41,585 nt of DNA, from IMG/VR virus record IMGVR_UViG_3300008266_000889, positions 1 through 41,585 of that record; one strand, written 5' to 3'. The notes under the pieces are model-generated. The model was given only the letters and a program-made list of their open reading frames with translations. It ran no database searches and was not told the DNA's origin. This document shows positions 1 through 41,585 of the stretch, piece after piece. How positions within the stretch are numbered: position 1 is the first letter of the stretch; every line of letters starts with the position of its first letter. Origin of the DNA: a virus. The position numbers and the translations under genes were made by a program.

Positions 1-400
1 TTGGTTACCTTGCTGACCCGTTGGACCTTGATTACCTTGTGCCCCAAGTCCCTGCGGACCTTGATTACCTTGTTGTCCACTTGGTCCTTGATTGCCTTGA
101 GGGCCTTGGTTACCTTGTGGACCTTGATTGCCTTGTGGTCCTTGATTGCCTTGTGACCCCGTTACCCCCGTTGGCCCTTGATTACCCTGTGGACCGGTGG
201 TACCTGTATTTCCAGTTGGTCCTTGGTTACCTTGCGGACCCTGATTGCCTTGTGGACCTTGATTGCCCTGCGGTCCTTGATTGCCTTGCGGACCCTGATT
301 GCCTTGTGGACCTTGATTACCTTGATTCCCTTGAGGGCCTTGGTTGCCCTGTGGACCTTGATTACCTTGCGGACCCTGATTGCCTTGTGGTCCTTGTGGA
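1..400 (-). repeat. Collagen-like GPQGNQ coding repeats
   Basis: Short tandem coding repeats, most of them 18 bp (Gly-Pro-Gln-Gly-Asn-Gln), with drift and occasional Gly-Pro-Thr units, continuing past the left edge. The period follows Gly-x-y triplets in the minus-strand frame, so this is a protein repeat and not a CRISPR array. The sequence is nearly repeated at the DNA level and could expand or contract by slippage or recombination, or be miscounted by assembly. Confidence 0.85.
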
Positions 401-2316
401 GTTAGGGCAAATGATGCAGTTTGTGCATAAGAAGCAGATACTGCAAAACTACTGGTCCCAAACAATGATCCTGTAATACCTTCGGAAACGTTTAGTGACC
501 CCGTAACTACGATGCCACTTTGTGATACTAATAGTGACCCCGTGATAACCGCACTCCCAGAGAATGGGAATCCAGAGCCACCCGCGTTTAATGCGTACGA
601 GGCAGTAAGTGCTTGTGATGCGGAAACTGCCCAACTACTGGTACCGTACAGAGAACTGGTAACCGATACGGACGTAATACCATCGTTCGTAGTCAAACTA
701 CCTGTCAATATGTAATTTCCATTCAGCGTCTTGGTATTATGCCATATAGCACCATCATATACTAACAAGTCACCCACAGCAGGACTTGTAATTCCTACAT
801 CAGATAGTGAAGCTAGTGTGGTTGATGCTGGGGTAACACCAGATGCTCCTATACCACCAACACTACGAAAAATGCCGCCTTGTACGATTGCTGACGTTGC
901 ACTATCTGTTAAATTGGTACAATCTTTTCTAACGATTAAATAACCTAAGAATATTGCATTGAGTGCCGTATTCGGTGCTTCCGAGAACGGTTCGGTATCA
1001 ATACCATTCCGTGCGTCAAGTAGCGTGGCATATTCTGCATTACCGTAATAAACAATAAATGCACTTGTTGGGGAGTTTGGAACCCAGAATACACGTTGAA
1101 CAGTCCAGCGATTTGTAGCTGGACTAGTTCCTGTTACTGTGGTTAATTGTCCCGTAGCAATGTTTACATATTGTGTTGGGTCAATGACCGTATATCCTGC
1201 TGCGCTAACGCCTGTATCAATGATTGGTGTGGATCCGGATAGGTAATACCGATAAATTTTTGAGGTCGTCGTTGCAGCTTCTGTAACCGTGGATGGGTGG
1301 TTTGCATTAATTGTATAATTTGAGCCCTCACGGAATGCCGTTCCTGCGGTTCGATTAATTCCTAAACTTGACCCACTTGCGGTTAGTGTATGCCCCGTTA
1401 CCTTTAATGGACCGAATGCTCTAATAAAGTCATCATTCTTTTGAAATCCACCATAGGAAATTTGTGGGGAATTAAACACCCCAGTGGATACACTACCACT
1501 TAAATGCAATACTACCCCGAGGAAGATTTCTGTATCCCATTGGTCGATATTTGTTGACCCCCACGCGGCGGTTTGTTGTACCACATCGCCATTACTATCT
1601 AATCCAACGTAGGTAATCTTTGCGGAACCCGAGTACGTGATAGGAACATTTGTCTTATTTCCCCATACGACATATTTTACTGCGGGGTACGGTTCATTTG
1701 CAAGACTTGCATTTTGTGTAACGATAAGACCAGACCCCGACGTGATACTAAATGTCGTTGACCCCAACGAAGACGACATAACACCACCATTTAGCAAACC
1801 CGTATATAAATTTGATTCTAACCACCGTAACCGTGTGGTGTTAAAGAATCCGCTTCCATTTTGTGTGAAATATAAGTCATTGGTTGACCCACTGACGTAG
1901 ATGTAGGATGCACTAATACCTGAATCAATATTTGTAGTCGTAGGATTGAATCGTATATATCCTGTTTCTTGTAGGTCGCCGTATATATGTACGGACGGAT
2001 CGGTAACCCCGAGCGCACTTGATACTATCAATGTTCCCGATAATAGTGTGTTTCCTGCTAATGTATTATTACCAATTTGTGTGGTTGACCCCGTAATGTT
2101 CAAACTACCGGTAACAATTTGATTACCTCTAAAGGTATTTGACCCCGTAGTGGCAATCGTCTGAATACCGGTGGTATTACGAACATCAATTTGCGCAGAC
2201 GACGATACCACACCTGGCGGTATGGAGGACGAGACTTCTGCGGAAAAGTTATTAATTGCTGATGTGGGAATACTACCGGTCTTGATTAAAACCCCAGATA
2301 AACGTGTTTCGGCCAC
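1..2316 (-). CDS. Modular tail fibre protein with collagen-like stalk (3' end beyond window)
   Basis: Probable tail fibre or fibre-adaptor subunit; the reading frame is still open at the left edge after 772 codons. I start it at GTG 2316: an in-frame stop lies just upstream, there is no ATG, and GGAG sits 7 nt before it. The N-terminal two thirds is Ser/Thr/Gly-rich with recurring ITGSL and SSSAQID motifs. Around residues 600-625 it carries an [25 protein letters not shown] module that recurs in the 244-aa fibre protein at 8395-9129. From about residue 640 to the edge it is collagen-like Gly-x-y sequence, mostly GPQGNQ units. Collagen-like triple helices are known as rigid phage-fibre stalks; the receptor-binding tip would lie outside the window. 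Two promoter-like boxes and a terminator lie upstream, so it is probably its own transcription unit. Confidence 0.85.
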
Positions 2317-2347
2317 TACTCCACTCCGGTTAAATTAAGAACTATCA

Positions 2348-2383
2348 TATAAATAGATGCTATATGAAATCTTAGTATAAATA
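2348..2383 (-). promoter_or_regulatory. Two TATTTATA boxes, candidate late promoter
   Basis: On the coding (minus) strand, TATTTATA occurs at 2355-2348 and again at 2383-2376. The nearer copy ends 31 nt before the GTG at 2316. The same kind of box lies at a similar distance before nine other start codons in this window. The late-promoter role is inferred from position and recurrence. Confidence 0.5.
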
Positions 2384-2406
2384 TCATTTTTTTATCCAAT
2401 AAACAG

Positions 2407-2434
2407 AAAAGACACGCATTCTGGCGTGCCTTTT
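2407..2434 (-). terminator. Rho-independent terminator after the 135-aa gene
   Basis: The minus strand folds GGCACGC / GCGTGTC (7 bp, one G-U) around a 6-nt loop, flanked by AAAA and TTTT that extend the stem. T-rich sequence follows. It lies 20 nt past the stop of the gene at 2454-2861. The A/T flanks make it potentially bidirectional. Confidence 0.75.
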
Positions 2435-2453
2435 CTATCTATACGTTATTATT

Positions 2454-2861
2454 TTATGCGTCTGTTAATATAGGAGCAAGGGCAAGAAGTGCCGTAGGTT
2501 CTAATTCCATTGAGTCTGGAAAATCCGACAGCTTTAATCCGACATTACTGACTTCGACCACTTGGGACAATAATTCATCTAATTCCATATTAACCAATTC
2601 AATCTTGTCATTCGGGATTGTGATAGTGTTTGGAATTACCTTACCATCCTTATCCAACGCTTCGACCAAATTATCTAAATGGTCCCGCTTGGCGTACTTT
2701 AATCGGATTTCCTTCATAGGTTCTTCCACTGCTTTTGCAAATGGTTCAAGAGTACGAACCGCAGTGGTTACCTTCCATGCCAACTTAATTGGAAGCTTGT
2801 GTTGGCTGACCGTACTAAGTGCCGATAAAATATTCAAAACCTGTACATTTGTTAACTGCAT
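2454..2861 (-). CDS. Conserved phage protein of unknown function, 135 aa
   Basis: Starts at ATG 2861 with a strong GGAGG Shine-Dalgarno. It opens with MQLTNVQVLNIL and has a Lys-rich helical middle (residues about 25-75), followed by an acidic, hydrophobic C-terminus. The pattern, a short N-terminal LTN..VLN motif and then a long charged helix, recalls small phage proteins of the DUF1617 type, but I cannot confirm the family. It lies between two fibre genes and is followed by a clear terminator. It might be a fibre chaperone or assembly factor; that is only a guess from position. No membrane segment or catalytic motif is visible. Confidence 0.75.
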   Translation of the reverse strand: MQLTNVQVLNILSALSTVSQHKLPIKLAWKVTTAVRTLEPFAKAVEEPMKEIRLKYAKRDHLDNLVEALDKDGKVIPNTITIPNDKIELVNMELDELLSQVVEVSNVGLKLSDFPDSMELEPTALLALAPILTDA

Positions 2862-2928
2862 GGTATAACCTCCAAATAATTTAATATATCAAATATATGT
2901 TAAAACTATGAATTTGTCAAGGACCGGT

Positions 2929-3300
2929 TTATACCGAACCACTTACGGTTGGTGTTGGTCCTCCAAGATTTTGTCCCCACGGAGTTTCCATTACGTCAGA
3001 CCACGGGTCATTCTTCTTGGTGATTTGCTTTTGAATTTGTTCATTTACGTGTTGTTCATAGGTTCCCACCACAACAGCTTGAACCCATCCCAAGACTTGT
3101 TCTTTTGTTAATTCTTCATATGGAGTAAAGCTACCACTTGCTGGCAGTGAAAGTGGGGTTGCACCTTGGAATACTCCCGTAGTACCATTTTCATCTGTGC
3201 CTGTCTTGCTCCAACGCACATGAACAATTACGTTGCTCAATCCGTCGAGTGTTGGTGCCTTCCGCATATTGGTGATGTCCCATGTGTATGTTATTGCCAT
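2929..3300 (-). CDS. Small conserved phage protein in the fibre cassette, 123 aa
   Basis: Starts at ATG 3300 with AGGAG 7 nt upstream. The N-terminus (MAITYTWDI) leads into a beta-rich half with VVHVRW-like strands and a TGTDENG turn, then a helical segment about residues 62-100 (EELTKEQVLGWV), and a Pro/Gly tail. Proteins of this layout are common in marine T4-like phages near fibre genes and have no known function. It follows the S74-ended fibre gene by 38 bp and may be co-transcribed with it. It could be a fibre accessory or virion protein. Confidence 0.75.
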   Translation of the reverse strand: MAITYTWDITNMRKAPTLDGLSNVIVHVRWSKTGTDENGTTGVFQGATPLSLPASGSFTPYEELTKEQVLGWVQAVVVGTYEQHVNEQIQKQITKKNDPWSDVMETPWGQNLGGPTPTVSGSV

Positions 3301-3338
3301 TGTGTTCTCCTACCAGGTCATCTGGTTCTGTTTGAGAG

Positions 3339-6300
3339 TTATGAGTTATTTATACGATTTTCCAGCTCTTCTATTTTTGCTTGTTGTTCCTTGATGGCTT
3401 GCACCAAAATAGGAACCAACCGAGTGTAATTCAAAGTGAGATAGTTTTCACCTGACTTGGACACTCTGCGAGGATTGGTTTCATCACTGAAATCATTTTC
3501 CACGTCGAATGGTGCCAGTTCCACGAGTTCAGGATAGAATGCTTCCACTTCTTGGGCACTCAACCCAATTTGTGTTTTATTGCTACCAAAGTTGAAACTG
3601 TTGGCCAAGGCGTTGTCCACATATTTGAAGGGTGTCCAGGACTTGATGGCATCTAATGCACCCACAAGTGTTCCTGTTTTCTCCTTCAATCGTTCATCTG
3701 AGTAATATTGTACTAAGTCTTGCCAGACATAGAATCGTTTATCATAGGTGGCTTGAGCACCCACTTGACGATTTTGCGGATAACTATTTCCTACGAACCC
3801 AGTTTCAAACGATGTGGTGATGGAGGCAATCGTCAACCCACCGCCAGAAGTGAAGTAGATTTGTGCATCGTTCGTGCCATCGTTACTTTGGTCACCTCCG
3901 TAAAACAACATACGTCCTTGGAAGATGGTTCGATACATGTAACTGGTACTGGCTGGGTCAACATAATATCCCGTGTCATTTTGGTCATAGAACAGAGGCG
4001 CACGTGCACTTCCTGCCATAACAGTAAATCCGTAATCAATATAAAATGCGCTACCATTCCAATACCAGATCCATCCACGGCTGTTATCATGCACCCCTAC
4101 GTTATCACCTGTGGTGGACATGAACACGTGACGAGAACCGATACCCCACCCACTCCATCCGTTACGACCACCGCCGTATGTGGTGGCGTTTCCGTAACTA
4201 TTACCTGCAGAATCAGCCGCCCATATACCACGACCATATGATTGGAAATACAATCCACAATCTCCTTGTGGTCGGAACCAATCGTTTGCCAATACATAAG
4301 ATAATTGTGAAGTACCAGCGGGGTCTATGTAATAGCCGGTATTGTTGTTATCATACATAATGGTATAATAAGCTGCTCCACCTCCATAGGTAGCCGCCCC
4401 GTTACGATATATGTCACCATACAACCACTGTGTTCCACCCGAGTAAATGCCACTTGGGTGCCATGATGCTGCCCCGGTACCACCTACGTTACCATTACCT
4501 TGATAGGAGTACGTTTGTAATGCGTTGAGATTAGAGGTACTTGCGGGGTCGGTATAGTATCCTGTATTATTGCTATCATAGAAGATGGGAGCACGAAATG
4601 AGCTAGCAACCCAATTGTTACCAGACATATCCAGTTCCCATCTATTAAATCCAGCAGACCATCCACCAATGCGCATCACGTTGTCGCTGTCGAGTCCCAT
4701 ATTGACAGCGTAATAGCCGCCACGATGGAACGACATAATTGCGCCGCTTCCGTTGTTTGAATACGCTTGAAGCGGCGGACTATCGGAAGTCGTATTTCGA
4801 TTAGCGACAAATGTATTAGCACCAGTCCATGAATTATTTGTGCCTAAAATACTAGCGCCAGATGGGCCCGTTGGTCCTGTTGGTCCGGTTGCACCAGTCG
4901 GTCCTGTTGACACAGGAGAACCCGTTGGGCCAGTTGGTCCTGTTGCTCCTGTGGGGCCTGTTGCGCCTTGTGGGCCGGTAGATCCTGTTGGTCCGGTTGA
5001 ACCAGTCGGCCCGGTTGGTCCCGCCACGCCTTGTGGTCCTGTTGGTCCTGTTGGGCCAGTTGCTCCGTTAGAACCAGCTGCGCCTTGTGGGCCAGTTGGC
5101 CCCGTAGGTCCAGTTGGGCCAGTTGCTCCATTAGAACCAGTTGCACCTTGTGGACCTGTTGAACCTGTGCTTCCAGTTGGACCTTGGTTGCCTTGCGGAC
5201 CTTGGTTACCCTGAGCTCCTGTTGGCCCTTGGTTGCCCTGAGGGCCTTGGTTGCCTTGTGCACCAGTCAATGATAAGTCTGAACGTTTCTTGATACTACC
5301 GTCTGCGTTCAATACTAAGATATTATTTTCTGTGGTACCAGTTGGGGTTGACGGAAGAATGAGTGACCCCGTAAGTGCTAATGATCCTGTGAAAGTGTGC
5401 GTATCATCAATACTGTCACCAAACTTTGTAGACCCAGACCTATAGATGACCGATGAAGAAATAAATTCTGTATGAAATTCTTCTGCGGTAATCCGTCCTG
5501 CAACGGTAAGATTTTGTGGGAAGGTAAAGTCACTATTACCGAATGTTGTTCCAGTAAGACCGCTAAGTTGAACTTGTGCGGAATGTGATACAGTTCCTAC
5601 TGGAAGAAAATCTCGTACTTGTGTAGAATGAGAAACAATGTTTGCTGGAATACTTGAAAGCTGTCCGTATACAACTTGAGAAGAATGTGATACTGATCCT
5701 TCTGGAAGAAATGCTTTGACTTGTGCAGAGTGTGATACAATATTAGCGGGAACTTGTGCTAGCGTGGTATATGGAACGTTAACAAGATTTATCCCACTAC
5801 CAGAGTATGATCCCGTGAATGACCCCGAGAAGGCAGAGTGCGATTCGTCGTCATCTATTAATTCCCCTTCGTTGGCAGCGTTTTGTCTAGTTCTTTTAAC
5901 AGATAGTGCTCCGTCCTTTTCACTAAGTCTAATATTGCCCATATAAATGGTGGACCCACTGATATACAGCGAGCGCCATCTATTGGTGGCAGACCCTAAG
6001 TCATATTGTAAATTGTCGGTTGGAACAAAGTGTCCGGATGAAGAAAGTTGCGCAATGCCAAGGAATGACCCACTAAAGGTTCCCGTGGACCCACTGCTGT
6101 TATTAACAAGTGCGCGAATCCAAATGGTGGATGATGATGGAGGCGCTGATACGAATGTTAATATACTTGAGGAAAGAGTATAGTCATTTGCATAACTATA
6201 ACTTAAACCATCTACTGCAACAAATAAAGAAGAGGAATGATATGGTGTAGTTAAATTGTATTGCGTTTGTACCCCATCGCTGGTGTATCCAAACGAATCA

Positions 6301-6446
6301 ATTTTTGTAGTCGCTGATACCTGGGCCGTTGGAAGATTGGTTAGTTGACTACCATCTCCCTTAAAATATGATGCGGTGACCGCATTAGTAATGTTTGCAC
6401 TGCCAGAAACTATCAGCCCCTTTCTGGCTACGAATTCATTTGCCAT
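3339..6446 (-). CDS. Tail fibre with collagen-like stalk and S74 self-cleaving C-terminal chaperone
   Basis: A 1035-residue fibre subunit starting at ATG 6446. Modules in order: an N-terminal [13 protein letters not shown] segment also found in the next fibre gene and probably the virion-attachment end; a [10 protein letters not shown] motif; Ser-rich SHSAQV repeats (about 240-305); a collagen-like Gly-x-y stalk (about 393-531) of GNQGPQ then GPTGPT type; three NxTGYYxDPAxTS beta repeats (about 620, 700 and 825); and a peptidase S74 intramolecular chaperone domain. The S74 domain begins at [10 protein letters not shown] with the Ser916-Asp917 bond that this family cleaves after trimerisation. 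The end is a coiled coil ([17 protein letters not shown]). By analogy with endosialidase tailspikes, the last ~120 residues are released after folding. Confidence 0.92.
4855..5270 (-). repeat. Collagen-like GPTGPT/GNQGPQ coding repeats
   Basis: About 416 bp of Gly-x-y coding repeats inside the S74 fibre gene. The N-terminal side uses GNQGPQ units like those of the fibre at the left edge; the rest is GPTGPTGP and GPQGATG units. The opposite strand shows long Pro/Val-rich open frames that are artefacts of this repetition. Confidence 0.85.
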
Positions 6447-6506
6447 AATTCCCCTTCTTCATTATCCAAAGGTTTATATTAAATTGTAAATAACCGTTAG
6501 TTTATA

Positions 6507-8348
6507 TTATAATGCGCGAACAGCGGTTTTGACTATCCAGTTATCAGAATTAACTGTTGCTTTTAGTCGTGCATTGCCTGAAAGAATGTCTGCACTTAAC
6601 ACGACATCGTTTGTGTTCCCCAAATCGTTTGTAGATGTATCAGTAAATTCTACATTACCCGTTTGGTCCCATACTACCATTACCGTGCCTGCACGATAAT
6701 TGGTTGTTTTCTTGATGACATAATCAAAGAATGCTGCATCATAACTACCCGTGGATACAGTAGCAACTACTTCGGTGCCAGTATCTACATCAAGGTTACT
6801 TGCTGATGCGAATAACACACCTTGAATGATTGCCCCACCTTGTAATGAAAGTTGGTCGGTGGTCGTTGCTCCATATGGAGTAATATTTTGAAGACCAAAC
6901 GAATAACTGCTGCCAAGATTAAGTGGTACAGTATTAAAGGTAATCGGGTACGCGGTAATATGTCCAAGCGATGATGAAAAGTTTGCCGTATCGAATGATG
7001 CGACACCCTTATTACTTCCGTTTGCTAATTCACCACTAATGGTAAGCGTTTGATTACTAACACTAAGATTAATACCTTCACTTGCGCTGACGATAAGTGC
7101 TTCATTCTTAAGATTGACGTATCCGTTTGTAGTTGTAGTATCATCAGATCCCGAAATGATTAAGGTAGTAACGATACCCGACAAATTACTACCGTCGCCG
7201 GAGAAGAATGATGCGGTAAGTGACCCAGTTACGTATACATTTTCTTCTGCATGTAATGTATTACCAACAATACGAAGTGGAGAATATCCTGGTCGATTAT
7301 CGATGTGATTTCCTTCCGTTGCTACTACGACACGACCATCAACGAGTTGTGCTTCGTTACCCGTGGTAGTAGTATTTTCTGGACCGAGGATTACGATACC
7401 ACTGGTAATTGATGACCCAGAGATATTTTGTGCTAACCAACGATTGGTGTAACTGTCCCAATATAATGAGCCAGTTAATGGAGTTGCTGAACCAGAATCA
7501 ATAACTGACATACCACCAAATCTAGTGGCGTTTGTTGCATTTAGAATAATTTCATTATCAGCAACTACAACTTGGGATGATGTAACATATTGGACAGACA
7601 TTGATGTTACAGTAAATAATCCTGTAACATTCAAACTTCCAGAAATGTTTACATTCTTTGCAATTCCAACACCACCCTGAACAATTAAAGCACCGTCAGT
7701 GAAATTTGTACTATTGGTGGTGTCACTAATCGTTTGAATACCCGTAAAGGTATTTGAACCAGTAGTTGCTAATGTAGAATAATTTGTTGTTTGTGTGACA
7801 TCGATTTGCGCAGAACTACTGACTACTCCATCTGTATTGAGCTTTTTCTTAATACCATCAGTAAAATGAGTAGACCCCGTGTCAAGCGTTAACGTGCGGG
7901 TAGTTGTAATATCACCACCACCAGTTAAACCATTACCTGCTGTAATACTGACCGTTGAGTGGTCAACGTGTTGGTTTGCTACATAATTAGTGGTAGCGTT
8001 ATGGTCTACTTGTGATGAAGCAGAGACAGTTCCTAATGGAATGCCGATAGTTACGGTGTTATTGGTGACTACCGTGGTAACACCGTTTGACCCACTAAGA
8101 GTTAATGTATCTGTTAATAAACTGAGCGTGTCATTTCCCGTTGACCCACTAATACGAAGGTCAGTGACAAGTCCCGTTAATTGTGACCCGTCGCCTTTAA
8201 ATGAGCCGGTAAATGAACCAGTGGCGCCCGCTGATGCGGTGACTGGGCCATAAAATATACTATTACTGGAAACTTCAAGCGACCCAGTAATTTTTGCACC
8301 GTTATTAAGGACTATTAGACCTTTACGGGCAATAAATTCATTTGCCAT
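6507..8348 (-). CDS. Fibre-family virion protein, 613 aa
   Basis: Starts at ATG 8348 with GGGAG upstream. The first 13 residues (MANEFIARKGLIV) are almost the same as those of the S74 fibre, followed by the shared [10 protein letters not shown] motif, so both probably attach to the same virion site. The middle carries SSSAQIDV and [10 protein letters not shown] motifs that the fibre at 1-2316 also has, typical of beta-rich fibre shafts. The last ~75 residues (AGTVMVVW...VEFTDTSTNDLG) match the C-terminal domain of the 244-aa protein at 8395-9129. There is no collagen or S74 domain, so it may be a shorter partner or adaptor fibre. It is virion-associated by inference. Confidence 0.85.
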   Translation of the reverse strand: MANEFIARKGLIVLNNGAKITGSLEVSSNSIFYGPVTASAGATGSFTGSFKGDGSQLTGLVTDLRISGSTGNDTLSLLTDTLTLSGSNGVTTVVTNNTVTIGIPLGTVSASSQVDHNATTNYVANQHVDHSTVSITAGNGLTGGGDITTTRTLTLDTGSTHFTDGIKKKLNTDGVVSSSAQIDVTQTTNYSTLATTGSNTFTGIQTISDTTNSTNFTDGALIVQGGVGIAKNVNISGSLNVTGLFTVTSMSVQYVTSSQVVVADNEIILNATNATRFGGMSVIDSGSATPLTGSLYWDSYTNRWLAQNISGSSITSGIVILGPENTTTTGNEAQLVDGRVVVATEGNHIDNRPGYSPLRIVGNTLHAEENVYVTGSLTASFFSGDGSNLSGIVTTLIISGSDDTTTTNGYVNLKNEALIVSASEGINLSVSNQTLTISGELANGSNKGVASFDTANFSSSLGHITAYPITFNTVPLNLGSSYSFGLQNITPYGATTTDQLSLQGGAIIQGVLFASASNLDVDTGTEVVATVSTGSYDAAFFDYVIKKTTNYRAGTVMVVWDQTGNVEFTDTSTNDLGNTNDVVLSADILSGNARLKATVNSDNWIVKTAVRAL

Positions 8349-8374
8349 ACATTTCTCCCAACGGGGTTATCGTA

Positions 8375-8382
8375 TATAAATA
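8375..8382 (-). promoter_or_regulatory. TATTTATA box, candidate late promoter
   Basis: The minus strand reads AATATTTATATACGA; the box ends 26 nt before ATG 8348. It is part of the recurrent TAYTTATA series. Confidence 0.5.
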
Positions 8383-8394
8383 TTAAATACTTTT

Positions 8395-9129
8395 TTAAGG
8401 ATTCAAATTAGGAAACAATTTAAATAGACTTTGTACAGTCCATGCTCCGCTTCCTGATCCTTCACTGCTAACCCGTAACCGTAGTTCGTTTGAACTACTT
8501 AAAAACTTAAAGGAAATATCACTTGTATCGCCAATATCGGTAGTAGATACGTCAGTAAAGATTACACTCGCAGTATTTAACCACGCTGCCATAATAATCC
8601 CCATCCGACATGCGCCTGGACGTTGAGCAAGATACTCTACTACCATCCCAGAATATCGAGTCGTAGAGATATACGGGTAAATATATTCTGATACTCCAAA
8701 TATACCCGTGTTAATTGACCCAGTAAATAATACAGTAAATTGTCCAGCATTTATTTCTAATTGACTAGATTGAACCGATCCATATAATGAACTTGTAACC
8801 GATGTTGCTGTGACTGGACCATCAACTTGTAATGATCCTGTAATAACAGCGGACCCACTAAATGGAAATCCAGAGCCAGCTCCAGCATTCAAGGCGTATG
8901 ACGCAGTTAATGCATACGAGGATGATATTGCGGTAAGCGCTACATCAGCAATGCGATTCCACGACCCTGTTCTGATAGGCGTGACCGCAGTAGGGACAAT
9001 ATTTACATTATAATCGGTGTTCTTTTGAATATTAACGGATATACTTGGTACATCTAGAGCTAAATTATCGTCCGTGTTCTCCCGAATCACAACCCGTATA
9101 TTTGGTATACCGGTACTGAAATCACTCAT
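8395..9129 (-). CDS. Short fibre-family protein sharing a C-terminal domain with its neighbour, 244 aa
   Basis: Starts at ATG 9129, 3 nt after the preceding gene's stop, so it is probably translationally coupled. The N-terminal ~60 residues have repeated strand motifs (IRVVIRENTDDN, ISVNIQKNTDYN). Residues about 70-110 hold the [25 protein letters not shown] module shared with the fibre at 1-2316. The C-terminal ~80 residues (MGIIMAAW...VIFTDVSTTDIGDTSD) are paralogous to the end of the 613-aa fibre protein. It could be a small fibre or tip protein; a receptor-binding or carbohydrate-binding role for the shared domain is speculation. Confidence 0.82.
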   Translation of the reverse strand: MSDFSTGIPNIRVVIRENTDDNLALDVPSISVNIQKNTDYNVNIVPTAVTPIRTGSWNRIADVALTAISSSYALTASYALNAGAGSGFPFSGSAVITGSLQVDGPVTATSVTSSLYGSVQSSQLEINAGQFTVLFTGSINTGIFGVSEYIYPYISTTRYSGMVVEYLAQRPGACRMGIIMAAWLNTASVIFTDVSTTDIGDTSDISFKFLSSSNELRLRVSSEGSGSGAWTVQSLFKLFPNLNP

Positions 9130-9132
9130 TTA

Positions 9133-9471
9133 TTATCTCGTCGATGCTGGGCGTACTACAAAATATCCTTCAAGAATACGTCTGGTGATTGAACCACTAG
9201 TCATATTAACATCGTATACGTATTTACGTTGTGTAAATGTACTTGTTTGAGCTGGAGTAAGTTCTAGGAAAAAACTTCCCGAAGCGTTAGGGGCCAGTTT
9301 GGTGATAGTAAATGAAGCGGCAATTTCATCAGTATTATAATTTTCTCTAACTTGGCCAGCAAAACTATAATTTGTAATATCCAAATACCCGCCTTGGTCT
9401 ACGTTTTCCACGCTAGCCAATACTTTGAAAGTTTCACCTTGACCGATATTAAATTCAGTAATGTCTGCCAT
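9133..9471 (-). CDS. Small beta-sandwich-like virion protein, 112 aa
   Basis: Starts at ATG 9471. It begins MADITEFNIGQGETFKV and runs through a SFAGQVRENYNT strand, an ELTPAQTSTF segment and KYVYDVNMTSG...RRILEGYFVVRP. This order (ligand-free start, 'x-x-x-Q-x-R' strand, LTPAQT, YVYDV, 'EG...V.P' end) is a common small phage protein placed at the start of fibre or baseplate modules. The structure is probably an all-beta sandwich; the function is unknown. It is the first gene after the tail-tube terminator and has its own promoter-like box, so it probably leads the fibre operon. Confidence 0.78.
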   Translation of the reverse strand: MADITEFNIGQGETFKVLASVENVDQGGYLDITNYSFAGQVRENYNTDEIAASFTITKLAPNASGSFFLELTPAQTSTFTQRKYVYDVNMTSGSITRRILEGYFVVRPASTR

Positions 9472-9498
9472 AATCTTCCTCGAAAAAATACACCTTTA

Positions 9499-9506
9499 TA
9501 TAAGTA
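9499..9506 (-). promoter_or_regulatory. TACTTATA box, candidate late promoter
   Basis: The minus strand reads GATACTTATATAAAG, ending 27 nt before ATG 9471 and just downstream of the tail-tube terminator. It therefore sits where a new transcription unit is expected. Confidence 0.5.
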
Positions 9507-9535
9507 TCATAAATTCTTGGTATACAGTAATTTCC

Positions 9536-9567
9536 AACAAAAAACCCCACCTTTTGAGTGGGGTTTT
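9536..9567 (-). terminator. Rho-independent terminator after tail tube gene
   Basis: A perfect 10-bp inverted repeat (AAAACCCCAC / GTGGGGTTTT, arms 9541-9550 and 9558-9567) with a 7-nt loop. On the minus strand it is followed by TTTTTTGTT. It lies 21 nt past the gp19 stop. Confidence 0.9.
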
Positions 9568-9588
9568 GTGTCCTGTGACGAACTAGTA

Positions 9589-10077
9589 TTAGTAGTTAAG
9601 GATGCAGTAATCTGGTTGGATACTGAGTGAGATTACCATTGGGTCATCCTTTTCCCAAGTCATTTCACCGAATTCAATCTTAGTGATTTGGCATCCCTTG
9701 AGAATCCATTCTTCAACCTTATCACCGACTGGTCCAAGCACGTTGATGATAATGTCCTTCTTATAAAATTCTGCATATCCGTCACGACCGGTAACTGATT
9801 CGTGGTGGAGACGAACCCATTCCATTACTGCTTGTGCGCCTGATGGAACGATTGGGTCATATAATTCAAGGTTCATTTCTTCCCAAATCGTCTTACCCTT
9901 GACATAGCGTTGAAGATTGATGTGGTCAAGCTTCTTCTTTTCTTGGGTTAACTTTGGACGGTCTGCCTTCTTGATGAGATAAGAAGGAACACCATCTAAC
10001 AACATTATATACCGATTCGCAGTCTTTGGTTCGAATGCGGTAAAAAATAGTTCTTGTTCATTGACCAAATTTGCCAT
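9589..10077 (-). CDS. gp19: Tail tube protein gp19
   Basis: Subunit of the inner tube of the contractile tail, through which DNA passes. The 162-residue length fits T4 gp19 (about 163). The C-terminal half has the family pattern: an aromatic GYAEFYKKDIIINVL strand, then GCQITKIEFGEMTWEKDD and a final beta strand ending SIQPDYCILNY. I start it at ATG 10077 (MANLVNEQEL) with GGAG a few nt upstream; an in-frame TTG at 10089 is rejected because it lies on the Shine-Dalgarno. It follows the sheath gene by 57 bp, the T4 order, and is closed by a strong terminator. It has its own promoter-like box, consistent with the high copy number needed. Confidence 0.93.
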   Translation of the reverse strand: MANLVNEQELFFTAFEPKTANRYIMLLDGVPSYLIKKADRPKLTQEKKKLDHINLQRYVKGKTIWEEMNLELYDPIVPSGAQAVMEWVRLHHESVTGRDGYAEFYKKDIIINVLGPVGDKVEEWILKGCQITKIEFGEMTWEKDDPMVISLSIQPDYCILNY

Positions 10078-10106
10078 ATGGCTCTCCAAATATAGATTGG
10101 TACTTT

Positions 10107-10114
10107 AATAAATA
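10107..10114 (-). promoter_or_regulatory. TATTTATT box, candidate late promoter for gp19
   Basis: The minus strand reads AACTATTTATTAAAG, ending 29 nt before ATG 10077, in the 57-bp gap between sheath and tube genes. Confidence 0.45.
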
Positions 10115-10134
10115 GTTGTTATTGAAAAAACTGA

Positions 10135-12441
10135 TTAGATGGTATCGAAGGTTGCACCAGTTGGGAGAATATTGAAATCCAACTTGATGAATTCTGCGGT
10201 ACGGGTTGGTTGGAGATAGATTGCACCAGCCAAGATGTTGCGGTCAATGATGTCTGGTGTATTATTGGTTTCATCCATTACCACACGGAATGCGGTCAAC
10301 CCAGAACGTTGTTGGATACCTGCGAGGTATGGGTTGACGATGTTCAAGAAGCGAGTACGTGTTGCTTCGGTATTTTGTTCGAATACCAAGTAACGTGCTG
10401 AACTTGCGATATACTTCTTGACAGTGATAAGTAAGCGACGAACGTTTACGCGGTCAAGTGCTGATGCTCTACGTTGTAATGTCTTTTGACCCCAAACACA
10501 GATACCTTGTCCTGGGAACTGTGCGATTGGATTGACCTTTGATTCGTATAATTCATCACGTTGTGCTTGGTTCAAACGAGTCTTGACACCAACTGCGCCT
10601 GGGATACCACCACGATTCAATCCTGCTGGTGCGAACCATTCTGCGCCTTGTTGGTCAGAGTATGCGTATACTTCTGGGAGAACCACAGATGGTGGAGCCC
10701 AGATAAACTTACCAGTGATATCGTCTAGTACACGAACCCAAGGATAGTATGCTGCTGCATAATTTGTGTCAAGGAGTTCAGCTTGAGTAGTAACTGATGA
10801 AAGTGTTGCATCAAGTGTATCAAGGTCAGCGATGTAGAAGCAATCACCGCGGGATTCACAAAGGTCAATGCCAGTTTGTACTACATAACTGTGTTGTGAG
10901 TAAATTGCTCCTGGAATTGCTAAGAGATTGAAATCTACTCTATCTGGATTACTTAATTGATTTAGTGCTCTCTTAAATTCAACTGAACCAGATGCTGCTG
11001 CGTTTGAAAGGTTGAATCCTTGACTATTTGTTGCAGTGATTGACCCACCCAATGCGATGTAGCGGTTTGGCTTGAATCCATCAAATCCACCTTGAAATGG
11101 AACAGAGAAGCGACGATATGTTACGTGGTCACGGTTGGTAAGAGAAATTGCCGAACCACCAACTTCATTACTTGCTAGGTTTTCGATATTGAATTCAGAT
11201 CCAACAACGTTATTTCCTACGAGTGGTCCAAGATATGAAAGACTAGTGGTGTTTGAGAAATCAAATCCGTAGTAATTGGTGTTTGGACCAACAGCGTTAG
11301 ATGCTACATACCCAGGAGTACTTCCACTGGTCCAACGACTGTTGACGAATGACCCCGTTGCAAATTCTCCAGAAGAACCAGATACAGTTGAATTTAGTTG
11401 AGCAAATCCATATGGAACTGAATTATCTGGAATTACGTCTGCACTCATTTCGATACGAATATACTTTGAATTATTTACAAAGTCACCTTCGTAATTTGTT
11501 TCAAGTGTTGTTGAATTGTAAGTTGGAACACTGTTTCCAATTACACGTGCGATATAATTTGGACTGGTTGGGTCAAGATTTAAGTTGTTGAAACTTTCAA
11601 GTACGTTTGGTGACTTATCGGTGTCATTAAAATCACGTACAAGAAGTGAGAATGAACCAAAGTCACTATCTGGGTCGATACTTGGTGAGATACCAGTGAT
11701 AGAAATCTTTACTTCCTTGTTTGCACCAGTACCGTCACTTAAAGTATGAACCTTAAAGAGATTATACTTTGAACCACCGATGGTTTGTGAACGAATCCAT
11801 GGGGTAGTTGCGTTATTATATTGAGTAAGAAGACTCAAGGTCGAAGTGGTTGCAGTCATTGTAACGTTTGCACCAGCTTGAGCAATTGCGTCTGGGAACA
11901 CTGCGTATACATACCCTGGAAGGGTTGAGTCACCATTTTGTGGGTTAGTTCCAAAATATGAACTAATGAATGATGTACTAGTTTCAGTAGAACTTAGTGC
12001 ACTTGCTGAAACATTCTTATTACCAGAACTACTGACGAGTAAATTGAAACTCGTTGCACCACCAGTAGCGGTTGCACTTGTAATCGTACTTCCTGATACG
12101 GTTGGATGAAGCACTGCAAAAATCTTACTACCCGATGAACCGGTAGCGTAGATTGTTGATGCGGTGGTAAGATATCCACCTAGTCCAAGAACACGAACAA
12201 CTGTAGCACTACCTGCTTCTTGCAAGTAGTTCTTAACGGTATATCCCATATAAGAAGTGCCGTCAGGTTCACCGAAGTTAGTTACGAACCCGTCGATGCC
12301 TTGCACTGTGGTCGGGATAAATGCTGGTCCTTTTGTGGTTGGACCAACAAATGCCGCACCAATTTCAGCTACTCCTTGTGCGAGGAATGTTTGGTCGCGT
12401 TCTTGTGTAAAGACACCAGGCGACACGATTCTTTCTGCCAT
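10135..12441 (-). CDS. gp18: Contractile tail sheath protein gp18
   Basis: Forms the contractile outer sheath of the tail. At 768 residues it is longer than T4 gp18 (659), with the extra length in the variable middle. The N-terminus MAERIVSPGVFTQERDQTF and the following GAAFVGPTTKGPAF segment are sheath hallmarks. The C-terminal conserved core (about 560-768) contains NPIAQFPGQGICVWGQKTL, VNVRRLLITVKKYI, FEQNT and a final EFIKLDF strand, the part that packs on the tube. ATG 12441 has GGAG upstream. It lies between the small coiled-coil gene and gp19, as expected for the tail operon. Confidence 0.97.
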   Translation of the reverse strand: MAERIVSPGVFTQERDQTFLAQGVAEIGAAFVGPTTKGPAFIPTTVQGIDGFVTNFGEPDGTSYMGYTVKNYLQEAGSATVVRVLGLGGYLTTASTIYATGSSGSKIFAVLHPTVSGSTITSATATGGATSFNLLVSSSGNKNVSASALSSTETSTSFISSYFGTNPQNGDSTLPGYVYAVFPDAIAQAGANVTMTATTSTLSLLTQYNNATTPWIRSQTIGGSKYNLFKVHTLSDGTGANKEVKISITGISPSIDPDSDFGSFSLLVRDFNDTDKSPNVLESFNNLNLDPTSPNYIARVIGNSVPTYNSTTLETNYEGDFVNNSKYIRIEMSADVIPDNSVPYGFAQLNSTVSGSSGEFATGSFVNSRWTSGSTPGYVASNAVGPNTNYYGFDFSNTTSLSYLGPLVGNNVVGSEFNIENLASNEVGGSAISLTNRDHVTYRRFSVPFQGGFDGFKPNRYIALGGSITATNSQGFNLSNAAASGSVEFKRALNQLSNPDRVDFNLLAIPGAIYSQHSYVVQTGIDLCESRGDCFYIADLDTLDATLSSVTTQAELLDTNYAAAYYPWVRVLDDITGKFIWAPPSVVLPEVYAYSDQQGAEWFAPAGLNRGGIPGAVGVKTRLNQAQRDELYESKVNPIAQFPGQGICVWGQKTLQRRASALDRVNVRRLLITVKKYIASSARYLVFEQNTEATRTRFLNIVNPYLAGIQQRSGLTAFRVVMDETNNTPDIIDRNILAGAIYLQPTRTAEFIKLDFNILPTGATFDTI

Positions 12442-12465
12442 ACGGTATTCTCCAAACTAAATTTG

Positions 12466-12732
12466 TTATTTCTCTGATGTAAATTCGCCGGTTTCAAAAT
12501 TAATCGACCCAGCACCATACTTGTCCGATAACCGTTTAATTAATGTTTGTTCTTCTTCGAGTAGACTTTTAAATAGTTTGGTTTGTTCACCAAGCTTGTC
12601 ATTCAGTTCTGCGATATCTGATTGGAGCAGCTGAATCTGTAATGTTAGCTGTCCGGCGTCAGAGACTACCGATGCGAGTTTGTTACGCAAAACACTAATT
12701 TCTTCCAATTCTTCCTTGGTAATTTCCGCCAT
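12466..12732 (-). CDS. Small coiled-coil protein between gp15 and gp18, 88 aa
   Basis: Starts at ATG 12732 (MAEITKEELEEISVLRNKL). Residues about 5-70 are one long charged helix with heptad-like hydrophobics, followed by a short tail with a YGAGSINFETGEF motif. Such proteins accompany neck/tail genes in environmental T4-like phages; function unknown. It leads the sheath gene by 24 bp and has a promoter-like box. It could be a tail-assembly chaperone or a minor virion protein. Confidence 0.78.
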   Translation of the reverse strand: MAEITKEELEEISVLRNKLASVVSDAGQLTLQIQLLQSDIAELNDKLGEQTKLFKSLLEEEQTLIKRLSDKYGAGSINFETGEFTSEK

Positions 12733-12764
12733 AATAACCTCTTGGAGTATAATACAACTCGTAT

Positions 12765-12772
12765 TATAAATA
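12765..12772 (-). promoter_or_regulatory. TATTTATA box, candidate late promoter for the sheath unit
   Basis: The minus strand reads AGATATTTATAATAC, ending 32 nt before ATG 12732. Confidence 0.5.
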
Positions 12773-12799
12773 TCTGTTTTTTTACCTAAACATCAATTA

Positions 12800-13579
12800 T
12801 TATCCTTCTATTTCACTAAAAGTGACCACTTTTTTGACCCCGTATCGCTTCTTAGTCAATAATCCTCTGTTTAATCCAGCATCAAGTTGTGTTTCTGGAA
12901 GGAGATATGCGTATACGGTCATATCGAATTGTGTTCTGACTACTCTATCCGCATCGTTAGGCAATTCTGTGACTGGCTCAAACGACTTAATAATAGTACG
13001 GAATTTATACTGATTTGGTTCTCCCCAGAATTCATCACTTTCGAATGAGATATTTTCTACGATAGAATTCATTTGTTCCATATATTCGGTCCATACCATA
13101 CAGCGATATGTTATTTGATAATAATCTGGGGCTGCTGTGGTATTATAATATTCCCGGCTTGGAACTATTTTATTTGCTACACTAAACTGGTCATATGGTG
13201 TTCTACGATTCCAACCAGTATAAAATGTACGGTCATAGTATTTGTTGACCGCAGAGTTGATTTCTGTTTGTTTATTCATCGCCGTGCGGCGAAGCATGAT
13301 GATTGGAAGTTGAATCTTTCCAATGGAATCACGTAATACTCCGTCTTTTTGTGCAGACTTCCAACGTTCAGGACTGCCATAAATTATCGGCACACGTACT
13401 TGAACATTTTGTTGGGTCACTATCGGCTTAATACGTTCAGACATATACTTTAGAATAGCATTATCTATCGTATATAAGGTAACTGATATTGGTGGAGCAG
13501 TAGTTTGCGTATCGTCTGCCCGATTTTGTAGCCGTGGTGATTGCTGATTGTCGTTTACAATCTTAGTTTCATCTGTCAT
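12800..13579 (-). CDS. gp15: Tail sheath stabiliser / tail completion protein gp15
   Basis: Caps the head-proximal end of the tail, where it holds sheath and tube and docks the neck. The 259-residue length is close to T4 gp15 (272). Recognisable parts are residues about 40-100, with the IDNAILKYMSERI helix, VQVRVPIIYGSPERW and a strand around IQLPIIMLRRT, and a central YQITYRCMVWTEYMEQMNSIVENI helix-strand unit like T4's YELSIFTRYEDDMFQIVEQI. The first ~30 residues are polar and probably disordered. Its ATG overlaps the preceding gp14-like stop by 4 nt (ATGA), so the two are translationally coupled. Confidence 0.88.
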   Translation of the reverse strand: MTDETKIVNDNQQSPRLQNRADDTQTTAPPISVTLYTIDNAILKYMSERIKPIVTQQNVQVRVPIIYGSPERWKSAQKDGVLRDSIGKIQLPIIMLRRTAMNKQTEINSAVNKYYDRTFYTGWNRRTPYDQFSVANKIVPSREYYNTTAAPDYYQITYRCMVWTEYMEQMNSIVENISFESDEFWGEPNQYKFRTIIKSFEPVTELPNDADRVVRTQFDMTVYAYLLPETQLDAGLNRGLLTKKRYGVKKVVTFSEIEG

Positions 13580-14034
13580 ACTTGAGCCTCTTCAATGTCA
13601 ATACTTGTACGACGAGTGAGGTGAGCGATACAAATAACTGCGGTATTAAAACCAGGCTTTCCTGCAATTAATTGAGTTTCTGTAATGTTATTGACTTCAT
13701 AATAATGATTATTATATCCGATGACATCGCCAATTTCTGGATATGTACTTACTTCTTGTAGCATACGACGAGCGAATCTGAACTCAACTTGTTGTCGTTG
13801 GTTTATTCCAAAGCCATCATCATTGTTAACTATGTTCTTATCATATTTGACAATCGCATTTACTTTAACGGGAGTATATCGTGGCTTAGCTGAACTTTCT
13901 CCGTAAATGTTTACTCTAGCCGACGCCACGACAATCTTATATAAAATAACGGCAACATCCATTGTCTCGTCAATTAATTCCCGAGTAATGTGTTGAATAA
14001 ATTCAAAGTCACGTTGTGTAACGAAGCGTGCCAT
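13576..14034 (-). CDS. gp14: Neck protein, gp14-like
   Basis: Probable neck or head-completion protein. It is 152 residues, shorter than T4 gp14 (256), as is usual in environmental T4-like phages. Visible gp14-like features are VNIYGESSAKPRYTP (compare LYGE...), FARRMLQEVSTYPEIGDVIGYNNHYYEVNNI, which fits the gp14 'gDli.y....yEV' strand pair, and the C-terminal TRRTSIDIEEA. The position between gp13 and gp15 is the T4 order and is strong supporting evidence. Its stop overlaps the gp15 start, and its own start is 3 nt after the gp13 stop. Confidence 0.8.
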   Translation of the reverse strand: MARFVTQRDFEFIQHITRELIDETMDVAVILYKIVVASARVNIYGESSAKPRYTPVKVNAIVKYDKNIVNNDDGFGINQRQQVEFRFARRMLQEVSTYPEIGDVIGYNNHYYEVNNITETQLIAGKPGFNTAVICIAHLTRRTSIDIEEAQV

Positions 14035-14037
14035 TTA

Positions 14038-15192
14038 TTAACCTATGTAGATGAGAGTTGGAACATTACGGAATGTTTCTTGCATTGCCTTAGAATTTTC
14101 AGCTTGCTTTTTCATTTGAGCTTGGAGTCCAGTTTCTTCAAGGGTTTCTCTAAGTTCTTTAATCAATGCTTCCTTTTCTGCTACTGCTTCTCTGCGAAGA
14201 ATTTCCCCGTCTAAACGAATTTGTCCATCTGGGTATGGGATATTTTCAAACTTGGAACGAATGATACCAAGGAGTTCTTTTGCTAACGCCAGCGTGTACT
14301 TAAATATCCACGTACGAGACATATCATTTGTTTTGGTATACGATATGTGAGTATATGGAACATTTGAAAGGTCACTAGCAATGTTACTTCCAGATTGTAA
14401 TAGATTTGCTTTCTTATCACTCTTTACAATATAATCAAAGTAGACAATTGAATCACGCTTAAATATTGGTGAGAACTTAATAATATTATTAGAGATTTCA
14501 AATCCATATTGACTCTTACGAACCATATCATTGATTTCAATTGCTTGAATACGGAGTAAATCTTCATAAGCTGGCATCATCACGAATGTGACTGGCGGTG
14601 AGTATCCGTCAAATCCGAATTCTGCCATCAAGTTAGTCAATCCAAGACCAGTAGTTGCAAATGGGTCATAGTAACGTGCGACGGCTGGAGGCATATAGTG
14701 ATAGACCCGACGAATTTCAATCGCTGAGCCGCTTTCATATGGGTCTGCCCACAATGATTTTAAGTCGTATGATTGAGTTGAAATAGATGCAGAAATCCAC
14801 CCACGCTTTACTTCAACATTTCCGCCGGACTGTGCTTCAACGCCGTAGTCATTTGCAATATTGATTAATTGAGGAATTGGTGACCCAATAATATTTCGTT
14901 GAGTTGCGCTAGTAGCCGTCGTTGCACCTTGCAACGTCATCATATATTCACGCGCATTAAATTGATTGACTTGATTTCCATAAGTCGTAATGGCTTCTTC
15001 AAAACAAGCATAAATTTGCTTGTCAAGTAGTTCCACTTCTACAACAGGATATCCTAACTTTCTAGCAACGAATTCGGCTGCTCTTGGGGCATCTGTTTGA
15101 AATTGGGAATCACTATCAAAGAATCCAAATGGAGTAATACCCACTGGACTTCTAGGAACACCATCGTAAAAAATTGGTTCTTGTGTTTCCAT
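14038..15192 (-). CDS. gp13: Neck protein gp13
   Basis: With gp14 it forms the neck that closes the filled head and joins the tail. At 384 residues it is longer than T4 gp13 (309). The N-terminal part has ARKLGYPVVEVELLDKQIYAC, matching T4's [20 protein letters not shown]. The C-terminal part has YTLALAKELLGIIRSKF, PYPDGQIRLDGEILRREA and a charged helix EKEALIKELRE, also as in T4. An extra ~30-residue Gln/Lys-rich helix precedes the final VPTLIYIG. ATG 15192 follows a terminator and a promoter-like box, so it leads the neck operon gp13-gp14-gp15. Confidence 0.9.
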   Translation of the reverse strand: METQEPIFYDGVPRSPVGITPFGFFDSDSQFQTDAPRAAEFVARKLGYPVVEVELLDKQIYACFEEAITTYGNQVNQFNAREYMMTLQGATTATSATQRNIIGSPIPQLINIANDYGVEAQSGGNVEVKRGWISASISTQSYDLKSLWADPYESGSAIEIRRVYHYMPPAVARYYDPFATTGLGLTNLMAEFGFDGYSPPVTFVMMPAYEDLLRIQAIEINDMVRKSQYGFEISNNIIKFSPIFKRDSIVYFDYIVKSDKKANLLQSGSNIASDLSNVPYTHISYTKTNDMSRTWIFKYTLALAKELLGIIRSKFENIPYPDGQIRLDGEILRREAVAEKEALIKELRETLEETGLQAQMKKQAENSKAMQETFRNVPTLIYIG

Positions 15193-15216
15193 AATTCTCT
15201 CTAAATAGGGACTAGT

Positions 15217-15224
15217 AATAAATA
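15217..15224 (-). promoter_or_regulatory. TATTTATT box, candidate late promoter for the neck operon
   Basis: The minus strand reads AACTATTTATTACTA, ending 24 nt before ATG 15192 and downstream of the gp23 terminator. Confidence 0.5.
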
Positions 15225-15265
15225 GTTTTATTTAATCATTAAGTTGTATTTTTGAGGCACAGAAA

Positions 15266-15293
15266 ATAAAAAGGGTGACCTTTCGGCCACCCA
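15266..15293 (-). terminator. Rho-independent terminator after the capsid gene
   Basis: The minus strand folds GGGTGGCC-GAAA-GGTCACCC (8 bp with one mismatch, GNRA-type loop), followed by TTTTTTATTTT. It lies 25 nt past the gp23 stop. Confidence 0.9.
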
Positions 15294-15317
15294 ATTTATT
15301 ATCCCGTTAATCTAAGA

Positions 15318-16800
15318 TTAGATTAAGTTTAATCCGTCGATGTAAATCTTACCGAAGAATTCTGGACGTACAACCTTCTTCGCATAACGGGTCATCACAC
15401 CACGGCGTGGGGTGAAGTTATTTGGGTCATAGACCAATGGTGTTAATACGAGTGGGATGTATGGAGCGTAGACTGCACCAGTTTCGAGGAAGTTACTTCC
15501 ACGGAAGCCCATTAACAATACATTTTCCTTCATGTATGGGTTCTTGTAAATGGTGAAGCGGTTTTGGAATGAACCAACCTTACTTACGCCACCTGCGAAT
15601 TCCATCTTGTCACCATCGGTTCCAGCCATAAAGCCTGGGATGGTTTCAAGGATTGTTGCGACGGTTGGTGAACATACTGCGAAGTTTGCACCACCACGCA
15701 TGGTAAGTTGGTGAATCTTGTTACTGACCTTTTGCATCTTTTGACCGAGTGTTTGGAACCAGGTCATGTTGGTCCATGCAGTTCCAGTGAATGAGGAAGC
15801 TGCGAATGCTGAACCATTCCATACCTTACCAATTTCTGTTGACCAGAATTCAGTGGTTTGAGTTGGAGCTGCTTGGATTAACATATCAACGATTTCGAGG
15901 TCGATTTCAGTTGAGATGTAGTCACTTAACATTGCTGTTAATTCAGCTTCTGCATCAACACTGTGGTATGCGTTCAAGTCTTGTGCGAGTTCTGGTGACC
16001 ATACTGCCTTCAACTTACGGGTCTTAGCAACGATGGTTTCTGACTTGAGTTCAAGGTCGATTTGTGGAATTGCTAAATCGGTTGAACCATCACGATCTTC
16101 GAAGTCACCACGGGTGGTGTCGGTTGGTTGCTTGACGTACTTGAGGGTGGTTGCTGAACCTGCGGTGGTGGTTCCAACAACGAAGGTGATGTTGGTTCCG
16201 TCGTACTTGGTGAATTCTGGAAGAACTTGTGCTGCGAAGTCAATTCCTGAACCGGTGATTGAGAATGCACGTACTGCTAAGAAGTCACCAGCTGATGCTG
16301 ATACTGCTGGTACTACGTACTTGGTCAATGATGCGGTGTTGTACAAGTTGTTGTAGTTAACGTCTGCCCAACTTACTGATGCAGATGCAACTGCTACGAT
16401 GGTTGTACTTACGTCATTGATTGAGTAACCGAAAGCACCTGCGCCGTAGAGGCCGCCTGCATCTTGGTTACCGAATGAGGTGAAGAGGTTACTTGAACCA
16501 CTGCCGTAGAGTGATTGACCAGCGACCTTTCCGTTTACTGAGTTGCCGTACTTGAAGTCCATGTAGAACACAAGTCCTGAAGGAAGGTTCATTGGTTGGA
16601 CTGATACGAAGTTCTTACTTGCGATACTTCCGAAGACCTTACGGACTAATGGAAGTGCCTGCCATCCCTTGGCGGTCTGCGCCCTTCAAGCCTTCGAGAA
16701 GGCCTGACTTTTCCCACTTGCCCGCTAACTTGCGGGATTCTTCAGTGATTACCTTGTGTGCTGAACCGGCTTCACTGATAAGGTTCATTACGTCGGACAT
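15318..16800 (-). CDS. gp23: Major capsid protein gp23, 5' end split between two frames
   Basis: Hexameric shell protein of the head. The body (15318-16685) is clear gp23: FVSVQPMNLPSGLVFYMDFKYG, then AKTRKLKAVWSPELAQDLNAYHSVDAEAE (T4: AKSRQLKAAYSIELAQDLRAVHGMDADAE), GGANFAVCSPTVATIL, TGAVYAPYIPLVLTPL and MTRYAKK. The natural start is ATG 16800 with AGGAG 8 nt upstream. From there the frame reads MSDVMNLISEAGSAHK, then KWEKSGLLEGLKGADRQGMA, and stops at TAA 16641-16639 after 53 codons. The body frame is open only from 16685, so both frames overlap by 47 bp and one product needs a frameshift. The segment after KWEKSGLLEGL that in T4 contains FENQ is missing, suggesting a deletion of about 30-45 codons, either real or an assembly collapse. 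Confidence 0.9.
16639..16685 (-). other. Two-frame overlap at the gp23 disruption
   Basis: In this 47-bp interval the frame from ATG 16800 reads ...DRQGMAGTSISP-stop, while the capsid-body frame, opened by TGA at 16688-16686, reads RAQTAKGWQALPLVRKVF. The sensible join is near GMA / GWQALPLVRKVF at the GGGATGGCAGG sequence. No obvious slippery heptamer plus pseudoknot is visible, so programmed frameshifting is not supported. Confidence 0.8.
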
Positions 16801-16819
16801 TGGTTATTCTCCTATGAGG

Positions 16820-18031
16820 TTAGATAAGACCTGCTAATTGTTGTAAGCGCTTTGCAATGGAGTTTTCTGAGATTACTTCCATTGCTGCTGCCTTTGGTGC
16901 GGTGCTTGGGGTTGCCTTACTTGCAAATCCTTCTGCAACGACCTTTGTTGCCTTTGTAGACTTAATTGTTTTTGCTGTTGAAGTTAATGTTTCAACAAGA
17001 ACTGTGTATACCATCTTGACTTCACGAACTGAGGTTGCACGGTCAAAGTTTTCAATGACTGACACCTTTTGTTCGGTGGTCAAACCTTCCTTACGGAAGA
17101 TTTTGTTGGTATATAAGAGTTTTGCGTTGAGAAGATTTACTTCATGTAGCTTGCCTCGTAGGAGCTTTACAGCCTGACGATATTCTGCAAGTTCTTTTTC
17201 AAGGGAAGCCATTTTTTCAGATGATTTCTTTTCCATTTCATCTTCGGCTTCGAGTTCCTTGAGGATTGCTTCTAAATCCAATTCTTCTTCTTCGCCTTCT
17301 TCTTCGTGACCTTTCATTTCTTCGCCTTCTTCACCTTCCATCTTATTTACATCTGATGGTTCGGTTACGAAAGTATTTACATTGGCTGCATCTTCTGCGC
17401 CTTCTGCGGTTCCGATATGTGATGTCTTTGCTGGAATTTCAGGCTTTTCAACACCAGCTTCTGGGTCTTCTGCTGGATATGCTTCGTCAGCCATTTCTTC
17501 TTCCTTATCTTCTTCGTCTTCTTCTTCGCCTGACATCTTCTTCATGTCTTCTTCGAGTTCCTTGATTACTTCGTCAAGGTCGAAGTCAGCTTCTGTCCAA
17601 TCTTCGTACCAATCGGTTTCACCTTCACCTGCATCTTCACCACTTTGGTCATCTTCTGCGGAATCAAATGCTGCTGCTGAAGGTTCCTTGTTGTCAGAAG
17701 CGCCGATATCTGATGTAGCGAGGTGCATATCAGACTTACCAGTTGGTTCTGCTTCGTGTGCGTCCATTTCCTTAGCAGTTTCCATCTTTGGTTCGGCGGT
17801 AGCTGCCATCTTTGGAGCTTCCTTTTCTGCTTCTGGTGCTTCCTTTTCTTCTTCTGGTTCTTCCATGCCTTCTGCTTCGGCACGAAGTCTACGAGAAATC
17901 ATAGACTTAATTTGGGGTGTGAACGTTTCTTCTAATGAAAGCTTTGCATTTTCAATAGCAGTTTGACGAACTGCTTCTGCGTCTGCGATAGCTTCTCTTA
18001 AAAGCTTGTTCGTGAATTCGAACTCTGCCAT
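16820..18031 (-). CDS. gp22: Prohead scaffold core protein gp22-like
   Basis: Internal scaffold on which the prohead shell assembles and which gp21 then degrades. It is identified by place (between the gp21 region and gp23, the T4 order) and by its C-terminal third: coiled coil MASLEKELAEYRQAVKLLRGKL, then VNLLNAKLLYTNKIFRKEGLT and EKVSVIENFDRATSVREVKMVY-type sequence. At 403 residues it is longer than T4 gp22 (269) because of a very acidic Glu/Asp-rich middle (about 55-265), likely disordered and DNA-mimicking in charge. The C-terminus has ISENSIAKRLQQLAGL. ATG 18031 has AGGAG upstream. It contains many [LI]-x-E sites, the T4 gp21 cleavage pattern. Confidence 0.85.
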   Translation of the reverse strand: MAEFEFTNKLLREAIADAEAVRQTAIENAKLSLEETFTPQIKSMISRRLRAEAEGMEEPEEEKEAPEAEKEAPKMAATAEPKMETAKEMDAHEAEPTGKSDMHLATSDIGASDNKEPSAAAFDSAEDDQSGEDAGEGETDWYEDWTEADFDLDEVIKELEEDMKKMSGEEEDEEDKEEEMADEAYPAEDPEAGVEKPEIPAKTSHIGTAEGAEDAANVNTFVTEPSDVNKMEGEEGEEMKGHEEEGEEEELDLEAILKELEAEDEMEKKSSEKMASLEKELAEYRQAVKLLRGKLHEVNLLNAKLLYTNKIFRKEGLTTEQKVSVIENFDRATSVREVKMVYTVLVETLTSTAKTIKSTKATKVVAEGFASKATPSTAPKAAAMEVISENSIAKRLQQLAGLI

Positions 18032-18094
18032 AAAAGTGCTCTCCTATGAGAATAAAAATGACTATTCAGAGCCATTACAAAGTAATATATACAA

Positions 18095-18119
18095 CAAAAT
18101 CACACCCCAAATGAGGTGT
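18095..18119 (-). terminator. Probable terminator after the bS21 gene
   Basis: The minus strand folds ACACCTC-ATTT-GGGGTGT (7 bp, one G-U) followed by GATTTTGTTG. It lies about 45 nt past the bS21 stop and before gp22, in the 133-bp gap 18032-18164. The T-run is weak, so termination may be partial. Confidence 0.6.
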
Positions 18120-18164
18120 ACTTTAAATATATATTAACGTTTTCTTAAAAACATCATTTTTTAG

Positions 18165-18380
18165 TTAGAATGTATTATTCTTCTTCTGGGCCTTACTCTC
18201 TTCCCGCTTCCGTCTACGGAACGCGTCTTGACTCTTCTTTTCAAGTCTTTTAGATTTCTTTAAGTAGAACTCTTTCTTCTTTAAATCTTCCATTAATTCA
18301 GCCCGCTTAACTTGCTTGACGAATTGTTGGAGGGCCCGTTCTAAATCAGACTGCTTATCGCCTTTTACTTCAACGTACAT
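18165..18380 (-). CDS. rpsU: Ribosomal protein bS21 homologue
   Basis: A 71-residue basic protein of the bS21 family, a 30S subunit protein near the anti-Shine-Dalgarno end of 16S rRNA that helps mRNA initiation. Visible family features are the N-terminal MYVEVKGDKQSDLERALQQF strand-helix, then KRAELMEDLKKKEFYLKKS (compare E. coli EVRRREFYEKP) and a basic C-terminal helix RRRKREESKAQKK. Length matches cellular bS21 (about 70). Start ATG 18380 has a strong GGAGG. Phage-encoded bS21 is known in other environmental phages and may replace host S21 to favour phage mRNAs. It lies in the head-assembly operon between the metalloprotein and gp22 genes. Confidence 0.83.
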   Translation of the reverse strand: MYVEVKGDKQSDLERALQQFVKQVKRAELMEDLKKKEFYLKKSKRLEKKSQDAFRRRKREESKAQKKNNTF

Positions 18381-18392
18381 ACTGCCTCCGTT

Positions 18393-18959
18393 TTACCGAG
18401 TAACTAATTTATATGCGAGGGTGACCATATCACCAATCGATTCATTATAAAACTTCTTTCTATTTTCTGGGGAAAGTTTGTGAGCCACCGTCACCAATAA
18501 TTTTGCGGTAAACCCATCCACGTACTGTTCATCAATCTTTTCTGGTTCACCCGTCTTAGCAACGTGTAAAATCTTCTCAATCTTATTGTTTTCCATATTT
18601 GTATGAAATCCCCAAGGACCAACGTTAAATATTTCTGGGCGAACTGTTCTAAACTTTCTCATCAATTCACCAGCCTTTGCGTTTGCTTCATTTTCAGTAT
18701 TTGACCCATCTTCACCATTTAATTCTTGACCATCTTCACGTTGCTTGTGATGAACTAATTCATGTGCTAATGTACGAAGAACATCGACGGGATGACGTTG
18801 CCCTTTAACAACAACAACTTCATCAGTAGAAGGATTGTATGTTCCAAAAGTCAAATGTTGAGCAGAATAATCATCACCTTCGAACTTAATGCTCTTAGGT
18901 AATGATTTTAATCCCAATTCTTTAACGGTGAACTTAACAAATTCCTTCGCTAATTTCAT
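18393..18959 (-). CDS. HExxH zinc metallopeptidase-like protein
   Basis: 188 residues with the zincin motif HELVH at residues 66-70 (TLAHELVHHKQ), where the two His bind zinc and Glu67 is the general base. A likely third ligand is Glu91 in the following helix (NTENEANAKAGELM). The N-terminal 60 residues form a small strand domain (FGTYNPSTDEVVVVKG) leading into the motif, like other small gluzincins. Its ATG overlaps the gp21 stop by 4 nt, so it is translationally coupled to the prohead protease. A role in head maturation or as a structural remnant is inferred from position. It has no signal peptide. Confidence 0.78.
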   Translation of the reverse strand: MKLAKEFVKFTVKELGLKSLPKSIKFEGDDYSAQHLTFGTYNPSTDEVVVVKGQRHPVDVLRTLAHELVHHKQREDGQELNGEDGSNTENEANAKAGELMRKFRTVRPEIFNVGPWGFHTNMENNKIEKILHVAKTGEPEKIDEQYVDGFTAKLLVTVAHKLSPENRKKFYNESIGDMVTLAYKLVTR

Positions 18960-19543
18960 TTTACTTCACTTAAGAAATCGTATACAAGTGAATCGATACG
19001 TGAATATGGGGTAATGATTTGACTCTTAGTGTTTTCATTGATGAAAGCGCCGTGAGTACTTGGGTTACTGACGATATCGAAACAGATGAGACTGAAATCG
19101 TCTTGTACTTCTACCGTACTTTCGCCCATTTGACGAACCGACCCCATACCACGTGATGAGACACCGAGACGAATATTGTTCTTGATAAGTTCACGAACGA
19201 TATTGCCAGATGGGGTTGAAAGGATTTCGATATTTCCTCGAACGTCTTGACCTTCAAACCAAAGGTCGGTGACGTTACAGCATACATTCTTTAAGTTAAC
19301 AACTGGACTTTCTGGATGGTCGAGTTCCCCAAGTGCCCGGCGTTGTACAACGAAATTTTCTTTGTATAGTCCTGCTTCTCTCGAAAGAATTTCCCGAGGA
19401 TAAATACGCCCATTTTGATTCTTTGCTTCAGCACGTTGAAGAAGTACATTCTTTAACATTAATGGCTTAGTAACATCGGCTGCTTCAACTAGAAGGTCTT
19501 TACCGTATTCGATAACGTTGTATTCAACTAATAGGTTCTTCAT
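18956..19543 (-). CDS. gp21: Prohead core protease gp21
   Basis: Serine protease that digests scaffold and trims head proteins, in T4 after [LI]-x-E. I start it at ATG 19543 (MKNLLVEYNVIEYG), with GAGG 7 nt upstream and 1 nt after the preceding stop; a GTG 7 codons earlier would overlap that gene. Length is 195 (T4 212). The fold's motifs are visible: AEAKNQNGRIYPREIL near 39-53; ALGELDHPES with catalytic His at 76; and LGVSSRGMGSVRQ with the catalytic Ser at 129 or 130; followed by FDIVSNPSTHGAF, a typical herpesvirus/T4 protease strand. The LLVE at residues 4-7 is a possible self-cleavage site. Confidence 0.93.
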   Translation of the reverse strand: MKNLLVEYNVIEYGKDLLVEAADVTKPLMLKNVLLQRAEAKNQNGRIYPREILSREAGLYKENFVVQRRALGELDHPESPVVNLKNVCCNVTDLWFEGQDVRGNIEILSTPSGNIVRELIKNNIRLGVSSRGMGSVRQMGESTVEVQDDFSLICFDIVSNPSTHGAFINENTKSQIITPYSRIDSLVYDFLSEVK

Positions 19544-19544
19544 A

Positions 19545-20048
19545 TTACTTTCCTCTGATGTCACGGACTTTGCCGGCTAGATGAATCAACCGAGCTTCCA
19601 ACTTTAATAATCCTTGTTGGGTCCGGCGATATAATGCCTCACTGGCAATTCCAGACTCACTTTGTAAACGGGCGTTCATTTTAATCATCCGTTCAACTTC
19701 TTGAAGATTCTTATTGACTTCTGAGATGGCCTTTGCAATCTTTTGATGTGGAGTCGCACTTTCATCTTTCTTATATTCGTGATACCGCATTTTTGCTTCT
19801 GCGAGGTTTTCTTTTTGCAATTGTTCCATCGTGTCTGCTCTACTCTTTAATTCTTCTTCCCCACGATGTGACAACGTATATCCCAATTGAGTAGCAACAT
19901 TCTTCATCTTTGCAATATTTTGTTTAATATTTCCACGGAATGCTTTTGCTGTTAAATAAGCTCCAGCCCCTGCAGAAGTACTAATTTCATTTAATTCTTC
20001 TTCAATAAGCTTACGGATATATGCTCTGAGCTTTTCTTCGTTGGTCAT
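19545..20048 (-). CDS. Coiled-coil protein upstream of the prohead protease, 167 aa
   Basis: Starts at ATG 20048, overlapping the previous stop by 4 nt (ATGA). The N-terminus is a charged helix, LRAYIRKLIEEELNEIS, followed by a short AGAGAYL linker and long Lys/Glu-rich helices (about 35-160) with clear coiled-coil character. It lies where T4 carries the small core genes 67 and 68, so a prohead core or scaffold-accessory role is plausible, but no sequence match to those is visible. LIE/IEE at 14-17 fits the [LI]-x-E cleavage pattern. Confidence 0.78.
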   Translation of the reverse strand: MTNEEKLRAYIRKLIEEELNEISTSAGAGAYLTAKAFRGNIKQNIAKMKNVATQLGYTLSHRGEEELKSRADTMEQLQKENLAEAKMRYHEYKKDESATPHQKIAKAISEVNKNLQEVERMIKMNARLQSESGIASEALYRRTQQGLLKLEARLIHLAGKVRDIRGK

Positions 20049-20932
20049 AGGGACTTGAGCTCCTTAAGGATTTCGTATCCAATTAACATAGCCGTCATAT
20101 GATTTTCTTTGATGGTTGTCGCGTTTTGGATACGTTGTAATTGTGTAACAACTTCTGCTAATTTAATACGAACGACCTTATCGGAGACTTTCTTAGCACG
20201 TTCTGAAATTTCTTTTGCCAATCTACGACTTTCTGACATTGTGTACTTCTTTAAATTACCAGTATTAGAAATATTATAGATATATTCTTGGAGAAGCTTC
20301 TTTTGTGCTTCATCCAATCCCTTATACTTTTCGTTAAAACGTTCAATTAAGATTCTGTAGGAAAGGAAACGAATATCATCGTCTTGACTGCGGATGATAG
20401 ATGCCAGTTCATTGTGTTCCTTGATTTCTTTTGTGACAGCCTTACCAGACAAATGTTCTACAATCGTAAATTGACTATTTGCTAATTCTTCAATGGTTGT
20501 GACATCACCGACGCCATTGACCGCTGCATCAAAATTCTTATAGATTGATGCGTAAATTTTATATGATGGAACGCGAGCTGCGAAAAATTCTTTCAAATCA
20601 AAATTCTTTTTAATTTCTTTAATTAAAAGGTATTTTTGTGTATCTAACGTATGTTGGTCAAGATTCTTTCGTTGTTCACTGACTAGCTTCAATAATTGAA
20701 ATGCCTTCTGTTCAGATAAGTTTTGAACATTAAAGAATGCGCGATACAACATCAATTCCTTTCCTAATTCTTTCTTAGAATTGAAGAATTCACGCATTAA
20801 CTTGACGGCTACTCCGTTTTGTTTGTTTTCCATTACGTCAGCTGTAATTTGACGTACTAGAAGTTCAAACAAAATGCCGGTGTTTCTCAACTTATTGTGT
20901 TTGATACTAGATTTCATAAGATAATCCGCCAT
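20045..20932 (-). CDS. Conserved head-region protein of unknown function, 295 aa
   Basis: Starts at ATG 20932 (MADYLMKSSIKHNKLRNTGILFELLVRQI). It is almost wholly helical and basic, with no catalytic motif or membrane segment. The KLRNTGILFELLVRQIT segment is typical of a protein found next to the portal gene in environmental T4-like phages, where function is unknown. It follows gp20 by 52 bp with a promoter-like box in the gap, and its stop overlaps the next start, so it leads the unit that includes gp21. It is probably a core or portal-associated protein, by position only. Confidence 0.8.
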   Translation of the reverse strand: MADYLMKSSIKHNKLRNTGILFELLVRQITADVMENKQNGVAVKLMREFFNSKKELGKELMLYRAFFNVQNLSEQKAFQLLKLVSEQRKNLDQHTLDTQKYLLIKEIKKNFDLKEFFAARVPSYKIYASIYKNFDAAVNGVGDVTTIEELANSQFTIVEHLSGKAVTKEIKEHNELASIIRSQDDDIRFLSYRILIERFNEKYKGLDEAQKKLLQEYIYNISNTGNLKKYTMSESRRLAKEISERAKKVSDKVVRIKLAEVVTQLQRIQNATTIKENHMTAMLIGYEILKELKSL

Positions 20933-20954
20933 AAGTGAATAAATACCTTATCAT

Positions 20955-20963
20955 ATATTAAAT
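20955..20963 (-). promoter_or_regulatory. TATTTAATA box, candidate late promoter for the gp21 unit
   Basis: The minus strand reads TACTATTTAATATAT, ending 22 nt before ATG 20932. It has one extra base compared with the other boxes. Confidence 0.4.
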
Positions 20964-20984
20964 AGTATGATATTTCCTAGTTCG

Positions 20985-22853
20985 TTAGTTTTCTATGTCT
21001 AAAATGTTATCTTCACTTAAGATACTAGGTTGTGCTGTACCAGATTTATGTGCGTTTAATTGTTTAATGAGGTTAGAAACTTCGTGATTTTCTAAGGATA
21101 ATGGTGACTTTTTGGTTGGCTTACGTAATTGTCCTACTCGTAAAGCTCCCAAGTTTTCCTTATGCCCAAGCGGGTCGCGGCCCCGTGGGTGACTATCTTG
21201 ACCATACTTTTGACCTTCTTTTGGACGACCTATCTTGGCTTCTTCTAATTCAGAGTCGTCACCACCTTCATCTTCAGTTGGCATATCTTCCAATGAAGCC
21301 AAAACATCAGCTACACTATCAATCTTTTGGTCTTCCGGAGCAGGTTCTTCTGCGGCTGGAGTTTCTGCTGGTTGTGTTGGTTGTTCTGGTTGCGTTGGTT
21401 GTTGTTGAGCTGCATCTAACTTTGCCAACATTTGCATATCTTGTTCAACTTTCTTTTGTTCTTCCTTCGCATCATCTTGAGCGATTTGAAGAATATTATG
21501 ATATACCCAATCACGGGAAAGGAACTTACTATTAGCAATTTGTTCTGCTAAGGAGACTTTTTCCTTCCACAAGTTTAACTTTTCTTGTTCGTAAATGACC
21601 GATGGTGAAGTCATTTCAAGCTCAAAGTCAATCAATTCTTCGTCGGTAAATCCTTGAACATATAAGTGAATAATTGCAATCTTGGTGAGTTCTGATACGA
21701 CAATACGTTGAATGCGTTCGATGGTACGAGCGAACCGAACGTCTTGTGCTGCCAATGATGCCTTACCACTATTATCTTCTTCGTACCCCAAGAATGACTT
21801 TGGTACCTTGAAGGCTGCCATCAACTTATTACGGAGATATTCGATATCTTCAATAGCGTTGAATTGGAGGCCTGGGAGATTGGTAATATCTGTTCCAGAA
21901 TCCTTACCACGAACTGGAAGATAGAAATCTTCCGTGATGTTCATCATATTGTAACGAAGATTGTAGTCACCCGTCTTTGGGTCCACTAATGGTACTTTCT
22001 TCATGCGGTCAATGATACGTTGCATATGCGTATCAATTTCAGCTGGTGGGATATTACCGATATCTACCAAGACCTTACGCTTGTCTGGTGCTCTCATAAT
22101 ACGATGAATTAACATCGCGTCTTCCATCAATTGAAGTTGCTTCCAAATACGACGACCGCCTTCAATCATCGCCTTTCCGTATGGAAGGAAGTTCGTATCA
22201 GAAAGGAGACGGAAGTGTGCGATTTCGTAATTATCAAATTCCTTCTTACCTAGTGCTAAGAAGTCATTTTCAATCTTGAACTTGACTGAGAATGGATTGC
22301 CTGGGTCTTGGCCTTCTACACGGATGGTTTCATAGATGGAAAGTGGAATAGCGTTTACCACACCGTACTTTTCATCGATGTCAAGGAATAAAAAGAAATC
22401 TCCATACTTAGCCATATTTCTGACCCATGGCCAGAGATTGAATTCAACATTCAATACATCATAGAATAAGTTATGGAGAATATCTTGAATTTGTTGGTTT
22501 TTTGAACGGATACTAAGTACTTGTCCGAATTCATCTTTTACAGTTGATTCGTCGGCGTAAATGTCCATAACCGATGAAATGATAGGGTCATTATCCATCA
22601 TATCATAGTCACGGAACAATTGAAGGCGTGACCCTTGGAATGCTGCTGACGATTCGTAACGACCACCAGCTGCACCATATCCTCCCGTCATTGATGAATA
22701 GACGCGGTGGTATCTATCAATACCGCGTCTATTGATAAACGACTGGATATTGTCGGTGTCAGCGACTTTTAATCTTTTACCGCCTACATTACGGACAACT
22801 GTATTTGTTGAAAACAGTTTCCGTAGGCGACCAAACACACTAGTATCTGCCAT
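20985..22853 (-). CDS. gp20: Portal vertex protein gp20
   Basis: Dodecameric portal at one head vertex; it nucleates prohead assembly, docks the terminase and later the neck. The 622 residues exceed T4 gp20 (524). Conserved parts include the N-terminal RLRKLFSTN, YDMMDNDPIISSVMDIYADEST, PYGKAMIEGGRRIWKQLQLMEDAMLIHRIMRAPDKR, DFYLPVRGKDSGTDITNLPG, and AAFKVPKSFLGYEEDNSGKASLAAQDVRFARTI (cited in short parts; all classic gp20). The extra length is a C-terminal acidic, Pro/Gln-rich, probably disordered tail from about residue 480. ATG 22853 has GAGGGG upstream. It lies downstream of gp17 and a set of small genes. Confidence 0.97.
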   Translation of the reverse strand: MADTSVFGRLRKLFSTNTVVRNVGGKRLKVADTDNIQSFINRRGIDRYHRVYSSMTGGYGAAGGRYESSAAFQGSRLQLFRDYDMMDNDPIISSVMDIYADESTVKDEFGQVLSIRSKNQQIQDILHNLFYDVLNVEFNLWPWVRNMAKYGDFFLFLDIDEKYGVVNAIPLSIYETIRVEGQDPGNPFSVKFKIENDFLALGKKEFDNYEIAHFRLLSDTNFLPYGKAMIEGGRRIWKQLQLMEDAMLIHRIMRAPDKRKVLVDIGNIPPAEIDTHMQRIIDRMKKVPLVDPKTGDYNLRYNMMNITEDFYLPVRGKDSGTDITNLPGLQFNAIEDIEYLRNKLMAAFKVPKSFLGYEEDNSGKASLAAQDVRFARTIERIQRIVVSELTKIAIIHLYVQGFTDEELIDFELEMTSPSVIYEQEKLNLWKEKVSLAEQIANSKFLSRDWVYHNILQIAQDDAKEEQKKVEQDMQMLAKLDAAQQQPTQPEQPTQPAETPAAEEPAPEDQKIDSVADVLASLEDMPTEDEGGDDSELEEAKIGRPKEGQKYGQDSHPRGRDPLGHKENLGALRVGQLRKPTKKSPLSLENHEVSNLIKQLNAHKSGTAQPSILSEDNILDIEN

Positions 22854-22863
22854 AACCCCTCAC

Positions 22864-23199
22864 TTAGTAAGTAAGAATTAAATCGACCGCCTTCATAATT
22901 GGGAAGAAGTCGATTTCTTTATTATCTTCTGCGATATCTTCAAGAACAAGTCGTAATTCAGCGACCTTGCCTACCAATACCATCTTTAATAACTTCCAGT
23001 GGTCGTGATTGAAGATAGTATATGGAGTTTCGTTTAGTGCTGTTGCTAATGTCTTTAATTCAACATAGGCGCCAGCCAATTTGTTTTGTTCGGCTTCACT
23101 TAATTGTGGTGCCAAATTTTCTAAAATAGCTTCAATACGCGTTAAACTAACGCGATTTTCTACGTTTTCTGACAATAAGTCCTTTAACTTTGTACTCAT
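22864..23199 (-). CDS. Small protein with capsid-targeting-like N-terminus, 111 aa
   Basis: I start it at ATG 23199 (MSTKLKDLLSENVENR) with GGAG 7 nt upstream and 1 nt after the previous stop; an ATG five codons earlier overlaps that gene and lacks a site. Residues 7-11 read DLLSE, matching the D-[IL]-L-x-E pattern seen at the start of three other proteins here and the [LI]-x-E cut pattern of T4 gp21. The rest is helical (IEAILENLAPQLSEAEQNKL and further) with no known motif. It could be an internal head protein; that is inference. Confidence 0.78.
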   Translation of the reverse strand: MSTKLKDLLSENVENRVSLTRIEAILENLAPQLSEAEQNKLAGAYVELKTLATALNETPYTIFNHDHWKLLKMVLVGKVAELRLVLEDIAEDNKEIDFFPIMKAVDLILTY

Positions 23200-23200
23200 T

Positions 23201-23416
23201 TTATTTCTCCACATACTTCTTAAGTAATGTATAATATTTTGGGTTCTCTGTCAAGTGGGCCGCGGCAATTTTTGCCGTCATTACCACGTTTCCATTCGTA
23301 ACATCTTTGTGTTCCATTTCTACATTCATTCCCATATGGAATTCTTTAGGGTCGAATGTATAACCCATTTTCTTTAATACAGCGTCGGAAATCTTCCGTG
23401 AGACTTTTTCTTTCAT
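23201..23416 (-). CDS. DUF5661-like small protein, 71 aa
   Basis: Start is set at ATG 23416 (MKEKVSRKISD), 1 nt after the preceding stop; an upstream in-frame non-ATG start would overlap that gene heavily. The sequence FDPKEFHMGMNVEMEHKDVT...VVMTAKIAAAHLTENPKYYTLLKKY follows a pattern I associate with the DUF5661 family (F-G-VE-EH, then A-KIA-HL-E-P-YYT-L). That family has no known function. The assignment is by memory of the pattern and needs a profile search. It is translationally coupled with its neighbours. Confidence 0.75.
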   Translation of the reverse strand: MKEKVSRKISDAVLKKMGYTFDPKEFHMGMNVEMEHKDVTNGNVVMTAKIAAAHLTENPKYYTLLKKYVEK

Positions 23417-23417
23417 A

Positions 23418-23834
23418 TTACCACTTCCGGCAAGACCAGTATCTTGCCTTAGTACGTGGACCTGGGTTTGCGCAGTTGTGTCTTGCACGGAATGACTTAC
23501 GACGAGCTGGATTAGACTTCTTAATTCTCATCGTCTTGTCACCAAAGTTGACCTTCTTAACGTTACCAGTGCTTGGGTCTTTTACGAATACTTTGAACTT
23601 TTTAACGTCACCCCGCATTGGTTTTCCAAGAGGAACTTTACGACCGTGGTATTCGGCCTCTTCAAGAGGTTCTGTAGCCGACCGTAAAATTTGCATTGCC
23701 AAGCACCGTGGACAATAATCTTCAATAATATCGTCTTCATTGATAGGAACGCAGTTTGGGACCATTTTGCCACTTTTGTCTTTCATCCCAACTTGCTTAT
23801 ATCCTTCCCAACAGGCTTCAGTAATATTTTCCAT
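23418..23834 (-). CDS. Small basic Cys-containing phage protein, 138 aa
   Basis: Starts at ATG 23834, overlapping the preceding stop by one base (TAATG). It has an N-terminal ACWEGYKQVGMKDKSGKMVPNC motif, a YCPRC pair, and a very basic C-terminal region: KKFKVFVKDPSTG, VKKVNFGDKTMRIKK, ARRKSFRARHNC, and a final RYWSCRKW. This C-terminal pattern recurs in many marine T4-like phage proteins of unknown function. The basic, Cys/Trp-rich tail suggests nucleic-acid or head binding, perhaps metal-linked. No catalytic motif is visible. Confidence 0.8.
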   Translation of the reverse strand: MENITEACWEGYKQVGMKDKSGKMVPNCVPINEDDIIEDYCPRCLAMQILRSATEPLEEAEYHGRKVPLGKPMRGDVKKFKVFVKDPSTGNVKKVNFGDKTMRIKKSNPARRKSFRARHNCANPGPRTKARYWSCRKW

Positions 23835-24169
23835 TATTCTTCTTCCTTCTTAAACGTGGATACCATTGTTGGTTTCCCACCCGGATTTCCTGCTTTACGT
23901 TTACGAGTGACTGCTGACCGCTTTTCACCCTTACTCATTGCTGCCGCAGAACGTGCTGGACGACACTTTGGATATTTACGTGACCCAGATGAACCACGTT
24001 CTCCCTTACCAGCAGAAGCTCCACACGGTGGATGCTTGCCGGTCTTTGGGTCTTTACGAGAAATATCAACCCACTTTTGACGAAGCCACTTACCAAGACT
24101 TCCCTTGGTTTTATACTTTTCGTCAAGGTCAATAGATACTTCAACTAATAAGTCGGAAAGTCGTGTCAT
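23834..24169 (-). CDS. Small very basic protein with capsid-targeting-like N-terminus, 111 aa
   Basis: Starts at ATG 24169, overlapping the previous stop by 4 nt. Residues 1-10 are MTRLSDLLVE, the same form as the T4 internal-protein targeting peptide (MKTYQEFIAE), with LVE as the cut site. The rest is Lys/Arg/Ser-rich with GKHPPCGASAGKGERGSSG, YPKCRPARSAAAMSKGEKRS and RKRKAGNPGGKP, a low-complexity basic pattern found in small phage proteins. A DNA-binding internal head protein is plausible by inference. Confidence 0.78.
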   Translation of the reverse strand: MTRLSDLLVEVSIDLDEKYKTKGSLGKWLRQKWVDISRKDPKTGKHPPCGASAGKGERGSSGSRKYPKCRPARSAAAMSKGEKRSAVTRKRKAGNPGGKPTMVSTFKKEEE

Positions 24170-24501
24170 ACTGGTTTTGATTTAGTTATGCCGCCACTTT
24201 TTCGCTTTTTGCGACCAGCACAATGTGCTCGTTGACTAAAACCTTTTGGATTACTACAATCGATAGACTTCTTATATTTCTTTGTCCACTTTTCATCTAT
24301 GGAATCTAACCCAACTCTTGCCATAAACTCTTTTGGATTGATTTCAATTTTACTTTGTTTAAAATCTTTTAATCTATCCATTGCCATTTCTTTTCTATTA
24401 TCGATATCTTTTACTTGATTAAGCATATCAACAACCCCGTCAATCATCTCTTTTTGATGAGGTTGTTCTTCTTCAAGTAAGATATCCATTAACTTAATCA
24501 T
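24166..24501 (-). CDS. Small protein with capsid-targeting-like N-terminus and basic Cys tail, 111 aa
   Basis: I start it at ATG 24501 (MIKLMDILLEEEQ), overlapping the previous stop as ATGA; a TTG six codons earlier is rejected. Residues 1-10, MIKLMDILLE, fit the D-[IL]-L-x-E pattern. The middle is helical and charged (IDGVVDMLNQVKDIDNRKEM), and the tail is SIDCSNPKGFSQRAHCAGRKKRK, a motif seen in many small proteins of marine T4-like phages. It is possibly an internal head protein by inference. Confidence 0.78.
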   Translation of the reverse strand: MIKLMDILLEEEQPHQKEMIDGVVDMLNQVKDIDNRKEMAMDRLKDFKQSKIEINPKEFMARVGLDSIDEKWTKKYKKSIDCSNPKGFSQRAHCAGRKKRKSGGITKSKPV

Positions 24502-24803
24502 TTTTTTCCCTTCTTCCAACCACCACCCATACTCTTATATTTCTTTGCTGCCCATAAGTTAGCGTATGCAGATGGATAGACCTTGAACTTTGAACGTGCT
24601 GCTGCCTTAGCCTTTGCCCACTTGTCTGGGCTAGTTGGGATATTCCGTTCTAAGATATCACTGATACGTGCAGTACGGATTGCTAAATCTTTTGGGTCAG
24701 TGGAAGGCATTTCTTCTGGTTGTTCTTGACCAAAATCTCCTTTGGTTTGGTTGAATACCGCCCCATCGGAATATCCTTCTGGAAAAAAGTCTCTGTATCT
24801 CAT
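24498..24803 (-). CDS. Small conserved phage protein with YPSAYAN motif, 101 aa
   Basis: Starts at ATG 24803; the Shine-Dalgarno is weak, so it may depend on translation of the gene just upstream, whose stop is 2 nt away. The N-terminal half is acidic and polar (RYRDFFPEGYSDG). The C-terminal half is KWAKAKAAARSKFKVYPSAYANLWAAKKYKSMGGGW in pattern, a short domain that recurs in phage and giant-virus small proteins with no known role. Its last codons overlap the next start. Confidence 0.78.
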   Translation of the reverse strand: MRYRDFFPEGYSDGAVFNQTKGDFGQEQPEEMPSTDPKDLAIRTARISDILERNIPTSPDKWAKAKAAARSKFKVYPSAYANLWAAKKYKSMGGGWKKGKK

Positions 24804-24805
24804 TT

Positions 24806-25168
24806 TTACTTTAAAAATTTAAGCTTGTAATGTGTACTGGAAATTAACCCTGAAATTTCATCAATCGTGTTATTAAGTTCACCGTCTTGTGGTAAATCTT
24901 TACGAGCGTTATCCACATATGACAATAAACCTGCAAAATATCGAAGGGTTGAATCATCTTCAAAGATTTGGGTAGTTGGCTTATATCCCTTCAAAATACC
25001 ATACCGACCTTGATATGATTCTACATAAGTGTCAATTAAGTCCACGATACCTTCATAATACCCTTGTAATGCCTTATGTTGGGCATATGATTGGGTTTGA
25101 AGATGGAAGATATGTGCTTGTTCCCGGCTAGCGAGAAGCACTGAAATGAATTTTGCGACGGATTCCAT
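24806..25168 (-). CDS. Dps/ferritin-like helical protein, 120 aa
   Basis: Start set at ATG 25168 (MESVAKFISVLLASRE), overlapping the preceding stop by one base, with GGAAG upstream. Residues about 14-55 read REQAHIFHLQTQSYAQHKALQGYYEGIVDLIDTYVE in order, with His19, His22 and His31 and the acidic helix that follows. This is the pattern of DUF5856-type phage proteins, which look like one half of a Dps/ferritin four-helix bundle (compare Dps 'H-W-x-x-x-...-H'). Iron binding is possible but the full ferroxidase set is not obvious. It lies among small head-region genes. Confidence 0.75.
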   Translation of the reverse strand: MESVAKFISVLLASREQAHIFHLQTQSYAQHKALQGYYEGIVDLIDTYVESYQGRYGILKGYKPTTQIFEDDSTLRYFAGLLSYVDNARKDLPQDGELNNTIDEISGLISSTHYKLKFLK

Positions 25169-25956
25169 TATTCTTCCTTTTTTTGTGAGTGATATCCTTT
25201 CTTCTTCATCCAATGTGCAAGTGCCCAAGGATTATCAATTTCCTTATGCTTCTTCATAGCGAGAACAGTTTTTTCCCAACCTTCTGGAGCTGCTTCACTG
25301 ACTTCTTCCTTCATTGCTGCCATATCTTGGTCTACTGGGGCGTCGGTCTTTTCTTCTTCGCCGTATTCGTGATATCCAGTATTTGCTTGGTCAAGATTGT
25401 TTTCAGCAACAGCGATATGGTCTTGAATCCATGCTGGAATGTCCTTTTCTTCCATTCCAAGCTTACCCTTTAATTCAGTTGCGTGTTTGATGATAGAGTC
25501 GAGGGTCTTAATTCCCATTGATACTTCATGATCTTCCCCAACTGCTTCATCAGCTTTCTTACCAGCACGAAGTTTTGCTAAGTCATCACCTTCAATCTTG
25601 CCGTCTCCATCAACGTCAAGTTTCTTCTGACCAGCAGTTAATTCTTCCATTTGAACCAAAAGCTCATCAACCTTCTTTTCTTGGTCTGGGGTCATTTGCA
25701 TTCCCTTGAGCTTCTTTAATTTCATTCCAACCAACGACTTTTTATCAACAGCTGCAGTTGGAGCTGGTTCTGTTTCTTTGTTACTCTTTTGTGCCGATTG
25801 ATATTGCTTATACAGTCTTCGTTTTGCCATTATATACTTGTCATTTTTATCAATCTTACCATCATTGTTTACATCCGCATCTTCTGACCCAGGTGGATCG
25901 TGACGCTTATGTGAATGCTTATATTGCTCAAAATTAAAAAATAACTTATATTGCAT
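25168..25956 (-). CDS. Protein with two EF-hand/dockerin-like calcium loops, 262 aa
   Basis: Start set at ATG 25956 (MQYKLFFNFEQ), 2 nt after the previous stop. Two 12-residue loops match the EF-hand ligand spacing: DVNNDGKIDKND (residues 28-39) and DVDGDGKIEGDD (114-125). A Lys-rich helix and a coiled-coil-like helix (QEKKVDELLVQMEEL) lie between them. Then come SMGIKTLDSIIKHATELKGKL, DIPAWIQDHIAVAENNLDQ and a C-terminal APEGWEKTVLAMKKHK...WALAHWMKKKGY motif, the last two common in marine phage proteins. It may be a calcium-stabilised virion protein; function unknown. Confidence 0.78.
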   Translation of the reverse strand: MQYKLFFNFEQYKHSHKRHDPPGSEDADVNNDGKIDKNDKYIMAKRRLYKQYQSAQKSNKETEPAPTAAVDKKSLVGMKLKKLKGMQMTPDQEKKVDELLVQMEELTAGQKKLDVDGDGKIEGDDLAKLRAGKKADEAVGEDHEVSMGIKTLDSIIKHATELKGKLGMEEKDIPAWIQDHIAVAENNLDQANTGYHEYGEEEKTDAPVDQDMAAMKEEVSEAAPEGWEKTVLAMKKHKEIDNPWALAHWMKKKGYHSQKKEE

Positions 25957-25958
25957 TA

Positions 25959-26291
25959 TTACTTCCGTTTGTCGTCGCTCTTCGTAGAACCACTTTGTCT
26001 GAATGCGGCCGAGGATGCTGCTGCCCAAAGATAATCTTTCCATTCATCACCATACTTCTTTCTGAACTTACTGACTTTCTTTTCGTCACGCATCATAGCT
26101 TGACCAATCTTCTTACGAAGGTCAACTTGAGACTTACTCATTTTACGAGCAGTCTTACGATTATACGGTTGTGGGACGGACTTTTCGTCTAAACATCCCT
26201 CACCTTCACAGATTTCTTCTTTTTCCATTCGTGATTTGATTGCTGCTTCTAATTCTTCACGAATTATACGACGAATATCTTCTGCCTTCAT
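25959..26291 (-). CDS. Small basic helical protein leading the gp20-side gene cluster, 110 aa
   Basis: Starts at ATG 26291. The N-terminus MKAEDIRRIIREELEAAIKS is a charged helix (contains IRE at 10-12, an [LI]-x-E pattern). A Cys pair follows (CEGEGC, residues 28-33), then a basic region RKTARKMSKSQVDLRKKI and FRKKYGDEWKDYLWAAASSAAFR near the end. The last motif is recurrent in small marine phage proteins. It is the first of nine tightly packed genes leading to the portal and has a promoter-like box upstream. Function unknown. Confidence 0.75.
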   Translation of the reverse strand: MKAEDIRRIIREELEAAIKSRMEKEEICEGEGCLDEKSVPQPYNRKTARKMSKSQVDLRKKIGQAMMRDEKKVSKFRKKYGDEWKDYLWAAASSAAFRQSGSTKSDDKRK

Positions 26292-26330
26292 AGGAATTCT
26301 CGAAAAATATTGTATAAAATGACACTACTA

Positions 26331-26338
26331 TATAAGTA
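26331..26338 (-). promoter_or_regulatory. TACTTATA box, candidate late promoter for the small-gene/portal cluster
   Basis: The minus strand reads TATACTTATATAGTA, ending 39 nt before ATG 26291 and just after the gp17 stop (26347). Confidence 0.5.
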
Positions 26339-26346
26339 TAAGACAA

Positions 26347-27930
26347 TTATAGTAACCACCGTAAATTTTCCTTTTCTTGACCAATTTGCATCTCATACGG
26401 GTTCTGGTTCATATTATTGGAACTATACACCATGGTTCCGAGTTGATATTTTGCTTTATCAATCGCTATTTTGGTCAACTCTATCCCTTCTTGACGTAAT
26501 CTGAGAGCGGTGTCACGTACCCATAATCCGATACAAAGCGCTAACACTAAGTCGTCGTTGTACCCCGACAACGCTTCCGGCCGACCATTCTTCCAAATAA
26601 ACGTTTCCAGTTCTGCAATCATACGTGGGGAACGAATGGTGAATGAGGTTTCCAACATATATTCCTTTAATCTGGCGATAATCAATGGACGAGTCCGTTG
26701 CGAAATCATAAATCCAGGTACCATGCTCTTTTCTTCTTTATAATATTTTCCAGATATTTGGTGTTCTACGTCCACATATTGTAAATCTCTGGACATATAA
26801 AAGAGATTTTTGTACCCACGGTCGATAATTTGCTGGATAGCGTTCCACCCAATACTACTGTTGTCCGGAATAAGGAGGGCGTCATTATATTGCGTGGCAA
26901 TTGACACCAACATATTTCCGAATGCCTTCGTTTCAATTTTCCCCTTGTATTCCGCAACTTGGGTGGACGATTCTACATCAATTACGTGAAAGGTTGAATA
27001 GTCCTCGCCGTCGCCGCGGGAAACGTCAGCGGCGACAATATATGACTTGGATGGATGTGGATATTCCCAAATCCAAAAGTTTCCATCAAACCCTGTCTTT
27101 TCCATCGGCTCTTGAACATACGTCTTTTTATAGAATTCAAGGATTTCCGGCGGAACTACAGTATTACCCGAAAAAATGAATGATGCATCGTGTTCTTGTG
27201 CCGATTGCATTTCGCCCATCAATTCTGTCTGACGGTCACGCCATGCTTGGTCACGTTCTGGATGAACTCTCCAATCTAATAATATGGTATTAAACCCGTT
27301 GGTCTTGGCCTCTGCTTGTTGCCACATCTTATGGAAGAAGTTACCAACGCCGTTTGGAGTAGATAATAGGATTGCTTTACCACCCGTGGATAGCGTGCTG
27401 GATGCTGCGGTCCAGATGATATCTGCGTCATCGATGAACGCACATTCGTCCAGAATCAACAGAGAAAGTGCTTCAGAACGACCTGCATCTGGACTTGACG
27501 CAACTGCCTTAATCTGTGACCCGTTAGAGAATTGTAAAGAAAGTTTATTATCTGTCGTGACTTGTCCCCGCAACCAAACTGGAAGATTTTGATGCATGAA
27601 CTTTACCTTAGTGACCAAGTTCTTTGCGGTTTCTTGTTTGGTTGCGATAACGAGGATATTTTTATCTTTGTGAAATAACATTAACCACAGAGAGTATCCC
27701 GCGACTAACGTGGAAATACCAATCTGACGACCTTTGAGAACGATATTATAATCATTCTGTTCAAAGTCAGTTAATGCGTTTTCTTGATATTTGTATAAAT
27801 CAAACAACACCCGACCACGAATCGGGTGTTGAATGTATGAGTATCGTGATAAGAAGTATGCGGGGTCTACTGCACATTTCTTAAATTCTTCTTTAATTTT
27901 TTCACGTAACTGTTGTGCTGTCGCGTTCAT
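26347..27930 (-). CDS. gp17: Terminase large subunit gp17
   Basis: Packaging motor ATPase plus headful nuclease. 527 residues (T4 610). The ATPase domain has the Walker-A region KGRQIGIST (66-74), Walker B LLILDE (157-162), and coupling motif LLSTPNG (188-194). The nuclease domain has AADVSRGDGEDYS (Asp302), PDNSSIG (Asp356) and YNDDLVLAL (Asp459/460), the RNase H-fold acidic set. The Walker A differs from T4 SRQLGKTT: the usual Lys is Ile, and Lys66 lies before Arg68, as in some other terminase families. ATG 27930 lies 7 nt after the membrane coiled-coil gene. No obvious small terminase is adjacent. Confidence 0.96.
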   Translation of the reverse strand: MNATAQQLREKIKEEFKKCAVDPAYFLSRYSYIQHPIRGRVLFDLYKYQENALTDFEQNDYNIVLKGRQIGISTLVAGYSLWLMLFHKDKNILVIATKQETAKNLVTKVKFMHQNLPVWLRGQVTTDNKLSLQFSNGSQIKAVASSPDAGRSEALSLLILDECAFIDDADIIWTAASSTLSTGGKAILLSTPNGVGNFFHKMWQQAEAKTNGFNTILLDWRVHPERDQAWRDRQTELMGEMQSAQEHDASFIFSGNTVVPPEILEFYKKTYVQEPMEKTGFDGNFWIWEYPHPSKSYIVAADVSRGDGEDYSTFHVIDVESSTQVAEYKGKIETKAFGNMLVSIATQYNDALLIPDNSSIGWNAIQQIIDRGYKNLFYMSRDLQYVDVEHQISGKYYKEEKSMVPGFMISQRTRPLIIARLKEYMLETSFTIRSPRMIAELETFIWKNGRPEALSGYNDDLVLALCIGLWVRDTALRLRQEGIELTKIAIDKAKYQLGTMVYSSNNMNQNPYEMQIGQEKENLRWLL

Positions 27931-27937
27931 AAAACCT

Positions 27938-28600
27938 CTACTTGATTACAAGGACTCCTGCTCCGATACCCATTGCTAATCCAACCGCAAAGGATGCCTT
28001 TCGACTTGGTAACTTGATTCCAAACATACGGTTAGGATTCTTTGGGGCAGGTGGGATAAGATTGATAACTGCTTGGAGACTATCACCCCGCATCATCGCC
28101 ATACGCAATGCATTATCTTTGCTTAACAATGCACCTTCAAGTTCTGTTACTTGGGTACCTTGTGTGGCAATGGTTTCTTTTTGTTTTGCGATAATAGAAT
28201 CTTTAAGTGGTAAGATTTGACGAGCTAATTCTAACGTGTCAAGTAATGTTTCTTTCATCACTTCCGCCCGTTCTTCCATACTTAATGTTTCGTTCTGTAG
28301 TACACTGACTTGACGACTTAATACTTTGGCACGACCTTCAGCTGCTCGGGACTCATTGTCGGCAATAACAATTTCTTGTGACAAACTATCGGCTAGTTCT
28401 GTCGCTTGTTCAGCCTTTGCTTGAAATACCTTGTATTCGGCAATATATTTGTCCATTTCATCTTCGGTCTTATTAACCTTGAACATCATTACTAATGACA
28501 ATACACCGGCCGCTACTAATGCAATTTTAGCGAGTGGCAGTGTGATAGTTTCAGCTATTAACTTCGTCCGTTCCAGTAACGACTTCGTTTTTCGTTTCAT
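27938..28600 (-). CDS. Membrane-anchored coiled-coil protein, 220 aa
   Basis: I start it at ATG 28600 (MKRKTKSLLERTK) because GGAG lies 7-8 nt upstream; it overlaps the zinc-ribbon gene by 50 bp. There is a hydrophobic segment at about residues 20-41 (LPLAKIALVAAGVLSLVMMF), then a long coiled coil (about 45-165) with periodic AEQATELADSLSQE and ELEGALLSKDN. After a Pro-rich break (LIPPAPKNPNR) comes a second Gly-rich hydrophobic tail (FAVGLAMGIGAGVLVI). This could be a spanin- or holin-associated lysis protein or a membrane tether; nothing decides it. It is the gene just before gp17. Confidence 0.75.
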   Translation of the reverse strand: MKRKTKSLLERTKLIAETITLPLAKIALVAAGVLSLVMMFKVNKTEDEMDKYIAEYKVFQAKAEQATELADSLSQEIVIADNESRAAEGRAKVLSRQVSVLQNETLSMEERAEVMKETLLDTLELARQILPLKDSIIAKQKETIATQGTQVTELEGALLSKDNALRMAMMRGDSLQAVINLIPPAPKNPNRMFGIKLPSRKASFAVGLAMGIGAGVLVIK

Positions 28601-29189
28601 TATCTTCTCCAGTACCAAATTCTGTAATTGTATCATCTAACATTTTTTGCAAATTCGCAATATCTGCCCGAAGGTCAGACTTTACTTTTTCAATATCAAC
28701 GTCCCACTTTTCAATCATCAAAATTTTTGTTTCGTCAGCGTTCACGAATTCTGGTTTGGTGACGGTATCGTGATAGTCTTGAAGTTCTGCAATAGTGTCT
28801 CTGAGTTTAGCTATGTAATTTCTCAGTAATGTCTTGTGTTCAAATTCTTGCCATTTTCCTTGACGACGAAGTTCCGTTTCAGCTTTAATGTTACAATCAA
28901 AGCAATGACCACGGATTCTCCAAAATTTAATATCAAATCTATGATTCATTGGCTTACTGCACTTTGGACACCAATAGGGAGTCTTTGCAGAATCCAACTT
29001 TGTAACGGATTGGCGGATACCACCCTTGATTGTCCATTTCTTTCCATTAACATCTACCCACTCATCGCCTTCCTTTCTAGTGGGTTCTGGCTCTCCTCGC
29101 CATCCAAATATTAACTTGTCACCATCCTTCTTCATTTTTTCTGCAACTTTTCTACGAACATCATTTAATGCTTCTTCATTTTTAAACAT
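28551..29189 (-). CDS. Zinc-ribbon protein upstream of the terminase, 212 aa
   Basis: Starts at ATG 29189. An EWVDVNGKKWTIKGGIRQSVTKLD strand block (43-66) leads into a four-Cys zinc ribbon, CPKC (74-77) and CFDC (96-99). Then come two coiled-coil helices (about 105-190) and an acidic tail. Proteins of this layout occur near terminase genes in marine T4-like phages. With no gp16 homologue recognised here, it is a candidate for a packaging accessory or small-terminase replacement; that rests only on position, a nucleic-acid-binding fold and coiled coils. Confidence 0.8.
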   Translation of the reverse strand: MFKNEEALNDVRRKVAEKMKKDGDKLIFGWRGEPEPTRKEGDEWVDVNGKKWTIKGGIRQSVTKLDSAKTPYWCPKCSKPMNHRFDIKFWRIRGHCFDCNIKAETELRRQGKWQEFEHKTLLRNYIAKLRDTIAELQDYHDTVTKPEFVNADETKILMIEKWDVDIEKVKSDLRADIANLQKMLDDTITEFGTGEDNETKNEVVTGTDEVNS

Positions 29190-29195
29190 ATAACC

Positions 29196-32009
29196 TCACT
29201 TGGTTGCGAATATCTGTGCCTTGTCTTCTGTACCGAAGTACTTAATTTGACCCTTCTTATTTTTACCGCCAAAGTTACCACCGGCGGTTTGCCACGTTTC
29301 GCCTGGTTGGTATTGAGATGCGTCATTACTTGTATTAGTATCTACATTTGGCTTGTCCTTTGGTTGCTTTTGTGCTGGAGTTACCGGCATTACTTTTCCT
29401 TTTGTTGGTTCTGTAAACTTGTTGGTAATTTTCAATTCTTCTTCTGATTTGGTTGTGGTTTTTATAACCTTATCGAAGATATCTTGGTCAAACTTACCGT
29501 ATACCTTTGCGAAGATTTCTTGCTTGACTTCATCGGTGATATTTGGATTACCAAAAATTGCTCGAAGTTGTGTTCCACTAATATTCTTCCCATCAATATC
29601 AACCTTCAATTCTGGAGCGACCATAAAATATCCTTGGTCGGCAAATCCTTTCTTTGGACCCTTTTCATCGTATGGTTGGAAATACTTTCCACCTAAACGC
29701 TCCGCGTCCTTTTGACTGACGGCAGTAACGTATACGGTTTCTGGTGGTAATTTTTCAAGAATTTCTTTTGGTGCGTATGGATTCTTGACTTGAACCACCA
29801 TATCTTCTGGAATATCAAACATCTGGGTCATAATCTGCTTCTTATCGTTGAATCTGAATGGAGACTTCCCAGCTTCGGTCTTGTCACTTGTTGCGATGTA
29901 TACGTTTTCCTTACCAAACTTATCCACCATTGACTTGTAGATACTATAGTGACCAGCGTGGAATGGTTGGAAACGTCCGGTAAAGATAGCGACAGTACGT
30001 TGTTCACCTTGAGCTGGTTTTGTGGTTGGTTCTGTTTTTGGTGTTTCTTTTGGTTCATCAACTAACTTTGCTTCGCCCTTATCAAACTTTAACGTACCTA
30101 AAATTTGATTTACTGGAGCGAATGTTCCGGTGAACTTGTATGGCTTACCCTTGTACATAAAGACCATACCTTCGGTTGGAACAATATTATCCATTCCGAT
30201 ATCTTGCAAGCGTTCCAATTGAATTTGTAACGCAGCTAATTTGTTTGCATCACCCGTTTGCTGAATTTGCTTAATTGTATCTAACACTTCTGCCTTCAAC
30301 TTCTTCGCAAGTTCTGGATTATTTGCTGATAAGAAATCAGTAACCCGCTTAAGTGACATAGCACCCACTTGCAAGAATACACTTTCCAGCGGACGTACTG
30401 CTTCGCGTTGTGCGGCTTTTAATTCACTTCCTTCAAATTGACGGAACCACTTTTTCTTTTCTGGGTCTTCAATGTCGGAGACTTTGAACTTCTTATCACC
30501 CAATGCCCAGCGACGAGTCATACCTTCAAATTCTTGTTTAGTAAATTCCAAACCATTTTCTTGGGAAATTTGAATAAGTTTATCTTCCCACCACTTTGTC
30601 TTATAATCTTCAATAGTGGACTTATCGTCCAATCCATATTCTTTCTGTAATTGAGAAATACGTGCACCGATTTTCTTCAATGCATTTTTATTTTCTACTG
30701 TCTGTGCATCGCTGAAACTGATTGTCTTTGGACCAGAGATACCAAATGTTTTTTGCTTTTGCGCATTAACCTTAGTAAGTTGGTCAGATAATTCACGGCC
30801 ATCTTCGACTGACCGCTTGATTTCGTTACCTTCGTCGTCATATTCAACGGTTCCGTGAAACACCAATACTGACTTGTCATACGGGATAACATTCTTAGTG
30901 TCTGGAAAAACGATTTCAACATTCATAAACTTCGACCCGTCGGCAAACATCTTACTTCGTTCATCTTCTGGGAGTGCATCAATTGCACTTTGTAAATCTT
31001 CTGCTGCCCCAGTAAATGCCTTTTCAATATCCCCACGGCCAGCAAACATTTGACGAATGCCGGCGGTATCTAATGCGTTCTTACCTTTGTTCTTGACTTG
31101 TCCCTTATTACGAGCGAAATAAACACGACCGTCGCGCACGGTGAACATAATATTTTGACCGTCAAGTTTTTCAGTGACGGGTTCTTCTGCTCCCAAATCA
31201 CCAACCAATCCACGGGTAACCATATCTTTTACGTCTGTAAATGAAAGTGAATCATCTTCGTATGGGTGCGCCATATGTCCTGCGGCACCACCTTCGTAAA
31301 TGAGTGTCCAACTACCATTTGGTACAAGCCCCTCTGCTAATTCTGACAGATAGACGTATTCAATATTTTCGTTCTTCTTATCCCGGCCGTGGTCTTTCTT
31401 TGCTAATTTCCAATTACCATTTTGTGCACCGTTTGGATGATGCACATCGTGATTTTTCATCTTAGCTTTGCCGTGTTTTTTAACTGCCTTACGTCTGTCA
31501 CGATTACGAGCAACACGATCATCTTGTGTCTTTTTTAGATATGCACGAACTTTTTCTGGATGACGGCGATAATACCGACGAACACGTTCTGTGCTGGAAT
31601 CTGCTTCGTTTTTTGGTTTAAGTTGATAGTCATCGTCTGGACCGCTTGACATCGGATATGTGAATTTTGACCCAGCTAGACCTTTCATTTCACCAACTCC
31701 GGCTCCGTCTCCGCCTGCTGCATCTCCGGCGTCTCCAGCATCCCCTGCGTCTACTCCACCATCTGTACTTGTTGGAATTTCTGCAGGCGGGTTGTCCTTC
31801 ATATACTTATCCCAAACCGGAGCGTAGTGTAATCCCCACACCTTGGCTTGCTTACACTTTTTACGTATTTGATTTCCAGAATCAGTCGGATAGATGGTAC
31901 ACTTCTTTCGTTTCTTTTCATCTAACGCATGAAGCATCCGATTGAACTCGTTTATATGAAACTGTTCAGATTGAGCTTGTTCAAATAAAATATCTATTGC
32001 TGATTTCAT
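29196..32009 (-). CDS. Multidomain nucleotidyltransferase: HNH-like + ligase-type + HxGH NMNAT-like, with capsid-targeting-like N-terminus
   Basis: 937 residues, start ATG 32009 overlapping the previous stop (ATGA). Order: residues 1-10 MKSAIDILFE, close in form to T4's capsid-targeting peptide; a Lys/Cys-rich part; an Asp/Gly-rich linker (about 83-107); a basic HNH-like segment (NHDVHHPNG...DHGRDK, His190/191 and His207); a covalent-nucleotidyltransferase domain with motif I TEKLDGQN (Lys281), NVEIVFPD (Glu365), EGMV (613-616) and KPYKFTG; then an HxGH domain with GRFQPFHAGH (678-687) and ISGTQLR (810-816), the two signature motifs of NMN/cytidylyltransferases. The tail is low-complexity. 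The likely chemistry is adenylylation of nucleic acid and/or NAD synthesis. Substrates are unknown. Confidence 0.85.
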   Translation of the reverse strand: MKSAIDILFEQAQSEQFHINEFNRMLHALDEKKRKKCTIYPTDSGNQIRKKCKQAKVWGLHYAPVWDKYMKDNPPAEIPTSTDGGVDAGDAGDAGDAAGGDGAGVGEMKGLAGSKFTYPMSSGPDDDYQLKPKNEADSSTERVRRYYRRHPEKVRAYLKKTQDDRVARNRDRRKAVKKHGKAKMKNHDVHHPNGAQNGNWKLAKKDHGRDKKNENIEYVYLSELAEGLVPNGSWTLIYEGGAAGHMAHPYEDDSLSFTDVKDMVTRGLVGDLGAEEPVTEKLDGQNIMFTVRDGRVYFARNKGQVKNKGKNALDTAGIRQMFAGRGDIEKAFTGAAEDLQSAIDALPEDERSKMFADGSKFMNVEIVFPDTKNVIPYDKSVLVFHGTVEYDDEGNEIKRSVEDGRELSDQLTKVNAQKQKTFGISGPKTISFSDAQTVENKNALKKIGARISQLQKEYGLDDKSTIEDYKTKWWEDKLIQISQENGLEFTKQEFEGMTRRWALGDKKFKVSDIEDPEKKKWFRQFEGSELKAAQREAVRPLESVFLQVGAMSLKRVTDFLSANNPELAKKLKAEVLDTIKQIQQTGDANKLAALQIQLERLQDIGMDNIVPTEGMVFMYKGKPYKFTGTFAPVNQILGTLKFDKGEAKLVDEPKETPKTEPTTKPAQGEQRTVAIFTGRFQPFHAGHYSIYKSMVDKFGKENVYIATSDKTEAGKSPFRFNDKKQIMTQMFDIPEDMVVQVKNPYAPKEILEKLPPETVYVTAVSQKDAERLGGKYFQPYDEKGPKKGFADQGYFMVAPELKVDIDGKNISGTQLRAIFGNPNITDEVKQEIFAKVYGKFDQDIFDKVIKTTTKSEEELKITNKFTEPTKGKVMPVTPAQKQPKDKPNVDTNTSNDASQYQPGETWQTAGGNFGGKNKKGQIKYFGTEDKAQIFATK

Positions 32010-33814
32010 GGAAGAGTACCCAAGTCGATATTCGAACCAGTAAAGAAAGTTGGTATCGAAGAAACAGCGACATCTGTTGAATTATTGTTAATATCAAAGA
32101 ATTCTACTTTATGCTCTAATAACTCATTAAAATATTCAGTATTTGGTACTAATACTTGTGCTTCATCTGGAGAAAATAACTTATCTGAGGCTGGTTTTAA
32201 TGAAATATTAGACAAATACCAAAATCCATTACTTACTACAAACCGAATACCAACCGAACTTCCTATGGAAATAGCCGGCGTGAAGTTAAATTGTTTTTGT
32301 TGGAATCGTTGAGACGCCGCTCCAGTTACTACAGATAATGTACCTATTTTTTGTCCTAGTGGATTATTATCAATAACCAGTGTGTTATTAACTCCTACCA
32401 TATAAATATCTATCTTCGGGTCTACACCAGTTAAATTTACTGATCCTGAATAATTTTTGTAAAATGCATCAAGTTGGAGAGTATATTCTGTTGTTGGGAA
32501 TAATGTAATAGATTCTTTATTTCCAATAAAATATCCGCTAGCAGACACACTTCCGGAAAATACTTGGTCATTATATGTTGGAACATCTGCCCGAATTGAC
32601 CGTAGTAACACATCATCAGTTACAGATAGTGTGAAAGGTGTAGACGTAAGTGATGAATTATAATACGGTTCTGACCCCGACACTGTGTATATCGGATTAC
32701 TACTGGATAGTAGCGAATCCGCATACCAGTTTTCTGATGCCGTTGGTGTTGTATAAAAGTCTCCGATAGATAAATCACCACGAATCGAACTGGTTACTAA
32801 TAAATCATTAGTAGTTACTGGAGTATCTGCAACGAATTTATAATCGGATATGTTCGTTGAAACTCTACTTGATACTTTAAACTTGAATGGTTCGCCACTA
32901 ACCGTATTAAGATTAATAATTCTTAGCTTGGCGTATGAAATTGGTATGTTCACTTCGGTGGTACTTAGTTTACTATATACCAAATTGGCAGACGATGACA
33001 CTTCCACCGATGCTCCTAATATTGATGATGAGTAGCTACCACTTGTCAAATATAGTGATTCTATAACTTCACCGTTTGAGGTTTTGATAAGTTCACCTGT
33101 ACTAAACGCCGTCGTATCGTTTAAAATTTCATTGATGGGTACATACAAGCTTGCGCTTACCCCGTTTATCAACAACGACCCCGTGATGTACCCGCCAATA
33201 TAGTCTGCGGAAAATGACGTAGGTGCTTCTGCCTTAATCAAATAACCAATTTGAAAACTAGAATATTTTACCGGAGTTAAGCTTGCCGTGAACTGCGTAC
33301 TCGCGGATACATACGACGAGGTTGCCACACTATACAACCTCTTTTCTTCCGAAAACACAACTGGTGTATTTAAAAATACAAGTGGGGAAGTGTTTCTCGC
33401 GTTGGGTTCAACCAAAATTCTAGTTGACCAGCGAACATTATACGACTTTTCCCAGTTAGAAGGTATAGCTTCTCCGGTTGTCAACTTAGAGGCTATTCCC
33501 ATAATAATAACTGTAGCAAATCCAGGAGCTGTTTTTTCTGTAATTTCTACAGATATCAATCTGGAATTGCCTTGTATATACTTTTGAACTGGGTTCTGAA
33601 ATATAGTTTGTCCTTTCGCATCCAAAATTTCTATTTGAATACTAGACCCAGCTTTTAGAAATGGAGAACCCGCTAATAAAAACGAATTTCTACCACCACT
33701 AAAAGTCTGCGGTAGGTTTACTTGAAAATACGATGAGGTGGCTGACCTATCTTCAACCAACACATCGTATTTTGCTAAGTTTTTTAATTGTAACGTCTTT
33801 CTAGTCTTTGGCAT
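32006..33814 (-). CDS. Large Ser/Thr-rich virion protein, 602 aa
   Basis: Starts at ATG 33814 with a promoter-like box 22 nt beyond. It is beta-rich throughout with many Ser/Thr/Asn and few Cys, like fibre or baseplate proteins. It begins with a basic KTRKTLQLKNLAKYDVLVEDRS and a SYFQVNLPQTFSGGRNSFLLAG strand set, and has SGSVSASGYFIG and SGSVNLTG fibre-like turns in the C-terminal half. No catalytic motif or known domain is visible. Its stop overlaps the start of the ligase/NMNAT-like gene. It may be a baseplate, neck-whisker or head-decoration protein; I cannot choose. Confidence 0.78.
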   Translation of the reverse strand: MPKTRKTLQLKNLAKYDVLVEDRSATSSYFQVNLPQTFSGGRNSFLLAGSPFLKAGSSIQIEILDAKGQTIFQNPVQKYIQGNSRLISVEITEKTAPGFATVIIMGIASKLTTGEAIPSNWEKSYNVRWSTRILVEPNARNTSPLVFLNTPVVFSEEKRLYSVATSSYVSASTQFTASLTPVKYSSFQIGYLIKAEAPTSFSADYIGGYITGSLLINGVSASLYVPINEILNDTTAFSTGELIKTSNGEVIESLYLTSGSYSSSILGASVEVSSSANLVYSKLSTTEVNIPISYAKLRIINLNTVSGEPFKFKVSSRVSTNISDYKFVADTPVTTNDLLVTSSIRGDLSIGDFYTTPTASENWYADSLLSSSNPIYTVSGSEPYYNSSLTSTPFTLSVTDDVLLRSIRADVPTYNDQVFSGSVSASGYFIGNKESITLFPTTEYTLQLDAFYKNYSGSVNLTGVDPKIDIYMVGVNNTLVIDNNPLGQKIGTLSVVTGAASQRFQQKQFNFTPAISIGSSVGIRFVVSNGFWYLSNISLKPASDKLFSPDEAQVLVPNTEYFNELLEHKVEFFDINNNSTDVAVSSIPTFFTGSNIDLGTLP

Positions 33815-33836
33815 AGGTTTCTGGCTAGAGTCTCAA

Positions 33837-33844
33837 TATAAATA
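33837..33844 (-). promoter_or_regulatory. TATTTATA box, candidate late promoter
   Basis: The minus strand reads TACTATTTATATTGA, ending 22 nt before ATG 33814 and just past the gp46/47 stop at 33851. Confidence 0.5.
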
Positions 33845-33850
33845 GTATAT

Positions 33851-36800
33851 TTAGACATTAATATACGAGAAACCGTCCTCCCGTTTGATTTCAATTACCT
33901 TATCCACCATATCCCGAGCGGTATCCAAGTGACTGATGAGGATAAGGAAATCGAATTGTGACTTTAGGATACCCATCATTGTTCCCATCGCACTGAGGTT
34001 TTCTGGGTCAAGTGTTCCCAATCCTTCGTCAATAATCATAAAGTTCGGTTTTGGGAGATTGGATGCGTTTAACAGAGCCACCCGAATGGCGAGACTGCTG
34101 ATGAATCGTTCCATACCCGACGAGTTTTCCAACGGCCAAATACGTTCGTGGTCGTAGTTAAGCTTCCCAAGAATGTTCTTCCCATCCACTTCGAGAGAAA
34201 TGGTGAACTCGACAATCTGTGTTAAAATATTATTTATTTCAGACTCAATCGCCGGGATTGCCCGTGACATCAGTTCGTATGGTACCCCGTCACGACCCAC
34301 GGCTTCCATATAATACTTGTAGGCTTCGTAAGTATCTTCAAGTTCTTCTGCTTCCTTGATTTGGTTAAGGATATCAGTCTTAGTAGCCTCTAATACCTTA
34401 ATTTCACCGTGAAGTTCCCGAAGTTGCTTCTCCAACTTGTCCATCGTCTTTTTGTTGACACTAATATCGTATTCAACGTGACTGATATGTTCGTCAACCG
34501 TCTTGTTGTGCTTGATGTTTTCTTCGTTCACCTTATGTAATTCAATGTCCTTCTCAATCTGTTCCCGATTACGGTCACACTTTTCAATACTGGTAATCAA
34601 CTTCTGAATATCCAGTTCTAATCCACTTGCCTTCTTCTGGAGTTGTTGGACTTCACTCTGTATCTTCTCGTAGTATGCACAGAGATTAACCTTATCGACC
34701 AACGGTTCCATCTGCTGTTTGATTTCGTTTACTGCATCTTCTTGTTTAGTCTGAAGTTCATACAAGTCAACAAGTTCGTGAGTGACAGACTCCATATCTT
34801 CAATGATAGACTTGTTGTTTTCTACGCAGACATTACAATCTGGATTATACTTGTAACTTTCCAACTTGGTCTTGAACTTTTCCTTCTCCGTTACCTTTGA
34901 TGTAGTCAGCTTTAATGCGGCAGTCCCCTTATTGAATAAAGCAGACAATCTGTTATATTCTTCTACCGATTGACGAAGTTCTGGGACGTTCGCATCCACA
35001 ACCTGCTGCGTCTTTTCGGTAATCGTTGAGTGAAGTTCTTGGAGTCTGGTTTCGGCGTCAGCTCTACTTTCGGTATGTTGCGTAATTAATTTATTAGTCT
35101 CAACCAACTTCTGTTGCAGTTTATCCAAATTTAGTTCAATATTCGGGACGGGTTTCTTTTGGGTCTGCCAATCACGAAGTTTCCCATCTAACACCTCACG
35201 TTCGCCCTTGATTTCCGTGATAGTAGTTTCTACCATTTCGTGTTGTACCTTTGCATTTTCTAACTTGGTTTGGGTATCCGATAGGGTTTGGTCGAAATCA
35301 ATCTTCTTAAACTTTTTGAGTGCACCAGAGATTTCCTTACTCTCCTCGTTTGCGGTATCAAATAACTTATCAAAGATATTCAATCCCATAAATTGGATAA
35401 GTAAGTCCTTCCGTTCCGAATGTGACTTGTCAATGAATAGGGCGTTTGCCGTCTGACTACTCAACGTGGTCAATACGAAGTCCTCATAACTGCCTACATA
35501 GTTACGGATATTGGCGTTTGTATCCCGGCGGTCTTCACCGTTCAACGAAGTATGCGTTCCATCAGAATGTTCCTTCCAGAACGAAACGTCCACCTTGACA
35601 TCGCCTGTCTTTTTCCGTGTACCTGTTCGACGGATGAAATAAGTTTCTTGGTCAATCTCAAACTTCAACTCACATTCAAACGTATCTTTCCGATTGTTCA
35701 TAATATGGTCACCGCGGAACGCACGAGGAGTCTTGTCGTAGAGACAGAAGATAAGAGCATCCATCGATGAACTCTTCCCAGATGCATTCTGAGCAAAGAT
35801 ACCGTGAATCCCATGCATATTCTCAAAATCAATCTCGTTATTCTCACCATACGAGAACATATTGGAGAACGTGAACTTCAACGGACGCCAATGGATATTT
35901 CGTGAGTGGTCCTCATGACTTATTTGGGCGTTCAACTTATTGTTGACGGATACAACCTTTTTCATCAATTCATCATCAACGGTTTCGTGATTCCGTTCAA
36001 TCCAATCTTGAATCAACGAATTCTGCGTGTTCACATTAGTTACATCGGTCGTGATATGCGTTCCTTTACGATACGACGGGGATGAATTATTGAACCGATT
36101 CTTGTTGATGCTCAATTCAATCACATTGTAACGCTTCCGAAGTGCCGCTGTCGTTTTCTTAATGAGTGATGTATCAGCGTTTCCCGTGAACAACCGAAGT
36201 CGGACATTCTTCGGCATATCGATTGGAAAGTTAATCTTACCTTCGACTAACTCCAGTGTGTAATATCCATATGCGTTCGGAAGTTCCTTAAATACGTGTG
36301 TACACTCTTCAACATTCCAGAGACACCAGCCGTGACCAGTAACCGTTTCTCCGTGGTTCTGTTGGATAAGCGACGATGAGTACACGATGACGGGATTACT
36401 TTCCTGCAATACTTGATACTTGTGAATATCACCAAGAAGTACGGCGTCATATCCCTCGAATGTGGTCACATCTACGTGACGATTGGTGATGACGTACTTG
36501 ACATCGGTTTGTGCGCCGTGAACTGGTCCGTGGTATAATGCAATCTTTCGTACATTCTTACGACAATCTTCGACAACCGGCCATTGGTCACGGTCATCTA
36601 ATATAGAAAATACTGCGAAATCTACGTCAGCAACTTGGTAGATATCGGAGTGTTTGAAGTAATGGAGATTCGGATGGTTCAGATTCTTAATAATCGGCGT
36701 CAAACTATCCAACCGATTCATATTGGACAGATTGAGGTCGTGATTGCCTGCGATGATGAAAGTTGGAGCAATGTCCGCAAGATTACGGAGAAATTCTGAC

Positions 36801-37015
36801 GCGAGTTCCACCATCTCTGGACTCATATCCGTCTTAGCATGAAGTATATCACCAGCAACAAGGATAACCCCGTCAGTTAAATCTGTCTGACGGAGTTGCT
36901 GGTAGAATGTATTAAATGCTTCCCGATATTCTTCGTGACGCTTGAAAAGACGGATGTGAATATCTGCGGTATGTGCGATTGTTCGTAACTTCTTAAATGG
37001 TACGTCAATTCTCAT
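33851..37015 (-). CDS. gp47-gp46: Fused Mre11-like (gp47) and Rad50-like (gp46) recombination nuclease
   Basis: One 1054-residue chain holding what T4 makes as two proteins (339 + 560 aa). Residues 1-~375 are the SbcD/Mre11 phosphoesterase: HTADIH (Asp18, His20), AGDILH (Asp56), AGNHD (89-93), YHGPVHG (His162) and GDIH (195-198). Residues ~378-1054 are the SbcC/Rad50 ATPase: Walker A GIFAQNASGKSS (405-416), long coiled-coil arms, a CNVC zinc hook (727-730), signature SSGMERF (965-971), Walker B NFMIIDE (991-997) and D-loop GTLD. It resects double-strand ends for recombination-dependent replication. There is no internal stop or restart site. It overlaps the primase stop (ATGA). Confidence 0.95.
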   Translation of the reverse strand: MRIDVPFKKLRTIAHTADIHIRLFKRHEEYREAFNTFYQQLRQTDLTDGVILVAGDILHAKTDMSPEMVELASEFLRNLADIAPTFIIAGNHDLNLSNMNRLDSLTPIIKNLNHPNLHYFKHSDIYQVADVDFAVFSILDDRDQWPVVEDCRKNVRKIALYHGPVHGAQTDVKYVITNRHVDVTTFEGYDAVLLGDIHKYQVLQESNPVIVYSSSLIQQNHGETVTGHGWCLWNVEECTHVFKELPNAYGYYTLELVEGKINFPIDMPKNVRLRLFTGNADTSLIKKTTAALRKRYNVIELSINKNRFNNSSPSYRKGTHITTDVTNVNTQNSLIQDWIERNHETVDDELMKKVVSVNNKLNAQISHEDHSRNIHWRPLKFTFSNMFSYGENNEIDFENMHGIHGIFAQNASGKSSSMDALIFCLYDKTPRAFRGDHIMNNRKDTFECELKFEIDQETYFIRRTGTRKKTGDVKVDVSFWKEHSDGTHTSLNGEDRRDTNANIRNYVGSYEDFVLTTLSSQTANALFIDKSHSERKDLLIQFMGLNIFDKLFDTANEESKEISGALKKFKKIDFDQTLSDTQTKLENAKVQHEMVETTITEIKGEREVLDGKLRDWQTQKKPVPNIELNLDKLQQKLVETNKLITQHTESRADAETRLQELHSTITEKTQQVVDANVPELRQSVEEYNRLSALFNKGTAALKLTTSKVTEKEKFKTKLESYKYNPDCNVCVENNKSIIEDMESVTHELVDLYELQTKQEDAVNEIKQQMEPLVDKVNLCAYYEKIQSEVQQLQKKASGLELDIQKLITSIEKCDRNREQIEKDIELHKVNEENIKHNKTVDEHISHVEYDISVNKKTMDKLEKQLRELHGEIKVLEATKTDILNQIKEAEELEDTYEAYKYYMEAVGRDGVPYELMSRAIPAIESEINNILTQIVEFTISLEVDGKNILGKLNYDHERIWPLENSSGMERFISSLAIRVALLNASNLPKPNFMIIDEGLGTLDPENLSAMGTMMGILKSQFDFLILISHLDTARDMVDKVIEIKREDGFSYINV

Positions 37016-37923
37016 ATATTCTGTAACCTGCCACCAATATAGTCTTTAAATGTTGTTGCAGACCCACGTTCGATGCATTCCCACGTATCCTTGAAACCTA
37101 ACTCCGAAGGGTCTTTCTTGTCAAGGTTTACCAGCCTTACATTCATCTCATATGTATTTAACGTTTGTTCGATTTCACGTGCATCGTTTAATGCATCATC
37201 ATCCAGTACGACATAGACATCTTTGACTTTGTTCTTCACCATTTGCTTCAATAGCTTTTTAGGTACGAACTTACCCAAAAGTGGCACGGCGTTTCGACGA
37301 ATGGCGATAGCATCGAACACACCTTCACACAGCACCAACGGCATCTTCCAATTAATTTGATTCTCGAACATCACCACATTTTTTGAGACAGGTGGGTTCT
37401 TATATTTCATCCCGCCATCATAGAAACTGCGGGCGATAAAATAATTTAGCTTGTTATTTGTATCGTACGACGGGATAATAATACGATTCGCATACGGACC
37501 ATCAACTGTGTATCCCATCTGATATCTGATAATATCGTATCCCGTAATTCCTCTGTTCTTCATATACCGAACAGCGTGCTTATAGTGAAGATTTTTTGAT
37601 GGAATCCACAATGGCTTGAAACCAGGCGGGAGATAAAGGTCAGTAACTTCGTCCGCTGTTTCTACATAGTTCCGTACTTGGTCATCGGACAGAAGCGACT
37701 TTAGCTCCTTCATTTGGGAAGGAGATACATCCAGTCTCTTAAATAGTGTTATTAAAGAACGTCCTTTAGCCCCACAATGCCAACAATGAAAAACATTTTT
37801 TAACAAATTGACAGCGAATTTTCTCTTATGATTATGGCAAAAAGGACATTGGAAATAGTGCTCACCATTTCCAAACTGTTTAAAATCACCTAATATTTGC
37901 GACAAAAGAGAGATTAGATTCAT
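37012..37923 (-). CDS. gp61: DnaG/gp61-like DNA primase
   Basis: Makes RNA primers for lagging-strand synthesis with the gp41-type helicase. 303 residues (T4 gp61 342). There is an N-terminal zinc-binding domain with CPFC (26-29) and CWHC (47-50) around a KRKFAVNLLKNVFH beta pair. The catalytic TOPRIM part has LVLCEGVFDAIAI (Glu200, Asp204) and VYVVLDDDALNDA (Asp241-243). Start ATG 37923 lies in the loop of a long hairpin (see the separate entry), with the only purine-rich site (GAGAGG, ~13 nt upstream) inside the stem. Its stop overlaps the gp46/47 start, so primase and nuclease are translationally coupled. Confidence 0.93.
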   Translation of the reverse strand: MNLISLLSQILGDFKQFGNGEHYFQCPFCHNHKRKFAVNLLKNVFHCWHCGAKGRSLITLFKRLDVSPSQMKELKSLLSDDQVRNYVETADEVTDLYLPPGFKPLWIPSKNLHYKHAVRYMKNRGITGYDIIRYQMGYTVDGPYANRIIIPSYDTNNKLNYFIARSFYDGGMKYKNPPVSKNVVMFENQINWKMPLVLCEGVFDAIAIRRNAVPLLGKFVPKKLLKQMVKNKVKDVYVVLDDDALNDAREIEQTLNTYEMNVRLVNLDKKDPSELGFKDTWECIERGSATTFKDYIGGRLQNI

Positions 37924-37944
37924 AATAGAAATCTAACCTCTCTT
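37906..37944 (-). promoter_or_regulatory. Hairpin enclosing the primase start codon
   Basis: Arms 37944-37930 and 37920-37906 pair over 15 positions with a single A-C mismatch. The 9-nt loop holds the ATG at 37923-37921. The Shine-Dalgarno-like GAGAGG is in the 5' arm and codons 2-6 of the primase form the 3' arm. TTTT follows, so it could also act as an intrinsic terminator for the gene at 37965. Translational control, termination, or both, are inferred; the structure itself is plain from the sequence. Confidence 0.7.
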
Positions 37945-37964
37945 CTATAAATTGTCAAGTTTTC

Positions 37965-38315
37965 TTATTCAACTTCTTTTTTATTAACCAGTTGAAAGAA
38001 GTGCTCTGCGGGAATAACCACGTACACTGGTGTATTATTTCTCTTAAAGAAGAGAACGGGAGTCGTTCCTTCTTTCGTATTCCCTTCTGCTTGTTCCAGA
38101 GAAGCCCAGATGTTCATCTTTTCTTGGTTCTTACATTCTGGAGAGTAGGGAAATACCTTCCGCGCCGCAGGTGACAACTTAATATCTGTTCCACTATCAC
38201 CCATCAAGGTTGAAACCACATCATCTGGTTCCAATTGTGTGAAGTTTTCTAAAATCATATCTCGTACTGCGTTTTGTAACCGCTTACCTTTATTTTTTGC
38301 ACTACGTGGTTTCAT
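37965..38315 (-). CDS. PD-(D/E)XK-like nuclease / resolvase-type protein, 116 aa
   Basis: Starts at ATG 38315. The core reads GDSGTDIKLSPAARKVFP, then SPECKNQEKMNIWASLEQA, then TPVLFFKRNNTPVYVVIP. This fits the small PD-(D/E)XK fold: Asp44 (GTD), Glu60-x-Lys62 (ECK) and a following hydrophobic strand, with a Gln helix as in VRR-NUC/Holliday-resolvase-like phage proteins. The N-terminus is basic (KPRSAKNKGKRLQ). It lies just upstream of primase and gp46/47, which supports a DNA repair or recombination role. The exact substrate is unknown. Confidence 0.78.
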   Translation of the reverse strand: MKPRSAKNKGKRLQNAVRDMILENFTQLEPDDVVSTLMGDSGTDIKLSPAARKVFPYSPECKNQEKMNIWASLEQAEGNTKEGTTPVLFFKRNNTPVYVVIPAEHFFQLVNKKEVE

Positions 38316-38332
38316 CGTAACCTCTTATAACA

Positions 38333-38707
38333 TTAACTGTTTGTATTATATAATGCGCCTGGTGTGTTTCTAATTTCGTTTGAAGTTGCGTATTTAGTAG
38401 AATCGGTTCCTTGTGCGTTGTATAAGTGTACTACTTTAGACTTAAATGTTTTTAACGGACTGTTAATTAAAGTACTATAATATTTGAATGCCGAGGTAGT
38501 GTTGAATGTTCCATTAGTTGCATCATCAGCTGCCGCTTGTGTAACCGTCTTGTTGTGTGGGTCACGATTTCTAACTTCTGATTGATACGTGTTTGGTAAA
38601 AAGTCTACCGCAACTTTACCTTCGGTTTGTTCTCTAGGTGTTTTATTGGTACCTAAAGTATTTCCGTTTTTAAAATTCCAATTGTTGTATAAGTCTAGTA
38701 ATGACAT
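38333..38707 (-). CDS. Small polar phage protein of unknown function, 124 aa
   Basis: Starts at ATG 38707 (MSLLDLYNNWNFKNGN). It is rich in Asn, Thr and Lys, with no hydrophobic segment and no recognised motif. The layout (short N-terminal helix, a PREQTEGKVAVDFLPNTY stretch, NAQGTDSTKYATSNEIRNTPGALY end) suggests an extended virion or baseplate-associated protein. It is 8 bp downstream of a probable baseplate or fibre protein and is the last gene of that unit before the DNA-metabolism genes. Confidence 0.72.
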   Translation of the reverse strand: MSLLDLYNNWNFKNGNTLGTNKTPREQTEGKVAVDFLPNTYQSEVRNRDPHNKTVTQAAADDATNGTFNTTSAFKYYSTLINSPLKTFKSKVVHLYNAQGTDSTKYATSNEIRNTPGALYNTNS

Positions 38708-38715
38708 AAAAATCC

Positions 38716-39537
38716 TCAGGTATCAAATTTAACAACAAACGTTTGCGTGCTGTAATCTGTGCGTTGGATTGGGTTCGACAGTTTAGCTACCGCCACCAAT
38801 TCATGGTCTTGATTATATAACCCGATTGAAGTGATATATGGATATAAACTTTGGGAAGCCATCAATACTAACGGTGTTTCGGTTGACCCAGTAATCATCT
38901 TTTTTGTGGCAGATGGATTATATACCGAGTATAGAAAGTCTGTTGGGTTTAGCTTAACTTTAACAGAATGTTCAAACAATTTTACCGAGGATGTGAACTG
39001 TATGTTTACGTTGGTTCCGCTGACGATACACATTCCACCACTTGTAATTTCACCCGAGACTCCGGTGAGTGGCTTAATAACTGCTATACCTTTATCGTAA
39101 AAGATTCTGCCGATATTATATCCAACACCCGACTGTGATATAAATATATTTCCAGTAGAATCATCATATGATGACGATGTACCAATAGAAATAGTAAATG
39201 TACCAGGTTTTATTTCTTCTCCAACAAGGTCTTGTGTTGCACTTACTACAAACACCGACCCCGATGGTGAGTACGAAGAAGATTGAATTCCATATGATGT
39301 ATATGGAATCGGTGAGTAAAACGATTGAACTATAGAATCATATAATTCATGCTCATCGTTTTGTACACGTAACCCGCTTCCAGTTACATACTGCTTACCA
39401 AATAGAACTTTTACATCAATAGAGTTTGATGTAGACCCGGAAACATACGTGTAGCTATGTTGGGCATATGTTCGAAATGGTGTTACAGTGTACTCAGTAG
39501 GAGCAAGAGACTTAAACGCAGTAACAGGAAGAGTCAT
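38716..39537 (-). CDS. Virion protein sharing a C-terminal domain with the 353-aa neighbour, 273 aa
   Basis: Starts at ATG 39537. It is beta-rich and Ser/Tyr/Val-rich. The last ~50 residues (YPYITSIGLYNQDHELVAVAKLSNPIQ...FVVKFDT) match the end of the 353-aa protein at 39560-40621 (YPTTIGLYNDANELLAVAKLSRPIQ...IRVRLDY). This domain recurs in structural proteins of large T4-like phages. It is probably a baseplate or tail-periphery protein. It is 22 bp downstream of its paralogue. Confidence 0.8.
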   Translation of the reverse strand: MTLPVTAFKSLAPTEYTVTPFRTYAQHSYTYVSGSTSNSIDVKVLFGKQYVTGSGLRVQNDEHELYDSIVQSFYSPIPYTSYGIQSSSYSPSGSVFVVSATQDLVGEEIKPGTFTISIGTSSSYDDSTGNIFISQSGVGYNIGRIFYDKGIAVIKPLTGVSGEITSGGMCIVSGTNVNIQFTSSVKLFEHSVKVKLNPTDFLYSVYNPSATKKMITGSTETPLVLMASQSLYPYITSIGLYNQDHELVAVAKLSNPIQRTDYSTQTFVVKFDT

Positions 39538-39559
39538 AATTGTCCACCCGAAAAGCGGT

Positions 39560-40621
39560 TTAGTAGTCTAAGCGAACGCGAATCAATGCTTCTTTATCTG
39601 TACTCTTTTGGATTGGTCTACTGAGTTTTGCTACTGCCAATAATTCATTTGCGTCATTGTATAGTCCAATTGTGGTTGGATATGTAATTGGATTATTATT
39701 AAGGAACGGTGTGAGTGGCGTTTGTGGATTTGACCCACTATAGTATGTTGGATTATTGGAGTAGTTATAGTTTCCGTTCTTCAAACGTATGAAGTAGTTA
39801 TTTGATGTAATCTTTTCTGCGGAACGTGCGATGAATGGTGAGCCCGCTGCCATAGAAGAAGAAATTGAACGAACTAAACCTTCGTGTTGGTACTGATAAG
39901 TAGTAATACCACTACCCGTATATGGCGCAAATGGGCGAGAGGTAGAGGTTCTAATGTTGTTTGAAGGAGTAATAAACCCAACCGACGAACTGACCACGGA
40001 AGGACGTAGTACGATAACACCGTAGTCTGGGAACACTAATCCATATACTGTACTGTCACTCGTTGCAATCCCCGCATCAAGTGTACCAGAGCGAATATTG
40101 TACACATTGTTTGCAACAAGGTTTCCAACAACAGCGGTTCCAAGACCACTATCGTCAATAAAGGTACGGATGCCGCGTGATCCCGACAATCCTAATTGCC
40201 AGTTGCCTGGGTCAATTGCTTGCTTCAAACGTGAACGTTGTACGTTGATGACGTAAATATCTTCCGAATCTACTTCGTTAAATGAGAATAAGGAAACGTC
40301 TTTACTCAACAAAATATTACGATACTGAGCGTACGTAACTTGTGTAGGCAATGTTGATGTATTTAATGAAGTAAGCGGAGGAGAACCCGCTCCACTTACG
40401 TGTCCGTATGCTACAGAGAATTGAATGTCAGACGAAGTGGTATCTACCCCGTTATAGAGGTCATAATAAAACTCACCAGAATTTGCAAATTGTACACTTG
40501 AAGTGTATATTGCTGAAAGACTTCCCGTGTCTCCTGACCACATCCCCGTAGTTACTTCATTACTACGTAATGATGTTATGTCACTGCCGGTATCTAAGGT
40601 TGTAAAAATACTATATGGCAT
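39560..40621 (-). CDS. Virion protein with shared IGLYN..ELLAVAKLS domain, 353 aa
   Basis: Starts at ATG 40621, 12 nt after the preceding stop. Beta-rich, with DIYVINVQRSRLKQAIDPGNWQLGLSG in the middle, a GLVFPDYGVIVLRP strand pair, and the C-terminal IGLYNDANELLAVAKLSRPIQKS domain shared with the 273-aa neighbour. The DxYVINVxRxRLK...DPGNW pattern is found in structural proteins of large phages. Probably baseplate or tail; function unknown. Confidence 0.8.
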   Translation of the reverse strand: MPYSIFTTLDTGSDITSLRSNEVTTGMWSGDTGSLSAIYTSSVQFANSGEFYYDLYNGVDTTSSDIQFSVAYGHVSGAGSPPLTSLNTSTLPTQVTYAQYRNILLSKDVSLFSFNEVDSEDIYVINVQRSRLKQAIDPGNWQLGLSGSRGIRTFIDDSGLGTAVVGNLVANNVYNIRSGTLDAGIATSDSTVYGLVFPDYGVIVLRPSVVSSSVGFITPSNNIRTSTSRPFAPYTGSGITTYQYQHEGLVRSISSSMAAGSPFIARSAEKITSNNYFIRLKNGNYNYSNNPTYYSGSNPQTPLTPFLNNNPITYPTTIGLYNDANELLAVAKLSRPIQKSTDKEALIRVRLDY

Positions 40622-40633
40622 GTGATATTCCTA

Positions 40634-41290
40634 TTATGCGATTGTTAACGTAAAGTTATATACGGCACCGGATTCTGCACCAAAAATTGTAACAGAGGTT
40701 GATCCGGTCTTTGTTTTAGAACTAATCTTAAATGATAGCCCATTGGCAACGATTGACCCTCTACTATTTGCAGGAACTATTCCTGTATTCGGTGTTACTA
40801 CTTGTACTTCTGCTAATGAACTATCTGCCAAAAGAATTGTATAACTAGTCTCAGTTTTTGAAGGAGAAGTAGAGGTGTATGTAGTAATAGGTGTAACGGT
40901 AATATTGGTAGTTCCCGATGTACCGGTTCTATAAATAGTAAGTGTACCGCTTGTTGGGATTGATGTTCCTTGAATTTCAATTTGAGGAATGATTGGCGTT
41001 CCTGCAGTTTGCGATAATTCAGGTTCAGTAATCGTTACCAACTTATACCGCATGATTTGCGTTTCGTCAGGAGTTGCCTCTAATACGGGCATGTTTTCAA
41101 TAATTGCACCGTAATAGTTTGACCCTAGTGGGTGAGCGGTATTATAAAGACCGTAATCCACTTCGTCATCTGCGACTGCGAACTTGGTAATTTGGAAATT
41201 ACCCGTGCCGGTCCCTTGCGACAAGAGTTCCCGTCCACGATTGGTTAAAATAGCGTCCACGGTAATTGTGGATTTATCTAGGTATCCCAT
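40634..41290 (-). CDS. Conserved virion protein, 218 aa
   Basis: Starts at ATG 41290 with CAGGAG upstream. The N-terminal ~75 residues are strongly patterned: MGYLDKSTITVDAILTNRGRELL, GNFQITKFAVADDEVDYGLYN and a YYGAIIENMPVLEA end. This module recurs at the start of structural proteins in many T4-like and jumbo phages. The C-terminal two thirds is Thr/Ser/Gly-rich and beta-like, resembling an Ig-type domain. Probably a baseplate or tail component that assembles with the next two proteins. Confidence 0.8.
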   Translation of the reverse strand: MGYLDKSTITVDAILTNRGRELLSQGTGTGNFQITKFAVADDEVDYGLYNTAHPLGSNYYGAIIENMPVLEATPDETQIMRYKLVTITEPELSQTAGTPIIPQIEIQGTSIPTSGTLTIYRTGTSGTTNITVTPITTYTSTSPSKTETSYTILLADSSLAEVQVVTPNTGIVPANSRGSIVANGLSFKISSKTKTGSTSVTIFGAESGAVYNFTLTIA

Positions 41291-41322
41291 ATTTCTTAAT
41301 CTCCTGAGTAAGGTACATCTAC

Positions 41323-41330
41323 TATAAGTA
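41323..41330 (-). promoter_or_regulatory. TACTTATA box, candidate late promoter
   Basis: The minus strand reads TATACTTATAGTAGA, ending 32 nt before ATG 41290. Confidence 0.5.
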
Positions 41331-41353
41331 TAAAGTAATTTAATTTAAGTCAA

Positions 41354-41585
41354 TTATTTTACGTTTAACTGACCGCCGCCACCAAAGGTAATGGTGTCCA
41401 TTTGTTCTGGAATTTGGACGGTGCCGCCGCCACCAGAGGTAGTTTGTGTGGTGTTTGTGTTTACCACCACATTAAATTCACTAGAAATTGATACACTAAA
41501 TGGTGGCTTATTGTCAAACGTACTATTGGTATCTCGGCATCCTAGATAATTTCTACGCTTTAGTGCAGTATTATTGTCTCTACTG
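41354..41585 (-). CDS. C-terminal end of a virion protein (5' end beyond window)
   Basis: An open minus-strand frame enters from the right edge and ends at TAA 41356-41354; 76 codons are visible. It reads ALKRRNYLGCRDTNSTFDNKPPF, then two Gly-rich runs (TSGGGGTVQIP and TFGGGGQLNV). The LKRRNYLGC...T start pattern is known from ends of structural proteins in large phages. The Gly4 runs suggest a flexible tail. Neither start nor full length can be judged. Confidence 0.7.
   Translation of the reverse strand, partial: SRDNNTALKRRNYLGCRDTNSTFDNKPPFSVSISSEFNVVVNTNTTQTTSGGGGTVQIPEQMDTITFGGGGQLNVK

Follow-up and report, generated by a model that had tools for sequence, protein, structure and literature searches.

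Does this locus encode a true fusion of a nucleic-acid ligase with an HxGH-type adenylyltransferase, and if so, what might the two active sites do together? The gene lies in a viral stretch of 41,585 nucleotides (IMG/VR record IMGVR_UViG_3300008266_000889), all of which was analyzed and which we refer to as the window. Its product had been predicted to carry both enzyme types in one chain, and this is what was observed: the protein of 937 residues is encoded by a single intact frame, with its first 4 bases lying inside the last part of the gene upstream (32006-33814). This frame recurs, at 99.9-100% identity, on three other IMG/VR contigs (L002, L006 and L011), and a single frame also is kept in relatives of about 50-88% identity, among them two (L007 and L008) in which part of the ligase domain is missing in frame. 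Since the frame recurs intact, we rejected the alternative that two separate genes had been joined by a sequencing error. The original prediction was confirmed as an observation, with the exception of an HNH label; of its interpretation, the fused domains, their recurrent pairing and, indirectly, carriage in the virion found support, whereas the HNH label and NAD as the coupled metabolite did not. The features of the locus are collected in Table 1.

Table 1. Features of the fusion gene and its neighborhood, in window coordinates.
Feature	Coordinates	Strand	Evidence
Whole gene, 937 aa	29196..32009	-	Exact ORF, ATG start
Domain series of the 937-aa protein: N-terminal peptide, conserved basic region, RNA-ligase-type domain, HxGH adenylyltransferase domain, tail			
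Candidate site for capsid targeting or the prohead protease, residues 1-10 (MKSAIDILFE; last residue of [LI]xE is residue 10)	31980..32009	-	Sequence, weak
Conserved basic region, residues 131-215, DVHH..N..H	31365..31619	-	Conservation; without Pfam HNH support
RNA-ligase-type nucleotidyltransferase domain (predicted), residues 238-642	30084..31298	-	Motifs, predicted fold, alignment
Motif I lysine (EKLDG), Lys281, predicted to accept AMP	31167..31169	-	71/71 aligned rows
Thr627 at second motif-V lysine position, K-x-T for K-x-K	30129..30131	-	71/71 rows
HxGH adenylyltransferase domain, residues 670-870 (GRFQPFHAGH ... ISGTQLR)	29400..30002	-	Pfam, model, structure matches
Next gene, 212 aa, zinc-ribbon-like stretch CxxC...CxxC	28551..29189	-	Relative downstream in 101/111 loci
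Terminase large subunit	26347..27930	-	Downstream in 101/111 loci
T4-type portal protein	20985..22853	-	Portal_T4 E 3.8e-64
SbcD/SbcC-like single-chain protein (phosphoesterase + AAA), upstream	33851..37015	-	Domain matches

Pfam analysis matched the HxGH domain to CTP_transf_like (E 7.2e-7), and its structural model has a pLDDT of 89.9. Structure comparison placed NadM first (Z 11.9), with CoaD (11.1) and NadD (10.6) 0.8 and 1.3 below it. Together with the HxGH and ISGTxxR motifs, the modeled nucleotide-binding fold, which we regard as secure, bears out the predicted membership of the HxGH superfamily. The closer relationship is less plain. All NCBIfam NMN-adenylyltransferase models scored far under their cut-offs (best, 33.2 bits versus 449; NF002243, 25.1 versus 127), and the alignment revealed a K-D-x-x-R...Y signature of the domain's own. 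In 24 of 54 rows Gly replaces the first His of HxGH, so the site may be altered in those proteins. Two divergent members (L106 and L110) carry TxxH motifs, which are typical of CoaD. The domain thus shares its fold, GRFQPFHxGH and ISGTxxR with NadM and other NMN adenylyltransferases, CoaD and NadD, and is set apart from NadM by its scores, its signature and its partner: a ligase domain here, compared with Nudix or NR kinase for the NadM and NadR proteins in passages of PMC9503650.

Further inspection of the preceding domain revealed the hallmarks of the ligase and capping enzymes. Motif names are partly those in general use for the covalent nucleotidyltransferase superfamily. The motif I KxDG lysine, the R/K of motif Ia, the Glu of motif III and the EG of motif IV were found in 71 of 71 aligned rows, and K281, D283, G284, R300, E365, E613, G614, K625, T627 and G628 are identical throughout, in agreement with the placement of the motif I lysine at residue 281. 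A largely helical insertion of about 200 residues lies between motifs IIIa and IV. The model around Lys281 (pLDDT 83.6) adopts the anticipated ligase-type fold. In a Foldseek search with this model the first 15 rows were RNA or tRNA ligases (best E 4.5e-3), no match reaching 1e-3. In VIA the first 25 rows were again RNA or tRNA ligases (top Z 9.4, 3.9 A, 185 residues aligned), and DNA ligases first appeared at rank 26 (Z 7.2). Both fold searches therefore placed RNA ligases above DNA ligases and capping enzymes, families missing from the VIA lists not being counted as excluded. Sequence comparisons were less informative. The Pfam RNA_ligase model PF09414 appeared among the matches for 8 of 12 members, at E 0.0038 or higher, with the window member at 13.5 bits against a cut-off of 27 bits, and NCBIfam ligase models matched none of 6 proteins at 0.01. 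With hhalign, T4 Rnl2 aligned over motifs I-IIIa only, at a probability of 12.8%, which leaves the pairing of EKLDG with EKIHG at low probability; T4 Rnl1 (0.1%) did not align at motifs I, IV and V. A search of PDB sequences with the ligase profile returned nothing relevant; motifs and fold are thus the basis of the assignment. From these, the domain is predicted to have an RNA-ligase-type fold, the match scores being moderate.

Motif V departs from the two-lysine rule. The first lysine of K-x-K is present in 71 of 71 rows, and the second position is Thr in all 71, in a register taken from the sequence motif rather than from superposition; the corresponding stretch is FKIK in T4 Rnl1 and IKCK in Rnl2. 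Passages of PMC3149579, the other source of the motif names used here, describe K227, which occupies this second position in Rnl2, as the residue that serves transfer of the adenylyl group onto the enzyme and off it again, and report that the K227Q protein still joined pre-adenylylated donors, more slowly. Compared with known RNA ligases (Naegleria NgrRnl, T4 Rnl1 and Rnl2, and fungal Trl1), the family has in common motifs I, Ia, III and IV, the first lysine of motif V and the core fold, and differs in its score under the Pfam cut-off, the helical stretch, K-x-T and the fusion to HxGH.

A basic region lies ahead of the ligase domain in either layout of the family (40 of 69 complete frames) and contains a His cluster (residues 185-207) that had been read as HNH-like. 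The stretch is conserved, but a Pfam search with 5 members gave no HNH match at E values up to 10. We therefore dropped the nuclease identity and retained it merely as a conserved region.

The same pairing was sought in other phages. The family is common in environmental viral contigs, with at least 593 stretches in IMG/VR, of which the best 80 were fetched as relatives; by comparison, it was found in only 3 of 50,697 phage records, which makes it a widespread phage function overlooked by annotation. Outside the window 111 ligase frames were collected, and 42 that run off contig ends were left out. The HxGH partner was found by HMM in 64 of the 69 complete frames, in divergent form in 4 (L111 and L112 by HMM, E 0.011 and 0.0016; L106 and L110 from the motif, with E values of 0.11 and 0.19) and in the adjacent gene in 1 (PF01467, E 1.8e-7). 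A nonredundant set of 44 gave the same picture (39 by HMM, 4 divergent and 1 adjacent). Among the incomplete frames, HxGH was visible in 26; the other 16 all are open N-terminally and show at most 551 residues ahead of the ligase domain. On a quick tree the order of the two domains changed at least three times, and the pair was never lost. Extra domains vary, a P-loop kinase (Zeta_toxin) occurring in 5 of 15 scanned relatives and a CCA/polyA-type nucleotidyltransferase in 1 of 15. Immuto phages have an HxGH protein at the same place without a ligase domain, which means that HxGH does not always require the partner. The carriers are many mostly uncultured T4-like phages, and the near-constant pairing, kept through permutation and splitting while extra domains vary, suggests a common task for both sites at the ends of nucleic acids.

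We tentatively favor the reading that the protein is a multidomain, probably virion-packaged "polyvalent" enzyme whose two sites would act in sequence on nucleic-acid ends through an AppX intermediate. Having entered the cell together with the DNA, its HxGH domain would combine ATP with a phosphorylated compound, pX, to give AppX; the ligase-type domain would take AppX as a ready-made donor and place pX on the 3'-OH of RNA, releasing AMP. The acceptor may be RNA, possibly tRNA, or possibly DNA. Here we infer the shared intermediate, a ligase engaged mainly in the joining step, the RNA acceptor and entry with the DNA. Work mainly with a ready-made donor is suggested by the invariant Thr at the second motif-V position, by comparison with Rnl2 K227Q. 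Against this, step 1 may still proceed with K-x-T in this family. England, Gumport and Uhlenbeck are said to have found in 1977 that RNA ligase 1 takes AppX compounds as donors.

Alternatively, the protein may be a polyvalent bag of independent counter-defenses, in which the ligase would repair tRNA or other RNA that defense RNases have cut, the HxGH domain would restore NAD+ (or CoA) once it is depleted, and the two would share nothing except joint delivery. We consider this doubtful, although several observations are consistent with it: RNA ligases are nearest in fold to the ligase domain, NadM is the nearest HxGH structure and NMN adenylyltransferases are the nearest NCBIfam models, and kinase and CCA-type domains suit RNA repair. 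The variable extra domains likewise recall the polyvalent proteins of phages and conjugative elements, in which, according to passages of PMC5512222, unlike enzyme domains are shuffled within one chain. The fusion does bring two or more unrelated enzyme domains together in one phage protein. Unlike in those proteins, the HxGH-ligase core stays constant here, and the RNA ligases in the ligase passage of PMC5512222 are other phage proteins. Joint delivery leaves the persistence of the pair in 69 complete frames unexplained while other domains change. Furthermore, three accessioned genomes with the ligase domain (Mel-JY01, LR756508 and LR756500) also encode other RNA ligases, so this one probably does something else, and a main role as a tRNA repair ligase is weakened. 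A nicotinamide phosphoribosyltransferase of the NadV type, which makes NMN, was found in 1 of 10 records (six of them contigs of uncertain completeness, and one, immuto, without a ligase domain), and in that record the ligase is unfused; in passages of PMC9503650 the enzyme is present in every NadM phage. This, together with the low NCBIfam scores, weakens NAD+ salvage as the main role, and with NadM, CoaD and NadD so close in Z, the proposal of NAD as the coupled metabolite was not supported.

A variant that we judge unlikely is a head-packaged "end-tagging" enzyme, in which the AppX made by the HxGH domain would serve to put pX on the 3' end of RNA (or of phage DNA). The ligase site would be specialized for pre-adenylylated donors, and the kinase that some relatives carry on the same chain would make pX first. 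No enzyme devoted to a 3' tag of this kind is known to us.

It is improbable that the protein is a ligase that runs on NAD+ and regenerates it, taking AMP from NAD+ and freeing NMN, from which, with ATP, the HxGH domain would remake NAD+. Such a cycle would account for the pairing, needs no phage source of NMN and agrees with NadM as the nearest fold (Z 11.9). Against it, the stand-alone ligase of LR756500 has only 13 residues before its ligase domain, so that an N-terminal NMN-binding domain (Ia) like that of LigA is probably lacking there; the CoaD and NadD structures lie close behind NadM, and the TxxH motifs of L106 and L110 point away from it.

The gene has replication genes (SbcC/D-like, primase) on its upstream side and packaging genes on the other, and does not simply sit among structural genes as had been supposed. 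The 212-aa zinc-ribbon-like product had no Pfam match at 0.01. That the enzyme seals or blocks phage DNA ends with the terminase and this neighbor has little probability in our judgment, for although both lie downstream in 101 of 111 loci each, other causes may have kept that gene order, the window has replication genes on the upstream side, and DNA ligases rank below RNA ligases. The late-promoter test found TATAAATA 9 times in the window, compared with 3.0 expected; 8 of the 9 copies are on the + strand, opposite to the fusion gene, so the pattern says nothing about it. No tRNAs, and no Rfam families at gathering score, were found in the window.

Returning to the favored sequential enzyme, its packaging in the head is suggested by two N-terminal features, neither of which is proof. 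Following the T4 rule for prohead-protease and capsid-targeting N-termini (passages of PMC9026906), we looked for [LI]xE within the first 20 residues and found it in 24 of 32 ligase-protein N-termini and in 82 of 274 other ORFs (Fisher p 1.5e-6, the rows being related); 5 of 37 distinct N-termini had been dropped owing to an HxGH-first start or apparent truncation. In the jumbo phage LR756500, the stand-alone ligase begins with a T4-like tag, MK..Y..F[IL].E, common to 17 other ORFs (20 of 21 matches fetched) and present on the T4 internal head proteins IPII and IPIII (ipII and ipIII). Compared with these, the window protein has only the looser [LI]xE N-terminus. The tag is absent from the HxGH gene beside the tagged ligase, from Mel-JY01 and from 11 of 12 IMG/VR contigs tested, the twelfth having one match. 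A pattern for an N-terminal helix of the LTEWLVKPLLE type matched 18 ligase frames, none of 864 other ORFs, and 11 of the 10,834 internal windows. Searched as DNA, it turned up in 4 of 14 records, always where the fusion gene begins. These same sequences had supplied the pattern, so the comparison is circular and does not show a shared tag. The earlier proposal of carriage in the virion is therefore backed indirectly, by these N-termini and the downstream terminase.

Both enzyme types are well known. We found no description of the HxGH-ligase fusion in the part of the literature covered, which does not show its absence from print, and the near-constant pairing points to a coupled reaction. The protein is of a size that suits expression and testing, and a ligase in which nature has made a K227-type replacement would be of interest as a reagent. 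Of 6 family proteins run through PADLOC, 5 were without a match; the sixth, from Mel-JY01, had a weak Csx19 match (E 0.0019) that we took as chance. The Microcystis phage Mel-JY01 protein WWT39297.1, annotated as "cytidylyltransferase like protein," also combines HxGH and ligase domains upstream of the terminase; its domain order is the reverse of that in the window protein, and the ligase half is absent from the annotation.

The original prediction placed a ligase-type and an HxGH adenylyltransferase domain in one protein, and this was correct: the single frame, the motifs and the predicted folds agree. Near-identical frames occur on three other IMG/VR contigs, and the frame is also single in relatives down to about 50% identity. 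In two near relatives (L007 and L008) the ligase domain is shorter by 34 to 38 residues without a shift of frame, which may reflect a real deletion or an assembly artefact. By its sequence the window is a T4-like phage; the record is that of a virus, the portal matches Portal_T4, and the terminase shares 52.8% identity with its counterparts in the Flavobacterium phages immuto and in Microcystis phage Mel-JY01.

Coordinates of the genes discussed (window positions unless a locus is named)
Feature	Position	Strand	Description
Fusion gene	29196-32009	minus	single open frame, 937 residues
Zinc-ribbon-like protein	28551-29189		212 aa; no known family; accompanies fusion gene and terminase
SbcD-like/SbcC-like gene	33851-37015		phosphoesterase and ATPase in a single chain
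Fusion frame of locus L109	829-6555		one frame, 1,909 aa

Residues 228-650 have no Pfam assignment; RNA_ligase is matched below the cut-off only, listed for 8 of 12 members, and nothing relevant was found among PDB sequences with the ligase profile. K281 (the predicted motif I lysine), D283, G284, R300, E365, E613, G614, K625, T627 and G628 are invariant in all 71 aligned rows. When an AlphaFold2 model of residues 130-655 (pLDDT 83.6) was searched with Foldseek, the first 15 rows were archaeal RNA ligases, fungal Trl1, T4 Rnl1 and T4 Rnl2, at E values of 4.5e-3 and weaker (0 rows below 1e-3). VIA-align ranked NgrRnl best (Z 9.4; 185 residues, 3.9 Å), with further RNA ligases at 8.7 (T4 Rnl1), 8.5 (Trl1), 8.1 (TbREL1) and 8.0 (T4 Rnl2) and the first DNA ligase at rank 26 (Z 7.2). 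Profile comparison aligned the motif I lysines with T4 Rnl2 at a low probability of 12.8%, and with T4 Rnl1 only the stretch around motif III (0.1%). Membership of the RNA-ligase superfamily is supported by the motifs and the predicted fold, and the nearest family less so.

Residues 670-870 matched CTP_transf_like (Pfam, E 7.2e-7), PHROG cytidyltransferases and, far under the cut-offs, NCBIfam NMN adenylyltransferases. The nearest structure to the model of this domain (pLDDT 89.9) was NadM (Z 11.9), with CoaD (11.1) and NadD (10.6) close behind; phage NadM-Nudix proteins were matched at 22% identity. The family-marking residues K767, R771 and Y776 are present in 54/54 rows and D768 in 53/54, and in 24 of the 54 Gly replaces the first His of HxGH (FGPHH and similar instead of FHAGH). 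Both domains belong to known families.

A check of other phages showed that the domain pair extends far more widely than the window alone could reveal. Loci were fetched with the window protein (23), with the ligase alignment, from a genome collection (6) and from phage records (3), and domain HMMs located 111 ligase frames outside the window, 69 of them complete at both ends. In these 69, from a set in which the ligase alignment contributed the best 80 of at least 593 loci with some contigs repeated, the HxGH domain precedes the ligase in 33, follows it in 31 and is not found by HMM in 5. At the C-terminus of L111 and L112 is a divergent domain with GGFKPPHxGH (HMM E 0.011 and 0.0016, respectively). 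In their N-terminal part L106 and L110 have GGFKPLTGAH or GSFKPMTGGH, followed by IS[AG]T..R-like motifs; Pfam matched neither to an HxGH family, and the assignment was made by motif because the HMM E values were only 0.11 and 0.19. In L027 (LR756500), the domain lies in the adjoining next gene (PF01467, E 1.8e-7). With near-copies removed, 44 complete frames comprise 39 with HxGH by HMM, 4 divergent and 1 with it in the next gene. HxGH is visible in 26 of the 42 incomplete frames; the other 16 all run off the contig N-terminally, one showing 551 residues before the ligase domain. Domain order requires at least three changes on a quick maximum-likelihood tree (85 rows; long branches), and as few as one, for the main ligase-first group, on its well supported branches alone. 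An HxGH partner for the ligase domain is nearly a rule. The converse fails because at the same place immuto phages have a 907-residue HxGH protein, annotated as NMN adenylyltransferase, without a ligase domain.

Downstream of the fusion gene, on the same strand, lie a relative of the zinc-ribbon-like protein and then the terminase, each in 101 of 111 loci, which partly overlap because some contigs were fetched twice. Ten loci lack them. In L008, L043, L063, L107 and L110 the sequence runs out within 500 bases; in L027, L064, L065, L111 and L112 it continues beyond that distance. The divergent ligase-HxGH gene of L112 (CP070664.1) sits among ordinary cellular genes on a WOR-3 chromosome, with a Dfp/CoaBC-type gene 650 bases before it; this placement may be a MAG assembly error.

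Further domains are shuffled around the constant core, as in polyvalent proteins, whose injection with DNA is inferred by the authors of that study (PMC5512222). Five of 15 relatives scanned (L063, L066, L074, L077 and L081; 1,300-1,630 residues) carry a P-loop kinase that matches Zeta_toxin above the cut-off, and L109 joins a polyA-polymerase/CCA-type head (E 1.5e-29; CCA models also matched in NCBIfam) to the HxGH and ligase domains. Peptidase_M78 in L024 and ParB_N in L026 fell below curated cut-offs. By eye, L109 also has a ParB-like stretch, and the chains of L063, L069 and L060 contain an NRDRNY segment that looks Ntn-hydrolase-like; no Ntn-hydrolase Pfam match was obtained at 0.01 in L063 or L060.

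In T4, ten N-terminal residues of IPIII are enough to direct a protein to the head, and the prohead protease cleaves after L/I-x-E (PMC9026906). The window protein begins MKSAIDILFE, its L-F-E ending at residue 10. [LI]xE occurs in the first 20 residues of 24 of 32 distinct family N-termini, which are related rows and so not independent, compared with 82/274 other ORFs and 190/1,541 internal windows. The pattern MK...(Y/F)..F..E finds only ipII, ipIII and gene 61.1 in T4; in LR756500 it occurs at 21 places (2 for the backwards control), one being the stand-alone ligase. Of the 20 places fetched, 18, ligase included, lead into frames of 81 residues or more. What follows the pattern mostly differs between them, and several look by eye like leucine-rich-repeat proteins. 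By analogy with T4, the tag shared by these frames argues for the ligase of LR756500 being an internal head protein. The tag MK(Y/F)I..Y..F(L/I).E, on 18 ORFs of 20 fetched from this 462-kb phage (LR756500.1; L123-L141), recurs in the manner of T4 internal head proteins, and the tagged ORFs, which by eye include leucine-rich repeats and a HAD-like protein, are possibly a list of injected proteins. A general tag rule is opposed by the untagged HxGH gene adjoining this ligase and by the scarcity of the pattern elsewhere: it was not found in Mel-JY01 and hardly at all in the remaining contigs tested.

RNA ligases work in three steps: they adenylylate themselves, transfer AMP to a 5'-phosphate and join that end to a 3'-OH. 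HxGH enzymes produce AppX-type adenylylated compounds, which are consumed in the third step, and AppX was reportedly accepted by T4 RNA ligase 1 in work from 1977. In T4 Rnl2, the second motif V lysine, K227, serves to move the adenylyl group onto and off the enzyme; pre-adenylylated donors were still joined by K227Q, at a slower rate (PMC3149579). The ligase family has Thr here in 71/71 rows, in a register taken from the spacing EG-x-V...K-x-T/K against T4 Rnl1 and Rnl2, not from superposition. No description of the HxGH-ligase combination, its constancy or this fixed change was found in the literature searched. Our preferred reading, held tentatively and from sequence and analogy, is that the HxGH domain would make AppX and the ligase domain, weak in step 1, would use it in the joining step; an AppX-making site tied to such a ligase would constitute an end-tagging machine. 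It is possible, if somewhat doubtful, that the two domains are independent counter-defence activities delivered together, which explains the variable extra domains but leaves the constant pair unexplained. A ligase driven by NAD+ that HxGH regenerates accounts for the pair but requires NMN recognition, which is not evident, and we consider it improbable. A role at DNA ends or in packaging, equally unlikely, fits the synteny and nothing else. NAD+ supply alone, part of the coupling originally predicted, is disfavoured because NadV-type enzymes are present in 1 of 10 records, 6 of them contigs that may or may not be complete, and because further RNA ligases occur in Mel-JY01 (annotated; below the Pfam cut-off), in LR756508 and in LR756500.

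Two further features of the window were noted. The SbcD-like phosphoesterase and SbcC-like ATPase form one chain; in T4 they are encoded by two genes. TATAAATA, the T4 late promoter core, occurs at 9 sites against 3.0 expected, 8 of them on the plus strand, opposite to the described genes.
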